DNA of 64,000 nucleotides from assembly GCF_009834915.1 (NCBI RefSeq), contig NZ_WVHS01000001.1:806001-870000 (forward strand), given 5' to 3'. Of this stretch, positions 1 to 64,000 are shown in pieces (the stretch's first letter is position 1; every line of letters begins with the position of its first letter). The notes under the pieces were generated by a model. It was not told the DNA's origin, ran no database searches, and saw only the letters and a program-made list of their open reading frames with translations. This DNA is from Hufsiella ginkgonis. GTDB taxonomy: Bacteria > Bacteroidota > Bacteroidia > Sphingobacteriales > Sphingobacteriaceae. Both the position numbers and the translations under genes were made by a program.

Positions 1-849
1 ACGGCCTGTGGTAGTGTAAGCGCTGTATATGATTCCTTACCTATTTCAATAACTCAGATTGGTGTTTGTTTAGTTTCCTATCAGGGCCAGCATGGCAGCT
101 ATTCTCACCGGCTATTCAGAAGAGACCTCAGATTCAAGGGTGATGATCCGATAAAGGAAGCGGTTGATTTACTAGAAAGGAGAAGAAGAAGCGATAACGC
201 AGAGGGAAAGACGCAAATGAGCGATCTCGCAATAAGAGGAATTCGTACTTACGCAGAGAGAGCTATCCTTTTAGAGCGAGCTCACTCAACTTGGCTTTTA
301 GGGGCTGGTTCGCCCACTCCGTTTGAGCTAATGACTGGGTTTTGGGCAAGCCGAACGGAGATGAAAGATCGATCAATTGCGCTAATGAAGAAAATGATCT
401 TGGAGCATAAGAGATTTGTTTATGTCCAAAGTAGTGATAGGAGTCTGGAGCTTAAGACCTTTGGTAATGCATTAAACCCCTACGAGTATGTGGTCATCGA
501 TACCCTTGAAGACAGATTGAAGCATATGGTAGAAGTAGGCGGCACACGCAATACTTTTCGTGACTCATATCAAAATTTTGTTCAGGAAGTAGGGCCGAAG
601 ATAGCGTTCGGACTGTATCGCGTGTCGAAGCTTTCATCCCCAAGAATCTTCTATTGCCACGTGGACCATATTTATACAGCAGCGCACATTGCCATGGCCG
701 ACAGCGCTCTTCAAATGCATTTAGGCTCACCAATGCTGCTTGATCTGGCAGATAGCCTCTGTAAAACAGCATTTGGCAAAAGCGACTTTGTCGCATCAAT
801 TGAGCAAGCATATGCGAAGGCAGAGGTGGTAGTTAATATTAACAAATAA
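1..849 (+). CDS. NurA-like nuclease domain protein (5' partial)
   Basis: The reading frame is open from the first base of the window through the stop at 847-849, so the ATG at 217 is probably internal and the gene starts upstream. The visible 282 residues include a TPFELMTGFW segment, a long helical middle and a C-terminal LLDLADSLCK segment, which resemble the later part of NurA 5'-3' nuclease domains. The catalytic N-terminal aspartate region would lie outside the window. The HerA-type ATPase gene starts 4 bases after the stop, the standard NurA-HerA arrangement; in archaea the pair resects DNA ends, and in bacteria such pairs occur in defence loci. The NurA assignment rests on context as much as on sequence. 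Confidence 0.6.
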   Translation, partial: TACGSVSAVYDSLPISITQIGVCLVSYQGQHGSYSHRLFRRDLRFKGDDPIKEAVDLLERRRRSDNAEGKTQMSDLAIRGIRTYAERAILLERAHSTWLLGAGSPTPFELMTGFWASRTEMKDRSIALMKKMILEHKRFVYVQSSDRSLELKTFGNALNPYEYVVIDTLEDRLKHMVEVGGTRNTFRDSYQNFVQEVGPKIAFGLYRVSKLSSPRIFYCHVDHIYTAAHIAMADSALQMHLGSPMLLDLADSLCKTAFGKSDFVASIEQAYAKAEVVVNINK

Positions 850-853
850 GCTT

Positions 854-2689
854 ATGGAAGAATTGGAACAAGATCCCTCAGAACAAGATGTTATTATGAA
901 CACGCTTAATGCGGAGATTGATAATAATGGGGGCCCCTGGGAAGAAGATGAAAATTGTAAGAACGCTGACGGCATGACTATGTTCGACTTGCCAGGAAGC
1001 CAGGATAATTTATTGACAATCCTCTTGCCCAAAAAGAACATTCGAAATATTGGCGCTCACTCACTTCTCGAAATACGTAGCAGAACAACTCAGAATGGCG
1101 GAGATGGTAGAATTTATAGAGGAATTGTTGTAGCCGGGCCGTTTCATGAGCCAGATGGAATTCGTGCTGATGCTCACATGATGGTCACCACAACAATTAA
1201 TGGTGCGATATTTATGCCTAATTTTCATGGGAAGGTTCAAGTCGAATTATTAGGAGAAATGGCAGGCGATGTAATGATGCCGCCACGATTCAGGCCATTG
1301 CCTAACAGTCCAGTGTTTGTTTTGAGTAAAGAGGAGACAGCAAAAGCATTAAAGGTTGATGCTGAGCCTGGAATAACGCTAGGTGTAGCGATTGGACATG
1401 ACGATATTGAAGTTAAAATTCCATCGGATAAAAAAACAGTCATCCCAAGACATATTGGCATCCTTGGTACGACTGGCGGAGGAAAATCCACTACTGTTTC
1501 TGGCTTAATGAGTCAATTTCAAAAGAAAGGTATTGCAACGATAGTCATAGATACAGAAGGTGAGTACACTCATATTGATAAACCAGCGTCCGATGAGAAA
1601 ATGAAAATGCTACTGAAAAGGCGCGGGCTGAAAACCGAAGAAGCGCTAATTACGGTCTATCACCTTATTAATCGAAAAACGAGGGCAGAGAAACCTACTC
1701 CTACTAAAGAGTTTACTCTCAGCTTTTCATCGTTATCGCCGTACGCGATAGCTGACTTACTAGGATTAACAGAGGCACAATATATTCGATTCTTCAAAAC
1801 ATATGATGCAGCAAAAAGAGTTTTAAGAGATTTGCAGCTCTTTCCGAAGAAAGGACAAGAGACACAAGCTCTAGAAATCGATGAATTCGATACTGGCTAC
1901 CCGCAAATTACCATTTCACTATTGACGGATGTTGCCGGCATGATGCTCGATTCGGTGTCTCAAGGAACAACGACCTCGATTGTCCGTAATGATTTTATAA
2001 AAGGGAGCAAAGAAAGAATTAGCCCAACAATTGCATCTTTTGTGAAAGGCGTTGATAGCGAAAGTAGCTGGAAAGCATTACTTGCAAAACTATGGCAACT
2101 AGATAGAACGAAGATTTTTGATACTCCCGGAGCTAATCCGATATCTTTTTCCGAGCTTATTAAACCGGGAAGTTTGACAATAATTGATTTGAGCGATTCT
2201 GATTCTACGCTAATAAATAATATTGTCATTGCCAATCTCCTTCGCGGGTTACAAGTTGTCCAAGAACAGGCCTACAATGAGGCAGTAGCTAAAAACAAGC
2301 AACCTACACCGGTATCGATCATTATCGAAGAAGCCCACGAGTTTTTGTCTAAAGAGCGAATTGGCAAAATGTCGAACTTGTTTCAACAAGTCGCTCGGAT
2401 TGCTCGTCGGGGTCGCAAGCGCTGGTTGGGGCTAGTATTCGTCACTCAGTTGCCGCAACATTTACCAGATGAGGTGTTGGGGCTAATCAATAGTTTTATT
2501 CTACACAAAATCAGCGACGCAAATGTTGTTAGCCAACTTAAAAGATCTATTGGAGGGGTAGATCAAGGCCTATGGAATAGGCTTCCTAGCTTAGCACCCG
2601 GTCAAGCCATCGTATGTGCACCGAGCTTATCAAGATCTATGCTAGTAGCAATCGACCCCTCTCCATGCAAACTACTTATGGTCGATTAA
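854..2689 (+). CDS. HerA-type DUF87 ATPase / DNA translocase
   Basis: This 611-residue protein has a HAS-barrel-like N-terminal part (about 50-190), a Walker A motif GTTGGGKST near residue 205 followed by VIDTEGEY, and a Walker B motif SIIIEEAHEF near residue 488, then ARIARRGRKRWLG and VTQLP, all typical of the HerA/FtsK family of hexameric DNA pumps. It directly follows the NurA-like gene (4-base gap) and is probably translated with it. HerA would drive DNA through or onto its partner nuclease. Position on a mobile element beside other defence-type genes suggests antiphage or anti-plasmid function instead of housekeeping repair; this is inference. Base composition is AT-rich compared with the chromosome. 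Confidence 0.85.
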   Translation: MEELEQDPSEQDVIMNTLNAEIDNNGGPWEEDENCKNADGMTMFDLPGSQDNLLTILLPKKNIRNIGAHSLLEIRSRTTQNGGDGRIYRGIVVAGPFHEPDGIRADAHMMVTTTINGAIFMPNFHGKVQVELLGEMAGDVMMPPRFRPLPNSPVFVLSKEETAKALKVDAEPGITLGVAIGHDDIEVKIPSDKKTVIPRHIGILGTTGGGKSTTVSGLMSQFQKKGIATIVIDTEGEYTHIDKPASDEKMKMLLKRRGLKTEEALITVYHLINRKTRAEKPTPTKEFTLSFSSLSPYAIADLLGLTEAQYIRFFKTYDAAKRVLRDLQLFPKKGQETQALEIDEFDTGYPQITISLLTDVAGMMLDSVSQGTTTSIVRNDFIKGSKERISPTIASFVKGVDSESSWKALLAKLWQLDRTKIFDTPGANPISFSELIKPGSLTIIDLSDSDSTLINNIVIANLLRGLQVVQEQAYNEAVAKNKQPTPVSIIIEEAHEFLSKERIGKMSNLFQQVARIARRGRKRWLGLVFVTQLPQHLPDEVLGLINSFILHKISDANVVSQLKRSIGGVDQGLWNRLPSLAPGQAIVCAPSLSRSMLVAIDPSPCKLLMVD

Positions 2690-2726
2690 CAAACGTTTTC
2701 AAAACATTGTCGAACTTCCTATAAAA

Positions 2727-2773
2727 CCCTGGAATAGTATATCAGTAGCGAATCCTACTACTATTTTCCAGGG
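2727..2773 (+). terminator. Stem-loop after herA
   Basis: CCCTGGAATAGTA at 2727-2739 pairs with TACTATTTTCCAGGG at 2759-2773 apart from a two-base bulge, and AGTAG/CTACT forms an inner stem. There is no T-tract after it, so it may be an attenuator or RNA-processing site between herA and the next small gene, not a full terminator. Confidence 0.4.
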
Positions 2774-2820
2774 AGATACCCACACTCCCGGCTTTGTGGG
2801 TAAACTTAATCCAGATAGTT

Positions 2821-2982
2821 ATGCCAATAGGTAGAACAGCTCGGACAGGAGAAAGCTGTCCTGAAAGTGGAGTTTGGAAAGTGCAAGGGACACCAAGCAC
2901 AACAGCTCCGATTGCTCGCGGTAATCGTATGCCCCCTTATGACGGCAAAGCGGTTACATGGATTTTAATCCAGCTCGCTTAA
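2821..2982 (+). CDS. 53-aa conserved-looking small protein
   Basis: The ORF from ATG 2821 encodes 53 residues with a regular pattern: GESCPESGVW near the start, then GNRMPPYDGKAVTW and a short tail. The arrangement of G-x-x-C-P-x-S-G-x-W, then G-x-x-M-P, then W looks like a folded mini-domain of two beta-rich halves (the pattern recalls YjzC-type small proteins), and not random translation. An upstream in-frame TTG at 2794 exists, but the ATG gives the tidier product. It lies 131 bases after herA in the same orientation and ends inside the stem of a strong terminator, so it may be the last gene of the NurA-HerA operon. Function is unknown. Confidence 0.55.
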   Translation: MPIGRTARTGESCPESGVWKVQGTPSTTAPIARGNRMPPYDGKAVTWILIQLA

Positions 2983-3010
2983 ATAAAGGGAGCGAAAGCT
3001 CCCTTTATTT
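2981..3010 (+). terminator. Strong intrinsic terminator
   Basis: A 13-bp perfect stem (AAATAAAGGGAGC / GCTCCCTTTATTT) with a GAAA loop, followed by a T-rich stretch. The stem starts within the stop codon of the 53-aa gene. Because the stem has A-rich and T-rich feet it could also act on the opposite strand for the Fic gene that ends at 3061. Confidence 0.85.
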
Positions 3011-3060
3011 TTAAAATTCGGTCAGGAAATCATATATCCTTCGCTGCAAAAATACTCCAC

Positions 3061-4616
3061 TTAGTCAATCCTGTCAAGATTTGCCACCGGCCGCCCTTCC
3101 ATATTCTGCAAAACAAGTTCCCCTATAAATTCCGCAAAGGGCGCAATATTATTTTCTACACTAGCCTTCTCCAACGTCGTCATATACCGCTCCCGCTTTC
3201 CTACCGGGATCACCGTCCAAAGATACCCTCCCGAAGCGAGCATTGCATTCATGAGAAACCTCCCCATTCTCCCATTCCCATCCATATAAGGATGAATAAA
3301 TACAAAGATGAAATGTCCCAGCACTGCCCTAACAGATGCTTCGGGCTCTTCGTCGAGCAGTTCAAACAACACCGGCATGGCATCTTTCATCGCATCGACA
3401 GGCAATGGTGTATGCTTAGATCCTCCGATATATACCTGGCTGCTGCGATAGCCAGCAAGATCCGATAGCTTCAATCTCCCGGCTGCCACACTGGGATCGA
3501 ATAGTTCGGTAAACCATTTCGCATGGTCTCTGTTGATAACAGAGCCGGAATTGGCTCCATCGAGAATTTTGCTGATAGACTCTTTTACCCTCTGAAACGC
3601 CAGCCAATAGCCACGAGCCGCCATCGCATCACGTTGCTTTTTATCAGCTTCATCGGCGTCCTTGTCCCATTTGCCGCTGCTCACACGTTCTATCAACTCG
3701 GGCGTTACCCGGTACCGCTCGATAGATAACGAGTGATAGGCATCTGTTAGGTAAATATCATCAACCAGCTGGAGGTAGTTGGCCACGTTCTTAGGCAGCC
3801 CGGGAGCTTTCGGAAATTTGTTGATTACTACTTCCCTCATTTCTTGCCAAAGGAACTTAATCCTGTTTACCGCTGGAGAACGTTCGCGTGAAGAGAGATT
3901 CACCTGGAGCCGGTATTCAAACGGATCGGATTCACGTATCGCATAATCAGCGCCTTTCATGGTGTCGATGATGCCATTGGCGATCTTTTCCCTGGCGATA
4001 TTACGAAAAGCGCCGGCTAGCCTGCCGGCAATGGTGGTATGACCGTTTTCCAGTAATACAGGAAGCAGCTCGGAAGAATCCCGGATCATGGAAAGCGTAG
4101 TGCGGCCATCGACAGGCTTCCTGGTGAAAATGCTGGCTGATGAATAGATCAGCGAAGCTTGTAACGTATACATCCTGATGCCATTCTGTATAATTCGCAA
4201 ATCCGGATCAGGTAACTCGCCTTTCAAGTTGAATAGCGAGGTGTTGTGCTGAAACGGAGTTATCGTGTTGCTCGCATCCGGTGACCGAATAACTAGCTGA
4301 TTGGGGACTGTCCAGTTTCCTGCATGAATTAGCAAGCTCTGCTCTGGAGAAATGACCCAATTGTCCCCGTATTTATATCCCAGAAATTGGAGCAGAAACC
4401 CCAATAAGAACGAAACCAAGCGGTGTTATCTATTTCATCAGGGCTAGAAGGAATGTACCAACCCTTAATTACCTTGGTAAGAAATCCCTTCTTAGCTAGT
4501 AGGGCACGTTGCGATTTATTTGGGGCCTCGGAAATGCCTATTGCAACAACGCCTTTATCCATCGCTATTTTCAACGCGCTAAGCGCTTCCGCAAATTTTT
4601 CTCGAGGCGTCGCCAT
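3061..4616 (-). pseudogene. AbiEi-N/Fic domain protein, frameshifted
   Basis: Two overlapping frames together read as one Fic-family protein. The upstream frame (ATG at 4616) gives MATPREKFAEALS... with an AbiEi-like winged-helix segment ending in KGWYIPSSPDEIDNTAW. The downstream frame (to 3061) continues with YKYGDNWVISPEQSLL and contains an intact Fic motif HPYMDGNGRMGR, which in this family binds ATP for AMPylation of target proteins. The downstream frame has stops just before 4419 and only a TTG as possible start, which argues against a separate gene. The switch is a -1 shift near 4375-4395, consistent with one lost base. It may be a true loss, a sequencing error or programmed frameshifting. 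The full protein would be about 515 residues. Confidence 0.75.
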
Positions 4617-4655
4617 GTTATTTCGTCATGAATACGCTTAATCACGCGTACTGTC

Positions 4656-4692
4656 ACAATTATAATCGTTTGTGCTATTACAATTATAATCG
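4656..4692 (-). promoter_or_regulatory. Direct-repeat operator candidate upstream of the Fic gene
   Basis: The 13-mer ACAATTATAATCG occurs exactly twice, at 4656-4668 and 4680-4692, with a 24-bp period (about two helical turns). It lies 40-76 bases upstream of the Fic-gene start, between it and the end of the mobB-like gene. AbiEi-type winged-helix proteins bind their own promoters, so autoregulation is plausible but inferred. Confidence 0.45.
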
Positions 4693-4703
4693 ATCCAATA
4701 ATT

Positions 4704-5660
4704 CTACATCCTCATCCCTGGCCGCTTCTTTTTCCGCTTTCCTTTCTTATAAAACCCGTTCGGCACAAAACCATCATCATGCTGGTTATTTAGCATACTA
4801 CCTAAAAAGTTGGTGGCTGGATTAGGCTGTAGATAACCTGCCTTCGGCTTTTCAAGGTAGTTTGTATATTTTGGGGCCATGCCAATATTCTGCTTTGCCC
4901 GTTGCTTCCTGACGCGATCATGAACGATCTTCTCCGCATACAAATCTATCCGCTCTTTCAAATTCCCTTTCTTCTGCGTATTCGCATACCCAAACGTATC
5001 CTTCAATTTCCGATCAAACCTGAACAGCCCATCAAACACCTGCTCCCCTGAATTCTTAAATGTCGACCGGTCGAACTGGCCAACTTTTAGTGAATGTTCC
5101 GTATTGCGCCCTCTCGAATTATTCATAGGGCTTAGCTTGATTTTATTGGTGACATCCTTCCGGCTCACAATCACCTGGAGATGCAGATGCTCACCCTCCT
5201 TCCGCTCGCCACGCTTCCGGGTGCCGTTTTTCACTTCAGGGTCTTTATGCGTGTAATACCGGTATCGCTCTAGCTTTCCGAACCAAAGCAGATCTTTGCT
5301 ACTTTCAATACCAGCGCGTTTAAAGTTGCGGGCATATTCATTCATCACGGCCACGGCATATTCCTTAAGTCTGGCTTCCATACCCTCATCGCCGTATAAT
5401 TCTTTCAGATGTTTGAGTTCCTTTTCGCTCGGACTGATATTCACCAGGAAAAACTTCGACTCGTTCCTTCCCAGCTTGGCGACGTTATTATCCAGCCGGT
5501 TTTTTACCTCGTATGACTGGATATCAATTCCGCTATGGTTAAACCACCGTTCCGTCGTTCGCGCCAGATCCAGCCGGTTCTCCTTGTCAAGGTAGTGAAC
5601 CAGCTCGCCGCTGCTGCCTTTGTTGTTCGCCGTTTCGGTATCAGTTATATTGATGAACAT
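4704..5660 (-). CDS. MobB/BtgB-like mobilization protein (DUF5712)
   Basis: This 318-residue basic protein starts MFINITDTETANNKGSSGEL and contains GEHLHLQVIVSRKD, a His-hydrophobic-His strand like the metal-binding motif of relaxases, in a DUF5712/BtgB-type protein of Bacteroidetes mobilizable elements. The C-terminus is a run of Lys/Arg. Such proteins act with a BtgA partner at oriT to nick and lead one DNA strand into a recipient. It starts 6 bases after the upstream btgA-like gene and is surely co-transcribed. Which Tyr attacks the DNA cannot be fixed by eye; several tyrosines sit near residues 130-140. Confidence 0.8.
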   Translation of the reverse strand: MFINITDTETANNKGSSGELVHYLDKENRLDLARTTERWFNHSGIDIQSYEVKNRLDNNVAKLGRNESKFFLVNISPSEKELKHLKELYGDEGMEARLKEYAVAVMNEYARNFKRAGIESSKDLLWFGKLERYRYYTHKDPEVKNGTRKRGERKEGEHLHLQVIVSRKDVTNKIKLSPMNNSRGRNTEHSLKVGQFDRSTFKNSGEQVFDGLFRFDRKLKDTFGYANTQKKGNLKERIDLYAEKIVHDRVRKQRAKQNIGMAPKYTNYLEKPKAGYLQPNPATNFLGSMLNNQHDDGFVPNGFYKKGKRKKKRPGMRM

Positions 5661-5666
5661 GGCGGA

Positions 5667-6218
5667 TCACAAGTCGTCGATGAGTTTTACGGTTCGCTGA
5701 TTTAACTCCTGCACGGATTTGGGAGAAAGCACCGCATTGATATTTTCCCTCGCCTTGATGTAATGTTCCAGGAGGACTAGAAACTTTTGTTTCAGCAAAT
5801 CCTTACCGTCTAGCCTATTCGCGATTTCTTTTAGGACCCGGTTAGTGTCGTCGGAACGCTGAACCTGTACGGCTTGATTTTGCAGTATCGTGTTATTTGC
5901 CTGGATCACCTGGGAGTTAAACGCATTTAAAATCCGCTCTAGAGTCTTAAGGCTCAGTTCAACCTCTTGCTTTATAGGGATCAGCATAGTATTTTCCTGC
6001 GTCTTGATGAAACCGATATATTTTTCGTGATTGGCTACGAGGGCGTTTTTGAGGACTTCATCGTTAATGTCTTTCGGATCCTTCTTTGTCCGGTAGAAAT
6101 ATTCGACCATTTGCTCGAAGAAAAGCAGCTTCGTTCTGCCATGTTTATTGGCTAACTTCTCCAGTTTCTCGTTCACCCTGGCTGGAAACCGAATTGATTT
6201 TTCGTGCGTTGTACTCAT
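5667..6218 (-). CDS. BfmA/BtgA-like mobilization protein
   Basis: The 183-residue protein begins with a ribbon-helix-helix-like segment (KSIRFPARVNEKLEKLANKHGRTK), typical of BtgA/BfmA accessory proteins that bind oriT DNA, followed by a long helical region (about 60-180) likely to form a coiled coil. It is the first gene of the mobilization operon. Palindromic sites with GTATAC cores lie directly upstream (6237-6309), which are good candidates for its own binding sites and for autoregulation. The start ATG at 6218 is clear, with no other upstream in-frame start needed. Confidence 0.8.
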   Translation of the reverse strand: MSTTHEKSIRFPARVNEKLEKLANKHGRTKLLFFEQMVEYFYRTKKDPKDINDEVLKNALVANHEKYIGFIKTQENTMLIPIKQEVELSLKTLERILNAFNSQVIQANNTILQNQAVQVQRSDDTNRVLKEIANRLDGKDLLKQKFLVLLEHYIKARENINAVLSPKSVQELNQRTVKLIDDL

Positions 6219-6236
6219 AGCTTAGTGTACCTATTG

Positions 6237-6309
6237 AGTATACCCATCGGTATACTGTTTTCGTCCTAATGATGGTTTAAAAGCGCTAACGTATACCCGG
6301 AGTATACGT
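6237..6309. promoter_or_regulatory. Two GTATAC-core palindromes upstream of the btgA-like gene
   Basis: AGTATACC-4-GGTATACT at 6237-6256 is a perfect inverted repeat, and ACGTATAC-5-GTATACGT at 6289-6309 is a second. Both share the GTATAC core and lie 19-91 bases upstream of the start at 6218. They probably bind the ribbon-helix-helix protein encoded there and may be part of oriT. Confidence 0.55.
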
Positions 6310-6334
6310 AAAACGCCGTTTCCCTGCGTAGCAG

Positions 6335-6393
6335 GCAAGCAAGTCGGGCTCTGCCCGACTTCCGCTTGCTCCTTTTCCTTTAGGGGAAAAGGA
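6335..6393. other. Paired strong hairpins, candidate oriT region
   Basis: The first hairpin pairs GCAAGC+AAGTCGGGC (6335-6349) with GCCCGACTT..GCTTGC (6353-6369). The second pairs TCCTTTTCC (6370-6378) with GGAAAAGGA (6385-6393). They abut each other upstream of the mobilization genes and downstream of the HTH gene. Dense inverted repeats beside btgA-type genes are usual for oriT; the nick site is not identifiable here. Confidence 0.45.
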
Positions 6394-6449
6394 CTTCGCC
6401 GCCATACAACGCGGGTGCTGATACGTAATCCTCCGGGTGTTATTCGGTT

Positions 6450-6725
6450 TCATTGCCGGTAGTTGCTTTCGAGTAGTTTGCGGATGTCTTCGTGCTTGTA
6501 ATACATGAGTCCCCCGATCTTGGTATAAGGTAAGGTGCCGTTGATCCGCAGCGTTTGCAAAGTGCCTGGTGAGATGCCCAATAGCTTGCGGACCTCGTAG
6601 CTTTTGAGCCACTCCTTAAACTCCGGCTTCTTACCTGGGTGAACGCCTAATCTCCGTAATTCGGTTAGCAACTCGTTCTTGAACTGCTCCATGTCTTCTC
6701 TGGTTAAAAATTCGATGGCTGGCAT
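6450..6725 (-). CDS. Excisionase-like helix-turn-helix protein
   Basis: This 91-residue protein carries a MerR-like winged HTH (HTH_17 type): KSYEVRKLLGISPGTLQTLR followed by GTLPYTKIGGLMYYKHEDI. That is the pattern of the small DNA-binding proteins (Xis/RteR-like recombination directionality factors) beside integrases in Bacteroidetes elements. The N-terminal 35 residues are acidic and helical. It lies upstream of the mobilization genes in the same orientation, separated by about 230 bases of palindromic DNA. Excision or regulatory function is inferred from family and context. Confidence 0.75.
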   Translation of the reverse strand: MPAIEFLTREDMEQFKNELLTELRRLGVHPGKKPEFKEWLKSYEVRKLLGISPGTLQTLRINGTLPYTKIGGLMYYKHEDIRKLLESNYRQ

Positions 6726-7136
6726 GATGTATTGTTTTATAGGTTATTAAATGTCGGAGGGCTTCCCCTCCATGTTGTTTACTTCGCAAATGAAAAGCAT
6801 CCACCGAAACGGCATTGACAATCCGGTACCGGATCCTGTAGGATTTATCCTGCTCTTCCCGGGAACGAAGTAACGGTGATCTTTAAAGGTGGATTGACAA
6901 GCACTCCCCCGGAGCCGGTATGATTTCTTTGCTTTCCTGTTCAAAGGAATGGGCTGAAAAAAACAATCCTTCCCAAGCAGGGATGACCTTGGGAAGGATT
7001 GTTGCTACTATTGAAGCAAAGAAAGAGGGGTATGAAAGGATGGGATTGATAAGCACGTGGGTGCTTGTCAACGGTACCGCCATTGAAGACATTTATTGAC
7101 GACATTATTTATTAGGTAAGATTATCTTTAACCACG
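6726..7136. other. 411-bp gene-free region with nested inverted repeats
   Basis: I see no convincing gene here. Three inverted-repeat pairs are nested around one centre near 6982: TTGACAAGCAC (about 6893) with GTGCTTGTCAA (about 7061), TTTCTTTGCT (about 6922) with AGCAAAGAAA (about 7013), and the 15-bp stem of the terminator at 6957-7002. The region also holds the promoter of the SIR2 gene. A 69-codon reverse ORF (6883-7092) runs straight through the terminator and is not credible as a whole. Confidence 0.5.
6957..7002 (-). terminator. Intrinsic terminator with no obvious upstream gene
   Basis: A perfect 15-bp stem (ACAATCCTTCCCAAG 6963-6977 with its complement 6988-7002) is followed on the minus strand by seven T (6957-6963). 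It would end a minus-strand transcript begun between about 7010 and 7136, where no good gene exists, so it may mark a small RNA. Confidence 0.75.
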
Positions 7137-8429
7137 ATGAATAAAATCCCCGAGAGCCTAGTAGAAGCAATTACTGAAGCACATCGACCAGCTCCTACAC
7201 GTAATCTATCTTTTTTGCTTGGTTCGGGATTTTCACGAGGTGATAATATGCCTCTAGTTAGGGATATAAATGAGAGATTGAGCAACCTTAAGGAGACAGA
7301 TTTTTATTTGTATCAGGAAATGACCGCTGGATTCTATAAGGATGATTACCGCGATCCGAATGCTAAAATGACTTTAAGAGATCGATGCTTTGCCGAAGAA
7401 TTTGTTCGGTTTTATGTCGCTAATAGCTGTGCTGGCAAAACCGAGAATTTTAACTACGAGACATTCTTCGATTACTTTATCGAGTTCCTTTATGAAAAAC
7501 AGCATCAGGATGAAGTAAATAGGTTTTGTGAGGAATATAAGGGAAAAAATAAGCTAAGAGGGCATTTTGACAATGCACTCAACCTCTTAACTCGGTTTCT
7601 AAATATTTTTAATCAACTAGTAGCCAGCCTTTTAACAAGGGTCAAATATTACGAAAATATAAGCTATACGGGAGGCTACCCGAGTTATGAGCATTTTTCC
7701 AGGATAATGTATGATATCCTTAAAGACAACATAGTAAATGTACATAGCTTAAATCACGATATGCTGTTTGATCACATAGGGAACAGCACTTCCGGAATAT
7801 TCGAGCATTTTTCAGACGGATTTACAGAAATGAACTCTCCTTTCTTTGGCAAGATCCAACAGAACCTTAAAATCGATGGCAAGGATTTTTTCAAATCATA
7901 TAAGGTAAGGCTAAAGCACTACACGAATACCTATAAAGGAAGATTACGCTTTTTCAAGCTTCACGGGAGTGTGGATATCTTTCCGCTTTACCTAGAAGGC
8001 TCAGAAGAGCCAATAACAATAAAAACAGATTACGGAGTGGGAGATATATACAAGGAACAAATTAACTCGAGCACTGGACAATCTGAATATATTTACCCCT
8101 TTTCGAATAAGTTCCCGTCATATTTAACAGGGACAACGCAAAAGATCAAGAGGTACAAGGATCCGTTCTTCTCAACCTTATTTGATCACTTCCAAGACAA
8201 TCTTAATTTATCGGACAAATTAATAGTAATTGGATATGGATTTCAAGATCAAGGAATTAACGATATATTGGACGCATCTTACCTAAAACATGGCAAGCTA
8301 ATTCTAGTCGTGGACGTGAACAAACCTGATAGTGATTTAATAAGAAAATATCCAGATCAATTTGTATTTGCAGAAACGGGAATTGGCGAGACTCATTACG
8401 AAGTGTACCATCATTTCTTAAAAAATTGA
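7137..8429 (+). CDS. SIR2-like domain protein (putative NAD+-consuming defence effector)
   Basis: The 430-residue protein has SIR2-fold signatures in order: FLLGSGFSRGDNMP (about 26-39, nucleotide-binding loop), VHSLNHDMLFD (about 202-212, the Asn/Asp motif), FKLHGSVDI (about 273-281, catalytic His) and LIVIGYGFQDQGINDIL near the C-terminus. This is the SIR2_2-type family used as NADase effectors in several abortive-infection systems. No second domain or partner gene is adjacent, so it appears to be a single-gene system; an alternative is a distant partnership with HerA at 854, as SIR2-HerA pairs are known. The gene is strikingly AT-rich, unlike the chromosome, which fits recent acquisition. 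Antiphage function is inferred. Confidence 0.8.
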   Translation: MNKIPESLVEAITEAHRPAPTRNLSFLLGSGFSRGDNMPLVRDINERLSNLKETDFYLYQEMTAGFYKDDYRDPNAKMTLRDRCFAEEFVRFYVANSCAGKTENFNYETFFDYFIEFLYEKQHQDEVNRFCEEYKGKNKLRGHFDNALNLLTRFLNIFNQLVASLLTRVKYYENISYTGGYPSYEHFSRIMYDILKDNIVNVHSLNHDMLFDHIGNSTSGIFEHFSDGFTEMNSPFFGKIQQNLKIDGKDFFKSYKVRLKHYTNTYKGRLRFFKLHGSVDIFPLYLEGSEEPITIKTDYGVGDIYKEQINSSTGQSEYIYPFSNKFPSYLTGTTQKIKRYKDPFFSTLFDHFQDNLNLSDKLIVIGYGFQDQGINDILDASYLKHGKLILVVDVNKPDSDLIRKYPDQFVFAETGIGETHYEVYHHFLKN

Positions 8430-8436
8430 GATTTGT

Positions 8437-8465
8437 GAGGGCCGGCATTATATCAACGCCGGCTC
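8437..8465. terminator. Stem-loop between convergent SIR2 and integrase genes
   Basis: GAGggCCGGC pairs with GCCGGCTC around an 11-base loop. It lies between the SIR2 stop (8429) and the integrase stop (8473) and could serve both; there is no strong T-tract. Confidence 0.4.
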
Positions 8466-8472
8466 TTCAGTA

Positions 8473-9699
8473 CTACTTCAGCCTCTCCCTCAATTTCGCC
8501 ATATCATCACTAAGCTTCCTATCCACCACCTTCGCATAAATCTGCGTCGTGGTCAGCTTAGTATGGCCCAGCATCTTACTCACTGACTCAATCGGCACCC
8601 CGTTGCTTAGAGTAACCGTGGTAGCAAACGTATGCCTGGCAATGTGAAAAGTGAGCGGTTTGGTGATCTCGCAGAGGTCGGCGATCTCCTTCAGGTAGCT
8701 GTTCAGCTTCTGGTTTGAAAACGACGGCAACAGCGCTCCGTTCGCCCCGGACTTTGGGTGATCTTTATATTTCTCGATCACCGCATAAGCCTTTGGCAGA
8801 ATCGGCATCTTCACAGAATTGCTGTTCTTCTGCCGACTGGTAACCATCCAATACTCCCCATCCATCCCGGTGACAATGTGCGAGGGTTTCAGGTTCACCG
8901 TATCAATATAAGCCAACCCGGTATAGCAGCTGAACACGAACAGATCACGCACCAGTTCCAAGCGGCCGATTTTTAGCTCTTTGTTCTCGATGCGCTGCAA
9001 TTCTTCCTTGGTCAGGAATTGCCGCTCCACCTTCTCGAACTTCAGCTTATACGCAATGAACGGGTTCTTATCGATCCACTCCAGCCGGATCGCAAGATTG
9101 ATCATCTTCCGAAAGCGCTCAATGTGCTTCATTACACCATTGTTACCGAGAGCGGATTCCCCGCTATTGTCTTTCAGCTTACGCAGGTACAGCTCGAAGT
9201 CGGTGATGAACCTGTACGAGAGTTCCGAGAGATACTTGTCGCTGGTCTTATGCTTCTCCTTCAAAAAGTCCTTAATGTACTTTTGGGTGGTGAAGTAGTT
9301 TTTCATGGTGCCCGTTTCTAGCAGCTCGGCCTGATCCTGGTTGTGGTGATCCATCAGTTTGCACAGCGTAAATTCCGACTGGTCTGCACCGATGAAGCAC
9401 TCCTTTAATAATTCGGCGGTAATGAACTTCTTTTGCAGGAGCAGCTCGTGGTAACAATCCACGATCCCGGCCCGGAAGATCTCAAGGAAGCTATTGAGGC
9501 GGGTAATGTCCTGCCTGTTACCCTTAGCTTGTCCTTTAGGCGCGTTCCAGTTTTCCTCCTCTACGGAGCGCTTTGTGGCGATGTCGATTCTGGCGCCGTT
9601 CACCGTGATCCTCGCGTAAATAGGGGTCTTCCCGTTTTGGTTAACCTTATACTTTTTCAGGTAGAAAATCACCCCGAAGGTGTTGTTTGCTGTTTTCAT
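8473..9699 (-). CDS. Tyrosine recombinase / integrase (IntDOT-like)
   Basis: Starting at ATG 9699 (MKTANNTFGVIFYLKK) the protein has 408 residues: an arm-binding N-terminal domain, a SAM-like core-binding domain (about 105-205) and a catalytic domain with HIARHTFATT and LGHTKLTTTQIYAKV containing the His-x-x-Arg and the nucleophilic Tyr. The usual first catalytic Arg (TGLR) is replaced by Ala in CYTGLAYIDTV, a feature shared with Bacteroidetes conjugative-element integrases. An upstream in-frame TTG (9750) would add 17 residues but is less likely. The gene sits just inside the tRNA-Pro junction and carries out integration and excision of the element. Confidence 0.9.
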   Translation of the reverse strand: MKTANNTFGVIFYLKKYKVNQNGKTPIYARITVNGARIDIATKRSVEEENWNAPKGQAKGNRQDITRLNSFLEIFRAGIVDCYHELLLQKKFITAELLKECFIGADQSEFTLCKLMDHHNQDQAELLETGTMKNYFTTQKYIKDFLKEKHKTSDKYLSELSYRFITDFELYLRKLKDNSGESALGNNGVMKHIERFRKMINLAIRLEWIDKNPFIAYKLKFEKVERQFLTKEELQRIENKELKIGRLELVRDLFVFSCYTGLAYIDTVNLKPSHIVTGMDGEYWMVTSRQKNSNSVKMPILPKAYAVIEKYKDHPKSGANGALLPSFSNQKLNSYLKEIADLCEITKPLTFHIARHTFATTVTLSNGVPIESVSKMLGHTKLTTTQIYAKVVDRKLSDDMAKLRERLK

Positions 9700-9750
9700 A
9701 TCAATCAATTTTAAGTTTACAAAAGCCTCAAATCGATCGGTTTTTAGCAA

Positions 9751-10032
9751 TGGGGCACCGGGAACTCACCCGATTACTCACCTAATTGCGCTTAAAATGC
9801 CTTAACATACATCGAGTAAATAACTGATTAATAGAACATTAACCATAATTTTTTACTCGCGTCCGAACTCACAAATTGGGGCACAGAAACATGCGCTGTT
9901 ACTTGTAAAACGATGTTAAAACGCACTAAAACCAATCAAAATAAATTAAGTAACTCACTGACTAACAGAAACTTAATATGCTTTCTGTGCCCTAAATGTA
10001 AATTTTAAAAATGGGGCACCGAATAGGGCACA
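9751..10032. repeat. GGGCAC repeats, candidate integrase arm-type sites
   Basis: The 435 bases between the integrase and the tRNA hold five copies of a (T)GGGGCAC-like word: 9751-9760, 9877-9885, 9986-9992 (inverted), 10012-10020 and 10024-10032. ACTCAC words also recur near 9764, 9776, 9867 and 9953. Short repeats flanking an integrase gene next to a tRNA are what arm-type binding sites of tyrosine recombinases look like. No gene is present. Confidence 0.5.
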
Positions 10033-10075
10033 TTTTCCTTGATATCACCTGAATAAATTGACTTATTAAAAAATC

Positions 10076-10111
10076 AAAAAGCCCTTAAAATCAGTCATTT
10101 AAGGGCTTTTT
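10076..10111 (-). terminator. Bidirectional terminator behind tRNA-Pro
   Basis: AAAAAGCCCTTAAA (10076-10089) pairs with TTTAAGGGCTTTTT (10098-10111) around a short loop; both sides end in A or T runs. It lies 24 bases beyond the tRNA-Pro 3' end. Confidence 0.8.
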
Positions 10112-10134
10112 GTGTTCGATTGAACCGGGAAAAG

Positions 10135-10208
10135 TCGGGATGGCAGGATTCGAACCTACGACCTCAAGCACCCCATGCTTGCGCGATACCGGGCTACGCT
10201 ACATCCCG
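10135..10208 (-). tRNA. tRNA-Pro (anticodon GGG)
   Basis: The 74-base sequence folds into a full cloverleaf: acceptor stem CGGGATG/CATCCCG with C1 (typical of tRNA-Pro), anticodon stem CAAGC/GCTTG, loop ATGGGGT giving anticodon GGG, T-arm GTAGG-TTCGAAT-CCTGC, and discriminator A73. CCA is not encoded. Its 3' end faces the integrase, so it is the probable attachment locus of the element. Confidence 0.93.
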
Positions 10209-10365
10209 AGATGCAGGGTGACAAATATAGTTTCTTCCCGTAAATGGTACAAATTCTTTTTAATAAGGTTGTTGCGTGGAAAGGTGTACGCTTACTCTAT
10301 CGCCCGTTTAGCGCCTCTTTACTCCAGCCGGAACGGATGGCGAAGCCGCGCCCTACACGTTTACC

Positions 10366-10920
10366 CTATACCGGCCGGATAACCTTGCATGGATTCCCTG
10401 CGGCGATCACATCTGCGGGGATATCTTTGGTTACCACGCTGCCGGCGCCGATAATACTGCGGTCGCCGATGGTCACTCCCGGACAGATCACGGCGCCGCC
10501 GCCTACCCAAACATCTTCGCCAATGGTGATCGGCTTTGCGAATTCCAGGCCCGAAGCGCGCTCGATATGGTTAACGGGGTGCGTAGCGGTGTAGATCTGT
10601 ACGTTTGGGCCAAACATGGTACGGCTGCCGATGGTAACCTTCACCACATCAAGCACCACGCAATTAAAGTTGAAGAACACTTTCTCGCCGATCTCGAGAT
10701 TGTACCCGTAATCGCAATAAAAAGGCGGCTGCAGCCACAAGCCTTCCCCTGCATTGGGAAATAGGGATTTCACGATCTCCAGTCGTTTCCCCGGTTCATC
10801 CTCCCGGGATTCATTCAGCTCTTTTAACCATAACCTTGCTTGCACGCGTTCTTTGGAAAGTTCGGGATCGAGGGCGTTATAAAGTTCGCCTGCGAGCATC
10901 TTTTGTTTTTCGGTTTTCAT
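10366..10920 (-). CDS. maa: Sugar O-acetyltransferase (maltose acetyltransferase type)
   Basis: From ATG 10920 the protein has 184 residues and begins MKTEKQKMLAGELYNALD, the standard N-terminal Mac domain of maltose/galactoside acetyltransferases. The rest is a left-handed beta-helix of hexapeptide repeats, including the catalytic His in TATHPVN and the ending GAGSVVTKDIPADVIAAGNPCKVIR. It transfers acetyl from acetyl-CoA to a sugar hydroxyl in the cytoplasm. An upstream ATG at 10977 adds a non-homologous 19 residues and is rejected. It is the first clearly chromosomal gene after the tRNA-Pro and stands alone. The exact sugar is not predictable. Confidence 0.88.
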   Translation of the reverse strand: MKTEKQKMLAGELYNALDPELSKERVQARLWLKELNESREDEPGKRLEIVKSLFPNAGEGLWLQPPFYCDYGYNLEIGEKVFFNFNCVVLDVVKVTIGSRTMFGPNVQIYTATHPVNHIERASGLEFAKPITIGEDVWVGGGAVICPGVTIGDRSIIGAGSVVTKDIPADVIAAGNPCKVIRPV

Positions 10921-11073
10921 ATTTGTACCGGTCATGAGGTTCGCAGAAGTTGTTGAAATGCGCAAAAAGACCCACAACTCATTTGTTTATCTTAAGGGAG
11001 AATGTTTGTAAATCTCTACCTGGTTATTTAAGGTATTTATATCAAAATTACTGATCTTATCTAATCGGCTGCT

Positions 11074-11328
11074 ATGAAATGCATTTTCTCCCTCCTCTCG
11101 CTATTTTTTGCTATCGCCCCATACGCGCAAACGAAAGTATTGACCGATTCTCTGACTAATAAAAGTTCCGGCAACTGGCAGCTCGAAGGTTCCGCGCTAT
11201 TCACCAGAACAGGCCACAATTGTTCGAAGGGCATGGAGTTTGTTTTCTTCAAAGAAATACAGACATTAAGATGCCTTGTCACAACAATCCCGCCAGCACT
11301 TCGAGTTTCATCCCGCGGGACCCTTTGA
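11074..11328 (+). pseudogene. Truncated secreted-protein remnant
   Basis: The ORF starts with a good signal peptide (MKCIFSLLSLFFAIAPYAQ) followed by SSGNWQLEGSALFTRTGHNCSKGMEFVFFKE, which looks like the first strand and turn of a small lipocalin-like secreted domain. After about residue 62 the translation loses this character and runs antisense into the 3' end of murF. The likeliest reading is a gene whose 3' part was deleted. It could instead be an intact short peptide; I cannot tell without homologues. Confidence 0.4.
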
Positions 11329-12592
11329 TCAGGATGGTTGCGCCCTGTATGGGTTGTTTCTCGAGTGCTTCCTTTGCTTCGGGCGTGGTTTTGTAGAATA
11401 CGGCATCGGCCGTCGTTCCGGATAACTTAAAAAAGGCTTCGCCAACGAAGATCCGCCGTTCAGCGCTGACCGACATCGCTTTTTCGAATACCGCCTTATG
11501 TTCCGCGTCCGACTCGTCACCCAGCTCGAACATGTCACCCAATATCATCGCCTTGCGCGCTCCTTTCAGCGATGCCAGGTTATCCAATGCCACTATCATA
11601 CTCCCCGGGTTGGCATTGTAATAATCGCAGATTAACCTGTTCGAAGCGGTTTCCACAATTTGTGAGCGGTTATTCGAAGGATGGTAAGATTCTATCCCGG
11701 TGTTAATTTCTTCCGGAGAAAGTTTAAACCAGGTACCCATCGCGATAGCAGCAAGAACGTTTTCAAGGTTATAAGTGCCTGTTAAGTTGGAACTTACCAC
11801 GTAGGCGTTGAATCCTGTTTCCTGTGGATAACTCCATTCAACCACCAGGAACGGGTCGGAGGAGCGCAGCTTCCCGGTTACCAGGTCGCCATCCAGTTGC
11901 CCGTACCTTACTGCGTTTTCCACATTGGCGGTCCGGCTCATTTCGATGAGATGCGCGTTACCCGACTGGATAAAAACCGTTCCTCCCGTAGCGGAAAGAT
12001 ATTGATAAAGCTCTCCTTTTGTTCTCTTCACTCCTTCAAAACCGCCGAACCCCTCCAGGTGCGCCTTGCCTACATTGGTAATAAGCCCGTGCGTGGGTTG
12101 AGCTATACTGCATAAAAACTCGATCTCCTTCTGGTGATTGGCTCCCATTTCGATCACGGCGAGCTCCACCTCATCCCCGATGGATAGCACGGTTAACGGC
12201 ACTCCGATATGGTTATTCAGGTTGCCCTGGGTGGCGAGGGTTGTATATTTCTGGCTTAGTACAGAATTGATCAGCTCTTTAGTGGTTGTTTTCCCGTTCG
12301 TGCCGGTAATGCCGATAAACGGGATGGACAGCTGCGCGCGGTGATAGCGGGCAAGGTCCTGCAGGGCCGTTAATACGTCGGGCACCAGGATGAACCGATC
12401 GCTTTCGCGGCAGGCTTCTTCATCGATAACGGCATAAGCTGCGCCTGAGCGGATTGCCTCTGCAGCGAATTCGTTGGCATTAAAGTTTTCGCCTTTCAGG
12501 GCGAAGAACAGGCAGCCCGCGGTGATCTTTCTCGTGTCGGTGCAAATAACCGGGTACTGGCTATAAATACGGTAGAGGCTTTGAATATCCAT
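11279..12592 (-). CDS. murF: UDP-N-acetylmuramoyl-tripeptide--D-alanyl-D-alanine ligase
   Basis: From ATG 12592 (MDIQSLYRIY) the protein has 437 residues. It shows the Mur ligase P-loop GITGTNGKTTTKELI (about 100-114), the central-domain motif VIEMGANHQKEIEFLC, NVGKAHLEGFGG and the C-terminal DYYNANPGSM and ILGDMFELGDES segments specific to MurF. It adds D-Ala-D-Ala to UDP-MurNAc-tripeptide in the last cytoplasmic step of peptidoglycan precursor synthesis. A 32-codon upstream extension to 12688 lacks similarity and would overlap the divergent peptidase gene. It is separate from the usual mur cluster, common in Bacteroidetes. Confidence 0.95.
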   Translation of the reverse strand: MDIQSLYRIYSQYPVICTDTRKITAGCLFFALKGENFNANEFAAEAIRSGAAYAVIDEEACRESDRFILVPDVLTALQDLARYHRAQLSIPFIGITGTNGKTTTKELINSVLSQKYTTLATQGNLNNHIGVPLTVLSIGDEVELAVIEMGANHQKEIEFLCSIAQPTHGLITNVGKAHLEGFGGFEGVKRTKGELYQYLSATGGTVFIQSGNAHLIEMSRTANVENAVRYGQLDGDLVTGKLRSSDPFLVVEWSYPQETGFNAYVVSSNLTGTYNLENVLAAIAMGTWFKLSPEEINTGIESYHPSNNRSQIVETASNRLICDYYNANPGSMIVALDNLASLKGARKAMILGDMFELGDESDAEHKAVFEKAMSVSAERRIFVGEAFFKLSGTTADAVFYKTTPEAKEALEKQPIQGATILIKGSRGMKLEVLAGLL

Positions 12593-12641
12593 GACGACGG
12601 CCAATTTAGCTAGTTTCGCGTCAAAATCGTAGTTTAGGTGC

Positions 12642-15149
12642 ATGAAACAATTTTTCCTGCAAGCGGCGCTCTTTTTTTTAGTGATCACCGGTGTATATGC
12701 ACAAAAGATCCAGTCGCCCGATGAGTTTCTAGGTTATCGCCTGGGAGAGCAGTTTACCCCTCATTACCGCGTAGTGGAATACTTTAAGTACATCGCGGCG
12801 ACGGTCCCCACGGTAAAGCTGCAGGAATATGGCAGGACCAACGAGTCACGTCCTTTACTGCTCGCGTTCATCGCTTCGCCCGAGAATGCATCAAGGCTGG
12901 AAGATATCCGCAAGAACAACCTGAAACTGGCCGGCATGCTGCCCGGAACAGGTCAACCGGCCAACCAGCCGGCTATCGTATGGTTAAGCTATAATGTGCA
13001 CGGAAACGAGGCCGTATCTACCGAGGCTTCTATGAAAACGCTTTTCGCGATGGTAGATCCTGCCAATACGCAGACCAGGAACTGGTTAAAAAACACCGTG
13101 GTGATCATCGATCCATGTCTTAACCCCGATGGGCGCGACCGTTACGTAAACTTTTATAACCAGGCCCGCAACGCGGTTGCCGATGCCAACCCCTATGCCC
13201 GCGAACATATGGAACCCTGGCCCGGGGGGCGCACTAACCATTACTATTTTGACCTGAACCGCGACTGGGTTTGGCAAACCCAGAAGGAAACCAGGGCACG
13301 CGTGGCCATGTTTAACCAGTGGCTGCCCGAGATCCATGTCGATTTCCACGAACAGGGGATTAACGAACCCTACTATTTCGCCCCGGCGGCGGAACCTTTC
13401 CACGAAGTGATCACTCCCTGGCAGCGCGAGTTCCAGAATACAGTTGGTAAAAATCACGCCAAATATTTCGACAAAAATGGCTGGTTGTATTTTACGAGAG
13501 AGCTTTTCGACCTGCTTTACCCTTCGTATGGCGACACCTACCCGTTATACAGCGGTTCGATCGGGATGACGTATGAACAGGGAGGCTCCGGGCGCGCCGG
13601 TGTAGCCGTACTTACCGCCAGCGGCGATACGCTTACGCTAACGGACCGCATCGCACATCATTATACCACGGGCCTTTCGACAGTAGAAACCGCCTCACAA
13701 TACGCTGCCAAGCTGCTCGAAAATTTCAAAGAGTTTTACAACACATCCAGAACTAATCCCCCGGGCGAGTTTAAAACCTACGTGGTTAAAGGCGGCAACA
13801 GCGAAAAAATGAAGGCGCTGGCTGCCCTGCTCGACCGAAACGGGATCCAATATGGTTTTGGCGCCGACCGGGGGTCAACCGGTTTCAACTACTTTACCGG
13901 TAAAATTGAAACCTTTACCATCGATAAACAGGATATGGTAGTAAGCGCCTACCAGCCAAAGTCGATACTGATGCGCGTACTTTTTGAGCCTAAAACCAAG
14001 ATGGCCGACTCTGTTACGTACGACATTACCACCTGGTCGCTGCCGTATGCTTATGGCCTCCGCGCTTTTGCCACCCGCGATATGCTGAAACCCGCTTCCC
14101 CCACTGCGCCGGTCACGGCAGAGGTAGCCAACGACGTACCCAATGCCGTTGCCTATATTGCCAATTGGAACTCGCTCAGCGATGTGAAGTTCCTGGCAGC
14201 CCTCTTTAAAAAGAATATCCGGGCGCGGTATACAGAAACACCGGTAGAAACCGGCGGAAAGCAGTTTAGCGCAGGCTCCCTTATTATTACCCGCACCGGC
14301 AACGAATTCCTTGGCGACCGGTTTGCCGCCACGATTAAAGAAATAGCAGCGGCCAGCGGCGTTACGCTGCAGGCTACCGCAACCGGCTTTTCGGACCGAG
14401 GACCCGACCTGGGGTCGGACAAGATCCACTTTATACAACGCCCCGTAATTGCGGTGCTGGGTGGCGACGAAACCAGCCCGGGCTCTTTCGGCCAGGTATG
14501 GCAATTCTTCGAGCAGCAAATTAATTACCCGCTTACGGTATTGCGCTACCGCGACCTCGGCCGCATAAACCTGGATAAGATCGGCGTACTGATCGTGCCT
14601 GACGGATCTTACGACGACCTTGGCAATGAGAAAATGCTATCCTGGGTCCGCGGCGGCGGAAAGCTTATCGCCCTCGAGGGCGCCGTCGCACAGCTGGCAG
14701 GTAAAAAAGGCTTTCGCCTGAAGGCAAAAGAGGAGCCCAAAGACAAGGACGGCAAAAGCGATCCCTATACAAACCTTCGTACCTATGCCGACCGCGAACG
14801 GGAAGGGGTGAAATCTTCCATCCAGGGTGCGATCTTTAAAGTGGACCTGGACAATACACACCCGCTTGCTTTCGGGTTTCCAAACTATTACTATACATTA
14901 AAACTCGACAACGCCATTTATCCCTTTATGGAAAACGGCTGGAACGTTGGCGTGATCAAAAAGAACAGTTATGTAACCGGCTTGGTAGGTACCGACCTTA
15001 AAAAGAAACTGAACGACGGACTGCTCTTCGGAGTAGAAGACATCGGGAACGGGTCTGTTGTGTACATCGCCGAGGACATACTTTTCAGGGGATTTTGGGA
15101 AAACGGGAAACTGTTGTTCAGCAACGCGGTGTTTATGGTGGGAAACTAA
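12642..15149 (+). CDS. Secreted M14-family zinc carboxypeptidase
   Basis: The 835-residue precursor has a signal peptide ending VYAQ. Zinc ligands appear in NVHGNEA (His-x-x-Glu) and IHVDFHEQG, and a catalytic-type Glu in MTYEQGG, as in M14 peptidases. After about residue 370 there is a long C-terminal part with a segment PVIAVLGGDETSPGSFGQ and GVLIVPDGSYDDL resembling a glutamine-amidotransferase/ThuA-like fold, common in large Bacteroidetes M14 proteins. It probably trims peptides or cell-wall fragments in the periplasm. It is divergent from murF with a 49-base gap that includes TAGTTTCG, a possible -7 element. Confidence 0.88.
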   Translation: MKQFFLQAALFFLVITGVYAQKIQSPDEFLGYRLGEQFTPHYRVVEYFKYIAATVPTVKLQEYGRTNESRPLLLAFIASPENASRLEDIRKNNLKLAGMLPGTGQPANQPAIVWLSYNVHGNEAVSTEASMKTLFAMVDPANTQTRNWLKNTVVIIDPCLNPDGRDRYVNFYNQARNAVADANPYAREHMEPWPGGRTNHYYFDLNRDWVWQTQKETRARVAMFNQWLPEIHVDFHEQGINEPYYFAPAAEPFHEVITPWQREFQNTVGKNHAKYFDKNGWLYFTRELFDLLYPSYGDTYPLYSGSIGMTYEQGGSGRAGVAVLTASGDTLTLTDRIAHHYTTGLSTVETASQYAAKLLENFKEFYNTSRTNPPGEFKTYVVKGGNSEKMKALAALLDRNGIQYGFGADRGSTGFNYFTGKIETFTIDKQDMVVSAYQPKSILMRVLFEPKTKMADSVTYDITTWSLPYAYGLRAFATRDMLKPASPTAPVTAEVANDVPNAVAYIANWNSLSDVKFLAALFKKNIRARYTETPVETGGKQFSAGSLIITRTGNEFLGDRFAATIKEIAAASGVTLQATATGFSDRGPDLGSDKIHFIQRPVIAVLGGDETSPGSFGQVWQFFEQQINYPLTVLRYRDLGRINLDKIGVLIVPDGSYDDLGNEKMLSWVRGGGKLIALEGAVAQLAGKKGFRLKAKEEPKDKDGKSDPYTNLRTYADREREGVKSSIQGAIFKVDLDNTHPLAFGFPNYYYTLKLDNAIYPFMENGWNVGVIKKNSYVTGLVGTDLKKKLNDGLLFGVEDIGNGSVVYIAEDILFRGFWENGKLLFSNAVFMVGN

Positions 15150-15176
15150 GAATGTTGGACGTAGTACATATTACGC

Positions 15177-17372
15177 TTAATTCCCGGTCCTTCGCTGCTC
15201 CGCTTCAGATCCTACTGTCCGCCGCCTGGCAGCTCCTACGGTGCTTTTGCCGAAATTGAGTGAGAAGCTGGCGGCAATTACCCGGCTTTCGGGTTTCTCG
15301 CGGTCATAGAGGTCGAGGTTGCCAAAGTTTGAGCGAAAACGCACGTCGGTAGTATTGAAAAGGTCGCTCACGCGAAGCCTCAACGTGCCGCGCTTATGTA
15401 TCACCGTTTTGCTGATTCCAGCATCGGCGTAGTATATCGCCCGGTAATGATAGATGGCGTAGTACGATGGGGTTTCGTATTTACCAAGCAATTCGGCCGT
15501 GAGCCCTTTTCCAAAAACGAGGGTGTTTTGCAGGGTAAAGGTGAGGTCCTTACCACCCTTGTTCAGGCGTTCATCATCGTATTTCGACTTAAATTTCGCA
15601 TACAGCGCCTGTACCGTAAATTGTGCTTCCCAACGTTTTTTTATAAATTGTACCGGCGTATTAAATGTGAGGCCGTATACGTACTGTCTATCAAGATTAC
15701 GGCGGACCTGGGTAACGATGTTGGTGGTATCGTTCTGCTCAAACAAATTCCAACTAAAATTACGTGTTGCCGCCGCGCTCAGGGTGGTATTTATTTTAGA
15801 CTGAAAAGTATGGGTCAACTCTGCCGTATGGGTAAGCGAGGGCAGCAGGTATGGATTTCCCGAACGATAGGAATATTGGTCTACATAACCCACAAACTGG
15901 TTCAGGTCCTCATACAAGGGCCGGTCTATACGACGGCTGTAAGAAATCAGCCACCTGTTCTTTTTATCCTGGTTATAGGTAAGTTGCAGGTTAGGGAAAA
16001 GGTTCAGGTAATTGCGGCGTGTACGATGATCCGAGTTAACCTCAACACCCAGCGACGAAGTATTCTCTCCTCTTAATCCTGCCTGGATATTGCCTTTTCT
16101 AAAGCTGCGTGTATAGGTACTGTAGATGGAGAAGATCGTCTCCTCAAACTCGAACATGCTGGTAAACTTCGGATCGGATGTGTAAGTGCCGGAATGCAGC
16201 TGCCCAAAATCGATCTGGTTACCGCTTTTCACCCGGCTGAGCTTAAGTCCGCCGTTATATTTTGAAGCGCCGTTTACGGGTCGGGTAAAATCAAGCCTGG
16301 CCGATTGGATGATATAATCTCCCGGCGAAGTATTTTGCAGGTACAACGGGTTAGACAACATTTTTATCTTAAGGTTCGAATACACATTTTCGAGGCGCTC
16401 TTCAGATTCGCGGCGGTAAACGGCGTGATCGAGATCAACGGAAAGCTCCGCGGCCTTTTTAAAAGTACCTTTATAATTAAGGTTGAAGCCGATGTTCCTG
16501 ATGTCTCGATTTTGTAGCGCATTCCCGTCTATGGTAGGACCGGTGCTGATCACCGAAAGGTTCATCTTATCGATGCCGATGTTGCTGCTGGAACCGCTAA
16601 CCAACACACCCAATAAATGCGCCGGGCTTAGTGCGTAATCGGCGCCTGCGCGGTAGGTATGGCTGCGCCGCTGCTGTTCGCTGAAATAATCGACGTCTAC
16701 ACGCGTGGTCATATTGTTAAGGTGCACATCACGGTTTAGTATAGAAGTGCGGGCCGATGTTTGATCGGCATAGGAATACGTGGCAAAAAGATTGAGCTGC
16801 TTACCGCGGTTGTTAATGCTGAGAGAAGGATTATACCTGTAATTCGGCCTGAAACGAATGCCCAGGTCGCTCATACCGGCAGTTGCGGTAAATACCCCGT
16901 TTGTTCCCTCGTTTTTGCTCTTTTTTAACCGGATGTTAATCACGCCTGCCCCTCCCGCGGCATCGTAGGAGGCGGATGGATTACTGATCAACTCGATGGT
17001 CTCTACAGAAATACCCTGCGTAGAATGAAGCAGGTTGCTTAGTTCTGCTGGCTGGAGGTGCGTATTTTTACCGTCGATGGTGACCAGTACGCCCGATTTA
17101 CCGTTCATGCGGATCTCCTCGTTCTGGTCAACCTGCACCCCAGGCGCTTTTTTTAGGATCTCCATTACCGATGCTCCCGCTGCCAGGGCACTGCCGCCAA
17201 TATTCAGGATGATTTTACCGGCCTTCATTTCCACGCCTGGTCTAAAGTCAGTAATGGTTACTTCATTTAAGACTCGTTTATTGCCAATGGAATCCTGCTG
17301 CTGCGCAATTGCAGCCGAAGCTTTAGCTACGCCAATAATTATCACTACAACAAACGAACTTACCTTTAACAT
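15177..17372 (-). CDS. Outer-membrane beta-barrel receptor (OMP_b-brl_3, TonB-dependent type)
   Basis: The 731-residue protein has a signal peptide (to about 24), then a plug domain without a preceding carboxypeptidase-like domain: EILKKAPGVQVDQNEEIRMN, GVLVTIDGKNT, IELISNPSASYDAAGGAGVINI. A long beta-barrel follows (about 370-705, e.g. SYSRRIDRPLYEDLNQFVGYVDQYSYRSGNPYL) and a basic tail ending GSEAEQRRTGN. It is a paralogue of the next upstream gene (17514-19952) with the same plug and barrel motifs. Such proteins import or bind unknown ligands at the outer membrane. A strong terminator separates the two, so they are probably transcribed independently. Confidence 0.88.
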   Translation of the reverse strand: MLKVSSFVVVIIIGVAKASAAIAQQQDSIGNKRVLNEVTITDFRPGVEMKAGKIILNIGGSALAAGASVMEILKKAPGVQVDQNEEIRMNGKSGVLVTIDGKNTHLQPAELSNLLHSTQGISVETIELISNPSASYDAAGGAGVINIRLKKSKNEGTNGVFTATAGMSDLGIRFRPNYRYNPSLSINNRGKQLNLFATYSYADQTSARTSILNRDVHLNNMTTRVDVDYFSEQQRRSHTYRAGADYALSPAHLLGVLVSGSSSNIGIDKMNLSVISTGPTIDGNALQNRDIRNIGFNLNYKGTFKKAAELSVDLDHAVYRRESEERLENVYSNLKIKMLSNPLYLQNTSPGDYIIQSARLDFTRPVNGASKYNGGLKLSRVKSGNQIDFGQLHSGTYTSDPKFTSMFEFEETIFSIYSTYTRSFRKGNIQAGLRGENTSSLGVEVNSDHRTRRNYLNLFPNLQLTYNQDKKNRWLISYSRRIDRPLYEDLNQFVGYVDQYSYRSGNPYLLPSLTHTAELTHTFQSKINTTLSAAATRNFSWNLFEQNDTTNIVTQVRRNLDRQYVYGLTFNTPVQFIKKRWEAQFTVQALYAKFKSKYDDERLNKGGKDLTFTLQNTLVFGKGLTAELLGKYETPSYYAIYHYRAIYYADAGISKTVIHKRGTLRLRVSDLFNTTDVRFRSNFGNLDLYDREKPESRVIAASFSLNFGKSTVGAARRRTVGSEAEQRRTGN

Positions 17373-17426
17373 TGGGTAATTAAACCCTAAAGATATGTTT
17401 TTTTCAATTTTATTTATCCAATAAAA

Positions 17427-17468
17427 AGCATCGAAAAGTCAGGTATAAATACCTGATTTTTCGATGCT
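17427..17468 (-). terminator. Long-stem terminator between paralogous receptor genes
   Basis: AGCATCGAAAA..TCAGGTAT pairs with ATACCTGA..TTTTCGATGCT giving a stem of about 19 bp, followed on the minus strand by TTTTTATT. It ends the transcript of the receptor at 17514-19952. Confidence 0.8.
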
Positions 17469-17513
17469 CTACTTTAAAACCTAACTAAAACTAACTATTG
17501 GCGTATTCCGGGT

Positions 17514-19952
17514 CTAATTTTTCATTCTATTTAATTCCGCTTCTGATCCTGTTGACCGTTTACGGGCGGGCCTGACTTCATTTTTACCGAAGCGGTATGA
17601 CACCGTAAGACGAGCGATGCGCGACTCTCCCTTTTCCACGAAGTTAAGGTTCATATCCTGGTAAGTGGTAGAAAGCCGGTTCTTCCGGGAATTAAAAATA
17701 TCGTTGATGCTCGCACGCAGCGAGAGTTTATTGTTCACCAGCGATTTTCTTACGCCCGCGTTCAGCACTACCTGGGTCTCCGCCCTGAAAATACCGTACT
17801 GCTGCGGCGATTGGTATTGGGCCGAAAGATCAGCGCTCGCGGTAGCGCTCAGTGTGAACGACTGATCCATATTATAGCTGATGGCGGTTTGACCGGAGTT
17901 AAGCGTTCCTCCGTTCGAAAACGATTTAAAGTTCATCCGGAATACCTGGAAATTATTGTTGACGTTCCACCACCTGGCCGGCGACACAGGTGCGTATACG
18001 GTTAAGTTATATACGTCCATCTCGTCGAGATTTTTTTGGATGGCGTAGGTCTTCAGGGTGGCGTTGTCCTGTTCGGTCACAGTGGCCATGGCGTCCCTGG
18101 TATGGCTGTAGCTTAACGAGGTGGTGAACTTTCCCTTAAAGGTATGCGAGAGATCGAACGAGTTGGTAAACTGCGGATTTAAGAAGGGGTTACCTTTCTG
18201 GAAAGTGTATTCGTCCAGGAAATTAAGGAACGGGTTCAGGTCGTCGTACGACGGACGGTCGATGCGGCGGCTGTATGAGAGGCCGAGCTCGTTATCTTTA
18301 TTGATCTTCCGCGAAAACGCAACGCTTGGGAAAAGCTCGGGGTAACTCCGTTTCACCACTTCGTTTTTGGTAACAGAATTTCCTTTCGAAAATGTTTGCT
18401 CGGCCCGTAATCCAAGCTGTACACCTGTTTTCTTAAACTCTTTGCTAAAGTTAAGGTAGCCGGCAACGATGTCCTCATCGTATACAAAGTGATTGGTGTA
18501 TTCGGGATCGGCCACATAGGTGGTACCGTTAAATTTCGCCAGCAGCAGGTCGTTGTCTGTTTTCACGAGACTGGCTTTTAGTCCCGCCTCTATCTTGCTG
18601 GTTTTATTGATCGGGTGACTGTAATCCGTTTTAAACGATTTCACGGTGATTTCGGCAGGCGCATAATTCTTTACCAGGAGATTCCCGCGCGGATCGAGAT
18701 TTATTCGCTGGTAACTATTATCGCGGATCTCGTCGTGGTTACCATTATAATTGGAATAATCCACATCCATAGAGATCTCTTTACCGGAAGCGCTAAGAAC
18801 ACCTTTATAATTAAGGTTAAGCGCCATGTTATCATAGCTTTCGGTATTGTTCCCGAGGATGTTGATCCGTTCAGACTGGTTGAAGTTATTCACCCAGTTG
18901 GTGTTACTGTTGCTTTCTTCGTCATTCTTGTTGGCATATCCATTTATAAGCACGCCGATGGTATGGTTCTTATTCAGGAAGAAATCCGCACCCGCTTTAT
19001 AAGACGTACTGAACCGGCGATTGTCCCAGCTATTCAGCTGCCTGAAGGTGGTTACCGTATCAACGGTAGTTACCTGGCGATTTAGGTTAAGCGTGTTGAG
19101 GCGACCGTTATTGGCATAATTGACGTTGCCGAACAGGTTTACTTTGCGGTTACGGTAATTAAGATTGGTACCGCCGCTCATCTTCGAAGTCTCGCCGTAA
19201 CCGCCGCCGGCTGTAGCGGTCCCGTTTAAGCCGAGGCTCTTACTTTTCTTCGTTTTTATATTGATGATGCCCGAAGTGCCCGAGGCATCGTATTTAGCAG
19301 AGGGGCTGGTAATAAGCTCGATGGTTTCGATCTGGCTGCTTTGCATATTGCGGAGCATGTTAGCTACGTCGGCATTGCTCATGTAAGTGGGCTTGCCGTC
19401 GAGCATGATGGTTACGCCCTGTTTCCCCTTCATCGCGATATTGTCGTCTTTATCTACCGTTACGCCCGGTGCTTTTTCCAGTACCTCCATCGCGGTGGCG
19501 CCCGCGGCGAGGCTGCCGCTCTCCACGTTCAATACCAGCCTGTCCATCTTGCGCTCGATGAGGGGCTTTTGGCTCACAATGGCCACCTCTTTCAGATCGC
19601 GCGATTGCGCAGGCAGCCGGATCGCTTCCAGCGTCACTATTTTATTCCCGGCATTCAGCTCGAACGGCTTGCTGTAACCTTTTTTGTAACCGGCCATCGA
19701 AGCAGCTACCAGGTAGTTTCCGGCAGCGTTGTTCTCGAATATAAAAGTGCCGTCAGCAGCAGAGATGGCCACTTTTACGAGCGACGAATCCTTCGCCCTC
19801 AACAGGTGGATGGTTGCAAAATCGACCGCCTTCCGCTCCGCGTCCAACACGGCGCCGCTTACCCTGCTCCCCGCCAGTTTCTCCTGGGCCGCGCAGTTTT
19901 TTGCGAGGAACGGGCCTGCGAGCATTAACATCAGTAAAGTATATGTTTTCAT
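17514..19952 (-). CDS. Outer-membrane beta-barrel receptor with carboxypeptidase-regulatory-like domain
   Basis: The 812-residue protein has a signal peptide (to AAQ at about 23), a CarboxypepD_reg-like Ig domain (SGAVLDAERKAVDFATIHLL ... to about 105), a plug (EVLEKAPGVTVDKDDNIAMK, IELITSPSAKYDASGTSGIINI) and an OMP_b-brl_3 barrel (SYSRRIDRPSYDDLNPFLNF). Its C-terminal tail GSEAELNRMKN matches that of the downstream paralogue (GSEAEQRRTGN). The two genes probably arose by tandem duplication, with loss of the N-terminal domain in the other copy. The ligand is unknown and no adjacent regulator gives a hint. Confidence 0.88.
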   Translation of the reverse strand: MKTYTLLMLMLAGPFLAKNCAAQEKLAGSRVSGAVLDAERKAVDFATIHLLRAKDSSLVKVAISAADGTFIFENNAAGNYLVAASMAGYKKGYSKPFELNAGNKIVTLEAIRLPAQSRDLKEVAIVSQKPLIERKMDRLVLNVESGSLAAGATAMEVLEKAPGVTVDKDDNIAMKGKQGVTIMLDGKPTYMSNADVANMLRNMQSSQIETIELITSPSAKYDASGTSGIINIKTKKSKSLGLNGTATAGGGYGETSKMSGGTNLNYRNRKVNLFGNVNYANNGRLNTLNLNRQVTTVDTVTTFRQLNSWDNRRFSTSYKAGADFFLNKNHTIGVLINGYANKNDEESNSNTNWVNNFNQSERINILGNNTESYDNMALNLNYKGVLSASGKEISMDVDYSNYNGNHDEIRDNSYQRINLDPRGNLLVKNYAPAEITVKSFKTDYSHPINKTSKIEAGLKASLVKTDNDLLLAKFNGTTYVADPEYTNHFVYDEDIVAGYLNFSKEFKKTGVQLGLRAEQTFSKGNSVTKNEVVKRSYPELFPSVAFSRKINKDNELGLSYSRRIDRPSYDDLNPFLNFLDEYTFQKGNPFLNPQFTNSFDLSHTFKGKFTTSLSYSHTRDAMATVTEQDNATLKTYAIQKNLDEMDVYNLTVYAPVSPARWWNVNNNFQVFRMNFKSFSNGGTLNSGQTAISYNMDQSFTLSATASADLSAQYQSPQQYGIFRAETQVVLNAGVRKSLVNNKLSLRASINDIFNSRKNRLSTTYQDMNLNFVEKGESRIARLTVSYRFGKNEVRPARKRSTGSEAELNRMKN

Positions 19953-19985
19953 TTTCTTAGTCTTAAAGGTCCATAGCGATCCCGG

Positions 19986-20008
19986 GCGGGTGCTTACCCG
20001 CTTTTTTT
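19986..20008 (+). terminator. Plus-strand hairpin with T-tract, no upstream gene
   Basis: GCGGGT-GCTT-ACCCGC followed by seven T has the form of an intrinsic terminator on the plus strand, but the flanking genes all run on the minus strand. It lies in the leader of the receptor gene starting at 19952 and might stop antisense transcription. No other feature is seen in 19953-20184. Confidence 0.4.
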
Positions 20009-20184
20009 AGGGATCTCGTAAATTAAAATTGATGCTACGGATACTTTGCCACAGGATCAGTTTGCGGCCTTTTTATTGTATCCGCATCTTTGACGATAAA
20101 ACGGAAACAATGGTTACAAACTAATTCAAATTAACCATACACGATACTGTTGAACGTGTTGCGCTGCGCTAAGAAAGAGAATAC

Positions 20185-21759
20185 CTATTGTTCATCGTCT
20201 TCTTGTTCATTATCTGTTGCCAGGCTGTCGTTGGCACATTTCATCCCTTTGTCGGTCATTATCCATTCGGTGGGTGTCTGGTAACTGCTTCCTTCGGGCA
20301 TACACTCCCATAAGCTGTAATTACGCAGGTACCATTCCAGGTTGCCGTCTATGATCAGCCGGGTGTTTTTTGGTACGCGGAGGGTAAGCGTAACTTCTTG
20401 TCCGCGCCAGCGCGCACGTTTCCCGGTGAGGCCGCCCACACCGAACTCCAGCACGGAACCTGTCTGCTTAAAACGGTAGGTAATCTGCCGTGCATTATTT
20501 AACGCGTTCTCAAAGTCGTAACCGCGCGATTCGAACTTTTCCGTAAGGGTAGGGACGCTTATCTCGTCGGTTCTTTCGATGAACAAACGGACTTCCGGGA
20601 TCTCGATGTTCCTGTGCCCTATCACGATCCGCCTGCGCGGATGTTTATCCATATTATAGGCTACGCTGTCTTCGTGGGTAATGATCCGCGAGTCGTCCAG
20701 CTTGAGGTGATATACCGGGAAAGGCGCAACGTCAATCTGCTCGGTAAATGTAGCTTCGTCAGAGAACTCTGCCGCCAGCCTGGTGCCATAATATAACCCG
20801 GTACCCAGCCCGGTGAGCCAGATAATAAGCATGGCGAAAGAACCTGTGCGGGTAAGGACCTTGTAATTAGTAAGCACACGCACCGCGAAGAGGACGAGCG
20901 CTACCAATGGGATGCCGGTAAGCACAAAGGCGCTGAAGTAAAGCGGCGATTGGTATTCGGGATTAATAGCAGCTACGAAAGGCGCAATATCCGGGTTTGG
21001 ATTGCTGGCGAACCCCATCAGCATAAATAGCATGACGAATACGGAGAGCAGCGCGATGCTTCCGGTGATAATGATGAACAAACTCACAAGTTTTACGAGG
21101 ATCTTGAGGGTACCGCCAAAGAACTTTTCCAGGAAGGTAAAAAACTCGGCGATAACTCCTTTGCTCCTGAACTCATGCAGCTGCCTGCCGCTTCCTGCTT
21201 CCTCGTCAAAGTTCTTCTTGAAATTGTGCAGCGTTACCGGCTCGCCTTTCATCTCCATCCGCTCTGCGCGGGTATTGGCTTTAGGCATCACAATGGCGAA
21301 GATGATGTAGATCAACATCCCTGAACCGCCCGGCAACAGCAGGAGCAGGAAAATAAGGCGCACCCACTTAACGTCGATACCAAAATAATGGGCAATACCC
21401 GAGCATACTCCGCCAATTAACCGGTGGTCGGGATCTTTAAACAGCTTACGGGAAGGTTTTACGTAGATCTCTTCCTGCGCAGGCGAATCCTCGGCACTTT
21501 CGAAATCAGAAACCGAACCCATTTGGGCAACGATGGATTCTACATCTTTTAATACGACTACCTGCTTTTTCTCCGCCTCGAGCAGCTCCGAGAACATCTC
21601 GGCAATGCGGCTTTCGATGTCGGTTACAATTTCCTCGCTGTCTGCGGTATAGGCGAAATGGCGCTTAATAGCGGCCATGTAATTTTTAAGGCTATCGTAA
21701 GCATCCTCTTCAATGTGAAAAATGATGCCGTTCATATTTATGATGATGGTTTTGTTCAT
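20185..21759 (-). CDS. PspC-domain membrane protein
   Basis: The 524-residue protein starts MNKTIIINMNGIIFHIEEDAYDSLKNYM (a short N-terminal domain common to Bacteroidetes PspC proteins), then KLFKDPDHRLIGGVCSGIAHYFGIDVKWVRLIFLLLLL, the PspC domain with its membrane helix (about 105-160). Three to four more helices follow (about 215-330), and the C-terminal 170 residues look like an extracytoplasmic beta-rich domain (putative DUF4097-type adhesin-like fold). It starts 9 bases after the PadR gene and belongs to the same operon. PspC proteins take part in membrane-stress responses; the specific role here is unknown. Confidence 0.88.
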   Translation of the reverse strand: MNKTIIINMNGIIFHIEEDAYDSLKNYMAAIKRHFAYTADSEEIVTDIESRIAEMFSELLEAEKKQVVVLKDVESIVAQMGSVSDFESAEDSPAQEEIYVKPSRKLFKDPDHRLIGGVCSGIAHYFGIDVKWVRLIFLLLLLPGGSGMLIYIIFAIVMPKANTRAERMEMKGEPVTLHNFKKNFDEEAGSGRQLHEFRSKGVIAEFFTFLEKFFGGTLKILVKLVSLFIIITGSIALLSVFVMLFMLMGFASNPNPDIAPFVAAINPEYQSPLYFSAFVLTGIPLVALVLFAVRVLTNYKVLTRTGSFAMLIIWLTGLGTGLYYGTRLAAEFSDEATFTEQIDVAPFPVYHLKLDDSRIITHEDSVAYNMDKHPRRRIVIGHRNIEIPEVRLFIERTDEISVPTLTEKFESRGYDFENALNNARQITYRFKQTGSVLEFGVGGLTGKRARWRGQEVTLTLRVPKNTRLIIDGNLEWYLRNYSLWECMPEGSSYQTPTEWIMTDKGMKCANDSLATDNEQEDDEQ

Positions 21760-21768
21760 GGCGTTGTT

Positions 21769-22122
21769 TTATTTAGTTCGGGTAATATTGATATCCCTTC
21801 CCTCGATGGAAGTGTTTACGGCGTAGGCCAGCTCGGCCCAGGTGTTGTCAAGGTGCGTCAACACCTCTTTTCCTGCCTGCGAAAGCACGTAATACTTGCG
21901 GGGCGGGCCTGACGTAGACTCGATCCACTGGTAACTTAGCAGGCCGTTATTTTTTAAACGGGTAAGCAAGGGATATAAAGTTCCTTCTACTACCAGCATG
22001 CGAGCCTTTTTCAGCTCGCTGATTATATCAGAGGCATAAATCTCCCCCCGGGAAATTATCGAGAGAATACAGTACTCCAGTATTCCCTTCCTCATTTGGG
22101 TTTGGGTGTTTTCGACTATCAT
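21769..22122 (-). CDS. PadR-family transcriptional regulator
   Basis: The 117-residue protein begins MIVENTQTQMRKGILEYCILSIIS and carries the PadR winged helix: SDIISELKKARMLVVEGTLYPLLTRLKNNGLLSY, then STSGPPRKYYVLSQAGKE. ATG 22122 is chosen over the track-long upstream ATG because residues from here match the family start. Its promoter lies immediately upstream (22127-22158), so the mRNA may be almost leaderless. PadR proteins repress their own operon and lose DNA binding on ligand or stress; the linked target is the PspC gene downstream. Confidence 0.9.
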   Translation of the reverse strand: MIVENTQTQMRKGILEYCILSIISRGEIYASDIISELKKARMLVVEGTLYPLLTRLKNNGLLSYQWIESTSGPPRKYYVLSQAGKEVLTHLDNTWAELAYAVNTSIEGRDINITRTK

Positions 22123-22126
22123 ATAG

Positions 22127-22158
22127 CAAAGATATATGTTTAAGATTGTATTATGCAA
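22127..22158 (-). promoter_or_regulatory. Bacteroidetes-type promoter of padR-pspC
   Basis: On the minus strand TTG (22158-22156), 21 bases, then TATCTTTG (22134-22127) matches the -33 TTG / -7 TAnnTTTG consensus of the Bacteroidetes primary sigma factor. The -7 box ends 4 bases before the ATG at 22122, implying a leaderless or nearly leaderless transcript. Confidence 0.65.
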
Positions 22159-22514
22159 TACATAGTACTAAAATATTTTTCGATCTCGCAGGAAGACAAA
22201 TTGCCTGGCCTGGTTTCCAGCTAAAATTGGCCAACGCCGTCCGCCTGCGCAGATATTCGCCGTTATCGCGGATTAAAGGAACAATAGGGAGGGGAAGCAG
22301 CAAAAAGGCGAAAAAAGATTCTGCAACCCGGCGACAAGGGTGAGATTTACCTATTTTAAGGTATGCGAAGAATTAAATTAATTTTTAAACGCTATATTTT
22401 TTTAATTTTTCATATAAAAACCATTCAAAAATTGTAAATCAAAAAAAATTATTTGGCTTTATAAATTTTATACTTCATATTTAGAGTTCACAAAAAATTC
22501 TAAACTATTAGCGT
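22159..22514. other. Gene-free AT-rich region upstream of susC
   Basis: The part from about 22360 to 22514 is very AT-rich and must hold the susC promoter and leader, but I find no exact TTG/TAnnTTTG pair. No operator, tRNA or credible small ORF is seen; a 65-codon ORF at 22146-22343 has no signs of coding. Confidence 0.4.
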
Positions 22515-25500
22515 ATGAGAAAGAATTTACTTAAGTGTGTGCTATTTCTGTGCTTATTAGGCTCGTATGCCTTTGCCCAGGAACGCACAGTTACTGGAAC
22601 CGTAACAGCAAAAGAAGATGGCTTGCCCCTTCCCGGGGTTAGTGTTAGAGTTAAAGGTACTAATGCCGGTACCTCAACAGGCGGAAACGGGATGTTCTCG
22701 TTATCTGTGCCTGCAAATGCCACCCTTGTATTCACATTTATCGGTTATACCCCGCTCGAAATCGCAGCAGGATCTAACACGCGCGTAAATGCGGTGCTGG
22801 TAGCAGATGCAACTGTGTTAAGTGAAGTAGTAGTTACTTCGGCGCTCGGTATTACACGTTCAGAGCGGTCGTTAGGCTATGCCGCACAGGGACTTAAAGC
22901 GGAAGAAATCAGCGTTACCAAGCAGCCGGATCTAAACACGGCTATCGCAGGTAAGATTGCCGGCGTACAGATCCTTGGCGGATCGGGCGCACGTTTCGGC
23001 ACTTCTTCTATCAGGATCCGCGGTACTAACAGCATCGGCGGAAGCGTCGAGCCTCTTTATGTAGTTGACGGCGTGGTTGTTCCTTCAACCAGCATCAACG
23101 TTGACGACGTAGCTGACCTGACCGTGCTGAAAGGCCCTGCGGCTACTTCCCTTTATGGACAGCGCGGCGATAACGGCGTGGTAGTGGTAACTTCCAAAAA
23201 AGCCGCTAAAAAAGGCGTTGGCATCGAAGTTAACCACTCAACCACCCTCGAGACCGTGGGTACCTTACCTGAGTACCAGAATGAGTACGGTGGCGGTGGT
23301 TCTACGAGCTGGTCGACTTTCACTTACAATGCGGCTACCGACAATCCGGGTTTAGCAGGATTAAATGGCGTTCGTTACCATGATTTTGCCACCGATGAGA
23401 GCTGGGGACCTAAATTTGACGGTCAGCCCTTCATTCCGTGGTATGCATTAAACAAGTACGATTCTGATTTCGGTAAATCACAGCCGTACGTCGCCCAGAA
23501 AAACAACGTAAAAGAATTCTACGAAACCGGTGTTGAGAACAACTCGAACGTTGCCTTCTCTTCGGCCAGCGAAAAGTACAATGCCCGTGTTTCTTACACG
23601 AACATTAACCGTACCGGTATTTCTCCAAATACCCGTGCCGATCAGAACCGCGTTGGTTTTAACGGTTCATTTAAACCGGTCAGCAAATTAACGCTGAGCA
23701 GCCAGATCAACTTTAACACCATCCGTTACTTTAACCGTCCGGCCGAAGGATACGGTACCCAGACTGCGGGTTCATTTAACCAGTGGTTCCACAGGGATAT
23801 CCGCATCGATAAGCTTAAAAACTACAAAAACCCCGACGGTACTTATACTACCTGGAACATTACCGGTATCCGTAACCTTGCCCCTAAATATTGGGATAAT
23901 CCGTATACCGAAGCTTACGCCAACGTGGCGAACAACAACAGCTCAAGGATGTTCGGTAGCCTCCAGGCTTCTTACAACTTCCTGCCTGGTTTGACAGCTG
24001 AGTTCACCGCAAAAGGAAACTTTTCCAACGGGTACTCTGATTCCCGCGTTGCCTCAGGCACATTGGTGTTAGAGCGTTTCGGTACCTCTACCTCGCGCGA
24101 CAGGGAAAATAACTACGTTGCAGACATCCTGTACAATAAAAACCTTACTGAGAAATTCTCTTTAAAAGGCGGTCTGTACGGTGAGTTAAGGATCAACCAC
24201 AGTGAAGACCTTTCGGAAAGCACTGCAGGCGGGTTCACCGTTCCTAACTTCTTCAATATCGCGGCTACAAAAGACCGTCCTACGACTTCTAACTCACTGG
24301 TTAACAAAAAAGTAAGAAGCCTTTACGGATTCGGGTCAGCCGGTTACAGAGACATGCTGTTCCTGGATGTGAACGTTCGTAATGACTGGTCGTCTTCACT
24401 TCCTAACGATGCGAACTCGTACCTGTATGGCGGTGTTTCTACCTCTTTCGTATTTACCGAACTGATGAAGAATAAAGATATTCTTTCATTCGGTAAGATC
24501 TTCGCTTCGGTAGGCCGCGTAGGTTCCGATATCGGCGCTTACAATATCTACCAGACGTATAGCGCAACCGGTCTTTACGGAACTACTCCGTCACTTTCAG
24601 TACCGAACTCGATCCCTAACCAGGCCTTGAAGCCAACGTTATCTGACTCGTACGAGGCAGGTATCGATCTTCGCTTCCTGAAAGACAGGATCACTTTTAA
24701 CTTCAACTATTACGATCGTACCACCAAGGACCAGATTATCCAGCTGACCCTGCCTTCAAGCTCAGGTTTCTCTTCTGCGTTGGTTAATGCCGGCGAGATC
24801 GCAAACCATGGCTATGAGTTCACTCTCGGCGGTGTTCCGGTTAAAGGCAAAGATGTCACCTGGGATTTCACCGCCAATATCGGTATCAACCGCAATAAGA
24901 TCGTTAGCCTTTATGCCGACTCTAAAAACTTTGTTGGCGGAAGCTTCGGTTACACCGGAACTCCACGTATCACGGTTAACAGGTTCGTAGGCCAGTCATG
25001 GGGTGCTCTTACTACCGACAGGATCAAACGCGATGATGCGGGCAATAAGCTGATTGACGACGACGGATATCCAATTATCCAAAAAGATGCCAACATCGGT
25101 ACCTATATCCCGAAATACACCGGTGGTTTGGCAACGTCGCTTGATTACAAACGCTTCAGCCTTGCTGCTTCTATGGACCTGCAGGTTGGCGGAAAGATCA
25201 CTTCCGTTACCCAGGAAAACTTACATGGCTCGGGCCTTGCGGCTGAAACTGCCGGCCTGAACGCGAAAGGTAATCCAAAAAGGGATGATCCTGCCGCTGG
25301 CGGCGGTATCCTGATCGAAGGTATCCGTGCTTCAGATGGCAAACCAAATGCTACTTACATTGATACCAGGGATTATTATGAAGGATATATCCCTTATGTA
25401 TGGGATGAATACACTTACAAAGCTACTTATGTTAAACTGAGAGAAGTTTCACTGGGCTACAGGCTGCCATTGTCGATCGCACAGAAAATGAAAGCAACCG

Positions 25501-25652
25501 CAGTGAATGTCGGTCTCGTTGCCCGCAACCCATGGTTGATCTATTCAGCCGCTCCCGGTATCGATCCTTCAGAATCAGCTGGTAACTACATGGAAGGCGG
25601 TCAGCTGCCCGGTACCAGGACCTTTGGTCTTAATCTGAAAGTTACATTCTAA
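22515..25652 (+). CDS. SusC/RagA-family TonB-linked outer-membrane transporter
   Basis: The 1045-residue protein has a signal peptide (ending YAFAQ), a CarboxypepD_reg-like domain (GTVTAKEDGLPLPGVSVRVKG, about 25-100), a TonB-dependent plug (IAGKIAGVQILGGSG, SIRIRGTNSIGG, PLYVVDGVVV, about 115-235) and a large barrel ending in GLNLKVTF with the usual terminal Phe. It forms the pore half of a SusCD pair, with the SusD-like lipoprotein encoded 20 bases downstream as lid. TonB-driven uptake of an oligosaccharide or peptide is the family role. No glycoside hydrolase or sigma/anti-sigma gene lies beside it, so the substrate stays open. Confidence 0.95.
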   Translation: MRKNLLKCVLFLCLLGSYAFAQERTVTGTVTAKEDGLPLPGVSVRVKGTNAGTSTGGNGMFSLSVPANATLVFTFIGYTPLEIAAGSNTRVNAVLVADATVLSEVVVTSALGITRSERSLGYAAQGLKAEEISVTKQPDLNTAIAGKIAGVQILGGSGARFGTSSIRIRGTNSIGGSVEPLYVVDGVVVPSTSINVDDVADLTVLKGPAATSLYGQRGDNGVVVVTSKKAAKKGVGIEVNHSTTLETVGTLPEYQNEYGGGGSTSWSTFTYNAATDNPGLAGLNGVRYHDFATDESWGPKFDGQPFIPWYALNKYDSDFGKSQPYVAQKNNVKEFYETGVENNSNVAFSSASEKYNARVSYTNINRTGISPNTRADQNRVGFNGSFKPVSKLTLSSQINFNTIRYFNRPAEGYGTQTAGSFNQWFHRDIRIDKLKNYKNPDGTYTTWNITGIRNLAPKYWDNPYTEAYANVANNNSSRMFGSLQASYNFLPGLTAEFTAKGNFSNGYSDSRVASGTLVLERFGTSTSRDRENNYVADILYNKNLTEKFSLKGGLYGELRINHSEDLSESTAGGFTVPNFFNIAATKDRPTTSNSLVNKKVRSLYGFGSAGYRDMLFLDVNVRNDWSSSLPNDANSYLYGGVSTSFVFTELMKNKDILSFGKIFASVGRVGSDIGAYNIYQTYSATGLYGTTPSLSVPNSIPNQALKPTLSDSYEAGIDLRFLKDRITFNFNYYDRTTKDQIIQLTLPSSSGFSSALVNAGEIANHGYEFTLGGVPVKGKDVTWDFTANIGINRNKIVSLYADSKNFVGGSFGYTGTPRITVNRFVGQSWGALTTDRIKRDDAGNKLIDDDGYPIIQKDANIGTYIPKYTGGLATSLDYKRFSLAASMDLQVGGKITSVTQENLHGSGLAAETAGLNAKGNPKRDDPAAGGGILIEGIRASDGKPNATYIDTRDYYEGYIPYVWDEYTYKATYVKLREVSLGYRLPLSIAQKMKATAVNVGLVARNPWLIYSAAPGIDPSESAGNYMEGGQLPGTRTFGLNLKVTF

Positions 25653-25672
25653 CTGATCTATTAAAAACAGAA

Positions 25673-27160
25673 ATGATGAAAATAAAATTCATAAAATACA
25701 TCGCTGTGGTCGCTTTGGCTACTTCGGTAAGCAGCTGCGATATGGGTGATTTCGGTGACATCAACGTCAGCCCAAATTCACCGGATAAAATAATCACCAA
25801 GTTATTGCTTACCAACGCAGAGCGATCTGTTGCAGGGGTGATATCCGCCCCGGCGCCGCGTTTATATATTCAGCACTTGTCTGAAACGTTATACACTTCC
25901 GAGTCGCGGTACAACACCAAGATCTATGATTACAGTAGTGTGTACAACGGTCCTTTGTACGACTTAACAACGATCATCAAGTTAAACACAGATGCCGCTA
26001 CTAAAGGTGACCTTGCGAACGTACTTTCAGGCGGTACCAACGCCAACCAGATCGCGGCTGCAAGGATCCTGAGGGCATTCTTCTTTTTGAACCTCACAGA
26101 CCGCTTCGGAGACATCCCTTACTCCGAGGCTTTGCAGGGAATAAACGACGTAACTCCTGCATTCGACACACAGCAATCTATCTACACCTCTTTGTTCAAA
26201 GAGCTGAAAGAATCTGTGGCACAATTCGAAGCGGGCACCATAAGCGGGGACATCCTCTTCGGAGGCAATACTGCTAAATGGAAATTGTTTGCCAACACCA
26301 TGCGTATGTATATGGGCTTAAGATTATCGAAAATTGATCCGACAACCGGTAAAGCGGAATTTAATGCAGCGCTGACAGCTGGCGTGTTAGCATCAAACGC
26401 CGATAACATTTCTTACGCTTACCTTGCTGAGTCTGCTAACGAGAACAATATCTACAACAACTACGAGGTGTCTAAGAGATATGATTACTCGATCAGCAAA
26501 ACCGTCGTTGATGCGCTCAAAGCCAATAACGACCCACGTTTACCGGTTTACGCTGAAAAGACCAGTGCAGGTACTTACGTAGGCATGCCGTACGGGATCA
26601 CCCAGGCCGCTGCAGCAGCTTCGTATACCCCTGGAAACCTGCTAGCCCCGGGCAACATTTCGCTGATCGGTTCAAAATTCCGCCTGCAGAACTCTCCCGT
26701 TGCGATCTACACCTACAGCCAGGTAGCTTTTGCTAAAGCGGAGGCTTACAAATTGGGTTGGATCACCGGTGCGCCTGACGATGTACAGGCCGCCGCGCAG
26801 TACGTGATCGGTATCCAGTCTTCGATGACCGCTAACGGTGTTGCCGCCGCCGACGCGACTACTTACCTCGCTGCCACAGGTGTTCCTTACGATCCTGCCA
26901 ATGGCATCAAACAGATCATCACCCAGAAATGGATCTCTACCTACATGGGTTATGGCTACGAAGCATGGGCGGATTTCCGGAGAACAGGCTTCCCGACACT
27001 TAGCCCAAGCCCGAATGCACAAAGCATTGACAAACAGATTCCAAGACGCCAGGTTTATGTAGCGGCAGAGAAAGAGCTTAACAAAGCTAACTACGATGCC
27101 GTGGTGGCCCGCCAGGGTCCTGATGAATTGGCTACCCGCGTATGGTGGGACAAACCGTAG
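25673..27160 (+). CDS. SusD/RagB-family outer-membrane lipoprotein (SusD-like_2)
   Basis: The 495-residue precursor has a lipoprotein signal (VALATSVSSC) and segments usual for the SusD-like_2 group: INVSPNSPDKI, AARILRAFFFLNLTDRFGDIPYSEALQG, WKLFANTMRMYMGLRLSKIDP and the ending WISTYMGYGYEAWADFRRTGFPTL. It sits on the outside of the outer membrane and closes over the SusC pore to deliver ligand. It follows susC by 20 bases and is followed by a strong terminator, so the pair is a two-gene operon. ATG 25673 and the next codon ATG 25676 are equally possible starts. Confidence 0.95.
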   Translation: MMKIKFIKYIAVVALATSVSSCDMGDFGDINVSPNSPDKIITKLLLTNAERSVAGVISAPAPRLYIQHLSETLYTSESRYNTKIYDYSSVYNGPLYDLTTIIKLNTDAATKGDLANVLSGGTNANQIAAARILRAFFFLNLTDRFGDIPYSEALQGINDVTPAFDTQQSIYTSLFKELKESVAQFEAGTISGDILFGGNTAKWKLFANTMRMYMGLRLSKIDPTTGKAEFNAALTAGVLASNADNISYAYLAESANENNIYNNYEVSKRYDYSISKTVVDALKANNDPRLPVYAEKTSAGTYVGMPYGITQAAAAASYTPGNLLAPGNISLIGSKFRLQNSPVAIYTYSQVAFAKAEAYKLGWITGAPDDVQAAAQYVIGIQSSMTANGVAAADATTYLAATGVPYDPANGIKQIITQKWISTYMGYGYEAWADFRRTGFPTLSPSPNAQSIDKQIPRRQVYVAAEKELNKANYDAVVARQGPDELATRVWWDKP

Positions 27161-27180
27161 TACCACTTAGTCAAGTATAG

Positions 27181-27218
27181 AACCGCCCCGGGAATGGATC
27201 CCGGGGCGGTTTTTTTTT
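27181..27218 (+). terminator. Terminator of the susCD operon
   Basis: AACCGCCCCGGGA and TCCCGGGGCGGTT form a GC-rich stem, followed by a run of nine T. Confidence 0.9.
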
Positions 27219-27259
27219 GCCTTTTAAACCGTAATTTCGACAAACCTTAATTTAAAATT

Positions 27260-28102
27260 ATGAGAACACCTGTTAAATTCTCCTTTGTGCTGTTTTCGGC
27301 CGTGATGTTCAACCTGGCCGCACAGGCACAGCTTAAAATGCCGGCGCCAAGCAGTACGCAAACGATCGTCCAGGAATTCGGCATGGGCAAGATCACGCTC
27401 ACCTACTCGCGTCCGAACGTAAAAGGACGCGCTGTATTCGGTGCGATGGAGCCTTTCGGGAAAGTATGGCGCACGGGCGCGAACAATGCAACGATCCTGC
27501 AGTTCAGCCACGACGTAACGATAGCGGGACACGCCGTTCCCGCAGGCGAGTACGGCTTGTTTAGCATTCCCGGTAAGAGCGAATGGACCGTCATCCTGAA
27601 CAAGAATGCCAAACAATGGGGTGCCTATACCTATAAGGAGTCTGACGACCTGCTCCGCTTTACCGTAAAACCCGTTAAAATGAAAGCGAAAACAGAAACG
27701 TTTACCATGCAGTTTGCCGACGTATTCGCAGGCTCGTGTACGCTGCAGCTCGCCTGGGAAAATACGCAGATCAACATCGGCTTAACCACCGATTTCGACA
27801 CCGAAGTGATGGCCCAGATCGAAAAAGCCATGGCTACCGACAAAAAGCCCTATCTCCAGGCCGCACAGTATTATTACGATTACAACAAGGACATTAACAA
27901 AGCCCTGGAATGGGCAAACGCCGCCGAAGCCGCAAACCCTAAAGCGGAGTATATTAAATATTGGAAAGCCCGCATCCAGTTAAAAGCGGGCGACAAAGCG
28001 GGCGCCATCGCCACGGCAACGGCCGGAGCCGAAATTGCGAAAGCCAACAAAAACGATGAATACGTGCGCCTGAACGGAAACGTAATTAAAGAAGCCAAAT
28101 AG
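27260..28102 (+). CDS. Secreted DUF2911 protein
   Basis: The 280-residue protein has a signal peptide (to AAQAQ). Residues about 25-170 contain the DUF2911 pattern: YSRPNVKGRAVFGAMEPFGKVWRTGANNATIL, VPAGEYGLFSIPG and WGAYTYKESDDLLRF. The C-terminal 100 residues (KPYLQAAQYYYDYNKDINKALEWANAAEAANPKAEYIKYWKARIQLKAGDKAGAI) read as TPR-like helices. Proteins of this family are periplasmic in Bacteroidetes and have no established activity. It is transcribed alone and ends at a hairpin shared with the convergent symporter gene. Confidence 0.9.
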   Translation: MRTPVKFSFVLFSAVMFNLAAQAQLKMPAPSSTQTIVQEFGMGKITLTYSRPNVKGRAVFGAMEPFGKVWRTGANNATILQFSHDVTIAGHAVPAGEYGLFSIPGKSEWTVILNKNAKQWGAYTYKESDDLLRFTVKPVKMKAKTETFTMQFADVFAGSCTLQLAWENTQINIGLTTDFDTEVMAQIEKAMATDKKPYLQAAQYYYDYNKDINKALEWANAAEAANPKAEYIKYWKARIQLKAGDKAGAIATATAGAEIAKANKNDEYVRLNGNVIKEAK

Positions 28103-28119
28103 TTCTCTTCATTATATCC

Positions 28120-28154
28120 CAACGGGCAATGTCATTTCCTTTCATTGCCCGTTG
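28120..28154. terminator. Bidirectional terminator hairpin
   Basis: CAACGGGCAATG (28120-28131) pairs perfectly with CATTGCCCGTTG (28143-28154). It lies between the convergent DUF2911 and symporter genes; its right arm encodes the last codons of the symporter. Confidence 0.7.
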
Positions 28155-29847
28155 CCGGTTTCTCTTTTGCTATAAACAGGTATTGTACGGTATACGCAAT
28201 ACCGATCACCAACGCACATCCCAGCAGGTTATACCATAAATAGGCGATGATCTCCATGCGGTGGATCACATATATCACCACTTCACTGATAACGGCAGCA
28301 ATAAAAACGGCGGTACCATCCAGCTTTTTAAAATAGAACGCTACTACAAAAATACCTAATATGGTGCCATAGAACAGGGAACCGAGAATATTTACCGCCT
28401 CGATCAGGTTACCAAGGCGCGAAGCATACAGGGCCATGATCACGCAAAATACACCCCAGATCACCGTAGACACCCGCGACGCCAGGATATAATGCCCGTC
28501 CGGGCCGTCCTTTTTTACCAGTCGCTTGTAAATGTCTACCACAGAAGTAGAAGCGAGTGAATTAAGCGCGCTCGAAGTGGACCCCATCGAAGCGAGGAAA
28601 ATGATCGCTACCAGGAGACCTACCAGTCCCCGGGGAAAATACCCGGTTACGAAACTTAAAAAGATGTAGTTGTTGTCGTTAGTGTTGGCATCGGCATCAT
28701 ACTTTTTCATCAATACGCCTACCTGTTCCCTGATCGCTTTTGCAGAATCGTCGGCGGCCTTGAGTTCATTGCGGCTGCGGTTTACCTGCTGCTGGTCGCC
28801 GCGATCTAATGCTGCTGTAAGCTCACCGACCCGCTTCGTACGATCGTTAAAAACGGCGGAATAGGCGGTCTTCAGCTCCTGTAGCTCCTGCCGGTGCGTA
28901 CTCTTCTCCAGCTTGCCGAGCTCATACTTATTAAAAAATACCGGCGGCTGGTGATACTGGTAAAAAGAGAAGAGCAATACCCCGATCAGGAGGATCAGGA
29001 ACTGCATCGGTATCTTTAGCAAGCCGTTCATTAACAACCCGATGCGGCTTTGGCCAATGGAGGCGCCGGTGAGGTAACGTCCCACCTGGCTCTGGTCCGT
29101 ACCGAAATAAGATAGCTGGAGGAAAAAACCGCCGATAAGCCCGCTCCATACGCTGTAAAAATTGTCTTTACTAAAATGAAAATCCAGCACCCTGGTCCTA
29201 CCCATTTTACCGGCGATGTGCAATGCCTTACCAAAGCCTACATCCGGGGGAAGCAGCTTTACGATCATTACCCCGGCGATAAATAAGCCGGAGAAAATGA
29301 TCCCCATCTGCAGCATCTGCGTATACGAAACCGCCTTGGTACCGCCATAAACGGTATAAAAAATCACCAGGCCGCCAATAAAGAGCGTGGTGTAAACAGT
29401 ATCGATATCCAGGATAACCGACAAAATAATGGCGGGCGCGTAGATCGCGAAACCGGTGGATAACCCCCGCTGCACCAGGAACAGGAAAGCCGTGAGCGCA
29501 CGCGTTTTAAGATCGAAACGCGTTTCGAGAAACTCGTAAGCCGTATATACCTTTAGCCGGTGAAAGATCGGGATGAAGGTGATGCTGAGCACGATCATTG
29601 CCAACGGCAGCCCGAAGTAAAACTGCACGAACCCCATGCCGGTTGAATAAGCCAGTCCCGGCGCCGATAAAAAGGTAATGGCGCTGGCCTGGGTAGCCAT
29701 TACGGAGAGGCACACCGTATACCAGGGAAGAGACTGGTTGCCCAGCAGGTATCCGTGCATGCTTTCTGTGGCGCGGCTTTTATACACCCCATATCCAACA
29801 ATAGTAAGCAGGGTTACCGCCAGCACCACCCAATCGACCACGCTCAT
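28132..29847 (-). CDS. Sodium:solute symporter (SSS family)
   Basis: The 571-residue integral membrane protein has about 13-14 transmembrane helices and SSS-family segments such as SLPWYTVCLSVMATQASAITFLSAPGLAYSTGMGFVQFY and GTTTSALNSLASTSVVDIY-like sequence (read as GSTSSALNSLASTSVVDIYKRL). A hydrophilic, helical insert of about 80 residues (about 310-390) lies between helices. It imports an organic solute with Na+ across the inner membrane. Its ATG overlaps the stop of the 38-aa gene upstream (ATGA), which in turn overlaps the PIG-L deacetylase, so all three are translationally coupled. The substrate is unknown; a deacetylated sugar or conjugate is possible from context. Confidence 0.92.
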   Translation of the reverse strand: MSVVDWVVLAVTLLTIVGYGVYKSRATESMHGYLLGNQSLPWYTVCLSVMATQASAITFLSAPGLAYSTGMGFVQFYFGLPLAMIVLSITFIPIFHRLKVYTAYEFLETRFDLKTRALTAFLFLVQRGLSTGFAIYAPAIILSVILDIDTVYTTLFIGGLVIFYTVYGGTKAVSYTQMLQMGIIFSGLFIAGVMIVKLLPPDVGFGKALHIAGKMGRTRVLDFHFSKDNFYSVWSGLIGGFFLQLSYFGTDQSQVGRYLTGASIGQSRIGLLMNGLLKIPMQFLILLIGVLLFSFYQYHQPPVFFNKYELGKLEKSTHRQELQELKTAYSAVFNDRTKRVGELTAALDRGDQQQVNRSRNELKAADDSAKAIREQVGVLMKKYDADANTNDNNYIFLSFVTGYFPRGLVGLLVAIIFLASMGSTSSALNSLASTSVVDIYKRLVKKDGPDGHYILASRVSTVIWGVFCVIMALYASRLGNLIEAVNILGSLFYGTILGIFVVAFYFKKLDGTAVFIAAVISEVVIYVIHRMEIIAYLWYNLLGCALVIGIAYTVQYLFIAKEKPATGNERK

Positions 29848-29960
29848 GCGAAGTACTGGTTAAAAAAGTAAAAGAAAACGATGAGCAGTACCAATACGAT
29901 CACCAATAAGCGGTAAAACGAAGGCCAGGACTTGATGAAAGGGGGAAGGTCTTTATCCAT
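29844..29960 (-). CDS. 38-aa single-pass membrane protein
   Basis: A short ORF fits exactly between the deacetylase and the symporter: its ATG shares one base with the deacetylase stop (TAATG) and its TGA overlaps the symporter ATG (ATGA). The product starts MDKDLPPFIKSWPSFYR, followed by one hydrophobic helix of about 18 residues (LLVIVLVLLIVFFYFF) and NQYFA. The double translational coupling is strong evidence that it is expressed. It may be a small accessory subunit of the symporter. It is below usual gene-calling length and easily missed. Confidence 0.75.
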   Translation of the reverse strand: MDKDLPPFIKSWPSFYRLLVIVLVLLIVFFYFFNQYFA

Positions 29961-32440
29961 TACTGTTTCTTAGCCATAAGGTTTACAAATAACCGGTAAG
30001 CGCCCGGTACACCCGCGGGCAGCTCCCTGAAGAAAACCAGCGAAGTATATACGAACCTTCCTTTCCCATAATCGGCGGCGATGAGCGAGCCGCTGCCGGT
30101 ATTCTCTCCCCTGTCTGCCATCGATAATAACGACTGGTATTTGGGATCGATCGCCGTAGGAAAATAAATGCCGCGCTCCTGTATCCAGCCATCAAAATCC
30201 TTCACCGTGATCTTGTTCGGGTAATTAAGCAGCGGGTGTTCCGGTTGAAGCAGCGTTACTTTCGCATCTTCCTCTGTTACGCGCTCTGAGCCAATGCTAA
30301 ACGGATAGGGACCTACCTGGTTCATTACCAAGGGCCTGTTAACATTATACTGTACAACCAGCGTGCCGCCGTTCTCTACGTAACTGAGTAATTTCGGTTG
30401 TTCATAGCGCATCTGCGCATTCACGTTATATGTTCGCACGCCGGTAACGATGGCATCGTACGCAGAAAGGTCGCCGTTCATCACCTGGTCGTCGGTAAGC
30501 ATGGTCACCTGGTAGCCCACCTGGGTAAGCATCTCGGGAACGAGATCGCCCGCGCCGGCAAGATAGCCGATCTTCCTGCCGCCGAGTTTCAGGTCGAGCT
30601 TTACCAGCTTTGCCTCCGCTTCCGGGAAATAAGTGATGGCAGGAATATGATCGTACTGGATGGTTTTGATCTCTTTGGTGTAGTCCTTGCCGTCGACCGT
30701 TACGCTAGCCACCAGTTTCCCCGGTTCCGCCTTAGCGGATGAAGTGACCATAAACTTAAAATTCTGCTGATCGCCCGCGCTGGCTAACGTAAATTTCGCA
30801 GAAGCTGGCTCCACTTTCCAGCCTTCGGACAGTACAGGGGTTAACACACCCGTGGCATTGTTTTTATAACTTTTCAGCGAAACGGTGAGCTCCTTCGGCT
30901 GGTTATCCGCCACCAGCAGCACTTTCTTGCTCAGCATGGCCGTAACGGGCGGCGTAATTTCCAGTGGACGGTAGATCTCTCCTTTTACCTGGTCGGCGAA
31001 CTTATATACCACCGGCCTCCGGTAGCTTACCTGCTTACCCGCTATCACAAACGAGAAATCGACCAGTAACTGGTCAGGGTTTTCAGGGTGACCGATCAGG
31101 AGCGGGTCGTCAACGGTATATTCACCAATGGGATGCGGCTTTTCAAGATAATAGGGCTGCGTCAGTTTCGAGACACCCATGCGGGCGTTGTACGACAGCG
31201 GCTGATTTTCGGCCACGTCTGCTATTTTTCCCGCAGTTAAGCCCGGGTTAACATAATTAAGCCGCACCGGTACCGGCGAACGTTTGATCACCTGGGTATT
31301 TACGTTCACGCTGTCGGTTACCGCATAGGTTGGGCGATCAGCATAGCTTTCGAACCATAACCCGGCACAGGTTAGCAGCAGGTCTTTGACTTCTTTAATT
31401 TTCAGCTCCTTCCAATAATCGTCTTTCAACCCCTCCAGTTCGGTAAGTAACTGAACGAGGCCGGCAACAGACCTATCCGGGTTCTCTGCGTCAAACTCTT
31501 TATTCAACTGGCTGATCAGCGACTGTATTTTCGATGAACCTGGCACCCGGCTCCAGCTGGTTTCCACCCCATCCATTAAACTGGTAGTTGGCATAATGCC
31601 TTTCCATAAACTAAATGACTCCGTTGCCGTGCCCCGCTGGCTCGCGCTGCCAAAACCCTGGCTTTTGTGGTTCGAACGGCTTTGCGCCGCGATTTCGCCG
31701 TAGCCCTTTCCCAGCAGCTTATTATATTGCCCGATATCGATCTTTAACGGCGTTCCCGAAGCCGTTGCGCCGTTAAACCCGTTAAGCAGGATACAGCGCG
31801 CCTGCCATATTTTCACATATTTAAGTTGTTCGGGAAATTTGGCCGGATCGGCAGCTGCCGAAAAAGCTTCCTGGGCGAGAATGGACGATGATTGGTGATG
31901 CCCGTGGCCCGCCCGGGCATCGTCCGTAAACCGGGTAATGATCACATCGGGCCTGAACTTGCGGATCACCCATACGATATCGGCCAGGATATGTTCCTTG
32001 TTCCAGATCCTCAGGGTTTCCCCGGCCGTTTTAGAAAAACCGAAATCGTTGGCGCGGGTAAAAAACTGCTCGGCGCCATCCATCCGCCGGGCGGCGAGAA
32101 GTTCCTGGGTACGGATAAGGCCGAGCTGCTCGCTCTGCTCGTTCCCGATCAGGTTTTGCCCGCCATCGCCGCGCGTGAGCGACAAATACCCCGTACGGTA
32201 CAGCTTCTCTTTTGCGAGCCACGATAGCAGCCGGGTGTTCTCATCGTCAGGATGCGCGGCTACATATAGCACGCTGCCTACCACATCCAGCTTCTTTAGC
32301 GCCAGCTTGATCTCGGCCGCGTTGAGCTGCGGCGAGGTAAGGCCAAGCGCAGGAGGCAGGGGGCCGGGTTTGGACACGGTTTGCGAATAAGAAGCGGTGC
32401 TAAGCAGCAAAGCGGCAAAAAAAAGTGACGCAGGTTTCAT
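29960..32440 (-). CDS. Secreted PIG-L family deacetylase with large C-terminal region
   Basis: The 826-residue precursor has a signal peptide (to ASYSQ) and a PIG-L/LmbE N-acetylglucosamine deacetylase domain (about 50-300) with the zinc motif AHPDDE near residue 62 and GHGHHQSS as the second ligand motif. The remaining 500 residues include Ig-like segments and a C-terminal DUF4350/GATase-like part (YDAIVTGVRTYNVN, GGTLVVQYNVN). The protein probably removes acetyl groups from an amino-sugar conjugate in the periplasm. It heads an operon with the 38-aa membrane protein and the Na+ symporter, which suggests that the deacetylated product, or a part of it, is taken up. Confidence 0.9.
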   Translation of the reverse strand: MKPASLFFAALLLSTASYSQTVSKPGPLPPALGLTSPQLNAAEIKLALKKLDVVGSVLYVAAHPDDENTRLLSWLAKEKLYRTGYLSLTRGDGGQNLIGNEQSEQLGLIRTQELLAARRMDGAEQFFTRANDFGFSKTAGETLRIWNKEHILADIVWVIRKFRPDVIITRFTDDARAGHGHHQSSSILAQEAFSAAADPAKFPEQLKYVKIWQARCILLNGFNGATASGTPLKIDIGQYNKLLGKGYGEIAAQSRSNHKSQGFGSASQRGTATESFSLWKGIMPTTSLMDGVETSWSRVPGSSKIQSLISQLNKEFDAENPDRSVAGLVQLLTELEGLKDDYWKELKIKEVKDLLLTCAGLWFESYADRPTYAVTDSVNVNTQVIKRSPVPVRLNYVNPGLTAGKIADVAENQPLSYNARMGVSKLTQPYYLEKPHPIGEYTVDDPLLIGHPENPDQLLVDFSFVIAGKQVSYRRPVVYKFADQVKGEIYRPLEITPPVTAMLSKKVLLVADNQPKELTVSLKSYKNNATGVLTPVLSEGWKVEPASAKFTLASAGDQQNFKFMVTSSAKAEPGKLVASVTVDGKDYTKEIKTIQYDHIPAITYFPEAEAKLVKLDLKLGGRKIGYLAGAGDLVPEMLTQVGYQVTMLTDDQVMNGDLSAYDAIVTGVRTYNVNAQMRYEQPKLLSYVENGGTLVVQYNVNRPLVMNQVGPYPFSIGSERVTEEDAKVTLLQPEHPLLNYPNKITVKDFDGWIQERGIYFPTAIDPKYQSLLSMADRGENTGSGSLIAADYGKGRFVYTSLVFFRELPAGVPGAYRLFVNLMAKKQ

Positions 32441-32503
32441 GTTACTAAAATAGGATTTTTTAACAACCTCGCCCCCCGATCGTCACCCGACTGTCATTAA
32501 AAT

Positions 32504-32552
32504 ATTAATCAATCGATTGATTAATAAAAAATCAATCGCTTGATTAATTTTG
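32504..32552 (+). promoter_or_regulatory. Tandem TetR operators overlapping the efflux-operon promoter
   Basis: A perfect 22-bp palindrome lies at 32504-32525 (half-site ATTAATCAATC). A near-palindrome AATCAATCGCTTGATT follows at 32530-32545, centre-to-centre 23 bp. The second overlaps a -7 box TAATTTTG at 32545-32552, 10 bases before the ATG of the tetR gene. This is the layout of an autoregulated TetR repressor controlling its own efflux operon. Confidence 0.8.
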
Positions 32553-32562
32553 CATCCGAATT

Positions 32563-33198
32563 ATGATAACAGAAAAAACGGACAGGAAAAAAGAGGCGAT
32601 CCTCGATGCTGCCGAAAAGCTATTTGCGGCAATGGGATTCGATGGCGCTTCTACCCGTTCTATCGCTGCGGAGGCGGCGGTGAACATGGCCATGCTCAGT
32701 TATTATTTCGGTTCGAAAGAAGGCGTCTTTAAAGCGGTGCTCGAGCGCCGGCTGGGTGTTTTCCGCCAGTCGCTCGAAGAGCTCAACGACAAGGACATCT
32801 CCTCGTGGGAAAAACTGGAGACCTGCATAGATATGTATACCGACCGCATTATGGCCGATAATTGTTTCTCGCAGCTGATCCACCGTGAGCTAACGCTCCC
32901 CCGCACCGAAATGGCCGAGTTTATTACCGACAGCCTGCTGGCAAACGCCAACGAGGTGCGCCGCATTATTAACGAAGGGATCGCCAACGGCACCTTTCGG
33001 GCGGTGGATACCGAGTTTACCGTAGCGAGCATTTTCGGCACCAAGTACTACATTGCCAATGCATCGCTGCTTGCCTCTAAACTATTCGGCAAAGACTTGC
33101 GCGACCCCCTGGTGATCCAGGAAATAAAGCCGCGAATAAAAAAACATTTACACGACCTCCTTAAAGCACACTTAACCAAACATGATATCAAAGCTTAA
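32563..33198 (+). CDS. TetR-family transcriptional repressor
   Basis: The 211-residue protein has the TetR HTH at residues 10-55 (KEAILDAAEKLFAAMGFDGASTRSIAAEAAVNMAMLSYYFGSKEGVFKAVLE) written here as its key parts KLFAAMGFDGAST and MLSYYFGSKEGVF. The C-terminal ligand-binding part resembles the CecR/YbiH-type group. It heads the efflux operon, and its stop lies 17 bases inside the TolC-type gene, so the two are coupled. It very likely binds the palindromes at 32504-32545 and is released by a compound that the pump exports. Confidence 0.92.
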   Translation: MITEKTDRKKEAILDAAEKLFAAMGFDGASTRSIAAEAAVNMAMLSYYFGSKEGVFKAVLERRLGVFRQSLEELNDKDISSWEKLETCIDMYTDRIMADNCFSQLIHRELTLPRTEMAEFITDSLLANANEVRRIINEGIANGTFRAVDTEFTVASIFGTKYYIANASLLASKLFGKDLRDPLVIQEIKPRIKKHLHDLLKAHLTKHDIKA

Positions 33199-34531
33199 TT
33201 TTAGCGTCCGGGGAAAAGCAGTTCTTATACTGCTGTCGGCACTCCTGGTTTCCCGGGCAGACGCACAAACCACCAAAACCATCACCCTGGCCGAAGCCAT
33301 TCGCCTTGGACTCGAAAACAGCAAGACCCTGAAGCTTTCGCAGGCCCGGATCGATGCTGCCATTTCCGAATACAACCAGGCAAAAGACAACGTGCTGCCT
33401 TCCGCCAAGGCAAGTTATGCCTATAATCACGCGGAGATTCCCACCAATACGCTCAGGATCGGCGATGGCGACCCGATCCATCTTCCCAACCGGGCCGACG
33501 CTTTTATCGGCACCGTTTCGGTACAGGAACTACTGTTTGCCGGCAATAAGCTTCGCTATGCGCGCGAATCTACGGAACTGCTTACCAGCATCGCCCGTGC
33601 GGATGCCACGCAAGATAAAGACAACGTGATCTACGGCATCATCAGCGCTTACTACAACCTTTATAAGGTACAGCAAAGTAAGGAAGTAGTGAGACAGAAC
33701 CTCGAATCGGCCGATAAACAACTGAAACAAGCCACCCGGTTTTTCGACCAGGGCGTGGTAACCAGGAACGACGTACTCCGTTTCCAGCTGCAAAAAAGCA
33801 ACGTGGAGGTTACCGGCATCGACCTCGAATCGAATCGCCGGATCGTGAACTACGATCTGAACGTATTACTCGGCCTGCCCGAAAATACCGAGTTGGTGGT
33901 AGCCGATTTCATGGATAAAGGCAGCCACAACCAGCAGCTTGCCGCTTATATCGATTCGGCGCTTACCCGTAGGGAGGAAGTAAAAACAGCCGACCTGCGC
34001 ACCAGGATCGCCGAAACCAACATTAAATTCATCCATGCCGACCAGTACCCCACCATCGGCGTGGGCGCCAACCTGTACTATATCAATGCTGGCGGTAAGG
34101 TGTTCCCCGTAAGCAACAGCTTCGTGCTTCCTATCTCCATTGGCGCAACCGTTTCCTGGAACTTCGATAAGCTATGGATGAACAAGAACAAGATCGCAGG
34201 CGCCAGGATCCAGAAAACTGAAGCGGAGATCGGTCGCGAACTGTCTGTAGACCAGGTAAAAACCGATGTGAACCGCAACTACCAGAACTACCGCGGCGCG
34301 CTGGACCGCATCCGCATTTACGAAACGCAGGTGACACAAGCCACCGAAAACGATAAAATACTCGAATCAAAATATCGGAACTCCGTTGCATCGGTCACCG
34401 ACCGCGTAGACGCAGGTACCCAACTGTTCCAGGCGCAGATCAACCTCGAGCTGGCTAAAGCCGATGCCGCACTGGCCTGGTACAACCTCTTAAAATCAAC
34501 CGGAACTATCACCCAAGCCCAAACAAATTAA
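33182..34531 (+). CDS. TolC-family outer-membrane efflux protein
   Basis: The 449-residue precursor has a signal peptide (to SRADAQ) and two repeats of the TolC/OEP fold (about 30-230 and 250-445): LAEAIRLGLENSKTLKLSQARIDAA, YYNLYKVQQSKEVVRQNLESADKQL with long helices, and a second RTRIAETNIKFIHADQYPTIGVGANLYY. It forms the outer-membrane tunnel of the tripartite pump with the adaptor and MFS transporter encoded immediately downstream (2-base gap). Its start overlaps the tetR gene by 17 bases. Confidence 0.93.
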   Translation: MISKLNFSVRGKAVLILLSALLVSRADAQTTKTITLAEAIRLGLENSKTLKLSQARIDAAISEYNQAKDNVLPSAKASYAYNHAEIPTNTLRIGDGDPIHLPNRADAFIGTVSVQELLFAGNKLRYARESTELLTSIARADATQDKDNVIYGIISAYYNLYKVQQSKEVVRQNLESADKQLKQATRFFDQGVVTRNDVLRFQLQKSNVEVTGIDLESNRRIVNYDLNVLLGLPENTELVVADFMDKGSHNQQLAAYIDSALTRREEVKTADLRTRIAETNIKFIHADQYPTIGVGANLYYINAGGKVFPVSNSFVLPISIGATVSWNFDKLWMNKNKIAGARIQKTEAEIGRELSVDQVKTDVNRNYQNYRGALDRIRIYETQVTQATENDKILESKYRNSVASVTDRVDAGTQLFQAQINLELAKADAALAWYNLLKSTGTITQAQTN

Positions 34532-34533
34532 TA

Positions 34534-35577
34534 ATGGAAACCAACGAGAAGAAAAAATCAAACAAAGTAATCCCGATCGTCCTCGGAATCGTGCTCCTTA
34601 TCGGCGCCGTCTTTGGGGTGCGCGAATATATATACATGACCAAACACGTCGACACCGATGACGCGCAGATCGACGGCGACATCAGCCCCGTGGTTGCCCG
34701 CGTAGGCGGGTATGTAGACTCTATCCTGTTTGAAGAGAACCAGCAGGTAACGAGCGGGCAACTGCTCGTGAAACTCGACAAGCGCGACTATGCCATCAAG
34801 CTGGAGCAGGCAGAAGCCGCCTCCCGCGGAGCCAGCGCTAACATCGGCGTTTCGCAATCGCAGATCTCCGCTACGGCGGCAAATTCCGTTACCGCAAAAG
34901 CGAACATCGAAAAAGCAAAGATCAGGGTATGGAAAGCCGGGAAAGATTTCGAGCGCTACTCTAACCTGGTAAAAGACGGATCGATCACCCAGCAGCAATT
35001 TGAACAGGCCAGGGCCGAAAAAGAATCGGCCGACGCCGATCTGAAAGCTGCGGAAGACCAGTATAAAGCCGCGCTGGAACAGGTAAGCACCACCCGTTCG
35101 CAACTGGCGGTTACCAATACCGGCGTAGACCAGAAACAGGCGGACATCGATTATGCGCGCCTCCAGCTGAGTTATACCGATATCGTTTCGCCCACTACCG
35201 GGATCGTTTCGAAAAAGAACGTGCAAAAAGGACAGCTGGTACAGGCCGGCCAGACACTGTTTTCGGTAGTACATAACTCAAGCCTCTACATTACTGCCAA
35301 CTTTAAAGAAACCCAGCTCGAAAAGCTGAAAGAGGGCGAAAAAGTAGAAGTAAAGATCGATGCCTTCCCCGATGAAAAAGTAGAAGGCGAAGTATACAAT
35401 TTCTCACCGGCTACCGGTGCCAAGTTTGCCTTGCTTCCACCAGATAATGCTACGGGTAATTTCGTTAAAGTGGTGCAGCGTGTGCCCGTTAAGATCAAAC
35501 TTAAAGGCGGAAAAGACCTGATGGCGAGGCTTCGTCCCGGTATGAGCGTGAAGGTATCCGTACTTGTAAATAACTAA
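34534..35577 (+). CDS. HlyD/EmrA-family efflux adaptor
   Basis: The 347-residue protein has one N-terminal membrane helix (about 12-30) followed by HVDTDDAQIDGDISPVVARV, a typical EmrA lipoyl-domain strand, a helical hairpin (about 90-200) with KDFERYSNLVKDGSITQQQFEQA, and the second lipoyl half DIVSPTTGIVSKKNVQKGQLVQAGQ. It bridges the MFS transporter in the inner membrane and the TolC-like channel. Gene order TetR-TolC-EmrA-EmrB with gaps of 2 and 4 bases indicates one operon. Confidence 0.93.
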   Translation: METNEKKKSNKVIPIVLGIVLLIGAVFGVREYIYMTKHVDTDDAQIDGDISPVVARVGGYVDSILFEENQQVTSGQLLVKLDKRDYAIKLEQAEAASRGASANIGVSQSQISATAANSVTAKANIEKAKIRVWKAGKDFERYSNLVKDGSITQQQFEQARAEKESADADLKAAEDQYKAALEQVSTTRSQLAVTNTGVDQKQADIDYARLQLSYTDIVSPTTGIVSKKNVQKGQLVQAGQTLFSVVHNSSLYITANFKETQLEKLKEGEKVEVKIDAFPDEKVEGEVYNFSPATGAKFALLPPDNATGNFVKVVQRVPVKIKLKGGKDLMARLRPGMSVKVSVLVNN

Positions 35578-35581
35578 AAAA

Positions 35582-37129
35582 ATGGCCGAAAAGGGTTTAA
35601 AAAAATGGGTTATCACGTTCACGGTGATCACGGCTTCATTGCTGGAGCTGATCGATACCACCATTGTGAACGTGGCGATCCCTCAAATACAGGGAAACCT
35701 GGGCGCTACGCTGGAAGACGTCGCCTGGTTATCAACCGGGTATGCGGTAGCAAACGTGATCATTCTGCCCATGTCAGGCTGGCTGGGCAGCAGGTTCGGC
35801 CGTAAAAACTACTTCCTTACTTCGATCATTATCTTTACCCTGGCCTCCTTCCTTTGCGGAAACGCCACCAATCTGGAAGAGCTGATCGCTTTCCGGATCC
35901 TGCAGGGGTTGGCGGGCGGCGGACTGATCTCTACCGCACAAGCTATCCTGCTGGATACCTGGCCGCGCGAAGACGTAGGCATCGCCACCGCGCTGTTCGG
36001 GTTGGGCGCCGTGGTTGGCCCTACTTTTGGCCCTACCATAGGCGGTTACATTCTCGAAGGCGCCGATTGGCCGTGGATCTTTTACGTAAACATCCCTGTA
36101 GGCATCCTGGCGGGTTACTGTACATATGTATTTATACGGGAAACGCCGCGCGACGGACGGGGCCTGCCGGTAGACTGGTGGGGAATCGCCTTACTTGCCG
36201 TGGCTGTTGGAAGCCTGCAAACCGTGCTGGAGAAAGGCGAAAGCGAAGACTGGCTGTCGTCCGGCCTCATCGTTACGCTCACCATCTCGTCGGTACTCGG
36301 CCTGATTTTCTTTATCTGGCGCGAAATGAGTACGGACCACCCGATCGTGAATTTCAAGATCCTGCGGCACCGGAGCTTCTCCGTGGGCATGTTCACTTCG
36401 TTCGTGCTGGGGTTCGGGTTGTACGGAAGCGTATTCGTGTTCCCGATCTTTTGCCAGAACCTGCTCGGCTTCACGCCGCTTCAAACGGGTAAGATCTTTA
36501 TCGCCGGGGGGCTGGTTACCATCTCCATGATGCCTTTTATCGGCGTAATGTTAAAGAAAGGCATCCCGGCACAATTTATGGCCACGGGCGGCATGATCCT
36601 GTTCTTCGTGTTCTGCTTTATGCTGAGCAAATCGACGCTGCAATCGGGCACCGGCGACTTCTTCTGGCCGCTGGTAATTCGCGGGGTCGGTATGGCGCTG
36701 TTGTTCGTGCCGCTTACTACACTGGCCATCCAGGACCTGAAAGGGGCCGAGATCGGCCAGGGCTCTGGCTTAAACAACATGAGCAGGCAGTTGGGCGGCT
36801 CGTTCGGGATCGCGGCGTTAACCACGCTCATCCACTTAAGACAAGCGTTTCACCGCAGCATACTGCTGGAACATGTAAATGTCTATAACCCGGCTTATAC
36901 CCAAAAACTGAACGGAATGATCTCAGGATTTATGGCTAAAGGGTTTTCGAATTTCGATGCACAAAAAATGGCGCTGAAAGCGATCGAGGGCTCCGTGGTA
37001 CGGCAAACCATGCTGCTTACCTATACCGACGCCTACTGGCTGGCCGGTATGATCATGCTCCTTTCGATCCCGTTATTGTACCTGCAGAAGTTTAAGAAAA
37101 ATGTGGCGATGCCGGTGGACGCCCATTAA
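35582..37129 (+). CDS. DHA2-family multidrug MFS transporter (EmrB/QacA type)
   Basis: The 515-residue protein has about 14 transmembrane helices and EmrB motifs: ELIDTTIVNVAIPQIQGNLGATLEDVAWLSTGYAVANVIILPMSGWLGSRFGRKNYF covers motif D1 and motif A, and GLGAVVGPTFGPTIGGYI is motif C of drug-proton antiporters. It uses the proton gradient to export drugs through the adaptor and TolC-like channel. The operon ends here, followed by a heptad-repeat element and a terminator at 37224. Confidence 0.94.
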   Translation: MAEKGLKKWVITFTVITASLLELIDTTIVNVAIPQIQGNLGATLEDVAWLSTGYAVANVIILPMSGWLGSRFGRKNYFLTSIIIFTLASFLCGNATNLEELIAFRILQGLAGGGLISTAQAILLDTWPREDVGIATALFGLGAVVGPTFGPTIGGYILEGADWPWIFYVNIPVGILAGYCTYVFIRETPRDGRGLPVDWWGIALLAVAVGSLQTVLEKGESEDWLSSGLIVTLTISSVLGLIFFIWREMSTDHPIVNFKILRHRSFSVGMFTSFVLGFGLYGSVFVFPIFCQNLLGFTPLQTGKIFIAGGLVTISMMPFIGVMLKKGIPAQFMATGGMILFFVFCFMLSKSTLQSGTGDFFWPLVIRGVGMALLFVPLTTLAIQDLKGAEIGQGSGLNNMSRQLGGSFGIAALTTLIHLRQAFHRSILLEHVNVYNPAYTQKLNGMISGFMAKGFSNFDAQKMALKAIEGSVVRQTMLLTYTDAYWLAGMIMLLSIPLLYLQKFKKNVAMPVDAH

Positions 37130-37209
37130 GTCGCCAGTGATCAGTCGCCAATAACCGGTTTTGGTAAAGCGCCATAAAGAAACTGATTACCGGCAACTGA
37201 TTGATCACC
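37129..37209. repeat. Heptad-periodic inverted repeat element (copy A)
   Basis: Seven-base words follow in register: AGTCGCC AGTGATC AGTCGCC AATAACC (37129-37156) and, as an inverted arm, ACTGATT ACCGGCA ACTGATT GATCACC (37182-37209). The centre contains GCGCCATAAAG. It begins on the last base of the transporter stop codon. A related element with the same core GCCAT is at 40752-40809. Confidence 0.55.
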
Positions 37210-37223
37210 GGATACTATAAAAT

Positions 37224-37257
37224 GAAGAACCGTCATGGCTCCACACGACGGTTCTTC
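37224..37257 (+). terminator. Terminator of the efflux operon
   Basis: GAAGAACCGTC (37224-37234) pairs perfectly with GACGGTTCTTC (37247-37257) around a 12-base loop. Nothing else is evident between here and 37479. Confidence 0.75.
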
Positions 37258-37479
37258 AAAAATTAACAATTAAAAAACCTGTAATCCCCAAGCTATACTA
37301 TGATGCACGATGCGTTCTGTAGTATTTTTTAATTGATGCTTCAATTATGCCGTGGGAAAAATCGGTCAACCTTAATGTATAAAGTTAGGGTTTTTAACTA
37401 ATTCGATCAAAATAAAAGTGAAATTATCATGCAATAATACCGTGGCATGATTTTTCCGGTATTTTGAGAAAGGAAAGCC

Positions 37480-37683
37480 ATGCCGTCGTCTGTGATTGCA
37501 TCAATGGATTACGATCCTCAATCGCTCGCACTAACTATCCGTTATGTTTCGGGGTTAGTCTATGAGTATAAACAGGTGCCCGAAGAGGTATTTAAGCAGC
37601 TAAAAATTGCCGGTTCAAAAGGCAGATTCCTGAACTTCTTTATCAAAGGAAAATATGACTACGAAAAGGTGGAAAAACATTAA
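37480..37683 (+). CDS. KTSC-domain protein
   Basis: This 67-residue protein is almost entirely a KTSC domain: SSVIASMDYDPQSLALTIRYVSGLVYEYKQVPEEVFKQLKIAGSKGRFLNFFIKGKY covers positions 3-61, given by its key parts YDPQSLALTIRY and GSKGRFLN. The domain is named after the C-terminal domain of lysyl-tRNA synthetases; stand-alone copies are common and their role is unclear, possibly RNA binding. Its stop overlaps the stop of the convergent histidine-kinase gene by 4 bases. Confidence 0.85.
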   Translation: MPSSVIASMDYDPQSLALTIRYVSGLVYEYKQVPEEVFKQLKIAGSKGRFLNFFIKGKYDYEKVEKH

Positions 37684-39422
37684 TGCCCGACACCGCTAAG
37701 CGGCAGGTCAAAACAGAACGAGCTGCCGATCCCCAGGGTGCTTTTTACGCGGATAGACCCGTCGTTCTTTTCCAGGAAATCTTTACAGATGAGCAAACCC
37801 AATCCTGTGCCTTGTTCGTTCATGGTGCCGCGGCGGGTAAAGGGGTTTAGCTGGAACAGCTTACCGATATCTTCTTCTGAGATGCCGCTGCCGGTATCGT
37901 TAATACAAACATCCAGGCGACCGTCTTTGCGCGAAGCGAGGATGCTGATCTCATCGCCCGGCCGGCAGAACTTAATGGCGTTAGACACCAGGTTCCTGTA
38001 TACCGCCCTGATCATGTCGGGATCGGCGTACACCATGATCGGCTCGCCCAGGTTGCTCACAATGCGTACCCCCTTCTTCTCGGCCGACTCGCGCAACTGT
38101 GCAATTCCCGAAGCTACCAGTTCCCTGAAATCAAAGTCCGTCCGGTTGATCTGCTCGCCCTTAAGCTGGCTTTTCGACCAGTGCAACAGATTCTCGACCA
38201 TGTTTGAGGTATAACCTACATTCCGGATAAAATCAGGAAGAAAAGAATGAAACTCCTCTTCCGTCACTACTTTTTCATTGGTCATGCGCAGCAGGTCGAG
38301 CAGGCTTAGCAGCGGGCTGCGAAGATCGTGCGCAATGATGGAAAACAAGCGGTCTTTTAATGCGTTCAGGTTCACCAGGTTGGCCTCTTTTTCTTTTAAC
38401 TCGGTGATCTCCCGGAAGAGATATATCCGGCCACTATACACGGTGTTCCGTTCAAATAACGGCGTTCCGGTTACCGCAAAATATTTTAAACGTCCGCCAA
38501 CCAGCACTTCAATTGCCGAATGTGCATTATCGCCGGTTTCCGGCGGCAATGCAGACAGGTATTCTTCACCCAGCAGTTTCCCTACCGGGATGCCTACCAG
38601 CGAGGGACCCGAAAAATTAAAGATCTCCCTGATCTTAGGATTTGAATCGATCACGCGGTTATGCACGTCAACCACCAATACGCCATCAGGAATCGCCTCC
38701 AGGATCTTTTCCCTGGCAATGGGAATGATATCAAACAAACGAAAGCGCAGCAACGCGATACCGATGGTTAACGAGGTGATAATGAAGGCATAGGGCGTGA
38801 GGTCGAGGTTTTTAAAAGGCCTGATCCCTACCAGGTACATAAAGTTTACGAACCACGGGATAAGCGCACCGATAAGCACCATGATGTTTTGCCGCCGGTA
38901 AAGTAGATCGGCATGCTTTAACTTGGCGCTGAAGAGATAGATGCCCCAGGACAGCATCACATAAAAATAAGCGGTATGCACATAATACCAGGGCCCTTTT
39001 TGCAGCCCGATCATGGGGAACGGCCCGGAAGCCTCCAGCGTAACCCGCGCATAATGCAGGTGATGCCAGGAATTAGTCCACACCAGTAACAGCGTGATGA
39101 TGGGGTCGAGGAAGATCAGGAAAACCACGTTCGGCGTAAGCCAATGCCCTTTGCCGATAAACGTGAGGATGAACAGGATCCAGATAGCGGGAATAAGCGC
39201 AATGCCCAGGTACTCGAAGTTTGTCCAGAACAATATCTCCTCCAGGGTAGAACTGGCCAACTCCAGTGCATAAGTAAGCGCCCAAACCGCTGCACAAAGC
39301 ATGATGAGGCCCCACAGCATGCGTACACCCTTACGTTTATTCAGCAGAAAAAATGCCAGGATCAATGTCAGGGATCCCGAAACGAGCAGGATTACAGAAA
39401 ATACATTGAATTGAAATGTCAT
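37680..39422 (-). CDS. Sensor histidine kinase with 7TM N-terminal domain and PAS
   Basis: The 580-residue protein has seven N-terminal membrane helices (about 5-220, 7TM-HisKA type), a PAS domain (ILEAIPDGVLVVDVHNRVIDSNPKI, about 238-350), a HisKA dimerisation helix with the phospho-acceptor His in FSIIAHDLRSPL (about 372) and an HATPase domain (NLVSNAIKFC, DTGSGI, GTGLGL). It is a membrane sensor whose ligand is unknown. No response regulator is adjacent, so it is an orphan kinase. It begins 426 bases from the divergent PL14-like gene. Confidence 0.9.
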   Translation of the reverse strand: MTFQFNVFSVILLVSGSLTLILAFFLLNKRKGVRMLWGLIMLCAAVWALTYALELASSTLEEILFWTNFEYLGIALIPAIWILFILTFIGKGHWLTPNVVFLIFLDPIITLLLVWTNSWHHLHYARVTLEASGPFPMIGLQKGPWYYVHTAYFYVMLSWGIYLFSAKLKHADLLYRRQNIMVLIGALIPWFVNFMYLVGIRPFKNLDLTPYAFIITSLTIGIALLRFRLFDIIPIAREKILEAIPDGVLVVDVHNRVIDSNPKIREIFNFSGPSLVGIPVGKLLGEEYLSALPPETGDNAHSAIEVLVGGRLKYFAVTGTPLFERNTVYSGRIYLFREITELKEKEANLVNLNALKDRLFSIIAHDLRSPLLSLLDLLRMTNEKVVTEEEFHSFLPDFIRNVGYTSNMVENLLHWSKSQLKGEQINRTDFDFRELVASGIAQLRESAEKKGVRIVSNLGEPIMVYADPDMIRAVYRNLVSNAIKFCRPGDEISILASRKDGRLDVCINDTGSGISEEDIGKLFQLNPFTRRGTMNEQGTGLGLLICKDFLEKNDGSIRVKSTLGIGSSFCFDLPLSGVGH

Positions 39423-39639
39423 AAAAGCCCCGGCAAATTACCTATTGAACGAATAACCTGAAATAAGGATACGTAAATATGCGCTTTTTTGATTGTGATC
39501 AGAACGTATTAAAATATGACCTTCCATATTTCATATCCCGCATTAAATCAACGCGTTATAAATTGCCGCAAGGTGCAGGTTAAGCGTATCAGTCATGTAC
39601 ACAACTATCTAATTATCAGTTATTTAGCAAACTTTAAAC

Positions 39640-39671
39640 TTGCTTTTCCGGTTTGTGTTACGTTACATTTG
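39640..39671 (+). promoter_or_regulatory. Promoter upstream of the PL14-like gene
   Basis: TTG (39640-39642), 21 bases, then TACATTTG (39664-39671) matches the Bacteroidetes consensus. It predicts a leader of about 170 bases before ATG 39849. The leader has several GC-rich inverted segments but no riboswitch I recognise. The rest of 39423-39848 shows nothing else. Confidence 0.6.
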
Positions 39672-39848
39672 TATCGACCGATTATAACCATGTGACCTGT
39701 TGGTCCGCTAGATTCCCGCTCTCACCGGGGAAAATATTCCGTTAAACATTCCTGTTCCCCTGGGACAAGGCTGGCGATGCGCTGCGGTTTGTCCGGCCCC
39801 GATCACGAAACTATTAACCAATATATTTTAACCACTAAAACAAACGTT

Positions 39849-40739
39849 ATGAACAGGAAAACAATGCAACAACGGGCTGTGGCCGGCGTCATGCTGGTGT
39901 GTACCCTGGCGGGAAGCGCCTGCAAAAAGGAATCGGCGATCGCGGAGACGGAAGCTTCCGGCATCGCCTCAAAAGGAAATGCCACGGTGAGCGCTATAAA
40001 AAGCGACTTTTCGCTGAACTGGGAAAACCGGGCAAACGGCTCAACCTATACCTCGGGACAGGCAGGCACTGATTTTGGCAACGTAAGCGGCTGGAACGAT
40101 TCCCGCGCATACATCACCAATGGCAAAACAGCAAACGGCCTCCGCGCAACACTGCTTCCTAACGCGCTCTCAGGCGCAGGCGGGCTAATCTCTAACACCG
40201 ACCTCTCCGATGGTTCCGCCTACGAAATGGATTATGATGTGAAGTTCCACAGCCAGTTTAACTGGGGACGCGGCGGAAAAGTCGGCTTCGGCTTCTCAGT
40301 AGGTGAAGGTAACACCGGCGGCGATCCGGGTTGGGACGGTAATGGCGGCTCGTTGCGGCTGATGTGGTATTCGCCAGATTCGAATCCAAACCGCGTTTAC
40401 TTCCAGCCATACCTGTACTACAAAGATCAGCCTACCGAGTTCGGCGAATCATTCGGCCGTTCCTATCCGTCCTCCGGCGCACTCGTAAAAGGGCAATGGT
40501 ACCACGTTCACCTGTACATTAAAAGCAATACGGGCAGCAGCACTAACGGCCACGTACAGATCGTGATCAATGGAACGATCATTCTCGACCAGGACATCCG
40601 CTGGACCACCAACGACGCGCAGCGCCTTATTAAAGGATTAACCTTCCATACCTTCCGCGGCGGCAGCCAGGAGTACTGGAAAGTATCTACCACAGATTAT
40701 GTGTATTATGATAATTTGGTGGTGAATAAGATTAGCTAG
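39849..40739 (+). CDS. Secreted lipoprotein with PL14-type polysaccharide lyase fold
   Basis: From ATG 39849 the precursor has 296 residues with a lipoprotein signal (LVCTLAGSAC). The mature part (about 50-290) shows segments typical of alginate-lyase-like PL14 proteins: YEMDYDVKFHSQFNWGRGGKVGFGF, GWDGNGGSLRLMWY, KGQWYHVHLYIKSN and the ending YYDNLVVNK, i.e. a jelly roll of the PL14 fold. Likely activity is cleavage or binding of an acidic polysaccharide outside the cell; substrate not predictable. The upstream ATG at 39777 would add 24 residues before the signal peptide and is rejected. It stands alone between a promoter and a repeat element. Confidence 0.78.
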   Translation: MNRKTMQQRAVAGVMLVCTLAGSACKKESAIAETEASGIASKGNATVSAIKSDFSLNWENRANGSTYTSGQAGTDFGNVSGWNDSRAYITNGKTANGLRATLLPNALSGAGGLISNTDLSDGSAYEMDYDVKFHSQFNWGRGGKVGFGFSVGEGNTGGDPGWDGNGGSLRLMWYSPDSNPNRVYFQPYLYYKDQPTEFGESFGRSYPSSGALVKGQWYHVHLYIKSNTGSSTNGHVQIVINGTIILDQDIRWTTNDAQRLIKGLTFHTFRGGSQEYWKVSTTDYVYYDNLVVNKIS

Positions 40740-40751
40740 TAGCCAGCTTTC

Positions 40752-40809
40752 AGTGATCAGTAGTCAGTGTTCCTTTATGACGCCATGCGGGAACTGGCTA
40801 CTGATCACT
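40752..40809. repeat. Heptad-periodic inverted repeat element (copy B)
   Basis: AGTGATCAGTAGTCAGT..TCC (40752-40773) and its near-complement GGAACTGGCTACTGATCACT (40790-40809) form a hairpin around a centre containing ACGCCATG. Words of seven bases (GTAGCCA GCTTTCA GTGATCA GTAGTCA) start right after the stop codon of the PL14-like gene. Core and arms resemble copy A at 37129-37209. It may also stop the tRNA-Val transcript. Confidence 0.6.
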
Positions 40810-40821
40810 AAAAAAAGATTG

Positions 40822-40896
40822 TGAAGACTGCCGGGCTCGAACCAGCGACCCTTACCTTGTCGAGGTAATGCTCTGAACCAACTGAGCTAAGCCTCC
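40822..40896 (-). tRNA. tRNA-Val (anticodon GAC)
   Basis: The 75-base sequence folds as a cloverleaf: acceptor GGAGGCT/AGTCTTC with G-T pairs, D-arm GCTC/GAGC, anticodon stem TTACC/GGTAA, loop TCGACAA, T-arm GCTGG-TTCGAGC-CCGGC, discriminator A. The anticodon is GAC (Val). Position 33 is C where U is almost universal, which is odd. CCA is not encoded. Confidence 0.88.
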
Positions 40897-40931
40897 ATTA
40901 GCAGGGCAAGTATAGGAAATTGAAACCGTAT

Positions 40932-41420
40932 TTAAAACCAGCCGCCTATCGCCTGGAATAATTTTATCACCAGCCAGATAACCAAAACGAGCAGCCCTGC
41001 CAGGATCAAAATGGCCAGCAGCAAGGTATTTTTACCGCTCCCGGAGTGCTTGCCTTCCAGGTAATGTTCGCGCAGCAGGCGCATATTCCGGGTATTGGCT
41101 TTGTAAAAGAAGTCGAAGATCTGCCCGATCACGGGGATTGCGCCGACCGTTGCGTCGAGCACGATATTGATCGCCATTAATACTACCAGCTTGCTGCTTG
41201 CCCCATTTTTCGCCATGGTGAGCACCAATGCCGCAGAAAGCAGGAAACCCGGCAGATCTCCGATAAAAGGCACCAGGTTCATTACAGGGTCGAGACCGAA
41301 CCTGAAGCTGGTACCGGGGATCCGGAATTGTTCGTCGAGCAGGAATGAAACCCGTTCCACCCATTTCAACCGCGGATCCTGGGCGGTTTTATTGTACGGG
41401 TAAGGTTTGAGGCTACTCAT
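40932..41420 (-). CDS. DUF4112 membrane protein
   Basis: The 162-residue protein contains the DUF4112 pattern: LDEQFRIPGTSFRFGLDPVMNLVPFIGDLPGFLLSAAL and ATVGAIPVIGQIFDFFYKANTRNMRLLREH, followed by a C-terminal membrane helix (about 132-155). It has 3-4 hydrophobic segments and is probably an inner-membrane protein of unknown function. Its start lies 8 bases inside the end of the upstream DNA glycosylase gene, so both are translated from one mRNA; a functional link is not known. Confidence 0.88.
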   Translation of the reverse strand: MSSLKPYPYNKTAQDPRLKWVERVSFLLDEQFRIPGTSFRFGLDPVMNLVPFIGDLPGFLLSAALVLTMAKNGASSKLVVLMAINIVLDATVGAIPVIGQIFDFFYKANTRNMRLLREHYLEGKHSGSGKNTLLLAILILAGLLVLVIWLVIKLFQAIGGWF

Positions 41421-42189
41421 ATATTTTTTGTTCTACCGTATAATAAGTCTTCCTGCCCCCAATTGTTTCGTGAAGGATCGGGGAGCCTCCCGGGCTTTCG
41501 GTTTTCCGGGAATTGTGCACCTTCATAAAATCACGGATCTCACCGGCAATAATGTCGGGATCGGCCTTACGGATCTGCTTCTCTGCATCCTCCAGCACCG
41601 AACGGATAGACCTTGCAAGCGCCCCGATCTTCTCTTCCGGGATCTTGTTACATTTAGAAGAGGGAGCGATACCGGCGTCCCATAAGATTTCGTCGGCATA
41701 AGCATTGCCAATACCGCGGATAAAATGCTGATCGAGCAGTACCGTTTTTACCGCCGAACGCGAACGTGAAAATTTTTCTGCAAGAAAGCCCTTGCTCACT
41801 TCGTCCGAAAGCGCATCAGGCGTATCGGTCGCTTCCGGGTTTAGGGTCGGTTTTGCCGCTTTCTGGAAATCGGTAAGCACCATCCCCATGCCATCTTTAA
41901 AGAGAATCTCGATAACCGGGAACTTTTCCGTGCGCGCTCCCTCAAACAGGTAAAGCTTTCCATGAAGCATCAGGTGGATGCCAAGCACCTGGTCGCCGAT
42001 CTCGAAATGCAGCTCCTTTCCGACACGTTTAACGGTCTTCACCCGCTGCCCTTCCAATGCATCGCTCAGCGCTTTGCGCGAAACGTTTATCTTTACAAAT
42101 GGCTGAACGACTACTTTCTCTACTGTTTTACCTTGCAGCTTTTTGGTGAGGTTGGCGCTGAAAACCTGGAGGTCTGGAAGCTCTGGCAT
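41413..42189 (-). CDS. Fpg/Nei-family DNA glycosylase with zincless finger
   Basis: The 258-residue protein starts MPELPDLQVF, with the catalytic Pro2 and Glu3 of the Fpg/Nei family (Pro2 attacks the damaged base's sugar). LGIHLMLHGKLYLF carries the beta-hairpin Lys, and QHFIRGIGNAYADEILWDAGI is the helix-two-turn-helix. The C-terminal finger region (FMKVHNSRKTESPGGSPI ... GGRKTYYTVEQK) keeps the fold's Arg/Thr but none of the four zinc cysteines. It excises oxidised bases. Homologous zincless fingers are known in NEIL1 and some viral Nei proteins. It is coupled to the DUF4112 gene downstream. Confidence 0.88.
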   Translation of the reverse strand: MPELPDLQVFSANLTKKLQGKTVEKVVVQPFVKINVSRKALSDALEGQRVKTVKRVGKELHFEIGDQVLGIHLMLHGKLYLFEGARTEKFPVIEILFKDGMGMVLTDFQKAAKPTLNPEATDTPDALSDEVSKGFLAEKFSRSRSAVKTVLLDQHFIRGIGNAYADEILWDAGIAPSSKCNKIPEEKIGALARSIRSVLEDAEKQIRKADPDIIAGEIRDFMKVHNSRKTESPGGSPILHETIGGRKTYYTVEQKIYE

Positions 42190-42200
42190 AACGAAATGGT

Positions 42201-42944
42201 TTATTTAGTCCCGCCGGCGTTGATCACGATGCCTACCGTGAACACCGAATTGCCGGCTGTGAGAAATTTGCGATTCTTTAATCCGAAATTACTGCCTGAC
42301 GTGTATTGCAACTGCACATTGCTGTTAAGGGCCATCCGGGTAAAGAACACCGGCTCGAGGAAAATATTGTCTTCTTTCGGCTGATCGATCCCGTTGCGGG
42401 TAAACTCCGTCATCCGGAGATAGCTCACGCGAAGCGCGGTGCCGTAATTTAACGGGAATTCGCGACTGAACAATTTCAGCGACTTCTCTTTCTTCGAGCT
42501 GAAGTTCGCCTGGAAAAATGTCTTGTTAAACTTCGATTGCTGGTTGTCTGCGGCCGCGTCAGCGGTCTGTTTGTAAAAGCGGTCGCCGTTGCCCCGTCCT
42601 AACCCGGCATAAAGCTCCAGCACGCGGGTGCCATCCTGGCCAAAAGTAGTAAGGTAACCGCCGGCAGTTTCTACCAAGTTATGGGCCTGCTCTTTCGTGC
42701 CTCGCTTCCGGTCCATTACAGAGCCGTTAAACAGCACCCCGAAATGATCGGATACGGCATAGGCCGAATTAAGGCTAATATTACCCCGCAGGCTCACGTG
42801 GCCCGAGGCATGGAGTTCGCCTTTCGCGCTCAGCATCGGCGTATTGGGCACGTTGGGAAGGTAAAGTGAAGAGCAGCTGCCAAACAGCACAATAACCAGC
42901 AACAGGGAGAAGGCCGCAACGGGCCTGGTCGTGAGAGGGTGCAT
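42201..42944 (-). CDS. Lipoprotein, beta-rich (putative outer-membrane barrel-like)
   Basis: From ATG 42944 the precursor has 247 residues with a lipoprotein signal (LVIVLFGSC). The mature part has alternating short strands (GHVSLRGNISLNSAYAVSDHFGVLFNGSV, RVLELYAGLGRGNGDRF, LNYGTALRVSYLRMTEF, NSNVQLQYTSGSNFG) that read as an eight-stranded barrel-like protein anchored to the membrane. The ORF could be extended to 43163, but that adds 73 unlikely residues and overlaps the divergent M1 peptidase start. It lies 11 bases upstream of the glycosylase gene. I do not recognise the family. Confidence 0.75.
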   Translation of the reverse strand: MHPLTTRPVAAFSLLLVIVLFGSCSSLYLPNVPNTPMLSAKGELHASGHVSLRGNISLNSAYAVSDHFGVLFNGSVMDRKRGTKEQAHNLVETAGGYLTTFGQDGTRVLELYAGLGRGNGDRFYKQTADAAADNQQSKFNKTFFQANFSSKKEKSLKLFSREFPLNYGTALRVSYLRMTEFTRNGIDQPKEDNIFLEPVFFTRMALNSNVQLQYTSGSNFGLKNRKFLTAGNSVFTVGIVINAGGTK

Positions 42945-43087
42945 CCTGTTGATAACGGCAGAATAGGAGATTTGTTTCCCGAAAGAACCTGCGGCCGATA
43001 CCGGGTTGCCGAACATTTCACCAGCCCCCGGTTGCGTATTTTGCGAAAAATCTTTGCGTTCTTTGCATGCACCAAACCCCCGGCAAA

Positions 43088-44656
43088 ATGAAATTATCCA
43101 ATATCCTTGCCTGCCTTCTTTTTCCCGTCGCCCAGCATGGCCTCGCCCAGGTAAACCCGGCAATCGATATCCGGCACTACACGTTCAACGTTACCATTAA
43201 CGATGATAACGACCGGATACAGGGAAGGGCCTCCATCGATTTAAAGCTTAACCAGCCCGCAGATTCAGTGGTATTAGACCTGATGAACGTCGAACCTTCC
43301 GGCAAAGGCATGAAGGTGGAGCAGGTCCTGGCAGCGGGAACGCCGGCGGGGTACAGGCAAACTGCGGAGAAACTGGTGATTTACATAACAGGTGCTAAGA
43401 GCAGCATCGTACATGTCGATATCACCTATGCGGGCATCCCGGCAAACGGCCTGGTCATTTCGAAAAACCAGTTCGGACAGCGCACATTTTTTGCAGACAA
43501 CTGGCCCAACCGTGCCCGGTACTGGGTTCCCTGTATAGATCACCCGGCCGATAAAGCGACCGTTACTTTCGTGGTTACCGCCCCGGCACATTACCGCGTG
43601 GTAGCCAACGGGCTGCTGGTATCAGAGAACGCTGCGGGCGGTCAGAAAACCACCACCTATGCAGAACCGGTACCGCTTCCCACCAAAGTGATGGTATTCG
43701 GCGCTGCAGACTTTAACGTAAAGCAGACGGGAAAGGTAGGCGATGTAGCCGTCAGCAGCTGGACGTTTGACAAGGAACCCAGACCCGACGGCTACGACTC
43801 CGCCCCCGCCATCCTCAAGTACCTGGTAGAAACAGTTGGTCCCTTCTCCTATGGAAAACTGGCCCATGTGCAATCAAAAACCATGTTCGGCGGGATGGAG
43901 AACGCCGGCGCGATCTTTTACTTCGAAAAATCCCCGGGCGATGCCGGGATCGAGAGCCTGATCGCCCACGAGACCGCCCACCAATGGTTCGGCGACGCCG
44001 CCACCGAAAAGAACTGGCCGCATGTATGGCTCAGCGAGGGTTTTGCCACATACCTCACCAACACTTACCTGGAGCAGAAATACGGCGCCGATTCGCTCAA
44101 AAAGCGGATGGCGGAACAACGTACCAAGATCATTAACTTCGAAAGGCGGCGCTTCACCCCGGTGATAGACAGCGTGCAGGACAATTATATGCAGATCCTA
44201 AATGCTAACAGCTACGAAAAAGGCGCCTGGACACTCCACATGCTCCGCCGCAAACTGGGCGATAAACAATTCTGGGAAGGGATCCGAACTTACTATAAGC
44301 TTTACCGCGATAGAAATGCCGATACCGACGACCTTCGCCGGGTGTTCGAAAAGATCTCAGGAACAGATCTAAAGCCATTCTTCACCCAATGGTTGTATCG
44401 CCCGGGAAGCCCGAAACTGGCGGTAAAATGGGAATACGATAGCCAAAAAAAGGACATCACCCTGCGGGTTACACAAACACAGGCGGACCTGTATGACGTA
44501 CCGCTGGAATTTTCCCTCCCGGGCGATATGAAACCGCGCACCATGCAGCTGAGAAACAGAACTACCGTGGTCCGCATCGCCGCTGCAAAAGCGCCCGGTA
44601 CGATCCGCATAGACCCGAACGTGAACTTACTGGCGACGATTAACTTAACCAATTAG
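43088..44656 (+). CDS. Secreted M1-family metallo-aminopeptidase
   Basis: From ATG 43088 the precursor has 522 residues with a signal peptide ending HGLAQ. It carries the M1 signatures GGMENAGAIFY (substrate-binding exopeptidase motif) and HETAHQWFG followed 18 residues on by Glu in LSEGFATY, giving the HExxH-x18-E zinc site. It is shorter than full-length aminopeptidase N and lacks the large C-terminal helical domain, as many Bacteroidetes M1 proteins do. It removes N-terminal residues from peptides in the periplasm. Its stop overlaps the stop of the convergent serS by 4 bases. Confidence 0.93.
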   Translation: MKLSNILACLLFPVAQHGLAQVNPAIDIRHYTFNVTINDDNDRIQGRASIDLKLNQPADSVVLDLMNVEPSGKGMKVEQVLAAGTPAGYRQTAEKLVIYITGAKSSIVHVDITYAGIPANGLVISKNQFGQRTFFADNWPNRARYWVPCIDHPADKATVTFVVTAPAHYRVVANGLLVSENAAGGQKTTTYAEPVPLPTKVMVFGAADFNVKQTGKVGDVAVSSWTFDKEPRPDGYDSAPAILKYLVETVGPFSYGKLAHVQSKTMFGGMENAGAIFYFEKSPGDAGIESLIAHETAHQWFGDAATEKNWPHVWLSEGFATYLTNTYLEQKYGADSLKKRMAEQRTKIINFERRRFTPVIDSVQDNYMQILNANSYEKGAWTLHMLRRKLGDKQFWEGIRTYYKLYRDRNADTDDLRRVFEKISGTDLKPFFTQWLYRPGSPKLAVKWEYDSQKKDITLRVTQTQADLYDVPLEFSLPGDMKPRTMQLRNRTTVVRIAAAKAPGTIRIDPNVNLLATINLTN

Positions 44657-45924
44657 CTGATCCACTCGAACCTGGTATAAGGTACCAGGGCCGCCGGGAT
44701 CCTGATCCCTTCGGGCGTCTGGTTATTTTCCAGCAGCGAGGCCACTATACGGGGCAGCGCGAGTGCGCTTCCGTTTAAGGTATGCGCCAATTGCGGCTTA
44801 CCTTCTTTTCCGCGATAGCGCAGTTTGAGGCGATTGCTCTGGAATGTTTCGAAGTTCGATACAGACGACACTTCCAGCCAGCGGGCCTGCGCCGCGCACC
44901 ATACCTCCATATCGAATGTCAGTGCCGAGCCAAAGCTCATGTCGCCGCCGCATAAATGCAGCACGCGGTAAGGCAGCGCGAGCTTTTGCAGCAGCGATTG
45001 TACATACAGGCTCATCTCGCCGAGCACCTCGTAAGATCTTTCGGGATGGACTACCTGCACGATCTCCACTTTGTCAAACTGGTGCAGGCGGTTAAGCCCG
45101 CGTACATGTGCGCCATAAGATCCCGCCTCGCGGCGGAAACAGGGGGTATAGGCACAGTTCTTCACCGGCAGTTCTTCCTCTTTCAGGATCACATCACGGT
45201 AAAGGTTGGTGATCGGCACTTCCGCCGTGGGGATCAGGTACAATTTATCCTCGTTGATATAGTACATCTGTCCTTCTTTATCAGGAAGCTGCCCGGTACC
45301 GAAACCGGATGCTTCGTTGATCACGATGGGCGGCATCATTTCGCGGTAGCCGGCTTTGTCTGCTTCGTCTAAGAAAAAGTTGATGAGCGCGCGCTGTAGT
45401 TTTGCGCCTTTTCCTTTATATACCGGGAAGCCGGCGCCGGTGATCTTGTTACCCAGCTCGAAATCAATGATGTCGTACTTTGCGGCCAGCTCCCAGTGCG
45501 GGATGGCGGTGGCCGGAAGCTGAGGTTTTTCGCCATGTTCGTAAGCCGAAACGTTGTCTTCGGCGGTGGTTCCCGCCGGCACGGAAGCATGCGGCAAGTT
45601 GGGCAGCAGCACCAGCAGGTTAAACTGTTCGGCCTCGATGGCAGCCAGTTTTTCACCCAGCTCGCTCACCTGGCCCTTAAACCCGGCGGTTTGTTGCTTA
45701 ACCGCTTCGGCCTGCTCTTTTTGTCCCTGGCGCATCAGGTCGCCGATCTGCTTAGACGCCGTATTTGCCTGTGCTGCAACGCTATCCAGGGTCGACTGGG
45801 TCTGCCGGCGTTCCTCATCCAGCGAAATGATCTTGTCGACCAGGTCCAGTTGTTTGAAATTTTTAAAGGCCAGCCGCTCTAAAACTCTTTCCCTGTTTTC
45901 GCGGATATAACTAACTTGCAGCAT
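44653..45924 (-). CDS. serS: Seryl-tRNA synthetase
   Basis: From ATG 45924 (MLQVSYIRENRERVLERL) the protein has 423 residues. The N-terminal 110 residues are the tRNA-binding coiled-coil arm. The class II catalytic core follows with TAEVPITNLYRDVIL, motif 2 CFRREAGSYGAHVRGLNRLHQFDKVE and motif 3 NGSALALPRIVASLLENNQ. It charges tRNA-Ser. A start 6 codons upstream (45942) is possible but does not match the family. A -7 box TATCTTTG lies on the minus strand at 45947-45940, just upstream of the ATG. Confidence 0.97.
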   Translation of the reverse strand: MLQVSYIRENRERVLERLAFKNFKQLDLVDKIISLDEERRQTQSTLDSVAAQANTASKQIGDLMRQGQKEQAEAVKQQTAGFKGQVSELGEKLAAIEAEQFNLLVLLPNLPHASVPAGTTAEDNVSAYEHGEKPQLPATAIPHWELAAKYDIIDFELGNKITGAGFPVYKGKGAKLQRALINFFLDEADKAGYREMMPPIVINEASGFGTGQLPDKEGQMYYINEDKLYLIPTAEVPITNLYRDVILKEEELPVKNCAYTPCFRREAGSYGAHVRGLNRLHQFDKVEIVQVVHPERSYEVLGEMSLYVQSLLQKLALPYRVLHLCGGDMSFGSALTFDMEVWCAAQARWLEVSSVSNFETFQSNRLKLRYRGKEGKPQLAHTLNGSALALPRIVASLLENNQTPEGIRIPAALVPYTRFEWIS

Positions 45925-45948
45925 TGTTTGAAATTTTGACAAAGATAA

Positions 45949-46056
45949 TAGCTGATAGCTGATAGCCGTTAGCCACTGGCTTAAATCTTATAGAAACAAG
46001 TATTTTAATTAATTAACGATCACCGGCTACCAGCCAGCAGCCATTAGCCAACAGCA
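45949..46056. repeat. Heptad-periodic repeats between serS and rsmI
   Basis: GCTGATA GCTGATA GCCGTTA GCCACTG runs from about 45952, and GCTACCA GCCAGCA GCCATTA GCCAACA from about 46026 to 46053, each in strict 7-base register and separated by an AT-rich stretch. The first run occupies the place where the -33 region of the serS promoter would be. Confidence 0.55.
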
Positions 46057-46059
46057 ATA

Positions 46060-46731
46060 ATGCCAGGTAAACTATACCTCGTCCCCACCCCGATAGGCAA
46101 CCTGGAAGACATCACTTTCCGGGCGATCCGGGTGCTTAAGGAAGCCGATGTGGTGCTGGCGGAAGATACCCGCACCAGCGCCCCGTTGCTTAAGCATTTT
46201 GGCATCGACAAGCGTTTGTTCTCCCACCACCAGCATAACGAGCATAGTTCGGCTACGGAAGTGGTCCGTTTTTTAAAGGAAGGAAAGCAGGTGGCGCTTA
46301 TTTCGGATGCCGGAACACCGGGGATCTCGGATCCGGGTTTCCTGCTGGTACGCGAAGCGCTAAAAAACGATATCACGGTTGAATGCCTCCCGGGTGCCAC
46401 CGCCTTTGTGCCTGCCCTGGTCGATTCAGGCCTGGCCGCCGACCGGTTTACGTTCGAAGGCTTTCTGCCCGTTAAAAAGGGACGGCAAACCCGCCTTAAA
46501 TCGCTGGCCGGAGAAGAGCGTACCATGATCTTTTACGAATCGCCCTACCGGCTGCTGAAAACGCTCGACGAATTCTCGGCCGTTTTCGGGACAGACCGGC
46601 AAGCCTCCGTTTCGCGGGAACTGACCAAACTATTCGAAGAGACCGTGCGGGGTACGCTGCCCGAAATTAAAACTCATTTTGAATCGCACGTGTTAAAGGG
46701 GGAATTTGTAATTTGTGTGGCGGGGAAGTAG
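46060..46731 (+). CDS. rsmI: 16S rRNA (cytidine(1402)-2'-O)-methyltransferase
   Basis: The 223-residue protein starts MPGKLYLVPTPIGNLEDITFRAI and shows the RsmI/YraL hallmarks AEDTRTSAPLLKHFGI, SDAGTPGISDPG (SAM-binding), PGATAFVPALVDSG and FEGFLPVKKG. It methylates the 2'-hydroxyl of C1402 in the decoding centre of 16S rRNA. Bacteroidetes proteins lack the extra C-terminal domain of the E. coli enzyme, so the length is normal. It stands alone; a long heptad tandem array begins at its stop codon. Confidence 0.95.
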   Translation: MPGKLYLVPTPIGNLEDITFRAIRVLKEADVVLAEDTRTSAPLLKHFGIDKRLFSHHQHNEHSSATEVVRFLKEGKQVALISDAGTPGISDPGFLLVREALKNDITVECLPGATAFVPALVDSGLAADRFTFEGFLPVKKGRQTRLKSLAGEERTMIFYESPYRLLKTLDEFSAVFGTDRQASVSRELTKLFEETVRGTLPEIKTHFESHVLKGEFVICVAGK

Positions 46732-46861
46732 CTATCAGCTAGCTATCAGCTATCAGCTATCAGCTAGCTATCAGCTATCAGCTATCAGCTATCAGCTATC
46801 AGCTATCAGCTATCAGCTATCAGCTATCAGCTATCAGCTATCAGCTATCAGCTATCAGCTA
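46730..46861. repeat. Tandem heptamer array (AGCTATC)n
   Basis: About 18 near-perfect copies of the 7-bp unit AGCTATC, with three places where an extra AGCT breaks the register. The array starts within the rsmI stop codon. Its translation gives SAISYQLSAISYQL, which is an artefact of the repeat. Confidence 0.92.
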
Positions 46862-46923
46862 GGATTCGGCGCGAGGCCGGTAAATATGTTACAAAAAAAT
46901 AAACTTCATTACACTCAAACCAG

Positions 46924-46958
46924 GCTGAAAGCTGACCGCTGATTGCTGACCGCTGACG
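46924..46958. repeat. Degenerate heptamer run
   Basis: GCTGAAA GCTGACC GCTGATT GCTGACC GCTGACG runs in exact 7-base register upstream of the PH/SHOCT gene, a diverged relative of the array at 46730-46861. Confidence 0.7.
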
Positions 46959-46982
46959 ACCACAACCGATCTGACTAGAAAC

Positions 46983-47594
46983 ATGCTCGATCTTACCAAT
47001 TTCCTCAACGAAGAACAGGACCAGGGAGCCGTTGAAAAGGTTTTTAACAAAGTGAAAGACCTGTTAACCCCGGGCGAAACGATCGAATACATCGCCGTGC
47101 AGAAAAAGCCCGCAGTAACGATCTCGCCCGATTCGGTGGTGCTTACCTCAAAAAGGGTGATCATTTGCCGCTCGAAAAATCTCGGGCTTTCCATGGAATT
47201 CCAGGATTTCCTTTGGAAAGACATTTCCGACTGTCACATGAAAGAAGGGATCCTGGGAGCGGAATTTAGCGTACAACCCGTTCACTCCGCTCCCGACAAG
47301 GTCGACTACCTGCCTAAATCGCAGGCGCGAAAGCTTTACCAGTTTGCCCAGCAAAAAGAAGAAGAGCAGCACGAGCTGCGGCGTGAGCGTGAGCTGGAGG
47401 AGAAACGCGCCGGCGCCGGCGGAGTTACGGTAAATACACCTCCCGCAGTGGAACCACCGGAGGCCGCCGAACCTGCCCTTAAAGCCGATGACCCTATGGC
47501 AGTATTACAAAAGCTAAAAATGGTGTTCGACAATAACCTGATCACGCAGGAAGATTACGATGCAAAGAAGGCAGAAGTATTATCAAGGCTATAA
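46983..47594 (+). CDS. PH-domain and SHOCT-domain protein
   Basis: The 203-residue protein begins with a bacterial PH-like domain (about 10-115: LLTPGETIEYIAVQKKPAVTISPDSVVLTSKRVIICR, DFLWKDISDCHMKEGILGAEF). It is followed by a charged coiled coil (QQKEEEQHELRRERELEEKRA), a proline/alanine linker and a C-terminal SHOCT motif (AVLQKLKMVFDNNLITQEDYDAKKAEVLSRL) at about 170-203. SHOCT is thought to mediate oligomerisation. The protein is cytoplasmic and has no known activity. lnt follows after 43 bases in the same direction. Confidence 0.85.
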   Translation: MLDLTNFLNEEQDQGAVEKVFNKVKDLLTPGETIEYIAVQKKPAVTISPDSVVLTSKRVIICRSKNLGLSMEFQDFLWKDISDCHMKEGILGAEFSVQPVHSAPDKVDYLPKSQARKLYQFAQQKEEEQHELRRERELEEKRAGAGGVTVNTPPAVEPPEAAEPALKADDPMAVLQKLKMVFDNNLITQEDYDAKKAEVLSRL

Positions 47595-47637
47595 AAAGCT
47601 CTACCCAGGTTACCGCATCCATTAAAAGAAAAATACC

Positions 47638-49257
47638 GTGCAGAAAAAATACCGGTTAGCATTATCAAGCGCGTTGCTGCTATGGCTTGCCTGGCCGCCA
47701 ATTCCATATACTTCCGTGCTGTTGCTGGTGGCGCTCGTTCCGCTGTTGCTGGCGGCAGAAACCGTCATCACGGGGAGCGATACACGTAAAGGCAAAAAAA
47801 TCTTCCTGCTGGCCGGCATCACCTTCCTGCTGTGGAACTCGGCGTCTATTTATTGGGTATACAACTCCCTGGCCTCCGCCATGCCCGGCTACGTGGCTGC
47901 CATGGTATCGGTCATTCCCTACGGGTTGGGAGCCGTACTTATGACCCTCGCTTTCTGGCTGTACGCACAGCTGAGAAAAGTAACCACGACGTGGTTCAGC
48001 TACCTGGGCCTTATCTCTTTCTGGATCGGCTACGAATACCTGCACCAGGAATGGGACCTCTGCTTTCCCTGGATGAACCTCGGCAATGGCTTTGCCACCA
48101 CCCACCAGCTTGTGCAGTGGTATGAATACACCGGCGTATACGGCGGCACTCTTTGGATCCTGGTGGTGAACCTGCTGGTTTTCGAACGGATCAGGGTTTC
48201 CAAAACGGCTGATGAAACGACCAAACGGCGGCTGTCCTTATCGCTGGCGGCGGCGGCGGGCATACCGGTATTGTGGTCGCTGGTTATTTTCGGAGGCTAT
48301 AAGGAGCGGCCCGATCCGGCTAACGTGGTGGTGGTACAGCCTAACATCGACCCGTACAACAAATTTGGCGACTTGCCGGTGGCCGCGCAGGTAGAAACGC
48401 TTACGCGCTTATCCGATTCCGTGGGGCAGGTAAACACCGAATTCTTCATCTGGCCCGAAACAGCCATCGCATCCTACACCAACGAGGAATTTATCCGCAC
48501 AAGTCCCTATTTTTTAACCGCGCAAAATTTCCTGCAGAAATATAAGAACGGCAGCCTGCTCACCGGCATAGAAAGCTATGCCTTGTATGATTCGGCCAAA
48601 ACGCCCAGTGCACGTTACCGGGAAGATATAAACAAATACCTCGATGCTTTTAACGCGGCGGTGCTCATCGAAAACTCGGCGAAGGTACAATTCTATCATA
48701 AATCGAAACTGGTGCCAGGGGTCGAAAGCCTGCCCTTCCCCAATACGCTGTCTTTTATGAAACCGCTTTTCGAAGAGTTCGGCGGTTCTACCGGCGGTTA
48801 TGGCCGGCAGCAGGAGCCCTCCGTGCTTTACGCACAGAGCGGGATCGGCGCTGCGCCGGTGATCTGCTACGAATCTGTCTGGGGCGACTGGGTACGAAAA
48901 GGAGTTAAGAAAGGCGCCCAATTTATCGCCATTGTTACCAATGATGGCTGGTGGGGGAATACCTCGGGCAAAGACCAGCATTTCGACTATGCCAAATTGC
49001 GCGCAATAGAAACACGGCGTTGGGTGGCGCGATCAGCAAATACCGGCATATCTGGCTTTATTAACCAGCGCGGCGATGTAGTGAGCCGGTCCAAATGGTG
49101 GGTAGCAACCGCGCTTAAAGCGGATATCAACCTGAACGAGGACCTCACGTTTTACGTTAAGCACGGCGATTTTATCGCGCTGGCCGGTTGTTTTGGTTGC
49201 GGGGTGTTTGGCACAATGTTGCTGTTTTGTCTTTTCAGAAGAAAGAAAGGGGTTTAG
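47638..49257 (+). CDS. lnt: Apolipoprotein N-acyltransferase
   Basis: The 539-residue protein uses a GTG start at 47638. Six to seven N-terminal membrane helices (about 1-215) are followed by a periplasmic nitrilase domain with the catalytic triad visible as Glu in FIWPETAIAS (about 273), Lys in HKSKLVPGVESLPF (about 354) and Cys in PVICYESVWG (about 409). A last helix near 510-530 returns through the membrane. It adds the third acyl chain to the N-terminal cysteine of lipoproteins, many of which are encoded in this window. Confidence 0.95.
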   Translation: MQKKYRLALSSALLLWLAWPPIPYTSVLLLVALVPLLLAAETVITGSDTRKGKKIFLLAGITFLLWNSASIYWVYNSLASAMPGYVAAMVSVIPYGLGAVLMTLAFWLYAQLRKVTTTWFSYLGLISFWIGYEYLHQEWDLCFPWMNLGNGFATTHQLVQWYEYTGVYGGTLWILVVNLLVFERIRVSKTADETTKRRLSLSLAAAAGIPVLWSLVIFGGYKERPDPANVVVVQPNIDPYNKFGDLPVAAQVETLTRLSDSVGQVNTEFFIWPETAIASYTNEEFIRTSPYFLTAQNFLQKYKNGSLLTGIESYALYDSAKTPSARYREDINKYLDAFNAAVLIENSAKVQFYHKSKLVPGVESLPFPNTLSFMKPLFEEFGGSTGGYGRQQEPSVLYAQSGIGAAPVICYESVWGDWVRKGVKKGAQFIAIVTNDGWWGNTSGKDQHFDYAKLRAIETRRWVARSANTGISGFINQRGDVVSRSKWWVATALKADINLNEDLTFYVKHGDFIALAGCFGCGVFGTMLLFCLFRRKKGV

Positions 49258-49400
49258 CCCGTTTCATGTTCTTACCAGGCATCCGGGCGCAATAAGAAGC
49301 CAGCAGCCTGGGCAGAAAGCCTCGTTATGCTTACCGATATTCATTGTATCCGGAAAACCATTCGCGGCTTTCCCCGTTTATTATTCACAAAACAACTGCC

Positions 49401-49706
49401 ATGAACGAGATCATTACACATTATTCTGAACAAGCCACCTTTAGCGATACCTCCGAAAACCTGCTGTTTCGCTACTATCCCAACTTGCCGGCGGGAAGCA
49501 TGGTACAGGTAGGATCGAAAGACAACGACCTCGAAAAATACCACAATGGCAAGTGTTATGAGTTCACCGTCGACTTTTTCGGCGAAAAGAAAAAGCTATT
49601 CCTGGAACAGAAAAGAGCGATCGGGTTCGACGAGGAATTCGAAGTGACCCTCTACGAGTTTATGCTGCATGGTATCGAAGATGCCGGGTCCGCCGATCTC
49701 CAGTAA
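49401..49706 (+). CDS. Hypothetical protein, 101 aa
   Basis: From ATG 49401 the product begins MNEIITHYSEQATFSDTSEN and is a soluble, acidic alpha/beta-like protein with no signal peptide or membrane helix. It has a distinctive middle NLPAGSMVQVGSKDNDLEKYHNGKCYEFTVDFFGEKKKLFLEQ and a helical, acidic end. Codon usage is like that of neighbouring genes, which supports a real gene. An upstream in-frame ATG (49344) is less likely. It lies 143 bases after lnt and about 60 bases before the promoter of the response regulator. I do not recognise a family. Confidence 0.65.
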   Translation: MNEIITHYSEQATFSDTSENLLFRYYPNLPAGSMVQVGSKDNDLEKYHNGKCYEFTVDFFGEKKKLFLEQKRAIGFDEEFEVTLYEFMLHGIEDAGSADLQ

Positions 49707-49769
49707 AAATAAAGCATCCAGGCGCTAATATTTTACGGGCGATTAAACGTTTATATACGTATAAGGTAT

Positions 49770-49777
49770 TAATTTTG
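49770..49777 (+). promoter_or_regulatory. -7 promoter element of the response-regulator gene
   Basis: TAATTTTG matches TAnnTTTG exactly and lies 46 bases before ATG 49824. No clear TTG is seen at the -33 position, so this may depend on an activator. Confidence 0.45.
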
Positions 49778-49823
49778 TGTCACACACACAACATTCCCAG
49801 GGGAGCTTATAACCTAGATTCTT

Positions 49824-50288
49824 ATGCCAGACAAAAAGATCACGGTATTATACGTAGATGACGAAGATAACAACCTGGTATCCTTTAAGGCTACCTTCCG
49901 CATAAAGTACCATGTGCTTACAGCCATAAGCGGGGAGGAAGCCGTAAAACTACTCGAAACAAAACCGGTGGAAATTATCATCACCGACCAGCGCATGCCC
50001 AATATGACGGGCGTAGAATTTCTTGAAAAAGTGCTGGTAAAATACCCGGATCCCATGCGCATCCTGTTAACCGGTTATGCAGACATGAACGCGGTGGTTG
50101 ATGCCGTAAACAAAGGGAAGATCTTCCATTACCTGGCAAAGCCGTGGAACGAAGAAGAGCTCGACATGACCATCCGGCGGGCGTACGAGGTATACCTGGA
50201 AAAGATCCGGCTCCGCGAAATGAACGAAAAACTTTCCGTGTCTAATGACCAGTTCGAGTTCCTGCTAAGGCAAAAATTACTCTCATAA
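49824..50288 (+). CDS. Response regulator (receiver domain)
   Basis: The 154-residue protein is a single receiver domain: VLYVDDEDNN (acidic pocket), phospho-acceptor Asp in IIITDQRMPN (about 53), TGYAD switch Thr region and conserved Lys in YLAKPWNEEEL, followed by a C-terminal helical stalk (YEVYLEKIRLREMNEKL). The segment DQRMP...KPWN is typical of receivers linked to cyclic-dinucleotide or kinase modules, here without an output domain. It is convergent with, and overlaps by 6 bases, the five-gene signalling operon on the other strand, whose REC-kinase (50756) has a closely related receiver. Confidence 0.9.
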   Translation: MPDKKITVLYVDDEDNNLVSFKATFRIKYHVLTAISGEEAVKLLETKPVEIIITDQRMPNMTGVEFLEKVLVKYPDPMRILLTGYADMNAVVDAVNKGKIFHYLAKPWNEEELDMTIRRAYEVYLEKIRLREMNEKLSVSNDQFEFLLRQKLLS

Positions 50289-50711
50289 CGAGCCCGCCAG
50301 GGGTTCGCCGGCAGTAGCGTCTATTTCGCCCAGCAGCGCCAGTAAGGCTTCGGCGGTGATGGGCTTGTCGAGTAAATGTTTAACCGATTTATAACCGGAG
50401 ATCCGAGAAAGATCGTTTTTATTCATCGTAGAAGTAAGCGCCACCAGCAGGTAGCTCCGCTGCACGTCCGGGGGTAATTGCTCGAAGGCTTCCACGAAAT
50501 CAAACCCGCTCACCACCGGCATCAGCACATCCAGCAAGAGAATGGCCTTCGGCTGGTCGGTCACGGCGCCCTGCTGCGTAATATATTCGAGCGCCCTGGC
50601 AGCTTCGGTAAAGGCAATTACCTGCTCATTTTCAATGGTATGCTTAATCATTTTCTCGGCGATAAAGCAATCCAGCTCACTGTCGTCGATCACTATAAAA
50701 CGATGTTTCAT
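50283..50711 (-). CDS. Response regulator, CheY-like (receiver only)
   Basis: The 142-residue protein is a single receiver domain: FIVIDDSELD, phospho-acceptor Asp in ILLLDVLMPVVSGFDFV (about 61), switch residue in LVALTSTMN and Lys in HLLDKPI. There is no output domain. It is the last gene of the operon that begins with the acyltransferase-like gene at 55613, 44 bases after the REC-kinase gene. It could relay phosphate from the upstream kinases or sequester it. Confidence 0.88.
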   Translation of the reverse strand: MKHRFIVIDDSELDCFIAEKMIKHTIENEQVIAFTEAARALEYITQQGAVTDQPKAILLLDVLMPVVSGFDFVEAFEQLPPDVQRSYLLVALTSTMNKNDLSRISGYKSVKHLLDKPITAEALLALLGEIDATAGEPLAGSL

Positions 50712-50755
50712 CTTAAGTAATTATTCATTTTGCGGTAAGGAGGTATCCTAACTCA

Positions 50756-51841
50756 TTATTTATTGGGAATGGTGATGGTGAAAGTGGTCCCTTCGCCCAG
50801 CACAGAATCCACTTTAATGTCGCCGTTTAACTTGATCAATGCATCTTTTACGTTGTATAAGCCAAAGCCCGAACCTGCTTCCTGCGAAGTTGCACGAAAA
50901 AACAGGGTAAAGATCTCTTCCGTATGATGCCGGGGTATCCCGATCCCGTTATCGGCAACCCAAAAAGTGGCGGTGCCCCTGGATACTTCTATGCGCAGGG
51001 CCACCCGCTTGTTATCCAGCTCTTTCCGCTGGTACTTAAACGCGTTCGACAACAGGTTGTTTAAGATCAGCTTCAATATAAAAGCATCACAGCGGAAAGG
51101 TTCCTGCTGGTTTACCTCCGCCGTAAAACTGATCTGGTGCGCATTCGCATACACTTTGTACATGTCCTGCATCCCGGCTACCAGGTAGTTCATGTCGATC
51201 TCGGTAAGCTGCAGCTCTCCGCGCTGAAGCGTATAGTAATCGTGCATGCTGAGGATGAAAACATCAAGCTTTTTCACCGATTTCTCCATCAGCGCCAGCA
51301 TCTCTTTCATCTCGGTGACGCTGTTCAGGTTGGCCGCTACGTTAATGGCGCCAAGAATCCCTGATAACGGGCCGCGGATGTCGTGACTTACACTGTAAGC
51401 AAACTTATCCAGCTCGTTGTAAGCGATCTTAAGCTCCTCGTTCTTTACGGTAAGCAGGGAATTGGAAATGTAAAACTTGTTCGCCTCTTCGATCGCCGAC
51501 ATGATATCTGCATCGTTCCACGGCTTTTTCACATACCTGAATATATGGCCATGGTTTATGGCGTCGATCACAGATTCAATGTCAGTATACGCCGTAAGCA
51601 GGATGCGCACGGGCAGCGGGAAACGGCTGCGCATTTCTCCAAAAAACTCGACGCCGGTTTTTACAGGCATACGCTGATCGCAAAATATCACATGAATATC
51701 CGGGTGCTTTTCGAGGATGATCTCCGCCTCCGTTGTATCGAGCGCGGTGAACACCTGGTAGTCGATGCGGAACGAGGCCTTAAAACCTGTCAGGTTATTC
51801 GGCTCATCGTCTATATATAAAATCTTAATTTTTCCCGGCAT
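50756..51841 (-). CDS. Hybrid receiver-histidine kinase
   Basis: The 361-residue cytoplasmic protein has an N-terminal receiver (ILYIDDEPNN, Asp in IFCDQRMPVK near 54, Lys in YVKKPWND), a HisKA helix with phospho-acceptor His in SVSHDIRGPLSG (about 155) and an HATPase domain (NLLSNAFKYQ, DNGIGI, GSGFGLYNV). A receiver before the kinase suggests that it is itself switched by an upstream kinase, probably the 7TMR-DISM kinase encoded 21 bases upstream. It has no membrane segment. Confidence 0.9.
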   Translation of the reverse strand: MPGKIKILYIDDEPNNLTGFKASFRIDYQVFTALDTTEAEIILEKHPDIHVIFCDQRMPVKTGVEFFGEMRSRFPLPVRILLTAYTDIESVIDAINHGHIFRYVKKPWNDADIMSAIEEANKFYISNSLLTVKNEELKIAYNELDKFAYSVSHDIRGPLSGILGAINVAANLNSVTEMKEMLALMEKSVKKLDVFILSMHDYYTLQRGELQLTEIDMNYLVAGMQDMYKVYANAHQISFTAEVNQQEPFRCDAFILKLILNNLLSNAFKYQRKELDNKRVALRIEVSRGTATFWVADNGIGIPRHHTEEIFTLFFRATSQEAGSGFGLYNVKDALIKLNGDIKVDSVLGEGTTFTITIPNK

Positions 51842-51862
51842 CTGTATTTATACCTTATATCT

Positions 51863-54016
51863 TTAATTAGGTTGCTTCACCCGGTGAATTACCGGTAATT
51901 CAATCGTAAACTCAGTGCCTTGGCCGGGCGCAGATTCCAACCGGATCTGCCCGTTATGTTTGCGGATGGTATTATAGGAGATAGACATCCCCAGCCCCGT
52001 TCCCTCTCCCACATCCTTGGTGGTAAAAAAGGGCTCATAGATCTTTTTCCGCGTATTTTCATCCATGCCCGTTCCGTTGTCGCGGAAGCGGATCAATACA
52101 TGATCTCCCTCATGAATGGTGGTAATATGCAGCATACCGCCTGCCTGTTCGCCAAACTTCTTATTTACTGCATGGATCGCGTTGGTCAGGATGTTTAGGA
52201 ACACCTGGTTCAGCTTGCCCGGGTAACATTCTATAAGCGGCAGGTTGCCGAACTCTTTTACCACGCCGATCCGGTTATTCAGCAGGTTATTAATGATCAC
52301 CAGCGTCGAATCGATCCCTTCATTAATATCCGCTTTTTTAAGATCATTTTCGTCTAACCGTGAAAATACACGCAATCCTTTTACAATTTCCGCCGTGCGT
52401 GACGCGCCCTCGTGTATTCCCTTTAACAAATGGCTGATCTCCGTTTTCAGGTAATCGAAATCGAGCTCTTCCTTATAGGCCTCGATCTCGCGGATCTTGT
52501 CTTCCGCGGAACTATCCGAAATGCCCACTTTCTCGATCGCGGCGATGGCATCCAGCAATATATCCACGTCCCGCCTGAGCGGGTTTACGTTGGAAGTAAC
52601 AAAATTGATCGGGTTGTTGATCTCGTGGGCGATACCGGCGGTCAACTGACCGAGCGAGGCCATCTTCTCTGATTCTACCAGCTGGCTTTGTGTTTGTTTC
52701 AGGTCTTCGAGCGTGACGCTTAACGACTGGTTTGTTTGCTTCAGCTCATGTGTACGCTCCTGCACTTTTTCTTCCAGCATTACGTTCTGTTCGCGGATAA
52801 TGCGTTCGTTCTCCTTGGCGGTGGCAAGCGCTTCGGCCTGCGATGCTTCCTTTTCTTTCTTCAGGGTATTTATCCTGTCGGCCAGACCGAAGGACAGGAG
52901 CGCCATCTCTATGGCAGAAGCCGCTTGCATGGAATAGCTCGTAAATGTGTTATAAGGCAGCACGCCGTAGTCCTTCAACAGGAAAATAATGGCGCCGCCT
53001 AGCAGTACAGACCATGCAGAAAAGAAGAACTTCGCCGGTGCGTAGCCTTGCCGCATGATCATGAACGAAACCGAAAGCACCGTTACAGTTAATAAAGTAG
53101 TGGTTCCCTGCATTACCTTAAAACCCGGTTGCTCTTGCCCGAAGGACGTTAACAAGATGCCGATCCCGAAAAGCCCGACCAGCGCCGTAAGCACATAATT
53201 GGTTTTACGGGCGTTTTCGCGGGTGTGCAAAAAGTCTTTGGTAAACAGCAGCGCACCCATCCCGCTGAGGCAGGCAAACAGGATCACGCTTTTCACCTCG
53301 AACGCGGTATTACCCGGCCATAAATACTGAAACGTATATCCTTTAATACCGACCTGCGTGAGCCCCGCAAACACTACGTAGAGCACGTAATACAGGTAGC
53401 TCTTGTCGCGTACCGAGAAAAAGATGAATAGGTTATACAATACCATGATGAGCACAATGCCCAGGTAAATGCCGGTAATAAGATTTTCGCGGTTCAGTTT
53501 CTCCCACAGGCCCGTGGGCCGCGAGATGGTGGTGGGAACGATCACCTGCTCGGCGCTTTTTATACGCAGGTAGTACGTCTTTGTGATATTTCGTGGCACG
53601 TCCAGGTCGAAAATATAGCTTGGGTGCGCATATTTTCGCTGTGTGAAGGGTTTGTCTTCGCCGAGTGTAACGGGTGTATAACGGTTGTGATCGTCCTGCA
53701 CGAACAACTCCACCTCATCCAGGATGGGATACGCCACCTCCAGCAGGAAATGGCCGTCGCTGCTTTTATTCAGGACCGAAAACCTCAGCCACGCGCTGCC
53801 GGGAATGGTACCCAGGTTAACCACATCCTGGGTAGCGGGCCTAAACTCCCTGTTACGCAGCGCCTCCGTCAGGGTTATCTCGGTTACAGGCTGGAGCACT
53901 TCAAATTGCTTGCCCAGCGTAATGATGCCGGTAGTGTCTGTTAATACCACCTGCGCCCGGCCAGCGGTACCGTTAAATAACAGGACCGCAAAGAAAAAGG
54001 TAAGCTGTTTAAACAT
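51863..54016 (-). CDS. 7TMR-DISM sensor histidine kinase
   Basis: The 717-residue protein has a signal peptide, an extracellular 7TMR-DISMED2 jelly-roll domain (about 30-165; WLRFSVLNKSSDGHFLLEVAYPILDEVELFV), seven membrane helices (about 180-375), a coiled coil (EKEASQAEALATAKENERIIREQ), a HisKA motif with His in GQLTAGIAHEINNPINF and an HATPase domain (DNGTGM, GTGLGM). DISMED2 domains are related to carbohydrate-binding modules and are thought to sense small outside ligands. It is the third gene of a five-gene operon after a methyltransferase and an acyltransferase-like gene, which could make the ligand. Confidence 0.92.
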   Translation of the reverse strand: MFKQLTFFFAVLLFNGTAGRAQVVLTDTTGIITLGKQFEVLQPVTEITLTEALRNREFRPATQDVVNLGTIPGSAWLRFSVLNKSSDGHFLLEVAYPILDEVELFVQDDHNRYTPVTLGEDKPFTQRKYAHPSYIFDLDVPRNITKTYYLRIKSAEQVIVPTTISRPTGLWEKLNRENLITGIYLGIVLIMVLYNLFIFFSVRDKSYLYYVLYVVFAGLTQVGIKGYTFQYLWPGNTAFEVKSVILFACLSGMGALLFTKDFLHTRENARKTNYVLTALVGLFGIGILLTSFGQEQPGFKVMQGTTTLLTVTVLSVSFMIMRQGYAPAKFFFSAWSVLLGGAIIFLLKDYGVLPYNTFTSYSMQAASAIEMALLSFGLADRINTLKKEKEASQAEALATAKENERIIREQNVMLEEKVQERTHELKQTNQSLSVTLEDLKQTQSQLVESEKMASLGQLTAGIAHEINNPINFVTSNVNPLRRDVDILLDAIAAIEKVGISDSSAEDKIREIEAYKEELDFDYLKTEISHLLKGIHEGASRTAEIVKGLRVFSRLDENDLKKADINEGIDSTLVIINNLLNNRIGVVKEFGNLPLIECYPGKLNQVFLNILTNAIHAVNKKFGEQAGGMLHITTIHEGDHVLIRFRDNGTGMDENTRKKIYEPFFTTKDVGEGTGLGMSISYNTIRKHNGQIRLESAPGQGTEFTIELPVIHRVKQPN

Positions 54017-54027
54017 CAGGATGGCGG

Positions 54028-54792
54028 TTATTTAACACAGGTAGTTACCACCACTTGTATAGAACAGGCAAAATATCCGCTTGCATCCGCGTCTTTCATC
54101 GCCCCTAAGAAAATGTCGTGCTCTTCCTGGCTGATGAAGCCGTTATCGGCTGTTTCTTTCAGGATACGTTCAATCCACAGGTATTCATTCGCCTCGGCCA
54201 GCGTTCTGATCACAAACGGGAAAAGCTCCAGCCGGATATCCCGGAAACCGGCAGCTTCCAGGTAGCCCGTAAGCTTGCGCGCCGCCAGGCCGTTATTAAT
54301 CTTTACATCAGTAAGGTAACCGATCACTTTCCGCTCGATGGGCAGATGCGCATTGCAGAACGACAATCCGGGCCAGTCTGTTTCCACCAGCACGAGCGGA
54401 TGATCGTGTTCCAACACCCGGTGGATCTCCTTCATTACCGCATCGGGCGCTGTAAGGTGCTGCACAAGGCGTTCGGCGCGCACGCCTTGTACGGTACCAT
54501 CGGTAAAGGGGATCGGGCTGGCTTCCGAGAGAATAAACTCCACCTGCTTATTGTCATAAGCAGCTGCTTTACCCTTCGCCAGCATCTCCGGGTCGTGGTC
54601 GATGCCGAAAACCTTTACCTGGCCGCCCAGCAATTCCGACAGTTTGAGCACGTCCATCCCCGTCCCGCAGCCGAGGTCTATCACGGCGCCTTTCCTGATA
54701 GCGGTAAAAGGCTGGTACGATTGTTCCTTCAGGTTCTTTAAAAAGCGGCCTGTTTGTTCCAGGTAACTGATATTGTAATGTTTAGCAGACAT
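54028..54792 (-). CDS. Class I SAM-dependent methyltransferase
   Basis: The 254-residue protein has the Rossmann SAM-binding motif AVIDLGCGTGMDVLKLS (about 37-53), the acidic ribose-binding Asp in VFGIDHDPEM, and FTDGTVQGVRAERLVQHLTAP as the later motif seen in small-molecule (UbiE/PhcB-like) methyltransferases. The C-terminal part is helical and may bind the substrate. It starts 11 bases after the acyltransferase-like gene and ends 11 bases before the 7TMR-DISM kinase gene. Modification of a signal or lipid metabolite is a reasonable inference; the substrate is unknown. Confidence 0.88.
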   Translation of the reverse strand: MSAKHYNISYLEQTGRFLKNLKEQSYQPFTAIRKGAVIDLGCGTGMDVLKLSELLGGQVKVFGIDHDPEMLAKGKAAAYDNKQVEFILSEASPIPFTDGTVQGVRAERLVQHLTAPDAVMKEIHRVLEHDHPLVLVETDWPGLSFCNAHLPIERKVIGYLTDVKINNGLAARKLTGYLEAAGFRDIRLELFPFVIRTLAEANEYLWIERILKETADNGFISQEEHDIFLGAMKDADASGYFACSIQVVVTTCVK

Positions 54793-54803
54793 GACAGGTA
54801 GGT

Positions 54804-55613
54804 TTAAAACAGGTTGAGGTTACGTTCGTTGACGGCAATACTTGTAAAGTTCTTCTTTGCGTTGGCGATCACTTCATCGAGGTGCCAGTTTTCCAGCCCC
54901 GGAATGAGAATATCATAATGGATCTCGATATTTTTCTTGCGGAGCACCTCGGTTTTCACCAGGTTAAGGTTCTCACGCAGTTTAAATATTGCCTCACGGT
55001 CCTCAGATTGCGCGGTTTTAAGGGTGGCAACGTCTTTAAGGATCATGGTGGTGGCCAGCAGGTCGAGCTTAGGGTAATAAAACGTGCCCTCGTTGCCGAT
55101 ACTTGTTTCGATCCCATACCCGACGCTCTCGGCCATTTTAACGGTATACGGCGCACAAAGCGCGAATAGCGATTGCAGGCCGATCTGGGTAGAAATAGCT
55201 ACCGCCGCCCTGGTTAAAAATATGCTCCCGATGCCGTACCCGGCAATTTCGCGGGAGTTCCAGAGGCCGCAGATCTCGCCCGTGCCGTGGCGGGCGTGCT
55301 GGTATACCAGGTCGAATATCGAGGGGTCCAGCGCACCGGTGGCCTGCTCTACAGGCAGCGGCTCGGTTCCGCCGGCAACATGTACGCGGGCGCCGCCATA
55401 TACTTTCTCTCCATCGAGCGACTCCACGATAAGTACGAAAGCGGCCGGGTTCCTGGTCCATTCGTGTTTGTTAGAGGTTACTTTAGTTACACCGATATTG
55501 GTGAGCACGTGCGTATGCCCTTCTACGAATAAGGCGCAGGCGGCCGGGTCGTCTGTCGCCCGAAAAGCGCGAAGCCTTACAACAGGATTTTCCTTATTTA
55601 ATGTGTAGTCCAC
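54804..55613 (-). CDS. GNAT-fold acyltransferase-like protein (FeeM/LuxI-type possible)
   Basis: The 269-residue protein uses a GTG start (MDYTLNKENPVVRLRAFRATDD). The centre TGEICGLWNSREIAGYGIGSIFLTRAAVAISTQIGLQSLFALCAPYTVKMAESVGYGI has the layout of acyl-homoserine-lactone synthases and N-acyl amino acid synthases: Glu/Arg on a strand, Gly-rich loop, long helix, strand, then a helix and Gly. The C-terminal 70 residues are a separate helical, charged extension. It is the first gene of the operon with methyltransferase, 7TMR-DISM kinase, REC-kinase and REC protein. The acyltransferase call is a fold-level judgement, not a sequence match. Confidence 0.6.
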   Translation of the reverse strand: MDYTLNKENPVVRLRAFRATDDPAACALFVEGHTHVLTNIGVTKVTSNKHEWTRNPAAFVLIVESLDGEKVYGGARVHVAGGTEPLPVEQATGALDPSIFDLVYQHARHGTGEICGLWNSREIAGYGIGSIFLTRAAVAISTQIGLQSLFALCAPYTVKMAESVGYGIETSIGNEGTFYYPKLDLLATTMILKDVATLKTAQSEDREAIFKLRENLNLVKTEVLRKKNIEIHYDILIPGLENWHLDEVIANAKKNFTSIAVNERNLNLF

Positions 55614-55895
55614 AAGCTGAAGCGTGAAAGCGTGAACAGGGACCTTTACCAGGAACCCCGGCCGGCTAATTTAGTATTTTGGTTGTACGTGTTTACGCGA
55701 CACTTTGTTACCGCCCAACATAACTTTTACGCTACATGCGATGATCTTAGACCGTTTGCGCACCGGCACCGTTTATGTCACAATTGTTTTACCTGTACCC
55801 GCGCATCCGGCTGTTTTTTTGCGGCAGTATGTGGCGAAACGCAGTACTTTTAACCTGCGCTGATGTTCGTTCGGGAAACGAGCAGGGCTTACGTG

Positions 55896-56103
55896 GATCG
55901 GGAAGAGTATTGGGAAGCGGGAAAAGGGAAATGGAGAATAGGAAATGGAGAATAGGAAACGGGGAATAGAAAACAGGGAATAGGAAACAGAGAATAGAGA
56001 ATAGAAAACTGAAAACAGAGAAAAGAAAATGGGAACAGGCCGTTGTTCATTCCCTGTTTTCTATTCTCTATTCTCTATTTTCCGTTTTCCGTTTTCTATT
56101 CTC
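55896..56103. repeat. Purine-rich heptamer array with inverted pyrimidine arm
   Basis: From about 55896 to 56036 the words GGAAATG GAGAATA GGAAATG GAGAATA GGAAACG GGGAATA GAAAACA run in 7-base register (about 20 units). From 56049 to 56103 the complementary words TTTTCTA TTCTCTA TTCTCTA TTTTCCG TTTTCCG TTTTCTA follow, so the array folds back on itself around GGAACA..TGTTC. The region 55614-55895 shows nothing else I can support; it contains the start of the signalling operon. Confidence 0.88.
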
Positions 56104-56118
56104 CCAACAAGCACGATC

Positions 56119-56589
56119 CTACAAGACTACTACCCCTTTCGCCTCAAACGTTACCAATTTCTTTGGCTGGGTGATCTTGGCAATTTCTTCTTCCGATTTT
56201 TTAGCGTCTTTGGCATTGTGCTGCAAGTCTTCTACGGAAAGGGTTTCCTGTTTGGCGAAGCCGTCTACCACGACTGTTTTGCCCTGGATATCGGTAGGAA
56301 CAAAGAATCCGTAATCTTTAAACCGAACGGTCATGGTTTCACCGTTTCCGAGATCAAGCGTCATAAAGCAGCCTTTTTTCTGGCAAACATCTACCACCGT
56401 ACCTGATACTTTAGCGTCTAACGAATCGGCTTTACCCATCTTCTGGGTGAGCCTGGCCACTGGCAGCGCACCTTTGGCGGTGATCTCCGCACCATATTTC
56501 TGGCCCTGTACGGCAGGCGCCGGTTTGTTTGTTTGTGCAAAGGCCGTTATGGCGATCATACATACGAGCACGCAAAATATTTTCCTCAT
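56119..56589 (-). CDS. Secreted DUF4920 protein
   Basis: The 156-residue precursor has a signal peptide (to AITAFAQ). The mature part contains the DUF4920 OB-fold-like domain: VSGTVVDVCQKKGCFMTLDLGNGETMTVRFKDYGFFVPTDIQGKTVVVDGFAKQETLS, given here by its key parts VDVCQKKGCFM and MTVRFKDYGFFVP. The C-x-x-x-x-C-F-M motif is shared with the family and may bind metal or form a disulphide. It is periplasmic with no known activity. On the minus strand a -7 box TACTTTTG lies at 56615-56608, 19 bases before the ATG. Confidence 0.88.
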   Translation of the reverse strand: MRKIFCVLVCMIAITAFAQTNKPAPAVQGQKYGAEITAKGALPVARLTQKMGKADSLDAKVSGTVVDVCQKKGCFMTLDLGNGETMTVRFKDYGFFVPTDIQGKTVVVDGFAKQETLSVEDLQHNAKDAKKSEEEIAKITQPKKLVTFEAKGVVVL

Positions 56590-56659
56590 AATGTGTTGTT
56601 AAGCAGGCAAAAGTAATAATAATGGGTTAAATGCTGATCGCATTCCGGCACAAAAAAAC

Positions 56660-56667
56660 TAATTTTG
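56660..56667 (+). promoter_or_regulatory. -7 promoter element of the M61 peptidase gene
   Basis: TAATTTTG matches TAnnTTTG and lies 21 bases before ATG 56689. No good -33 TTG is seen. Confidence 0.45.
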
Positions 56668-56688
56668 TGCAATAAACCATTATAAACC

Positions 56689-58533
56689 ATGAGGTTCCGG
56701 ATCTTCTGTCTGTTGGTGCTGCTGTCTGTTTCCGCCCGAGCGCAACCCGTTTACCGCTATACGGCGGATCTTAAGAATATTTCGAATGATAAAGTAGTAA
56801 TCGAACTGCAGACTCCCGCGCTGAAAGAATCCGAAGCGGTATTTTCTTTTGCGAAGGCCATTCCCGGCTCTTATTCGCGGAAAGACTTCGGAAGGTTCAT
56901 AGACGACCTGGAAGCTTACGATAAGGAGGGAAAATCTCTCAAAGCCGATAAATTAAACGATAACCAGTACCGCATCCGCGATGCGGAAAAACTCGCACGG
57001 ATCACGTATAAAGTGAACGACACCTGGGAGTCGGCGCATAAGAATTTCATTTTCCAGCCCGGCGGATCCAATATCGACGCCGGGAAGGATTTTGTGATCA
57101 ACAACCATGCTTTTTTCGGCTATTTCGAAGGATATAGCAACCTGCCCTTCGAGATCAGGATGATTAAGCCGGCCGAAATGTATGGAGCTACCCATCTTAC
57201 GGTAAACCGCGACAACCCGGAAGAAGATATCCTGACAGCCAGCAGCTTTTTTGTATTGGCAGATAACCCGGTGATCTACGCGCGTCCAGATACTACCTCC
57301 TTTATGGCGGGAAACACCCGGATCAATGTATCAGTGTATTCCGTAAACAGCAAGGTAAAAAGCGCACAGGTGGCTGGCTTCCTCAAACCGATGTCGGCGG
57401 CGTTGCAAAAGTTCTTTAACGGGTTGCCGGTAGACTCATACCAGTTTCTCTACTTTTTCGAAGATCCCAGGCGGGCGCTTACCGACCGGGAGAAAGGGCA
57501 GGGCGGCTACGGAGCGCTCGAGCATAACTACTCTTCCCTGTATTACCTGCCGGAGATGGCCTACGAGCCGCAATTAAAGAAACTGGTGAACGAGGTGTCG
57601 GGCCACGAGTTCCTGCATATCCTTACACCGCTGAACCTGCACAGCGAACAGATCGCGGCGTTCGACTTCACCTCACCGAAAATGTCGCAGCATTTGTGGC
57701 TCTATGAAGGGGTTACCGAGTACTTCGCACACCTGGTGCAGCTGCAAAACGGATTGCTTACCGAAAAGGAATTCTTTAACAACATGCGCACCAAGATCAA
57801 CCAGGCAGAGGAGTACGGCGATTTCTCCATGACCGAAATGAGCGCACACGTGATGGAAGACGATTGGCAGAAAAAATACAACAGCGTGTACAACCGGGGC
57901 GCCTTGATCGGGTTTATGCTCGATGTATTGATCCGCGAAAAAACTGCGGGCAAAAAGGACCTCAAATCCGTGATCATGCAACTCACCAGGAAATACGGCC
58001 CCAACAAACCTTTTAAAGACGCACAGCTTTTTGACGACATCATCCAGCTTTCGCACCCGGCGGTAAAAGATTTTATCGCGAGTTATATCACCGGTGCCGA
58101 GCCCCTTCCCTTTCCCTCGTTCTTTAACAAAATAGGTTACGAGTTCCAGCCGGAGAAAAAAGTGGTTGCTTACTACGCCGGCGAGCTGGCCCTTAAATAC
58201 GACGAAACTGCCCAACGCTTCGCTTTTGCCGACGTAAAGAACAATACGCTGGGTGTTAAAGACGACGACCTGTTTGTAAAGATCAACGACATTAACGTTA
58301 CTTCCGCCAACATCAACGATATCTGGGAAAAGTACTTCCAGGCCAATACTACAGAGCCGGAGGTGAGTTTAACGATCACCCGGAACGGGGAAGCCAAAAT
58401 ATTAAGCGGCAAGCTCGATACCGGCTACTTTAAAATGAAGAACTACCTCGCACCGGCGGAATCTAAAACCGACGGGCAGGATTACCTGCTCAGGCTGATC
58501 AGCAACCGGCCGATAGAGGTAAACGGCAACTAG
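56689..58533 (+). CDS. Secreted M61-family peptidase with PDZ domain
   Basis: The 614-residue precursor has a signal peptide (to ARAQ), an N-terminal beta domain typical of M61 glycyl aminopeptidases (YTADLKNISNDKVVIELQTP ... AIPGSYSRKDFGRFI) and the zinc site HEFLHILTPL with the third ligand Glu in WLYEGVTEYFAHLVQ. The C-terminal part (about 490-600: GVKDDDLFVKINDINVTSANINDIWE) is PDZ-like. It cleaves N-terminal residues, with glycine preference in the family, in the periplasm. It has its own promoter box (56660) and is monocistronic. Confidence 0.92.
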   Translation: MRFRIFCLLVLLSVSARAQPVYRYTADLKNISNDKVVIELQTPALKESEAVFSFAKAIPGSYSRKDFGRFIDDLEAYDKEGKSLKADKLNDNQYRIRDAEKLARITYKVNDTWESAHKNFIFQPGGSNIDAGKDFVINNHAFFGYFEGYSNLPFEIRMIKPAEMYGATHLTVNRDNPEEDILTASSFFVLADNPVIYARPDTTSFMAGNTRINVSVYSVNSKVKSAQVAGFLKPMSAALQKFFNGLPVDSYQFLYFFEDPRRALTDREKGQGGYGALEHNYSSLYYLPEMAYEPQLKKLVNEVSGHEFLHILTPLNLHSEQIAAFDFTSPKMSQHLWLYEGVTEYFAHLVQLQNGLLTEKEFFNNMRTKINQAEEYGDFSMTEMSAHVMEDDWQKKYNSVYNRGALIGFMLDVLIREKTAGKKDLKSVIMQLTRKYGPNKPFKDAQLFDDIIQLSHPAVKDFIASYITGAEPLPFPSFFNKIGYEFQPEKKVVAYYAGELALKYDETAQRFAFADVKNNTLGVKDDDLFVKINDINVTSANINDIWEKYFQANTTEPEVSLTITRNGEAKILSGKLDTGYFKMKNYLAPAESKTDGQDYLLRLISNRPIEVNGN

Positions 58534-58719
58534 CGTACTACCTGTCCCGTTAGCCCTTCGGCAAGCTCCAGGATAACGCACTGCATGGAGAATCAGGCCG
58601 ATCCATGCCGACGCACAGGCCGCTTTTATTTATTTCATTTTTTTGTGCAACAAAAAAGAAAATGGTGTCGTCTTATAATCAGCAACAGCAAACGACACTT
58701 AACTTTAACCGCATACCAG

Positions 58720-59502
58720 ATGAAAAAGCTCATCCAAATACTCCTCCTGCTTACGCTTCCCGCTATCACTTTCGCGCAAAGCAGTGTAAAAGCAACGGAT
58801 ATCGTTACCAGGATCAATAAAGGAGAAGCCGTTACTTATTCCAACGTTCGCGTAGAAGGCGACCTCGACCTCACACAGCTAAGCAATAAAAAATTAGAGA
58901 GCAAAAAAATTTCCGGCATCGGGACTAAAAATTACGTCAGCACCGTAACAGCGCCGGTTTCTTTCACCAACTGCACATTTACAGGTAACGTACTGGCTTA
59001 CGTATCGCCCAACAACGGCAAGGTCTTTAACAACAGCAACGAAGTGTTTAATACCGACTTCGAGAAAGATGTAACGTTTGCAGGCTGCACCTTCGAAAAC
59101 GAGTCGGCCTTTAAATATTCGCATTTTAACGGAAAAGTATCCTTCGCGGGAAGCATCTTTAAAGAGGAAGCGCTTTTTAAATACAGCCAGTTCGCCTTTG
59201 CCCCGAATTTCTCCAAAGCGCGGTTCGACGAAACCGCTACGTTTAAATATGTGAACTTCCCGCAAGGCACCAGCTTCAGCGCCGCCTCGTTTAACGAACA
59301 TGCGGATTTTAAATACGCCACCTTTCAACAGGGAGCCGACTTTGGAACATCCAGCTTCCTCGGGCTGGCAGATTTTAAATACAGCTCCTTTAACAGCCCC
59401 AAGTTTACGGGCGCCGAATTTAAAGGCAGCGGCGACTTTAAGTACACCAGCCTGAGCGGCGATAAGACGTTCAGCGCCGAAATCAGGGACCGCATCAGGT
59501 AA
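58720..59502 (+). CDS. Secreted pentapeptide-repeat-like protein
   Basis: From ATG 58720 the precursor has 260 residues with a signal peptide ending ITFAQ. The N-terminal part (VKATDIVTRINKGEAVTYSNVRVEGDLDLTQL) is followed by about eight repeats in which F or FKYxxF recurs every 10-20 residues (FKYSHFNGKVSFAGSIF, FKYSQFAFAPNFSKARF, FKYVNFPQGTSFSAASF), the pattern of pentapeptide-repeat beta-helices. The long upstream extension to 58585 precedes the signal peptide and is rejected. Such secreted proteins are common in Bacteroidetes and have no defined role. Confidence 0.82.
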   Translation: MKKLIQILLLLTLPAITFAQSSVKATDIVTRINKGEAVTYSNVRVEGDLDLTQLSNKKLESKKISGIGTKNYVSTVTAPVSFTNCTFTGNVLAYVSPNNGKVFNNSNEVFNTDFEKDVTFAGCTFENESAFKYSHFNGKVSFAGSIFKEEALFKYSQFAFAPNFSKARFDETATFKYVNFPQGTSFSAASFNEHADFKYATFQQGADFGTSSFLGLADFKYSSFNSPKFTGAEFKGSGDFKYTSLSGDKTFSAEIRDRIR

Positions 59503-59649
59503 CTGCTTATTACTTAAGCTATTTCTTACACCATTTCATCGCACTATTAAGGGGGTTGGACGCTTTAACAGGCCACGCTATTGCCCGGTCTGAAGGGTTG
59601 ATCTACCTTTGTTCTATCAAATAAAGCAAATACAAAGAAATTAAATATC

Positions 59650-60027
59650 ATGAAAAAGTTCACTACCATCGTTACCGCACTCGTTATCCTCATAGCCACC
59701 AATACTTTCGCCGACGATAAAAAGGGCAAAGGAGGCGATAATCCAAAAACAGCATGGGTGATCGAATCGCCGGAATTCGTTTGGGGCGATCCTTCCGAAG
59801 TCGACTTCGAACAACCGGAGATCAGCTTCGAAGCAGTTGACCTGCCGGATTTTGAATGGGGAAACCCTGCGGAGATCAGCCTCCAGGCAGAAAACGCACC
59901 AGCAGCGGTATTCCTCGGCACTCCTGAATTCGTTTGGGGCGATCCTTCTGAAGAGATCAGCATCACCGGGCCCATCAGCCTGCGGGCATTTGTTTGGGGC
60001 GATTCATCCGGCGTAGTGATAGAATAA
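59650..60027 (+). CDS. Small secreted protein with WGDPSE repeats
   Basis: The 125-residue precursor has a signal peptide (MKKFTTIVTALVILIATNTFA) and then four copies of an acidic motif around F-x-W-G-D-P-S-E: PEFVWGDPSEVDF, PDFEWGNPAEISL, PEFVWGDPSEEIS and AFVWGDSSGV, spaced about 20-35 residues. Repeats 1 and 3 are almost identical at DNA level too, which points to recent internal duplication. There is no lipobox or anchor, so it should be periplasmic or exported. It has its own terminator. I do not recognise the family. Confidence 0.7.
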   Translation: MKKFTTIVTALVILIATNTFADDKKGKGGDNPKTAWVIESPEFVWGDPSEVDFEQPEISFEAVDLPDFEWGNPAEISLQAENAPAAVFLGTPEFVWGDPSEEISITGPISLRAFVWGDSSGVVIE

Positions 60028-60076
60028 AAGTTTAGTTAGTTAGTTAGTAATCTGTAGTTAGTTTTAGCAAGTGAGG

Positions 60077-60105
60077 AAGGCTTCCGGTGGGGAAGCCTTT
60101 TTTTG
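60077..60105 (+). terminator. Terminator after the WGDPSE-repeat gene
   Basis: AAGGCTTCC (60077-60085) pairs with GGAAGCCTT (60091-60099), followed by a T-tract to 60105. Confidence 0.85.
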
Positions 60106-60207
60106 TATGAAAATTCTCATTTCCGTCGGCCTCCGGGTGGATTGCCGGCCAGGCGGTCTTTTAACCGCCCGCATCTACCCGCTAATCCAGGCCACCGGGG
60201 AACGGAA

Positions 60208-60786
60208 CTATTTATAAAGGATCACCAGGTAATCCCAATCTGCCGGATTGCCAAACCCTACACTGGGTGTGTAAGCTACCAGGCCGATCTTTTTACCGGC
60301 CTGCAGGTATTGACCAACGATCCTGAGGTTAGAAACCGCTTTCCAGATATCGGTATAATCCTTAGGAAGCGCTTTAAATTCCTGCATATAATATACGAAC
60401 CGGCTATTGCCCGGGTAGCTGATAGCCTTCCCCGACGGGTAATTTGCAGCAGGCTTAAAAGCGGCAGGATACGTAATGGCGCCTTTTCCCATCCAGATCA
60501 TGGTACCGCTGAACAAGAGCTTATCGTCGGGTTTGAAATACAGGGCGATGCTCCCAAAATCACCCGGCGACTTGTAATCGATGCGGAGCGGGATGCTGTC
60601 TGAGGGCGACGAAACCGCCATGACCGATTGCTCGGTACCTCCTTCAAATTTCCTGGTGAGGTAATCAACCTTTAACAACAATACGCTGCTTCCCGCAAGT
60701 GCGTCGCCCGGGTTGCCTGCATCGTCGCCTGGCGCACATCCGGCAAACAGGAAAATAATACTCAGTAAACAAAGGATATTCTTCAT
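60208..60786 (-). CDS. Hypothetical lipoprotein
   Basis: From ATG 60786 the precursor has 192 residues with a clear lipoprotein signal (LLSIIFLFAGC). The mature part is beta-rich (SSVLLLKVDYLTRKFEGGTEQSV, LRIDYKSPGDFGSIALYFKPDDKLLFSGTMIWMGKG) with aromatic residues at its end (ADWDYLVILYK). A 14-codon extension to 60828 would precede the signal peptide and is rejected. Anchored in the membrane facing the periplasm or surface. I recognise no family and no neighbouring gene hints at its role. Confidence 0.72.
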   Translation of the reverse strand: MKNILCLLSIIFLFAGCAPGDDAGNPGDALAGSSVLLLKVDYLTRKFEGGTEQSVMAVSSPSDSIPLRIDYKSPGDFGSIALYFKPDDKLLFSGTMIWMGKGAITYPAAFKPAANYPSGKAISYPGNSRFVYYMQEFKALPKDYTDIWKAVSNLRIVGQYLQAGKKIGLVAYTPSVGFGNPADWDYLVILYK

Positions 60787-60903
60787 TATATTGATAATTT
60801 TATTGGTCGGCTGTACCAGGTCAGGCATATGATAATACGAAAGCCGGCGTGCAAACGCTACAGCCGGCTAAAAAGCGTTAGTTAAAACTTAAAATAAACC
60901 CGT

Positions 60904-61641
60904 ATGAAAACCAAATTTAGCACCCGTTTATTCATCACAACCGTGATCCTGCTGTTTTCTTCCTTGCGAATGATGGCCATCGACTCTAAGGAGCTTGTGG
61001 GCGCCTGGGGTTACGGCCCGCCGGAAAACCGTACCGTGATGATCGCCACCGACAAGATCTTTTCGGTGGCCAATTACGACGTCCCGGGGAAAAAATTGCT
61101 GGCCACCTACGGCGGCACGTGGCGGATGGAAGGCGATAAGCTCATTGTAAAAATAGAATGGCACTCGGTGAAACCCGAAGTGGCGGGCAACGAATACCCT
61201 TACGACACCAAAATAGAGGGCGGCAAGCTCAAAATACCCCAAACACAGGAGGTGTACGATCGCCTCGACGACGGCAAGCCAGGCGCACTGGCCGGCGCAT
61301 GGATCATTACCGGGAACTACGCGAACGACAAAGTTTCTAAACGCCCCGCACCCTTCTTCCCGAGAAGGACCATGAAAGTGCTCTCCGGGAAGTACTTCCA
61401 CTGGATCGCATACAACGTAGAAAGCAAGCAATTTATGAACGCCGGCGGAGGCACCTACACTACCGTGAATGGCAAGTACACCGAAAATATCGAGTTCTTT
61501 ACCAAAACCGCCGAAAGCGTGGGCAAAAGCCTCACCTTCGATTACTCTTTTGTAGATGGCGACTGGCGGCATAAGGGCGAAAAGTCTACCGGCGGCCCCA
61601 TGGATGAGTGCTGGTCGAAAAGGGAAACGCTGGAGAAATAA
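60904..61641 (+). CDS. Secreted protein with two lipocalin-like repeats
   Basis: The 245-residue precursor has a signal peptide (to about MMA at 24). Two similar halves follow: LVGAWGYGPPENRTVMIATDKIFSVANYD (from about 31) and LAGAWIITGNYANDKVSKR..TMKVLSGKYFHWIAYNVE (from about 129). Each starts with a G-x-W strand and a Y/F-rich strand as in small lipocalin-like DUF4488-type proteins of Bacteroidetes. Each half probably forms a small barrel that binds a hydrophobic ligand. Family assignment is tentative. Confidence 0.68.
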   Translation: MKTKFSTRLFITTVILLFSSLRMMAIDSKELVGAWGYGPPENRTVMIATDKIFSVANYDVPGKKLLATYGGTWRMEGDKLIVKIEWHSVKPEVAGNEYPYDTKIEGGKLKIPQTQEVYDRLDDGKPGALAGAWIITGNYANDKVSKRPAPFFPRRTMKVLSGKYFHWIAYNVESKQFMNAGGGTYTTVNGKYTENIEFFTKTAESVGKSLTFDYSFVDGDWRHKGEKSTGGPMDECWSKRETLEK

Positions 61642-61686
61642 CGCGCATTGCGGGATCGATCACGGTAATAACTTATCCGGACAGCG

Positions 61687-62649
61687 TTAGCTTGCCGTAG
61701 CCTGCCAGATAAACCACGCGTTCAGCAACACGTACGTTACCAGGAAAATTTGCCCGGTGAACACATCAAAGCGCGTTGCCCGTTTAACCTCTCCGCGTTT
61801 GATCATTTTCAGCGACCAGGCGGTAGCGATAATAATGCCCAGGATAAACAGCAGCGTAATGCCGTGCAGCGAATCAACCAGTGTAAAAGCGGTTGATTCC
61901 GGCAAGGCCGATTCGATGATATATTTATTGCCGATAACGGCGAAAAGAGCACCCACGCTCAGGCCAAAACGCGAGTCGATACTGTCTGCATGAATATAAA
62001 AGCAAACATACGAGATCAGGAACGCCACGTACATCCCCAGGAACATTTTCCAGAAAAGCCCCATGGCGTCGCGCACGATGCCGATGCGCACCCGGTAGCT
62101 GCTGTACTCGGTATGCGGCGTATCGATAGAAGCATCGCCAAAGGCGGTTTCGTATTCCTTTATCCCGCTGGATATATTGAGGCTGTCGATCGTCCAGCCG
62201 CGTAAGGTGAACCGCGGATCAAAGTGCTTCCCGGGCGTATCGGCCGCAAACACCAGGGCGCTCGCATCATATTGCGAATTTTCAATAGAAAGACGGAGCT
62301 TTTGGCGGTCGAAGGGGAAATTATCGATCACCCACGAATCTTTCATCACGCACTGCAGCTTCATCAGCTGGTAAACCTGCCCGCCGGTAGTATCTGTTGT
62401 AGAAAACGACTGTACCACTGTTTTGGCGGCCGGCACTTCCAGGTTGTGCAGGAAATCGAAATCACGGTTCTTATATTTGAGCCAGAGCCAAAAGGAAATG
62501 GTGTACTCTTTCTGCTTAAAGTCGATATCGTGGATAGAAGTGATGTAGATCCCCGTGCGCACCGTATCAGGCACGCGCGACTGCGGCAACGCGCTGCCCG
62601 TAAAAATGAAAACGAATAGAAAAATAATGCCGGCCGCTTTCCTGTACAT
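61687..62649 (-). CDS. Prokaryotic pentameric ligand-gated ion channel (Cys-loop receptor type)
   Basis: From ATG 62649 (MYRKAAGIIFLFVFIFTGSA, signal peptide) the protein has 320 residues. The extracellular beta domain (about 25-200) contains RTGIYITSIHDIDFKQKEYTISFWLWLKY and DNFPFDRQKLRLSIENSQYD, the strand and F-P-F-D-x-Q motif of the pLGIC family. Four membrane helices follow, with SALPESTAFTLVDSLHGITLLF at the M2-M3 turn resembling that of GLIC. Prokaryotic members lack the disulphide of the Cys loop, and so does this one. It likely forms a pentameric channel in the inner membrane. The ligand is unknown. Confidence 0.82.
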   Translation of the reverse strand: MYRKAAGIIFLFVFIFTGSALPQSRVPDTVRTGIYITSIHDIDFKQKEYTISFWLWLKYKNRDFDFLHNLEVPAAKTVVQSFSTTDTTGGQVYQLMKLQCVMKDSWVIDNFPFDRQKLRLSIENSQYDASALVFAADTPGKHFDPRFTLRGWTIDSLNISSGIKEYETAFGDASIDTPHTEYSSYRVRIGIVRDAMGLFWKMFLGMYVAFLISYVCFYIHADSIDSRFGLSVGALFAVIGNKYIIESALPESTAFTLVDSLHGITLLFILGIIIATAWSLKMIKRGEVKRATRFDVFTGQIFLVTYVLLNAWFIWQATAS

Positions 62650-62826
62650 GGTGTTTTTGCAAGTAATATTACGCGCAGATCTACCCCTAAAATACAAAAT
62701 ACTGCCCGATTGTTTTAGTTTGCACACGCGTTGACAAGCCTGTAGTATGCCCTTCAAAAATGTGCAACTGCGTACCTTCCGGAAGGGCCCCCAACCCGAT
62801 TTTTACATTTTATCGAAAAAACCTGC

Positions 62827-62857
62827 TTGCAATACCCAAAAATTATTAGAACTTTTG
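62827..62857 (+). promoter_or_regulatory. Promoter of the arginine operon
   Basis: TTG (62827-62829), 20 bases, AACTTTTG (62850-62857) fits the Bacteroidetes -33/-7 layout with one mismatch in the -7 box. It predicts a leader of about 300 bases before the GNAT gene at 63163, containing a small ORF and a hairpin. Confidence 0.5.
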
Positions 62858-62896
62858 CACCTTCAATTAGTAAGATAATTCACTGTAAGTCAAACC

Positions 62897-63037
62897 ATGA
62901 TGAACACATCTGCTTACATACCTGCTTCGATAGTAACGGCCCGCACCGGGTACGTGCTTGTTGCGGCCTGTTGTGAAACATCACAGAGTGAAAAGCTGGT
63001 ATTGAGACAGCGACGACCATTCATGCCCAGGGTTTGA
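62897..63037 (+). CDS. Putative 46-aa arginine-rich leader peptide
   Basis: An ORF from ATG 62897 (MMNTSAYIPASIVTAR) ends with LRQRRPFMPRV and a TGA at 63035. The last 11 codons contain four Arg codons (AGA, CGA, CGA, AGG). It lies in the long leader between a promoter and the first gene of an arginine biosynthesis operon. The layout fits a leader peptide whose translation senses charged tRNA-Arg. No homology evidence is available to me, and the ORF could be spurious. Confidence 0.45.
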   Translation: MMNTSAYIPASIVTARTGYVLVAACCETSQSEKLVLRQRRPFMPRV

Positions 63038-63109
63038 TTACCGGCATTTCCCCAAACACATTCCGCATTCGGCGGTTCCTGTAGTATAAGCAATTAATTT
63101 GATCACAAT

Positions 63110-63133
63110 AAAAGACTAAAAGCGTAGTCTTTT
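63110..63133 (+). promoter_or_regulatory. Hairpin in the arginine-operon leader
   Basis: AAAAGACTA (63110-63118) pairs perfectly with TAGTCTTTT (63125-63133), ending in four T that belong to the stem. It lies 29 bases before ATG 63163 and could be a weak attenuator terminator or a translation-controlling stem. Confidence 0.45.
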
Positions 63134-63162
63134 CCGCCTCAAAACGGATTTTCTATACGAAG

Positions 63163-63855
63163 ATGGAAGAAAACAATTTTGTTGTAATTCCTGCAACAGA
63201 ACAACATACCGGTTACGCGCAGCAGATCGTTGATGAAATGGAAGAATCTGCAAAAGCCCGCGGTACCGGGATCGCACGCCGTTCACCCGATTACGTGGCG
63301 CAAAAAATGCTCGAAGGCAAAGCAGTGATCGCACTTCATAACGACGGCAGGTGGGCAGGCTTCTGCTACATCGAAACCTGGGGACACGGTGAATTCGTTG
63401 CCAACTCCGGCCTGATCGTTAACCCGCAGTTCCGCAAATCCGGCCTTGCCAAAGCCATCAAGAAAAGAATATTTGCGCTTTCGCGCGAAAAATATCCCGA
63501 CGCCAAGATCTTCGGTCTTACTACCGGCCTTGCCGTGATGAAGATTAACTCGGAGCTGGGTTACGAACCTGTTACCTATTCGGAGCTGACTACCGACGAG
63601 AACTTCTGGAAAGGGTGCCAAAGCTGTGTTAACTTCGATATACTTACCATGAAAGAGCGCAAAAATTGCCTTTGCACCGCAATGCTCTGGGACCCCGTTG
63701 AAAAACAAAAGGAGATCGAGGAGAAAATACGCCTTGCCGAAGAAGAAAAACGCCGCATCGCCGAAGAGCTGATGACCAAGGTTTCGAGAAAACAGACACT
63801 GCTCGAACGCGTGGAGGAGAAGCTCCGCGATTCACTGAAACTCATGCTTACCTAA
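63163..63855 (+). CDS. GNAT N-acetyltransferase of the arginine operon (ArgA-like)
   Basis: The 230-residue protein has a GNAT acetyltransferase domain (about 5-150) with the acyl-CoA loop in LIVNPQFRKSGLAKAIKKRIF (R/Q-x-x-G-x-A pattern) and a Cys-containing segment WKGCQSCVNFDIL. A helical charged tail (EKQKEIEEKIRLAEEEKRRIAEELM) follows. In Bacteroidetes this gene regularly precedes argG in the arginine operon and is believed to supply the N-acyl-glutamate step. The enzyme assignment is inferred from position; acyl donor (acetyl- or succinyl-CoA) is not predictable. argG starts 78 bases downstream. Confidence 0.85.
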   Translation: MEENNFVVIPATEQHTGYAQQIVDEMEESAKARGTGIARRSPDYVAQKMLEGKAVIALHNDGRWAGFCYIETWGHGEFVANSGLIVNPQFRKSGLAKAIKKRIFALSREKYPDAKIFGLTTGLAVMKINSELGYEPVTYSELTTDENFWKGCQSCVNFDILTMKERKNCLCTAMLWDPVEKQKEIEEKIRLAEEEKRRIAEELMTKVSRKQTLLERVEEKLRDSLKLMLT

Positions 63856-63910
63856 TCATAATTTTATAACCCGGCTTAACCGAGGCTTGCCAATCCGGGC
63901 TTGCAGGAGA

Positions 63911-63931
63911 AAGCCACCAGCCATCAGCTAG
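63911..63931. repeat. Short heptamer run between the GNAT gene and argG
   Basis: AAGCCACCAGCCATCAGCT shows three units of the 7-base GCCAYCA type in register, placed inside an operon, two bases before the argG start. It is a small relative of the repeats at 37129, 40752 and 46730. Confidence 0.5.
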
Positions 63932-63933
63932 TA

Positions 63934-64000
63934 ATGAAGAAAAAAGTTGTTCTCGCATTCAGCGGAGGTTTAGACACCTCATTTTGCTGCATTTATTTAA
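63934..64000 (+). CDS. argG: Argininosuccinate synthase (3' truncated by the window)
   Basis: The first 22 residues, MKKKVVLAFSGGLDTSFCCIYL, contain the N-type ATP pyrophosphatase P-loop SGGLDTS of argininosuccinate synthases. The enzyme joins citrulline and aspartate using ATP. The gene continues beyond the window. It follows the GNAT gene in the same operon. Confidence 0.92.
   Translation, partial: MKKKVVLAFSGGLDTSFCCIYL

Follow-up and report, generated by a model that had tools for sequence, protein, structure and literature searches.

Does a gene cluster of Hufsiella ginkgonis (Sphingobacteriaceae, Bacteroidota), in which a candidate signal synthase stands next to a membrane-bound phosphorelay, encode a circuit that makes and perceives its own chemical signal? 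The cluster lies in a window of 64,000 nucleotides (assembly GCF_009834915.1, contig NZ_WVHS01000001.1, positions 806,001 to 870,000 of the forward strand). A sequence-only reading had described a minus-strand set of five genes (A to E) and a facing plus-strand receiver gene (F); all six open reading frames were verified in position and strand, and 11, 11, 21 and 44 bases separate successive genes from A to E (Table 1). A promoter scan upstream of A revealed no Bacteroidota-type -7 motif (TAnnTTTG), and sigma-70-like sites were no more numerous there than in shuffled sequences.

Table 1. Features of the locus, in positions of the window
Feature	Positions	Strand	Basis or remark
Gene A, putative N-acyl amino acid synthase (GNAT fold, FeeM/LuxI-like)	54804..55613	-	269 aa, GTG start; AF2 model and PDB matches
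Gene B, class I SAM-dependent methyltransferase, swappable tailoring slot	54028..54792	-	PF13649 9.5e-17
Gene C, sensory half, residues 1-390: signal peptide, 7TMR-DISMED2, 7TMR-DISM_7TM	52847..54016	-	Pfam; type-specific divergence
Gene C, kinase half, HisKA-like His464 and HATPase_c; not exchanged	51863..52846	-	Pfam; M-M versus M-T identity
Gene D, receiver and histidine kinase	50756..51841	-	PF00072, PF00512, PF02518; in 123 of 133 cassettes
Gene E, single-domain receiver	50283..50711	-	PF00072 3.7e-7; in 87 of 133 cassettes
Gene F, single-domain receiver, convergent with E, final 6 bases overlapping	49824..50288	+	PF00072 3.8e-19; in 104 of 133 cassettes
Intergenic stretch upstream of A, expected promoter site	55614..56118	-	no conserved gene here

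The product of gene C carries the DISM extracellular domain (PF07696, 1.3e-27), the seven-transmembrane domain (PF07695, 7e-54) and a kinase domain (HATPase_c, PF02518, 4.5e-24) and is a 7TMR-DISM sensor kinase. Pfam assigned receiver, HisKA and HATPase_c domains to D. The phospho-acceptors are present throughout: His464 in C, Asp55 and His153 in D, Asp61 in E and Asp55 in F.

For gene A, sequence searches against Pfam, NCBIfam and the PDB sequences yielded no match. The FeeM profile of Pfam (PF21926) matched neither A nor its relatives nor any other protein of the window genome; proteins matching this profile exist in Bacteroidota. A profile-profile comparison with a Rhodococcus TrzA-like family, which consists of only three near-identical sequences, was collinear over 131 columns and not significant. 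The predicted structure was more informative. The AlphaFold model (AF2) was confident (pLDDT 88.9), and the nearest solved structure was FeeM (2g0b; Foldseek E 3.9e-8; Z 16.3, rmsd 2.6, 181 residues aligned), followed by the CoA-dependent acyl-homoserine lactone synthases BjaI (Z 15.9) and RpaI (15.4) and by LasI (15.1). This bears out the initial guess of a GNAT fold with a LuxI/FeeM layout, at an identity of 8-14 % to this group in the structural alignments. In published work, TyzA, the proven N-acyl-tyrosine synthase of a mycobacterial oxazolone-lipid pathway, likewise has FeeM and BjaI as its closest structures (PMC10404671). Since PF21926 was not matched, we describe gene A as probably working like FeeM-type N-acyl amino acid synthases, not as a member of their family.

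Gene A was present in 209 of 399 genomes of the Sphingobacteriaceae, about half of the family. In 133 non-redundant Bacteroidota loci from many families of the class, A always occurred beside a 7TMR-DISM kinase C, and D was present in 123; in nearly all of these loci the genes share one strand, at median distances of 9-27 bases. The recurrence of this set over non-redundant loci, on one strand and with short gaps, shows that the arrangement is not due to chance, and the proposed link of the synthase to a 7TMR-DISM phosphorelay is maintained throughout the class. The five-gene unit survived in part: A, C and mostly D recur, but B is exchanged in most genomes. The slot of B held a methyltransferase in 22 cassettes (type M), a ThiF-type cyclase in 50 (type T), a ThiF-nitroreductase fusion in 58 (type TN, with the fused desaturase) and an ICMT-type carboxyl methyltransferase in one, and was empty in two. 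Methyltransferase and ThiF excluded each other. The ThiF partner of A in 108 of the 133 cassettes belongs to the Rv1355c family: a fused form (L036) scored 833 bits against NF005901 (cut-off 476), while ThiF-only forms reached 442-467 bits and stayed under the cut-off because the model spans both domains. The Asp of the C-D motif of ThiF is retained in more than 97 %. TrzS, a ThiF protein of this family, has been proven to convert N-acyl-tryptophan to an oxazolone (PMC12856293). No Rv1355c-type cyclase was found in the window genome. The methylation proposed from the sequence is confined to the version of the cassette in this genome; most relatives have the cyclase instead. The model of B (pLDDT 90.1) was nearest to structure 3mgg and then to natural-product methyltransferases of many kinds, a comparison that gives no pointer to the substrate. 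The ICMT-family protein, as a third, unrelated slot enzyme, again points to a carboxylate as the target.

The sensory half of C travels with the slot enzyme. The extracellular and transmembrane half separated M from all other cassettes without exception: changes between M and non-M numbered one on the tree of the sensory half versus 14 on the kinase-half tree and 14 on the gene A tree. Among independent pairs, the sensory half matched the slot type in ten of ten on the A tree (p 0.002) and in eight of eight on the kinase tree (p 0.008). A single M clade was rejected for the kinase half (p-AU 8e-6) and for gene A (p-AU 5e-4). The type-specific divergence in C ends sharply at residues 390-420, just past the last transmembrane helix, and the kinase halves are nearly equal in identity within M (69 %) and between M and T (64.5 %). 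Swaps at the same site were seen directly (L068 versus L091, L296 versus L294), and in three loci (L056, L269 and L272) a sensory half closest to M types is joined to a kinase half closest to ThiF types. Such co-exchange of enzyme and sensor would be expected of cells that produce a signal and perceive it themselves. A clean tie of the desaturase fusion to the sensor was rejected: T and TN interchanged eight times on the sensor tree and 13-15 times on the others. In these genomes the kinase module of C is found with a wide variety of input parts, thus sensor shuffling is common. For another 7TMR-DISM kinase of the window genome, taken as control, clear orthologues were not found.

Co-inheritance of enzyme and sensory half is by itself no proof of binding, and physical linkage is its main rival account. 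Because the slot gene directly adjoins the 5' half of C, any recombination that replaces the enzyme must carry the sensor half with it until homology returns; slot and sensor half are too diverged between the types for a crossover, and homology therefore returns only in the kinase half. Partial Mantel tests within the ThiF cassettes gave a positive ThiF-sensor correlation where ThiF abuts C and none where A lies between; in ThiF-first cassettes the sensor tracked the adjacent A (r 0.70), not ThiF (r -0.06), which is the pattern expected from linkage. The gene next to C thus tracks the sensory half in both gene orders, and a correlation that follows adjacency cannot tell function from linkage. 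On this account A and the slot enzyme would belong to an operon for a lipid or secondary metabolite, their product being a membrane lipid, a surfactant or an antibiotic, while C, the operon's regulator, would sense the envelope state, a precursor or a competitor's product and the sensory half of C would follow the enzyme as a neighbour on one recombination tract. N-acyl amino acids do act as surfactants and antimicrobials as well (PMC12856293, PMC12479983). We regard such an operon as unlikely, though it deserves serious attention, since it leaves unexplained why the sensory halves became and stayed type-specific across families, as in the three mixed loci, and why in 133 cassettes no such synthase was found without the same kinase. 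It is improbable that gene A encodes a genuine acyl-homoserine lactone synthase, or an enzyme that acylates some other amine, with B methylating an unrelated substrate. The Z scores of BjaI, RpaI and LasI do trail that of FeeM by no more than about 1 unit, but acyl-homoserine lactone synthesis needs no ThiF cyclase, yet most cassettes have one from a family acting on N-acyl amino acids; in addition, no LuxR-type gene stands beside A, and the Autoind_synth profile did not match it. That C to F are an ordinary phosphorelay beside which A and B merely happen to lie is suggested by at least nine further 7TMR-DISM proteins in the window genome, but is hardly credible given the constant pairing of A with C over many families and the frequency of A within its own family.

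We consider it rather probable that the locus works as a self-contained cassette for chemical signalling, with a self-sensed N-acyl amino acid as signal. What was observed are the genes present, the fold predicted for A, the exchange of the tailoring enzyme and the fact that the sensory half of C is inherited along with it; from these we infer the reactions, the nature of the ligand, the way the phosphate flows and the output. A would move an acyl group, probably from acyl-CoA, onto an amino acid, and the slot enzyme would next modify the product. In the window genome, B would methylate it, with an ester at the carboxylate as the simplest case; in most relatives, a ThiF protein of the TrzS/OxzB type would adenylate the carboxylate and cyclise it into an oxazolone, in part of them with the fused flavin desaturase. 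The product would leave the cell and bind to the periplasmic and transmembrane half of C, which would control a phosphorelay that runs through the receiver-kinase D as second stage and ends at E and F, the lone receivers. The specificity blocks would be exchangeable, and the signal of the window genome is probably methylated, not cyclised. The self-sensing proposed earlier gained indirect support from the co-segregation of sensory half and tailoring enzyme. No DNA-binding output, exporter or autoregulation was visible for the cassette, which we counted against this reading, together with the frequent sensor shuffling and the missing sequence-level link of A to FeeM.

The closest known systems are the oxazolone-lipid pathways TrzAS and TyzACB of Mycobacterium and OxzAB of Pseudoalteromonas, in which a FeeM/BjaI-like N-acyltransferase is encoded beside a ThiF cyclase and a nitroreductase-type desaturase, fused or separate (PMC12856293, PMC10404671). 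The cassettes of the relatives carry the same Rv1355c family, whereas the window has a methyltransferase replacing the cyclase and a dedicated 7TMR-DISM phosphorelay. For trzAS of M. tuberculosis, a signalling role was merely suggested, based on c-di-GMP genes nearby (PMC12856293). The N-acyl tyrosine clusters of Stieleria likewise have a synthase (NasY) with methyltransferase, ThiF and nitroreductase genes nearby; however, methyltransferase and ThiF co-occur there, and the clusters are described without a sensor kinase, while here one excludes the other (PMC12479983). With the LuxI/FeeM structural group (BjaI 5w8g, LasI 1ro5, FeeM 2g0b), A shares the fold, but neither detectable sequence similarity nor a LuxR partner. 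In its architecture the cassette resembles ComQXPA (PMC4008528) and Agr of Gram-positives, where a modifying enzyme is encoded beside a receptor kinase with hypervariable membrane half and conserved kinase half. Those systems use a peptide signal, whereas the cassette has small-molecule enzymes: with 11-44 bases, the gaps are too short to fit a gene for a peptide precursor between the enzyme and the kinase, and instead of a DNA-binding response regulator, E and F are single receivers. The layout of DISMED2, 7TM and histidine kinase in C is that of the LadS/RetS/SagS-type 7TMR-DISM kinases. Those known to us respond to outside ligands, and we know of none encoded together with a signal synthase.

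To our knowledge, Bacteroidota mostly lack the usual LuxI/LuxR pairs. We give an even chance to a widespread quorum sensing in this phylum by capped N-acyl amino acids, methyl esters here and oxazolones elsewhere, which 7TMR-DISM kinases would read, with discrete specificity groups arising from block swaps of enzyme plus sensor. If true, this would give the oxazolone lipids a receptor and the 7TMR-DISM kinases a self-made class of ligands. The cassette bears on the purpose of oxazolone and N-acyl amino acid lipids, on the ligands of 7TMR-DISM kinases and on same-kind communication in Bacteroidota. It makes these questions testable in soil bacteria that are harmless and culturable (Pedobacter, Mucilaginibacter), where the natural same-site swaps of enzyme and sensor are built-in controls.

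The sequence-only reading had described adjoining genes for a putative synthase (A), a methyltransferase (B), a 7TMR-DISM kinase (C), a receiver-kinase (D) and a receiver (E), with a lone receiver (F) facing E. Positions, strands and the gaps of 11, 11, 21 and 44 bases were confirmed. The genome is nearly complete at 5.2 Mb, its near relatives being Sphingobacteriaceae. Pfam assigned a methyltransferase domain to B, a 7TMR-DISMED2, 7TM and kinase layout to C, receiver plus kinase to D and a single receiver each to E and F; phospho-acceptor residues were found in C, D, E and F. Gene A had zero profile matches in Pfam, NCBIfam and the PDB sequences. Its confident AlphaFold2 model (pLDDT 88.9, pTM 0.87, alignment of 63 relatives) had FeeM as top structural match in VIA-align (Z 16.3, 2.6 Å, 181 residues), trailed by BjaI, RpaI and LasI by at most about 1 Z; the suggested GNAT fold with LuxI/FeeM layout thus holds for the predicted structure. 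For TyzA, whose activity as an N-acyl-tyrosine synthase is proven, published work likewise gives FeeM and BjaI as structural neighbours (PMC10404671). Invariant residues of the A family include F29, H33, W52, G73-G74-x-R76, E113-x-C115-G-L-W118-N119 and G125-x-G127-x-G129, the last of which looks like a GNAT acyl-CoA loop.

Coordinates of the cassette genes and of related loci
Feature	Locus	Positions	Strand
Genes A-E	window	50283-55613	minus
Gene F	window	49824-50288	plus
ICMT-family protein between A and C	L199	8620-9261	
FeeM-ThiF-nitroreductase fusion, Nitratidesulfovibrio plasmid	L173	3080-6004	
The same fusion, then THxN family PEP-CTERM protein genes	L173	3080-8550	
GNAT-like domain fused with Rv1355c-type ThiF domain, then beta-ketoacyl-ACP synthase III gene, Streptomyces plasmid	L170	4170-7084	
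TrzA-like gene between Rv1355c-family and GGDEF genes, Rhodococcus plasmid	L172	1872-3563	
As above	L175	851-2761	
As above	L176	829-2564	

Within the same family, 209 of 399 genomes carried gene A; for the class the count was 75 of 395, and for a sample spanning the phylum 12 of 296. With few exceptions a genome had a single copy. Loci were read out in rounds (28, then 80, then 66 more), yielding 133 non-redundant cassettes with both A and a near-complete C; loci without a readable C (contig ends, frameshifts, the very distant relative L058) were excluded. The genes were co-directional in nearly all, with median gaps of 9-27 bases; F was present in 104 and E in 87. That the five genes stay together proved true of A with C and of D (123 of 133), not of B, which is exchanged in most cassettes. 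A ThiF protein stood in B's place, or ahead of A, in 108 (alone in 50, nitroreductase-fused in 58); the slot, the exchangeable position of the tailoring enzyme, otherwise held B (22), a membrane-bound carboxyl methyltransferase of the ICMT family (PF04140; a single case so far) or no gene (2). One locus, L259 (G1012:C55), has a tandem pair of A genes after a single ThiF-nitroreductase gene. NCBIfam assigns the ThiF proteins to the Rv1355c family: the fused form scored 833 bits (cut-off 476), the ThiF-only forms 442-467, because the model covers both domains. Rv1355c is TrzS, which adenylates, cyclises and desaturates N-acyl-tryptophan, supplied by the adjoining acyltransferase TrzA, to an oxazolone lipid (PMC12856293). 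Strong Rv1355c-type matches (>390 bits) were found in seven genomes of the phylum sample, adjoining A and C in all seven; a search of the window genome revealed none. The C-D motif Asp of the ThiF domain, which we take to be TrzS Asp217, is conserved in >97%. The natural FeeM-ThiF-nitroreductase fusion is a further sign that such enzymes act as one line. On N-acyl amino acids, ThiF enzymes of this family act at the free carboxyl group; for ICMT enzymes the group methylated is likewise a carboxylate, that of a lipidated cysteine. Given this common target, the economical guess is that B likewise caps the carboxylate, leaving an uncharged, AHL-sized methyl ester. The model of B (pLDDT 90.1) is nearest to 3mgg, of unknown function, and then resembles many natural-product methyltransferases, including the C-terminal methyltransferase LahSB.

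The slot type was mirrored in the sensory half of C (extracellular and 7TM parts, residues 1-390). In the first 80 full cassettes, identity among methyltransferase (M) cassettes versus that between M and ThiF cassettes was 64 versus 37% for the 7TM part and 49 versus 28% for the extracellular domain; the drop was far smaller for the kinase half (69 versus 64.5%), A (66 versus 59%) and D (64 versus 55%). Along C the difference was mostly 20-32 points at residues 60-380 and 2-7 beyond 420, breaking sharply directly after the last transmembrane helix. On trees of the 133 cassettes, M/other changes numbered 1 for the sensory half and 14 each for the kinase half and A, and the nearest sensory-half neighbour stayed on the same side without exception; single branches should not be over-read, because the trees were quick and the model simple. 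Independent pairs on supported branches agreed in all 10 cases when taken from the tree of A (p 0.002) and in all 8 from that of the kinase half (p 0.008). In an 87-cassette set, M formed a supported clade on the sensory-half tree and was rejected as one clade for the kinase half (p-AU 8e-6) and A (p-AU 5e-4). In three distant M cassettes, which come from other families (L056, L269, L272), the sensory half is M-type and the kinase half closest to ThiF types. A same-site swap is visible between the Mucilaginibacter-type loci L068 (M) and L091 (ThiF-nitroreductase): identity is 70-86% for the flanking genes, 82% for D, 86% for F and 84% for the kinase half, against 42% for the 7TM part and 29% for the extracellular domain. 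Between L296 and L294 the swapped block lies between the end of A, up to which the DNA is 74-80% identical, and about codon 391 of C, where identity resumes. In the ThiF pairs L118/L134 and L089/L091, sensory halves fall to 20-40% identity at 80-86% for D and kinase; judged from such sequences, several more specificity groups may exist.

The enzymes (oxazolone and N-acyl amino acid pathways) and the kinase are of already known kinds; for the synthase-kinase cassette and the enzyme-plus-sensor block no report was found in the open-access literature, to which the search was confined. The window genome encodes some ten proteins of the 7TMR-DISM type, along with a dozen near relatives of one kinase module, joined to input parts differing greatly in length; this kinase family is expanded and shuffled. 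For trzAS, a signalling role has been suggested, from c-di-GMP genes nearby (PMC12856293). The GGDEF neighbour of the Rhodococcus TrzA-like genes parallels those adjoining trzAS in Mtb, a second hint at signalling by these lipids.

The main caveat is co-inheritance of sensory half and slot enzyme through physical linkage, since both, adjacent and unalike between types, are hardly exchangeable separately. When ThiF comes first in the cassette and A directly borders C, the sensory half follows A and not ThiF, which agrees with linkage and also fits a contribution of A to specificity. For these reasons we regard self-sensing as somewhat favoured. A variable membrane half and a conserved kinase half are known from the receptors of ComQXPA and like peptide quorum-sensing loci (PMC4008528), a pattern matched by C. 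The cassette is best explained as making a small-molecule signal that its own cells sense, with specificity set by blocks that can be exchanged.
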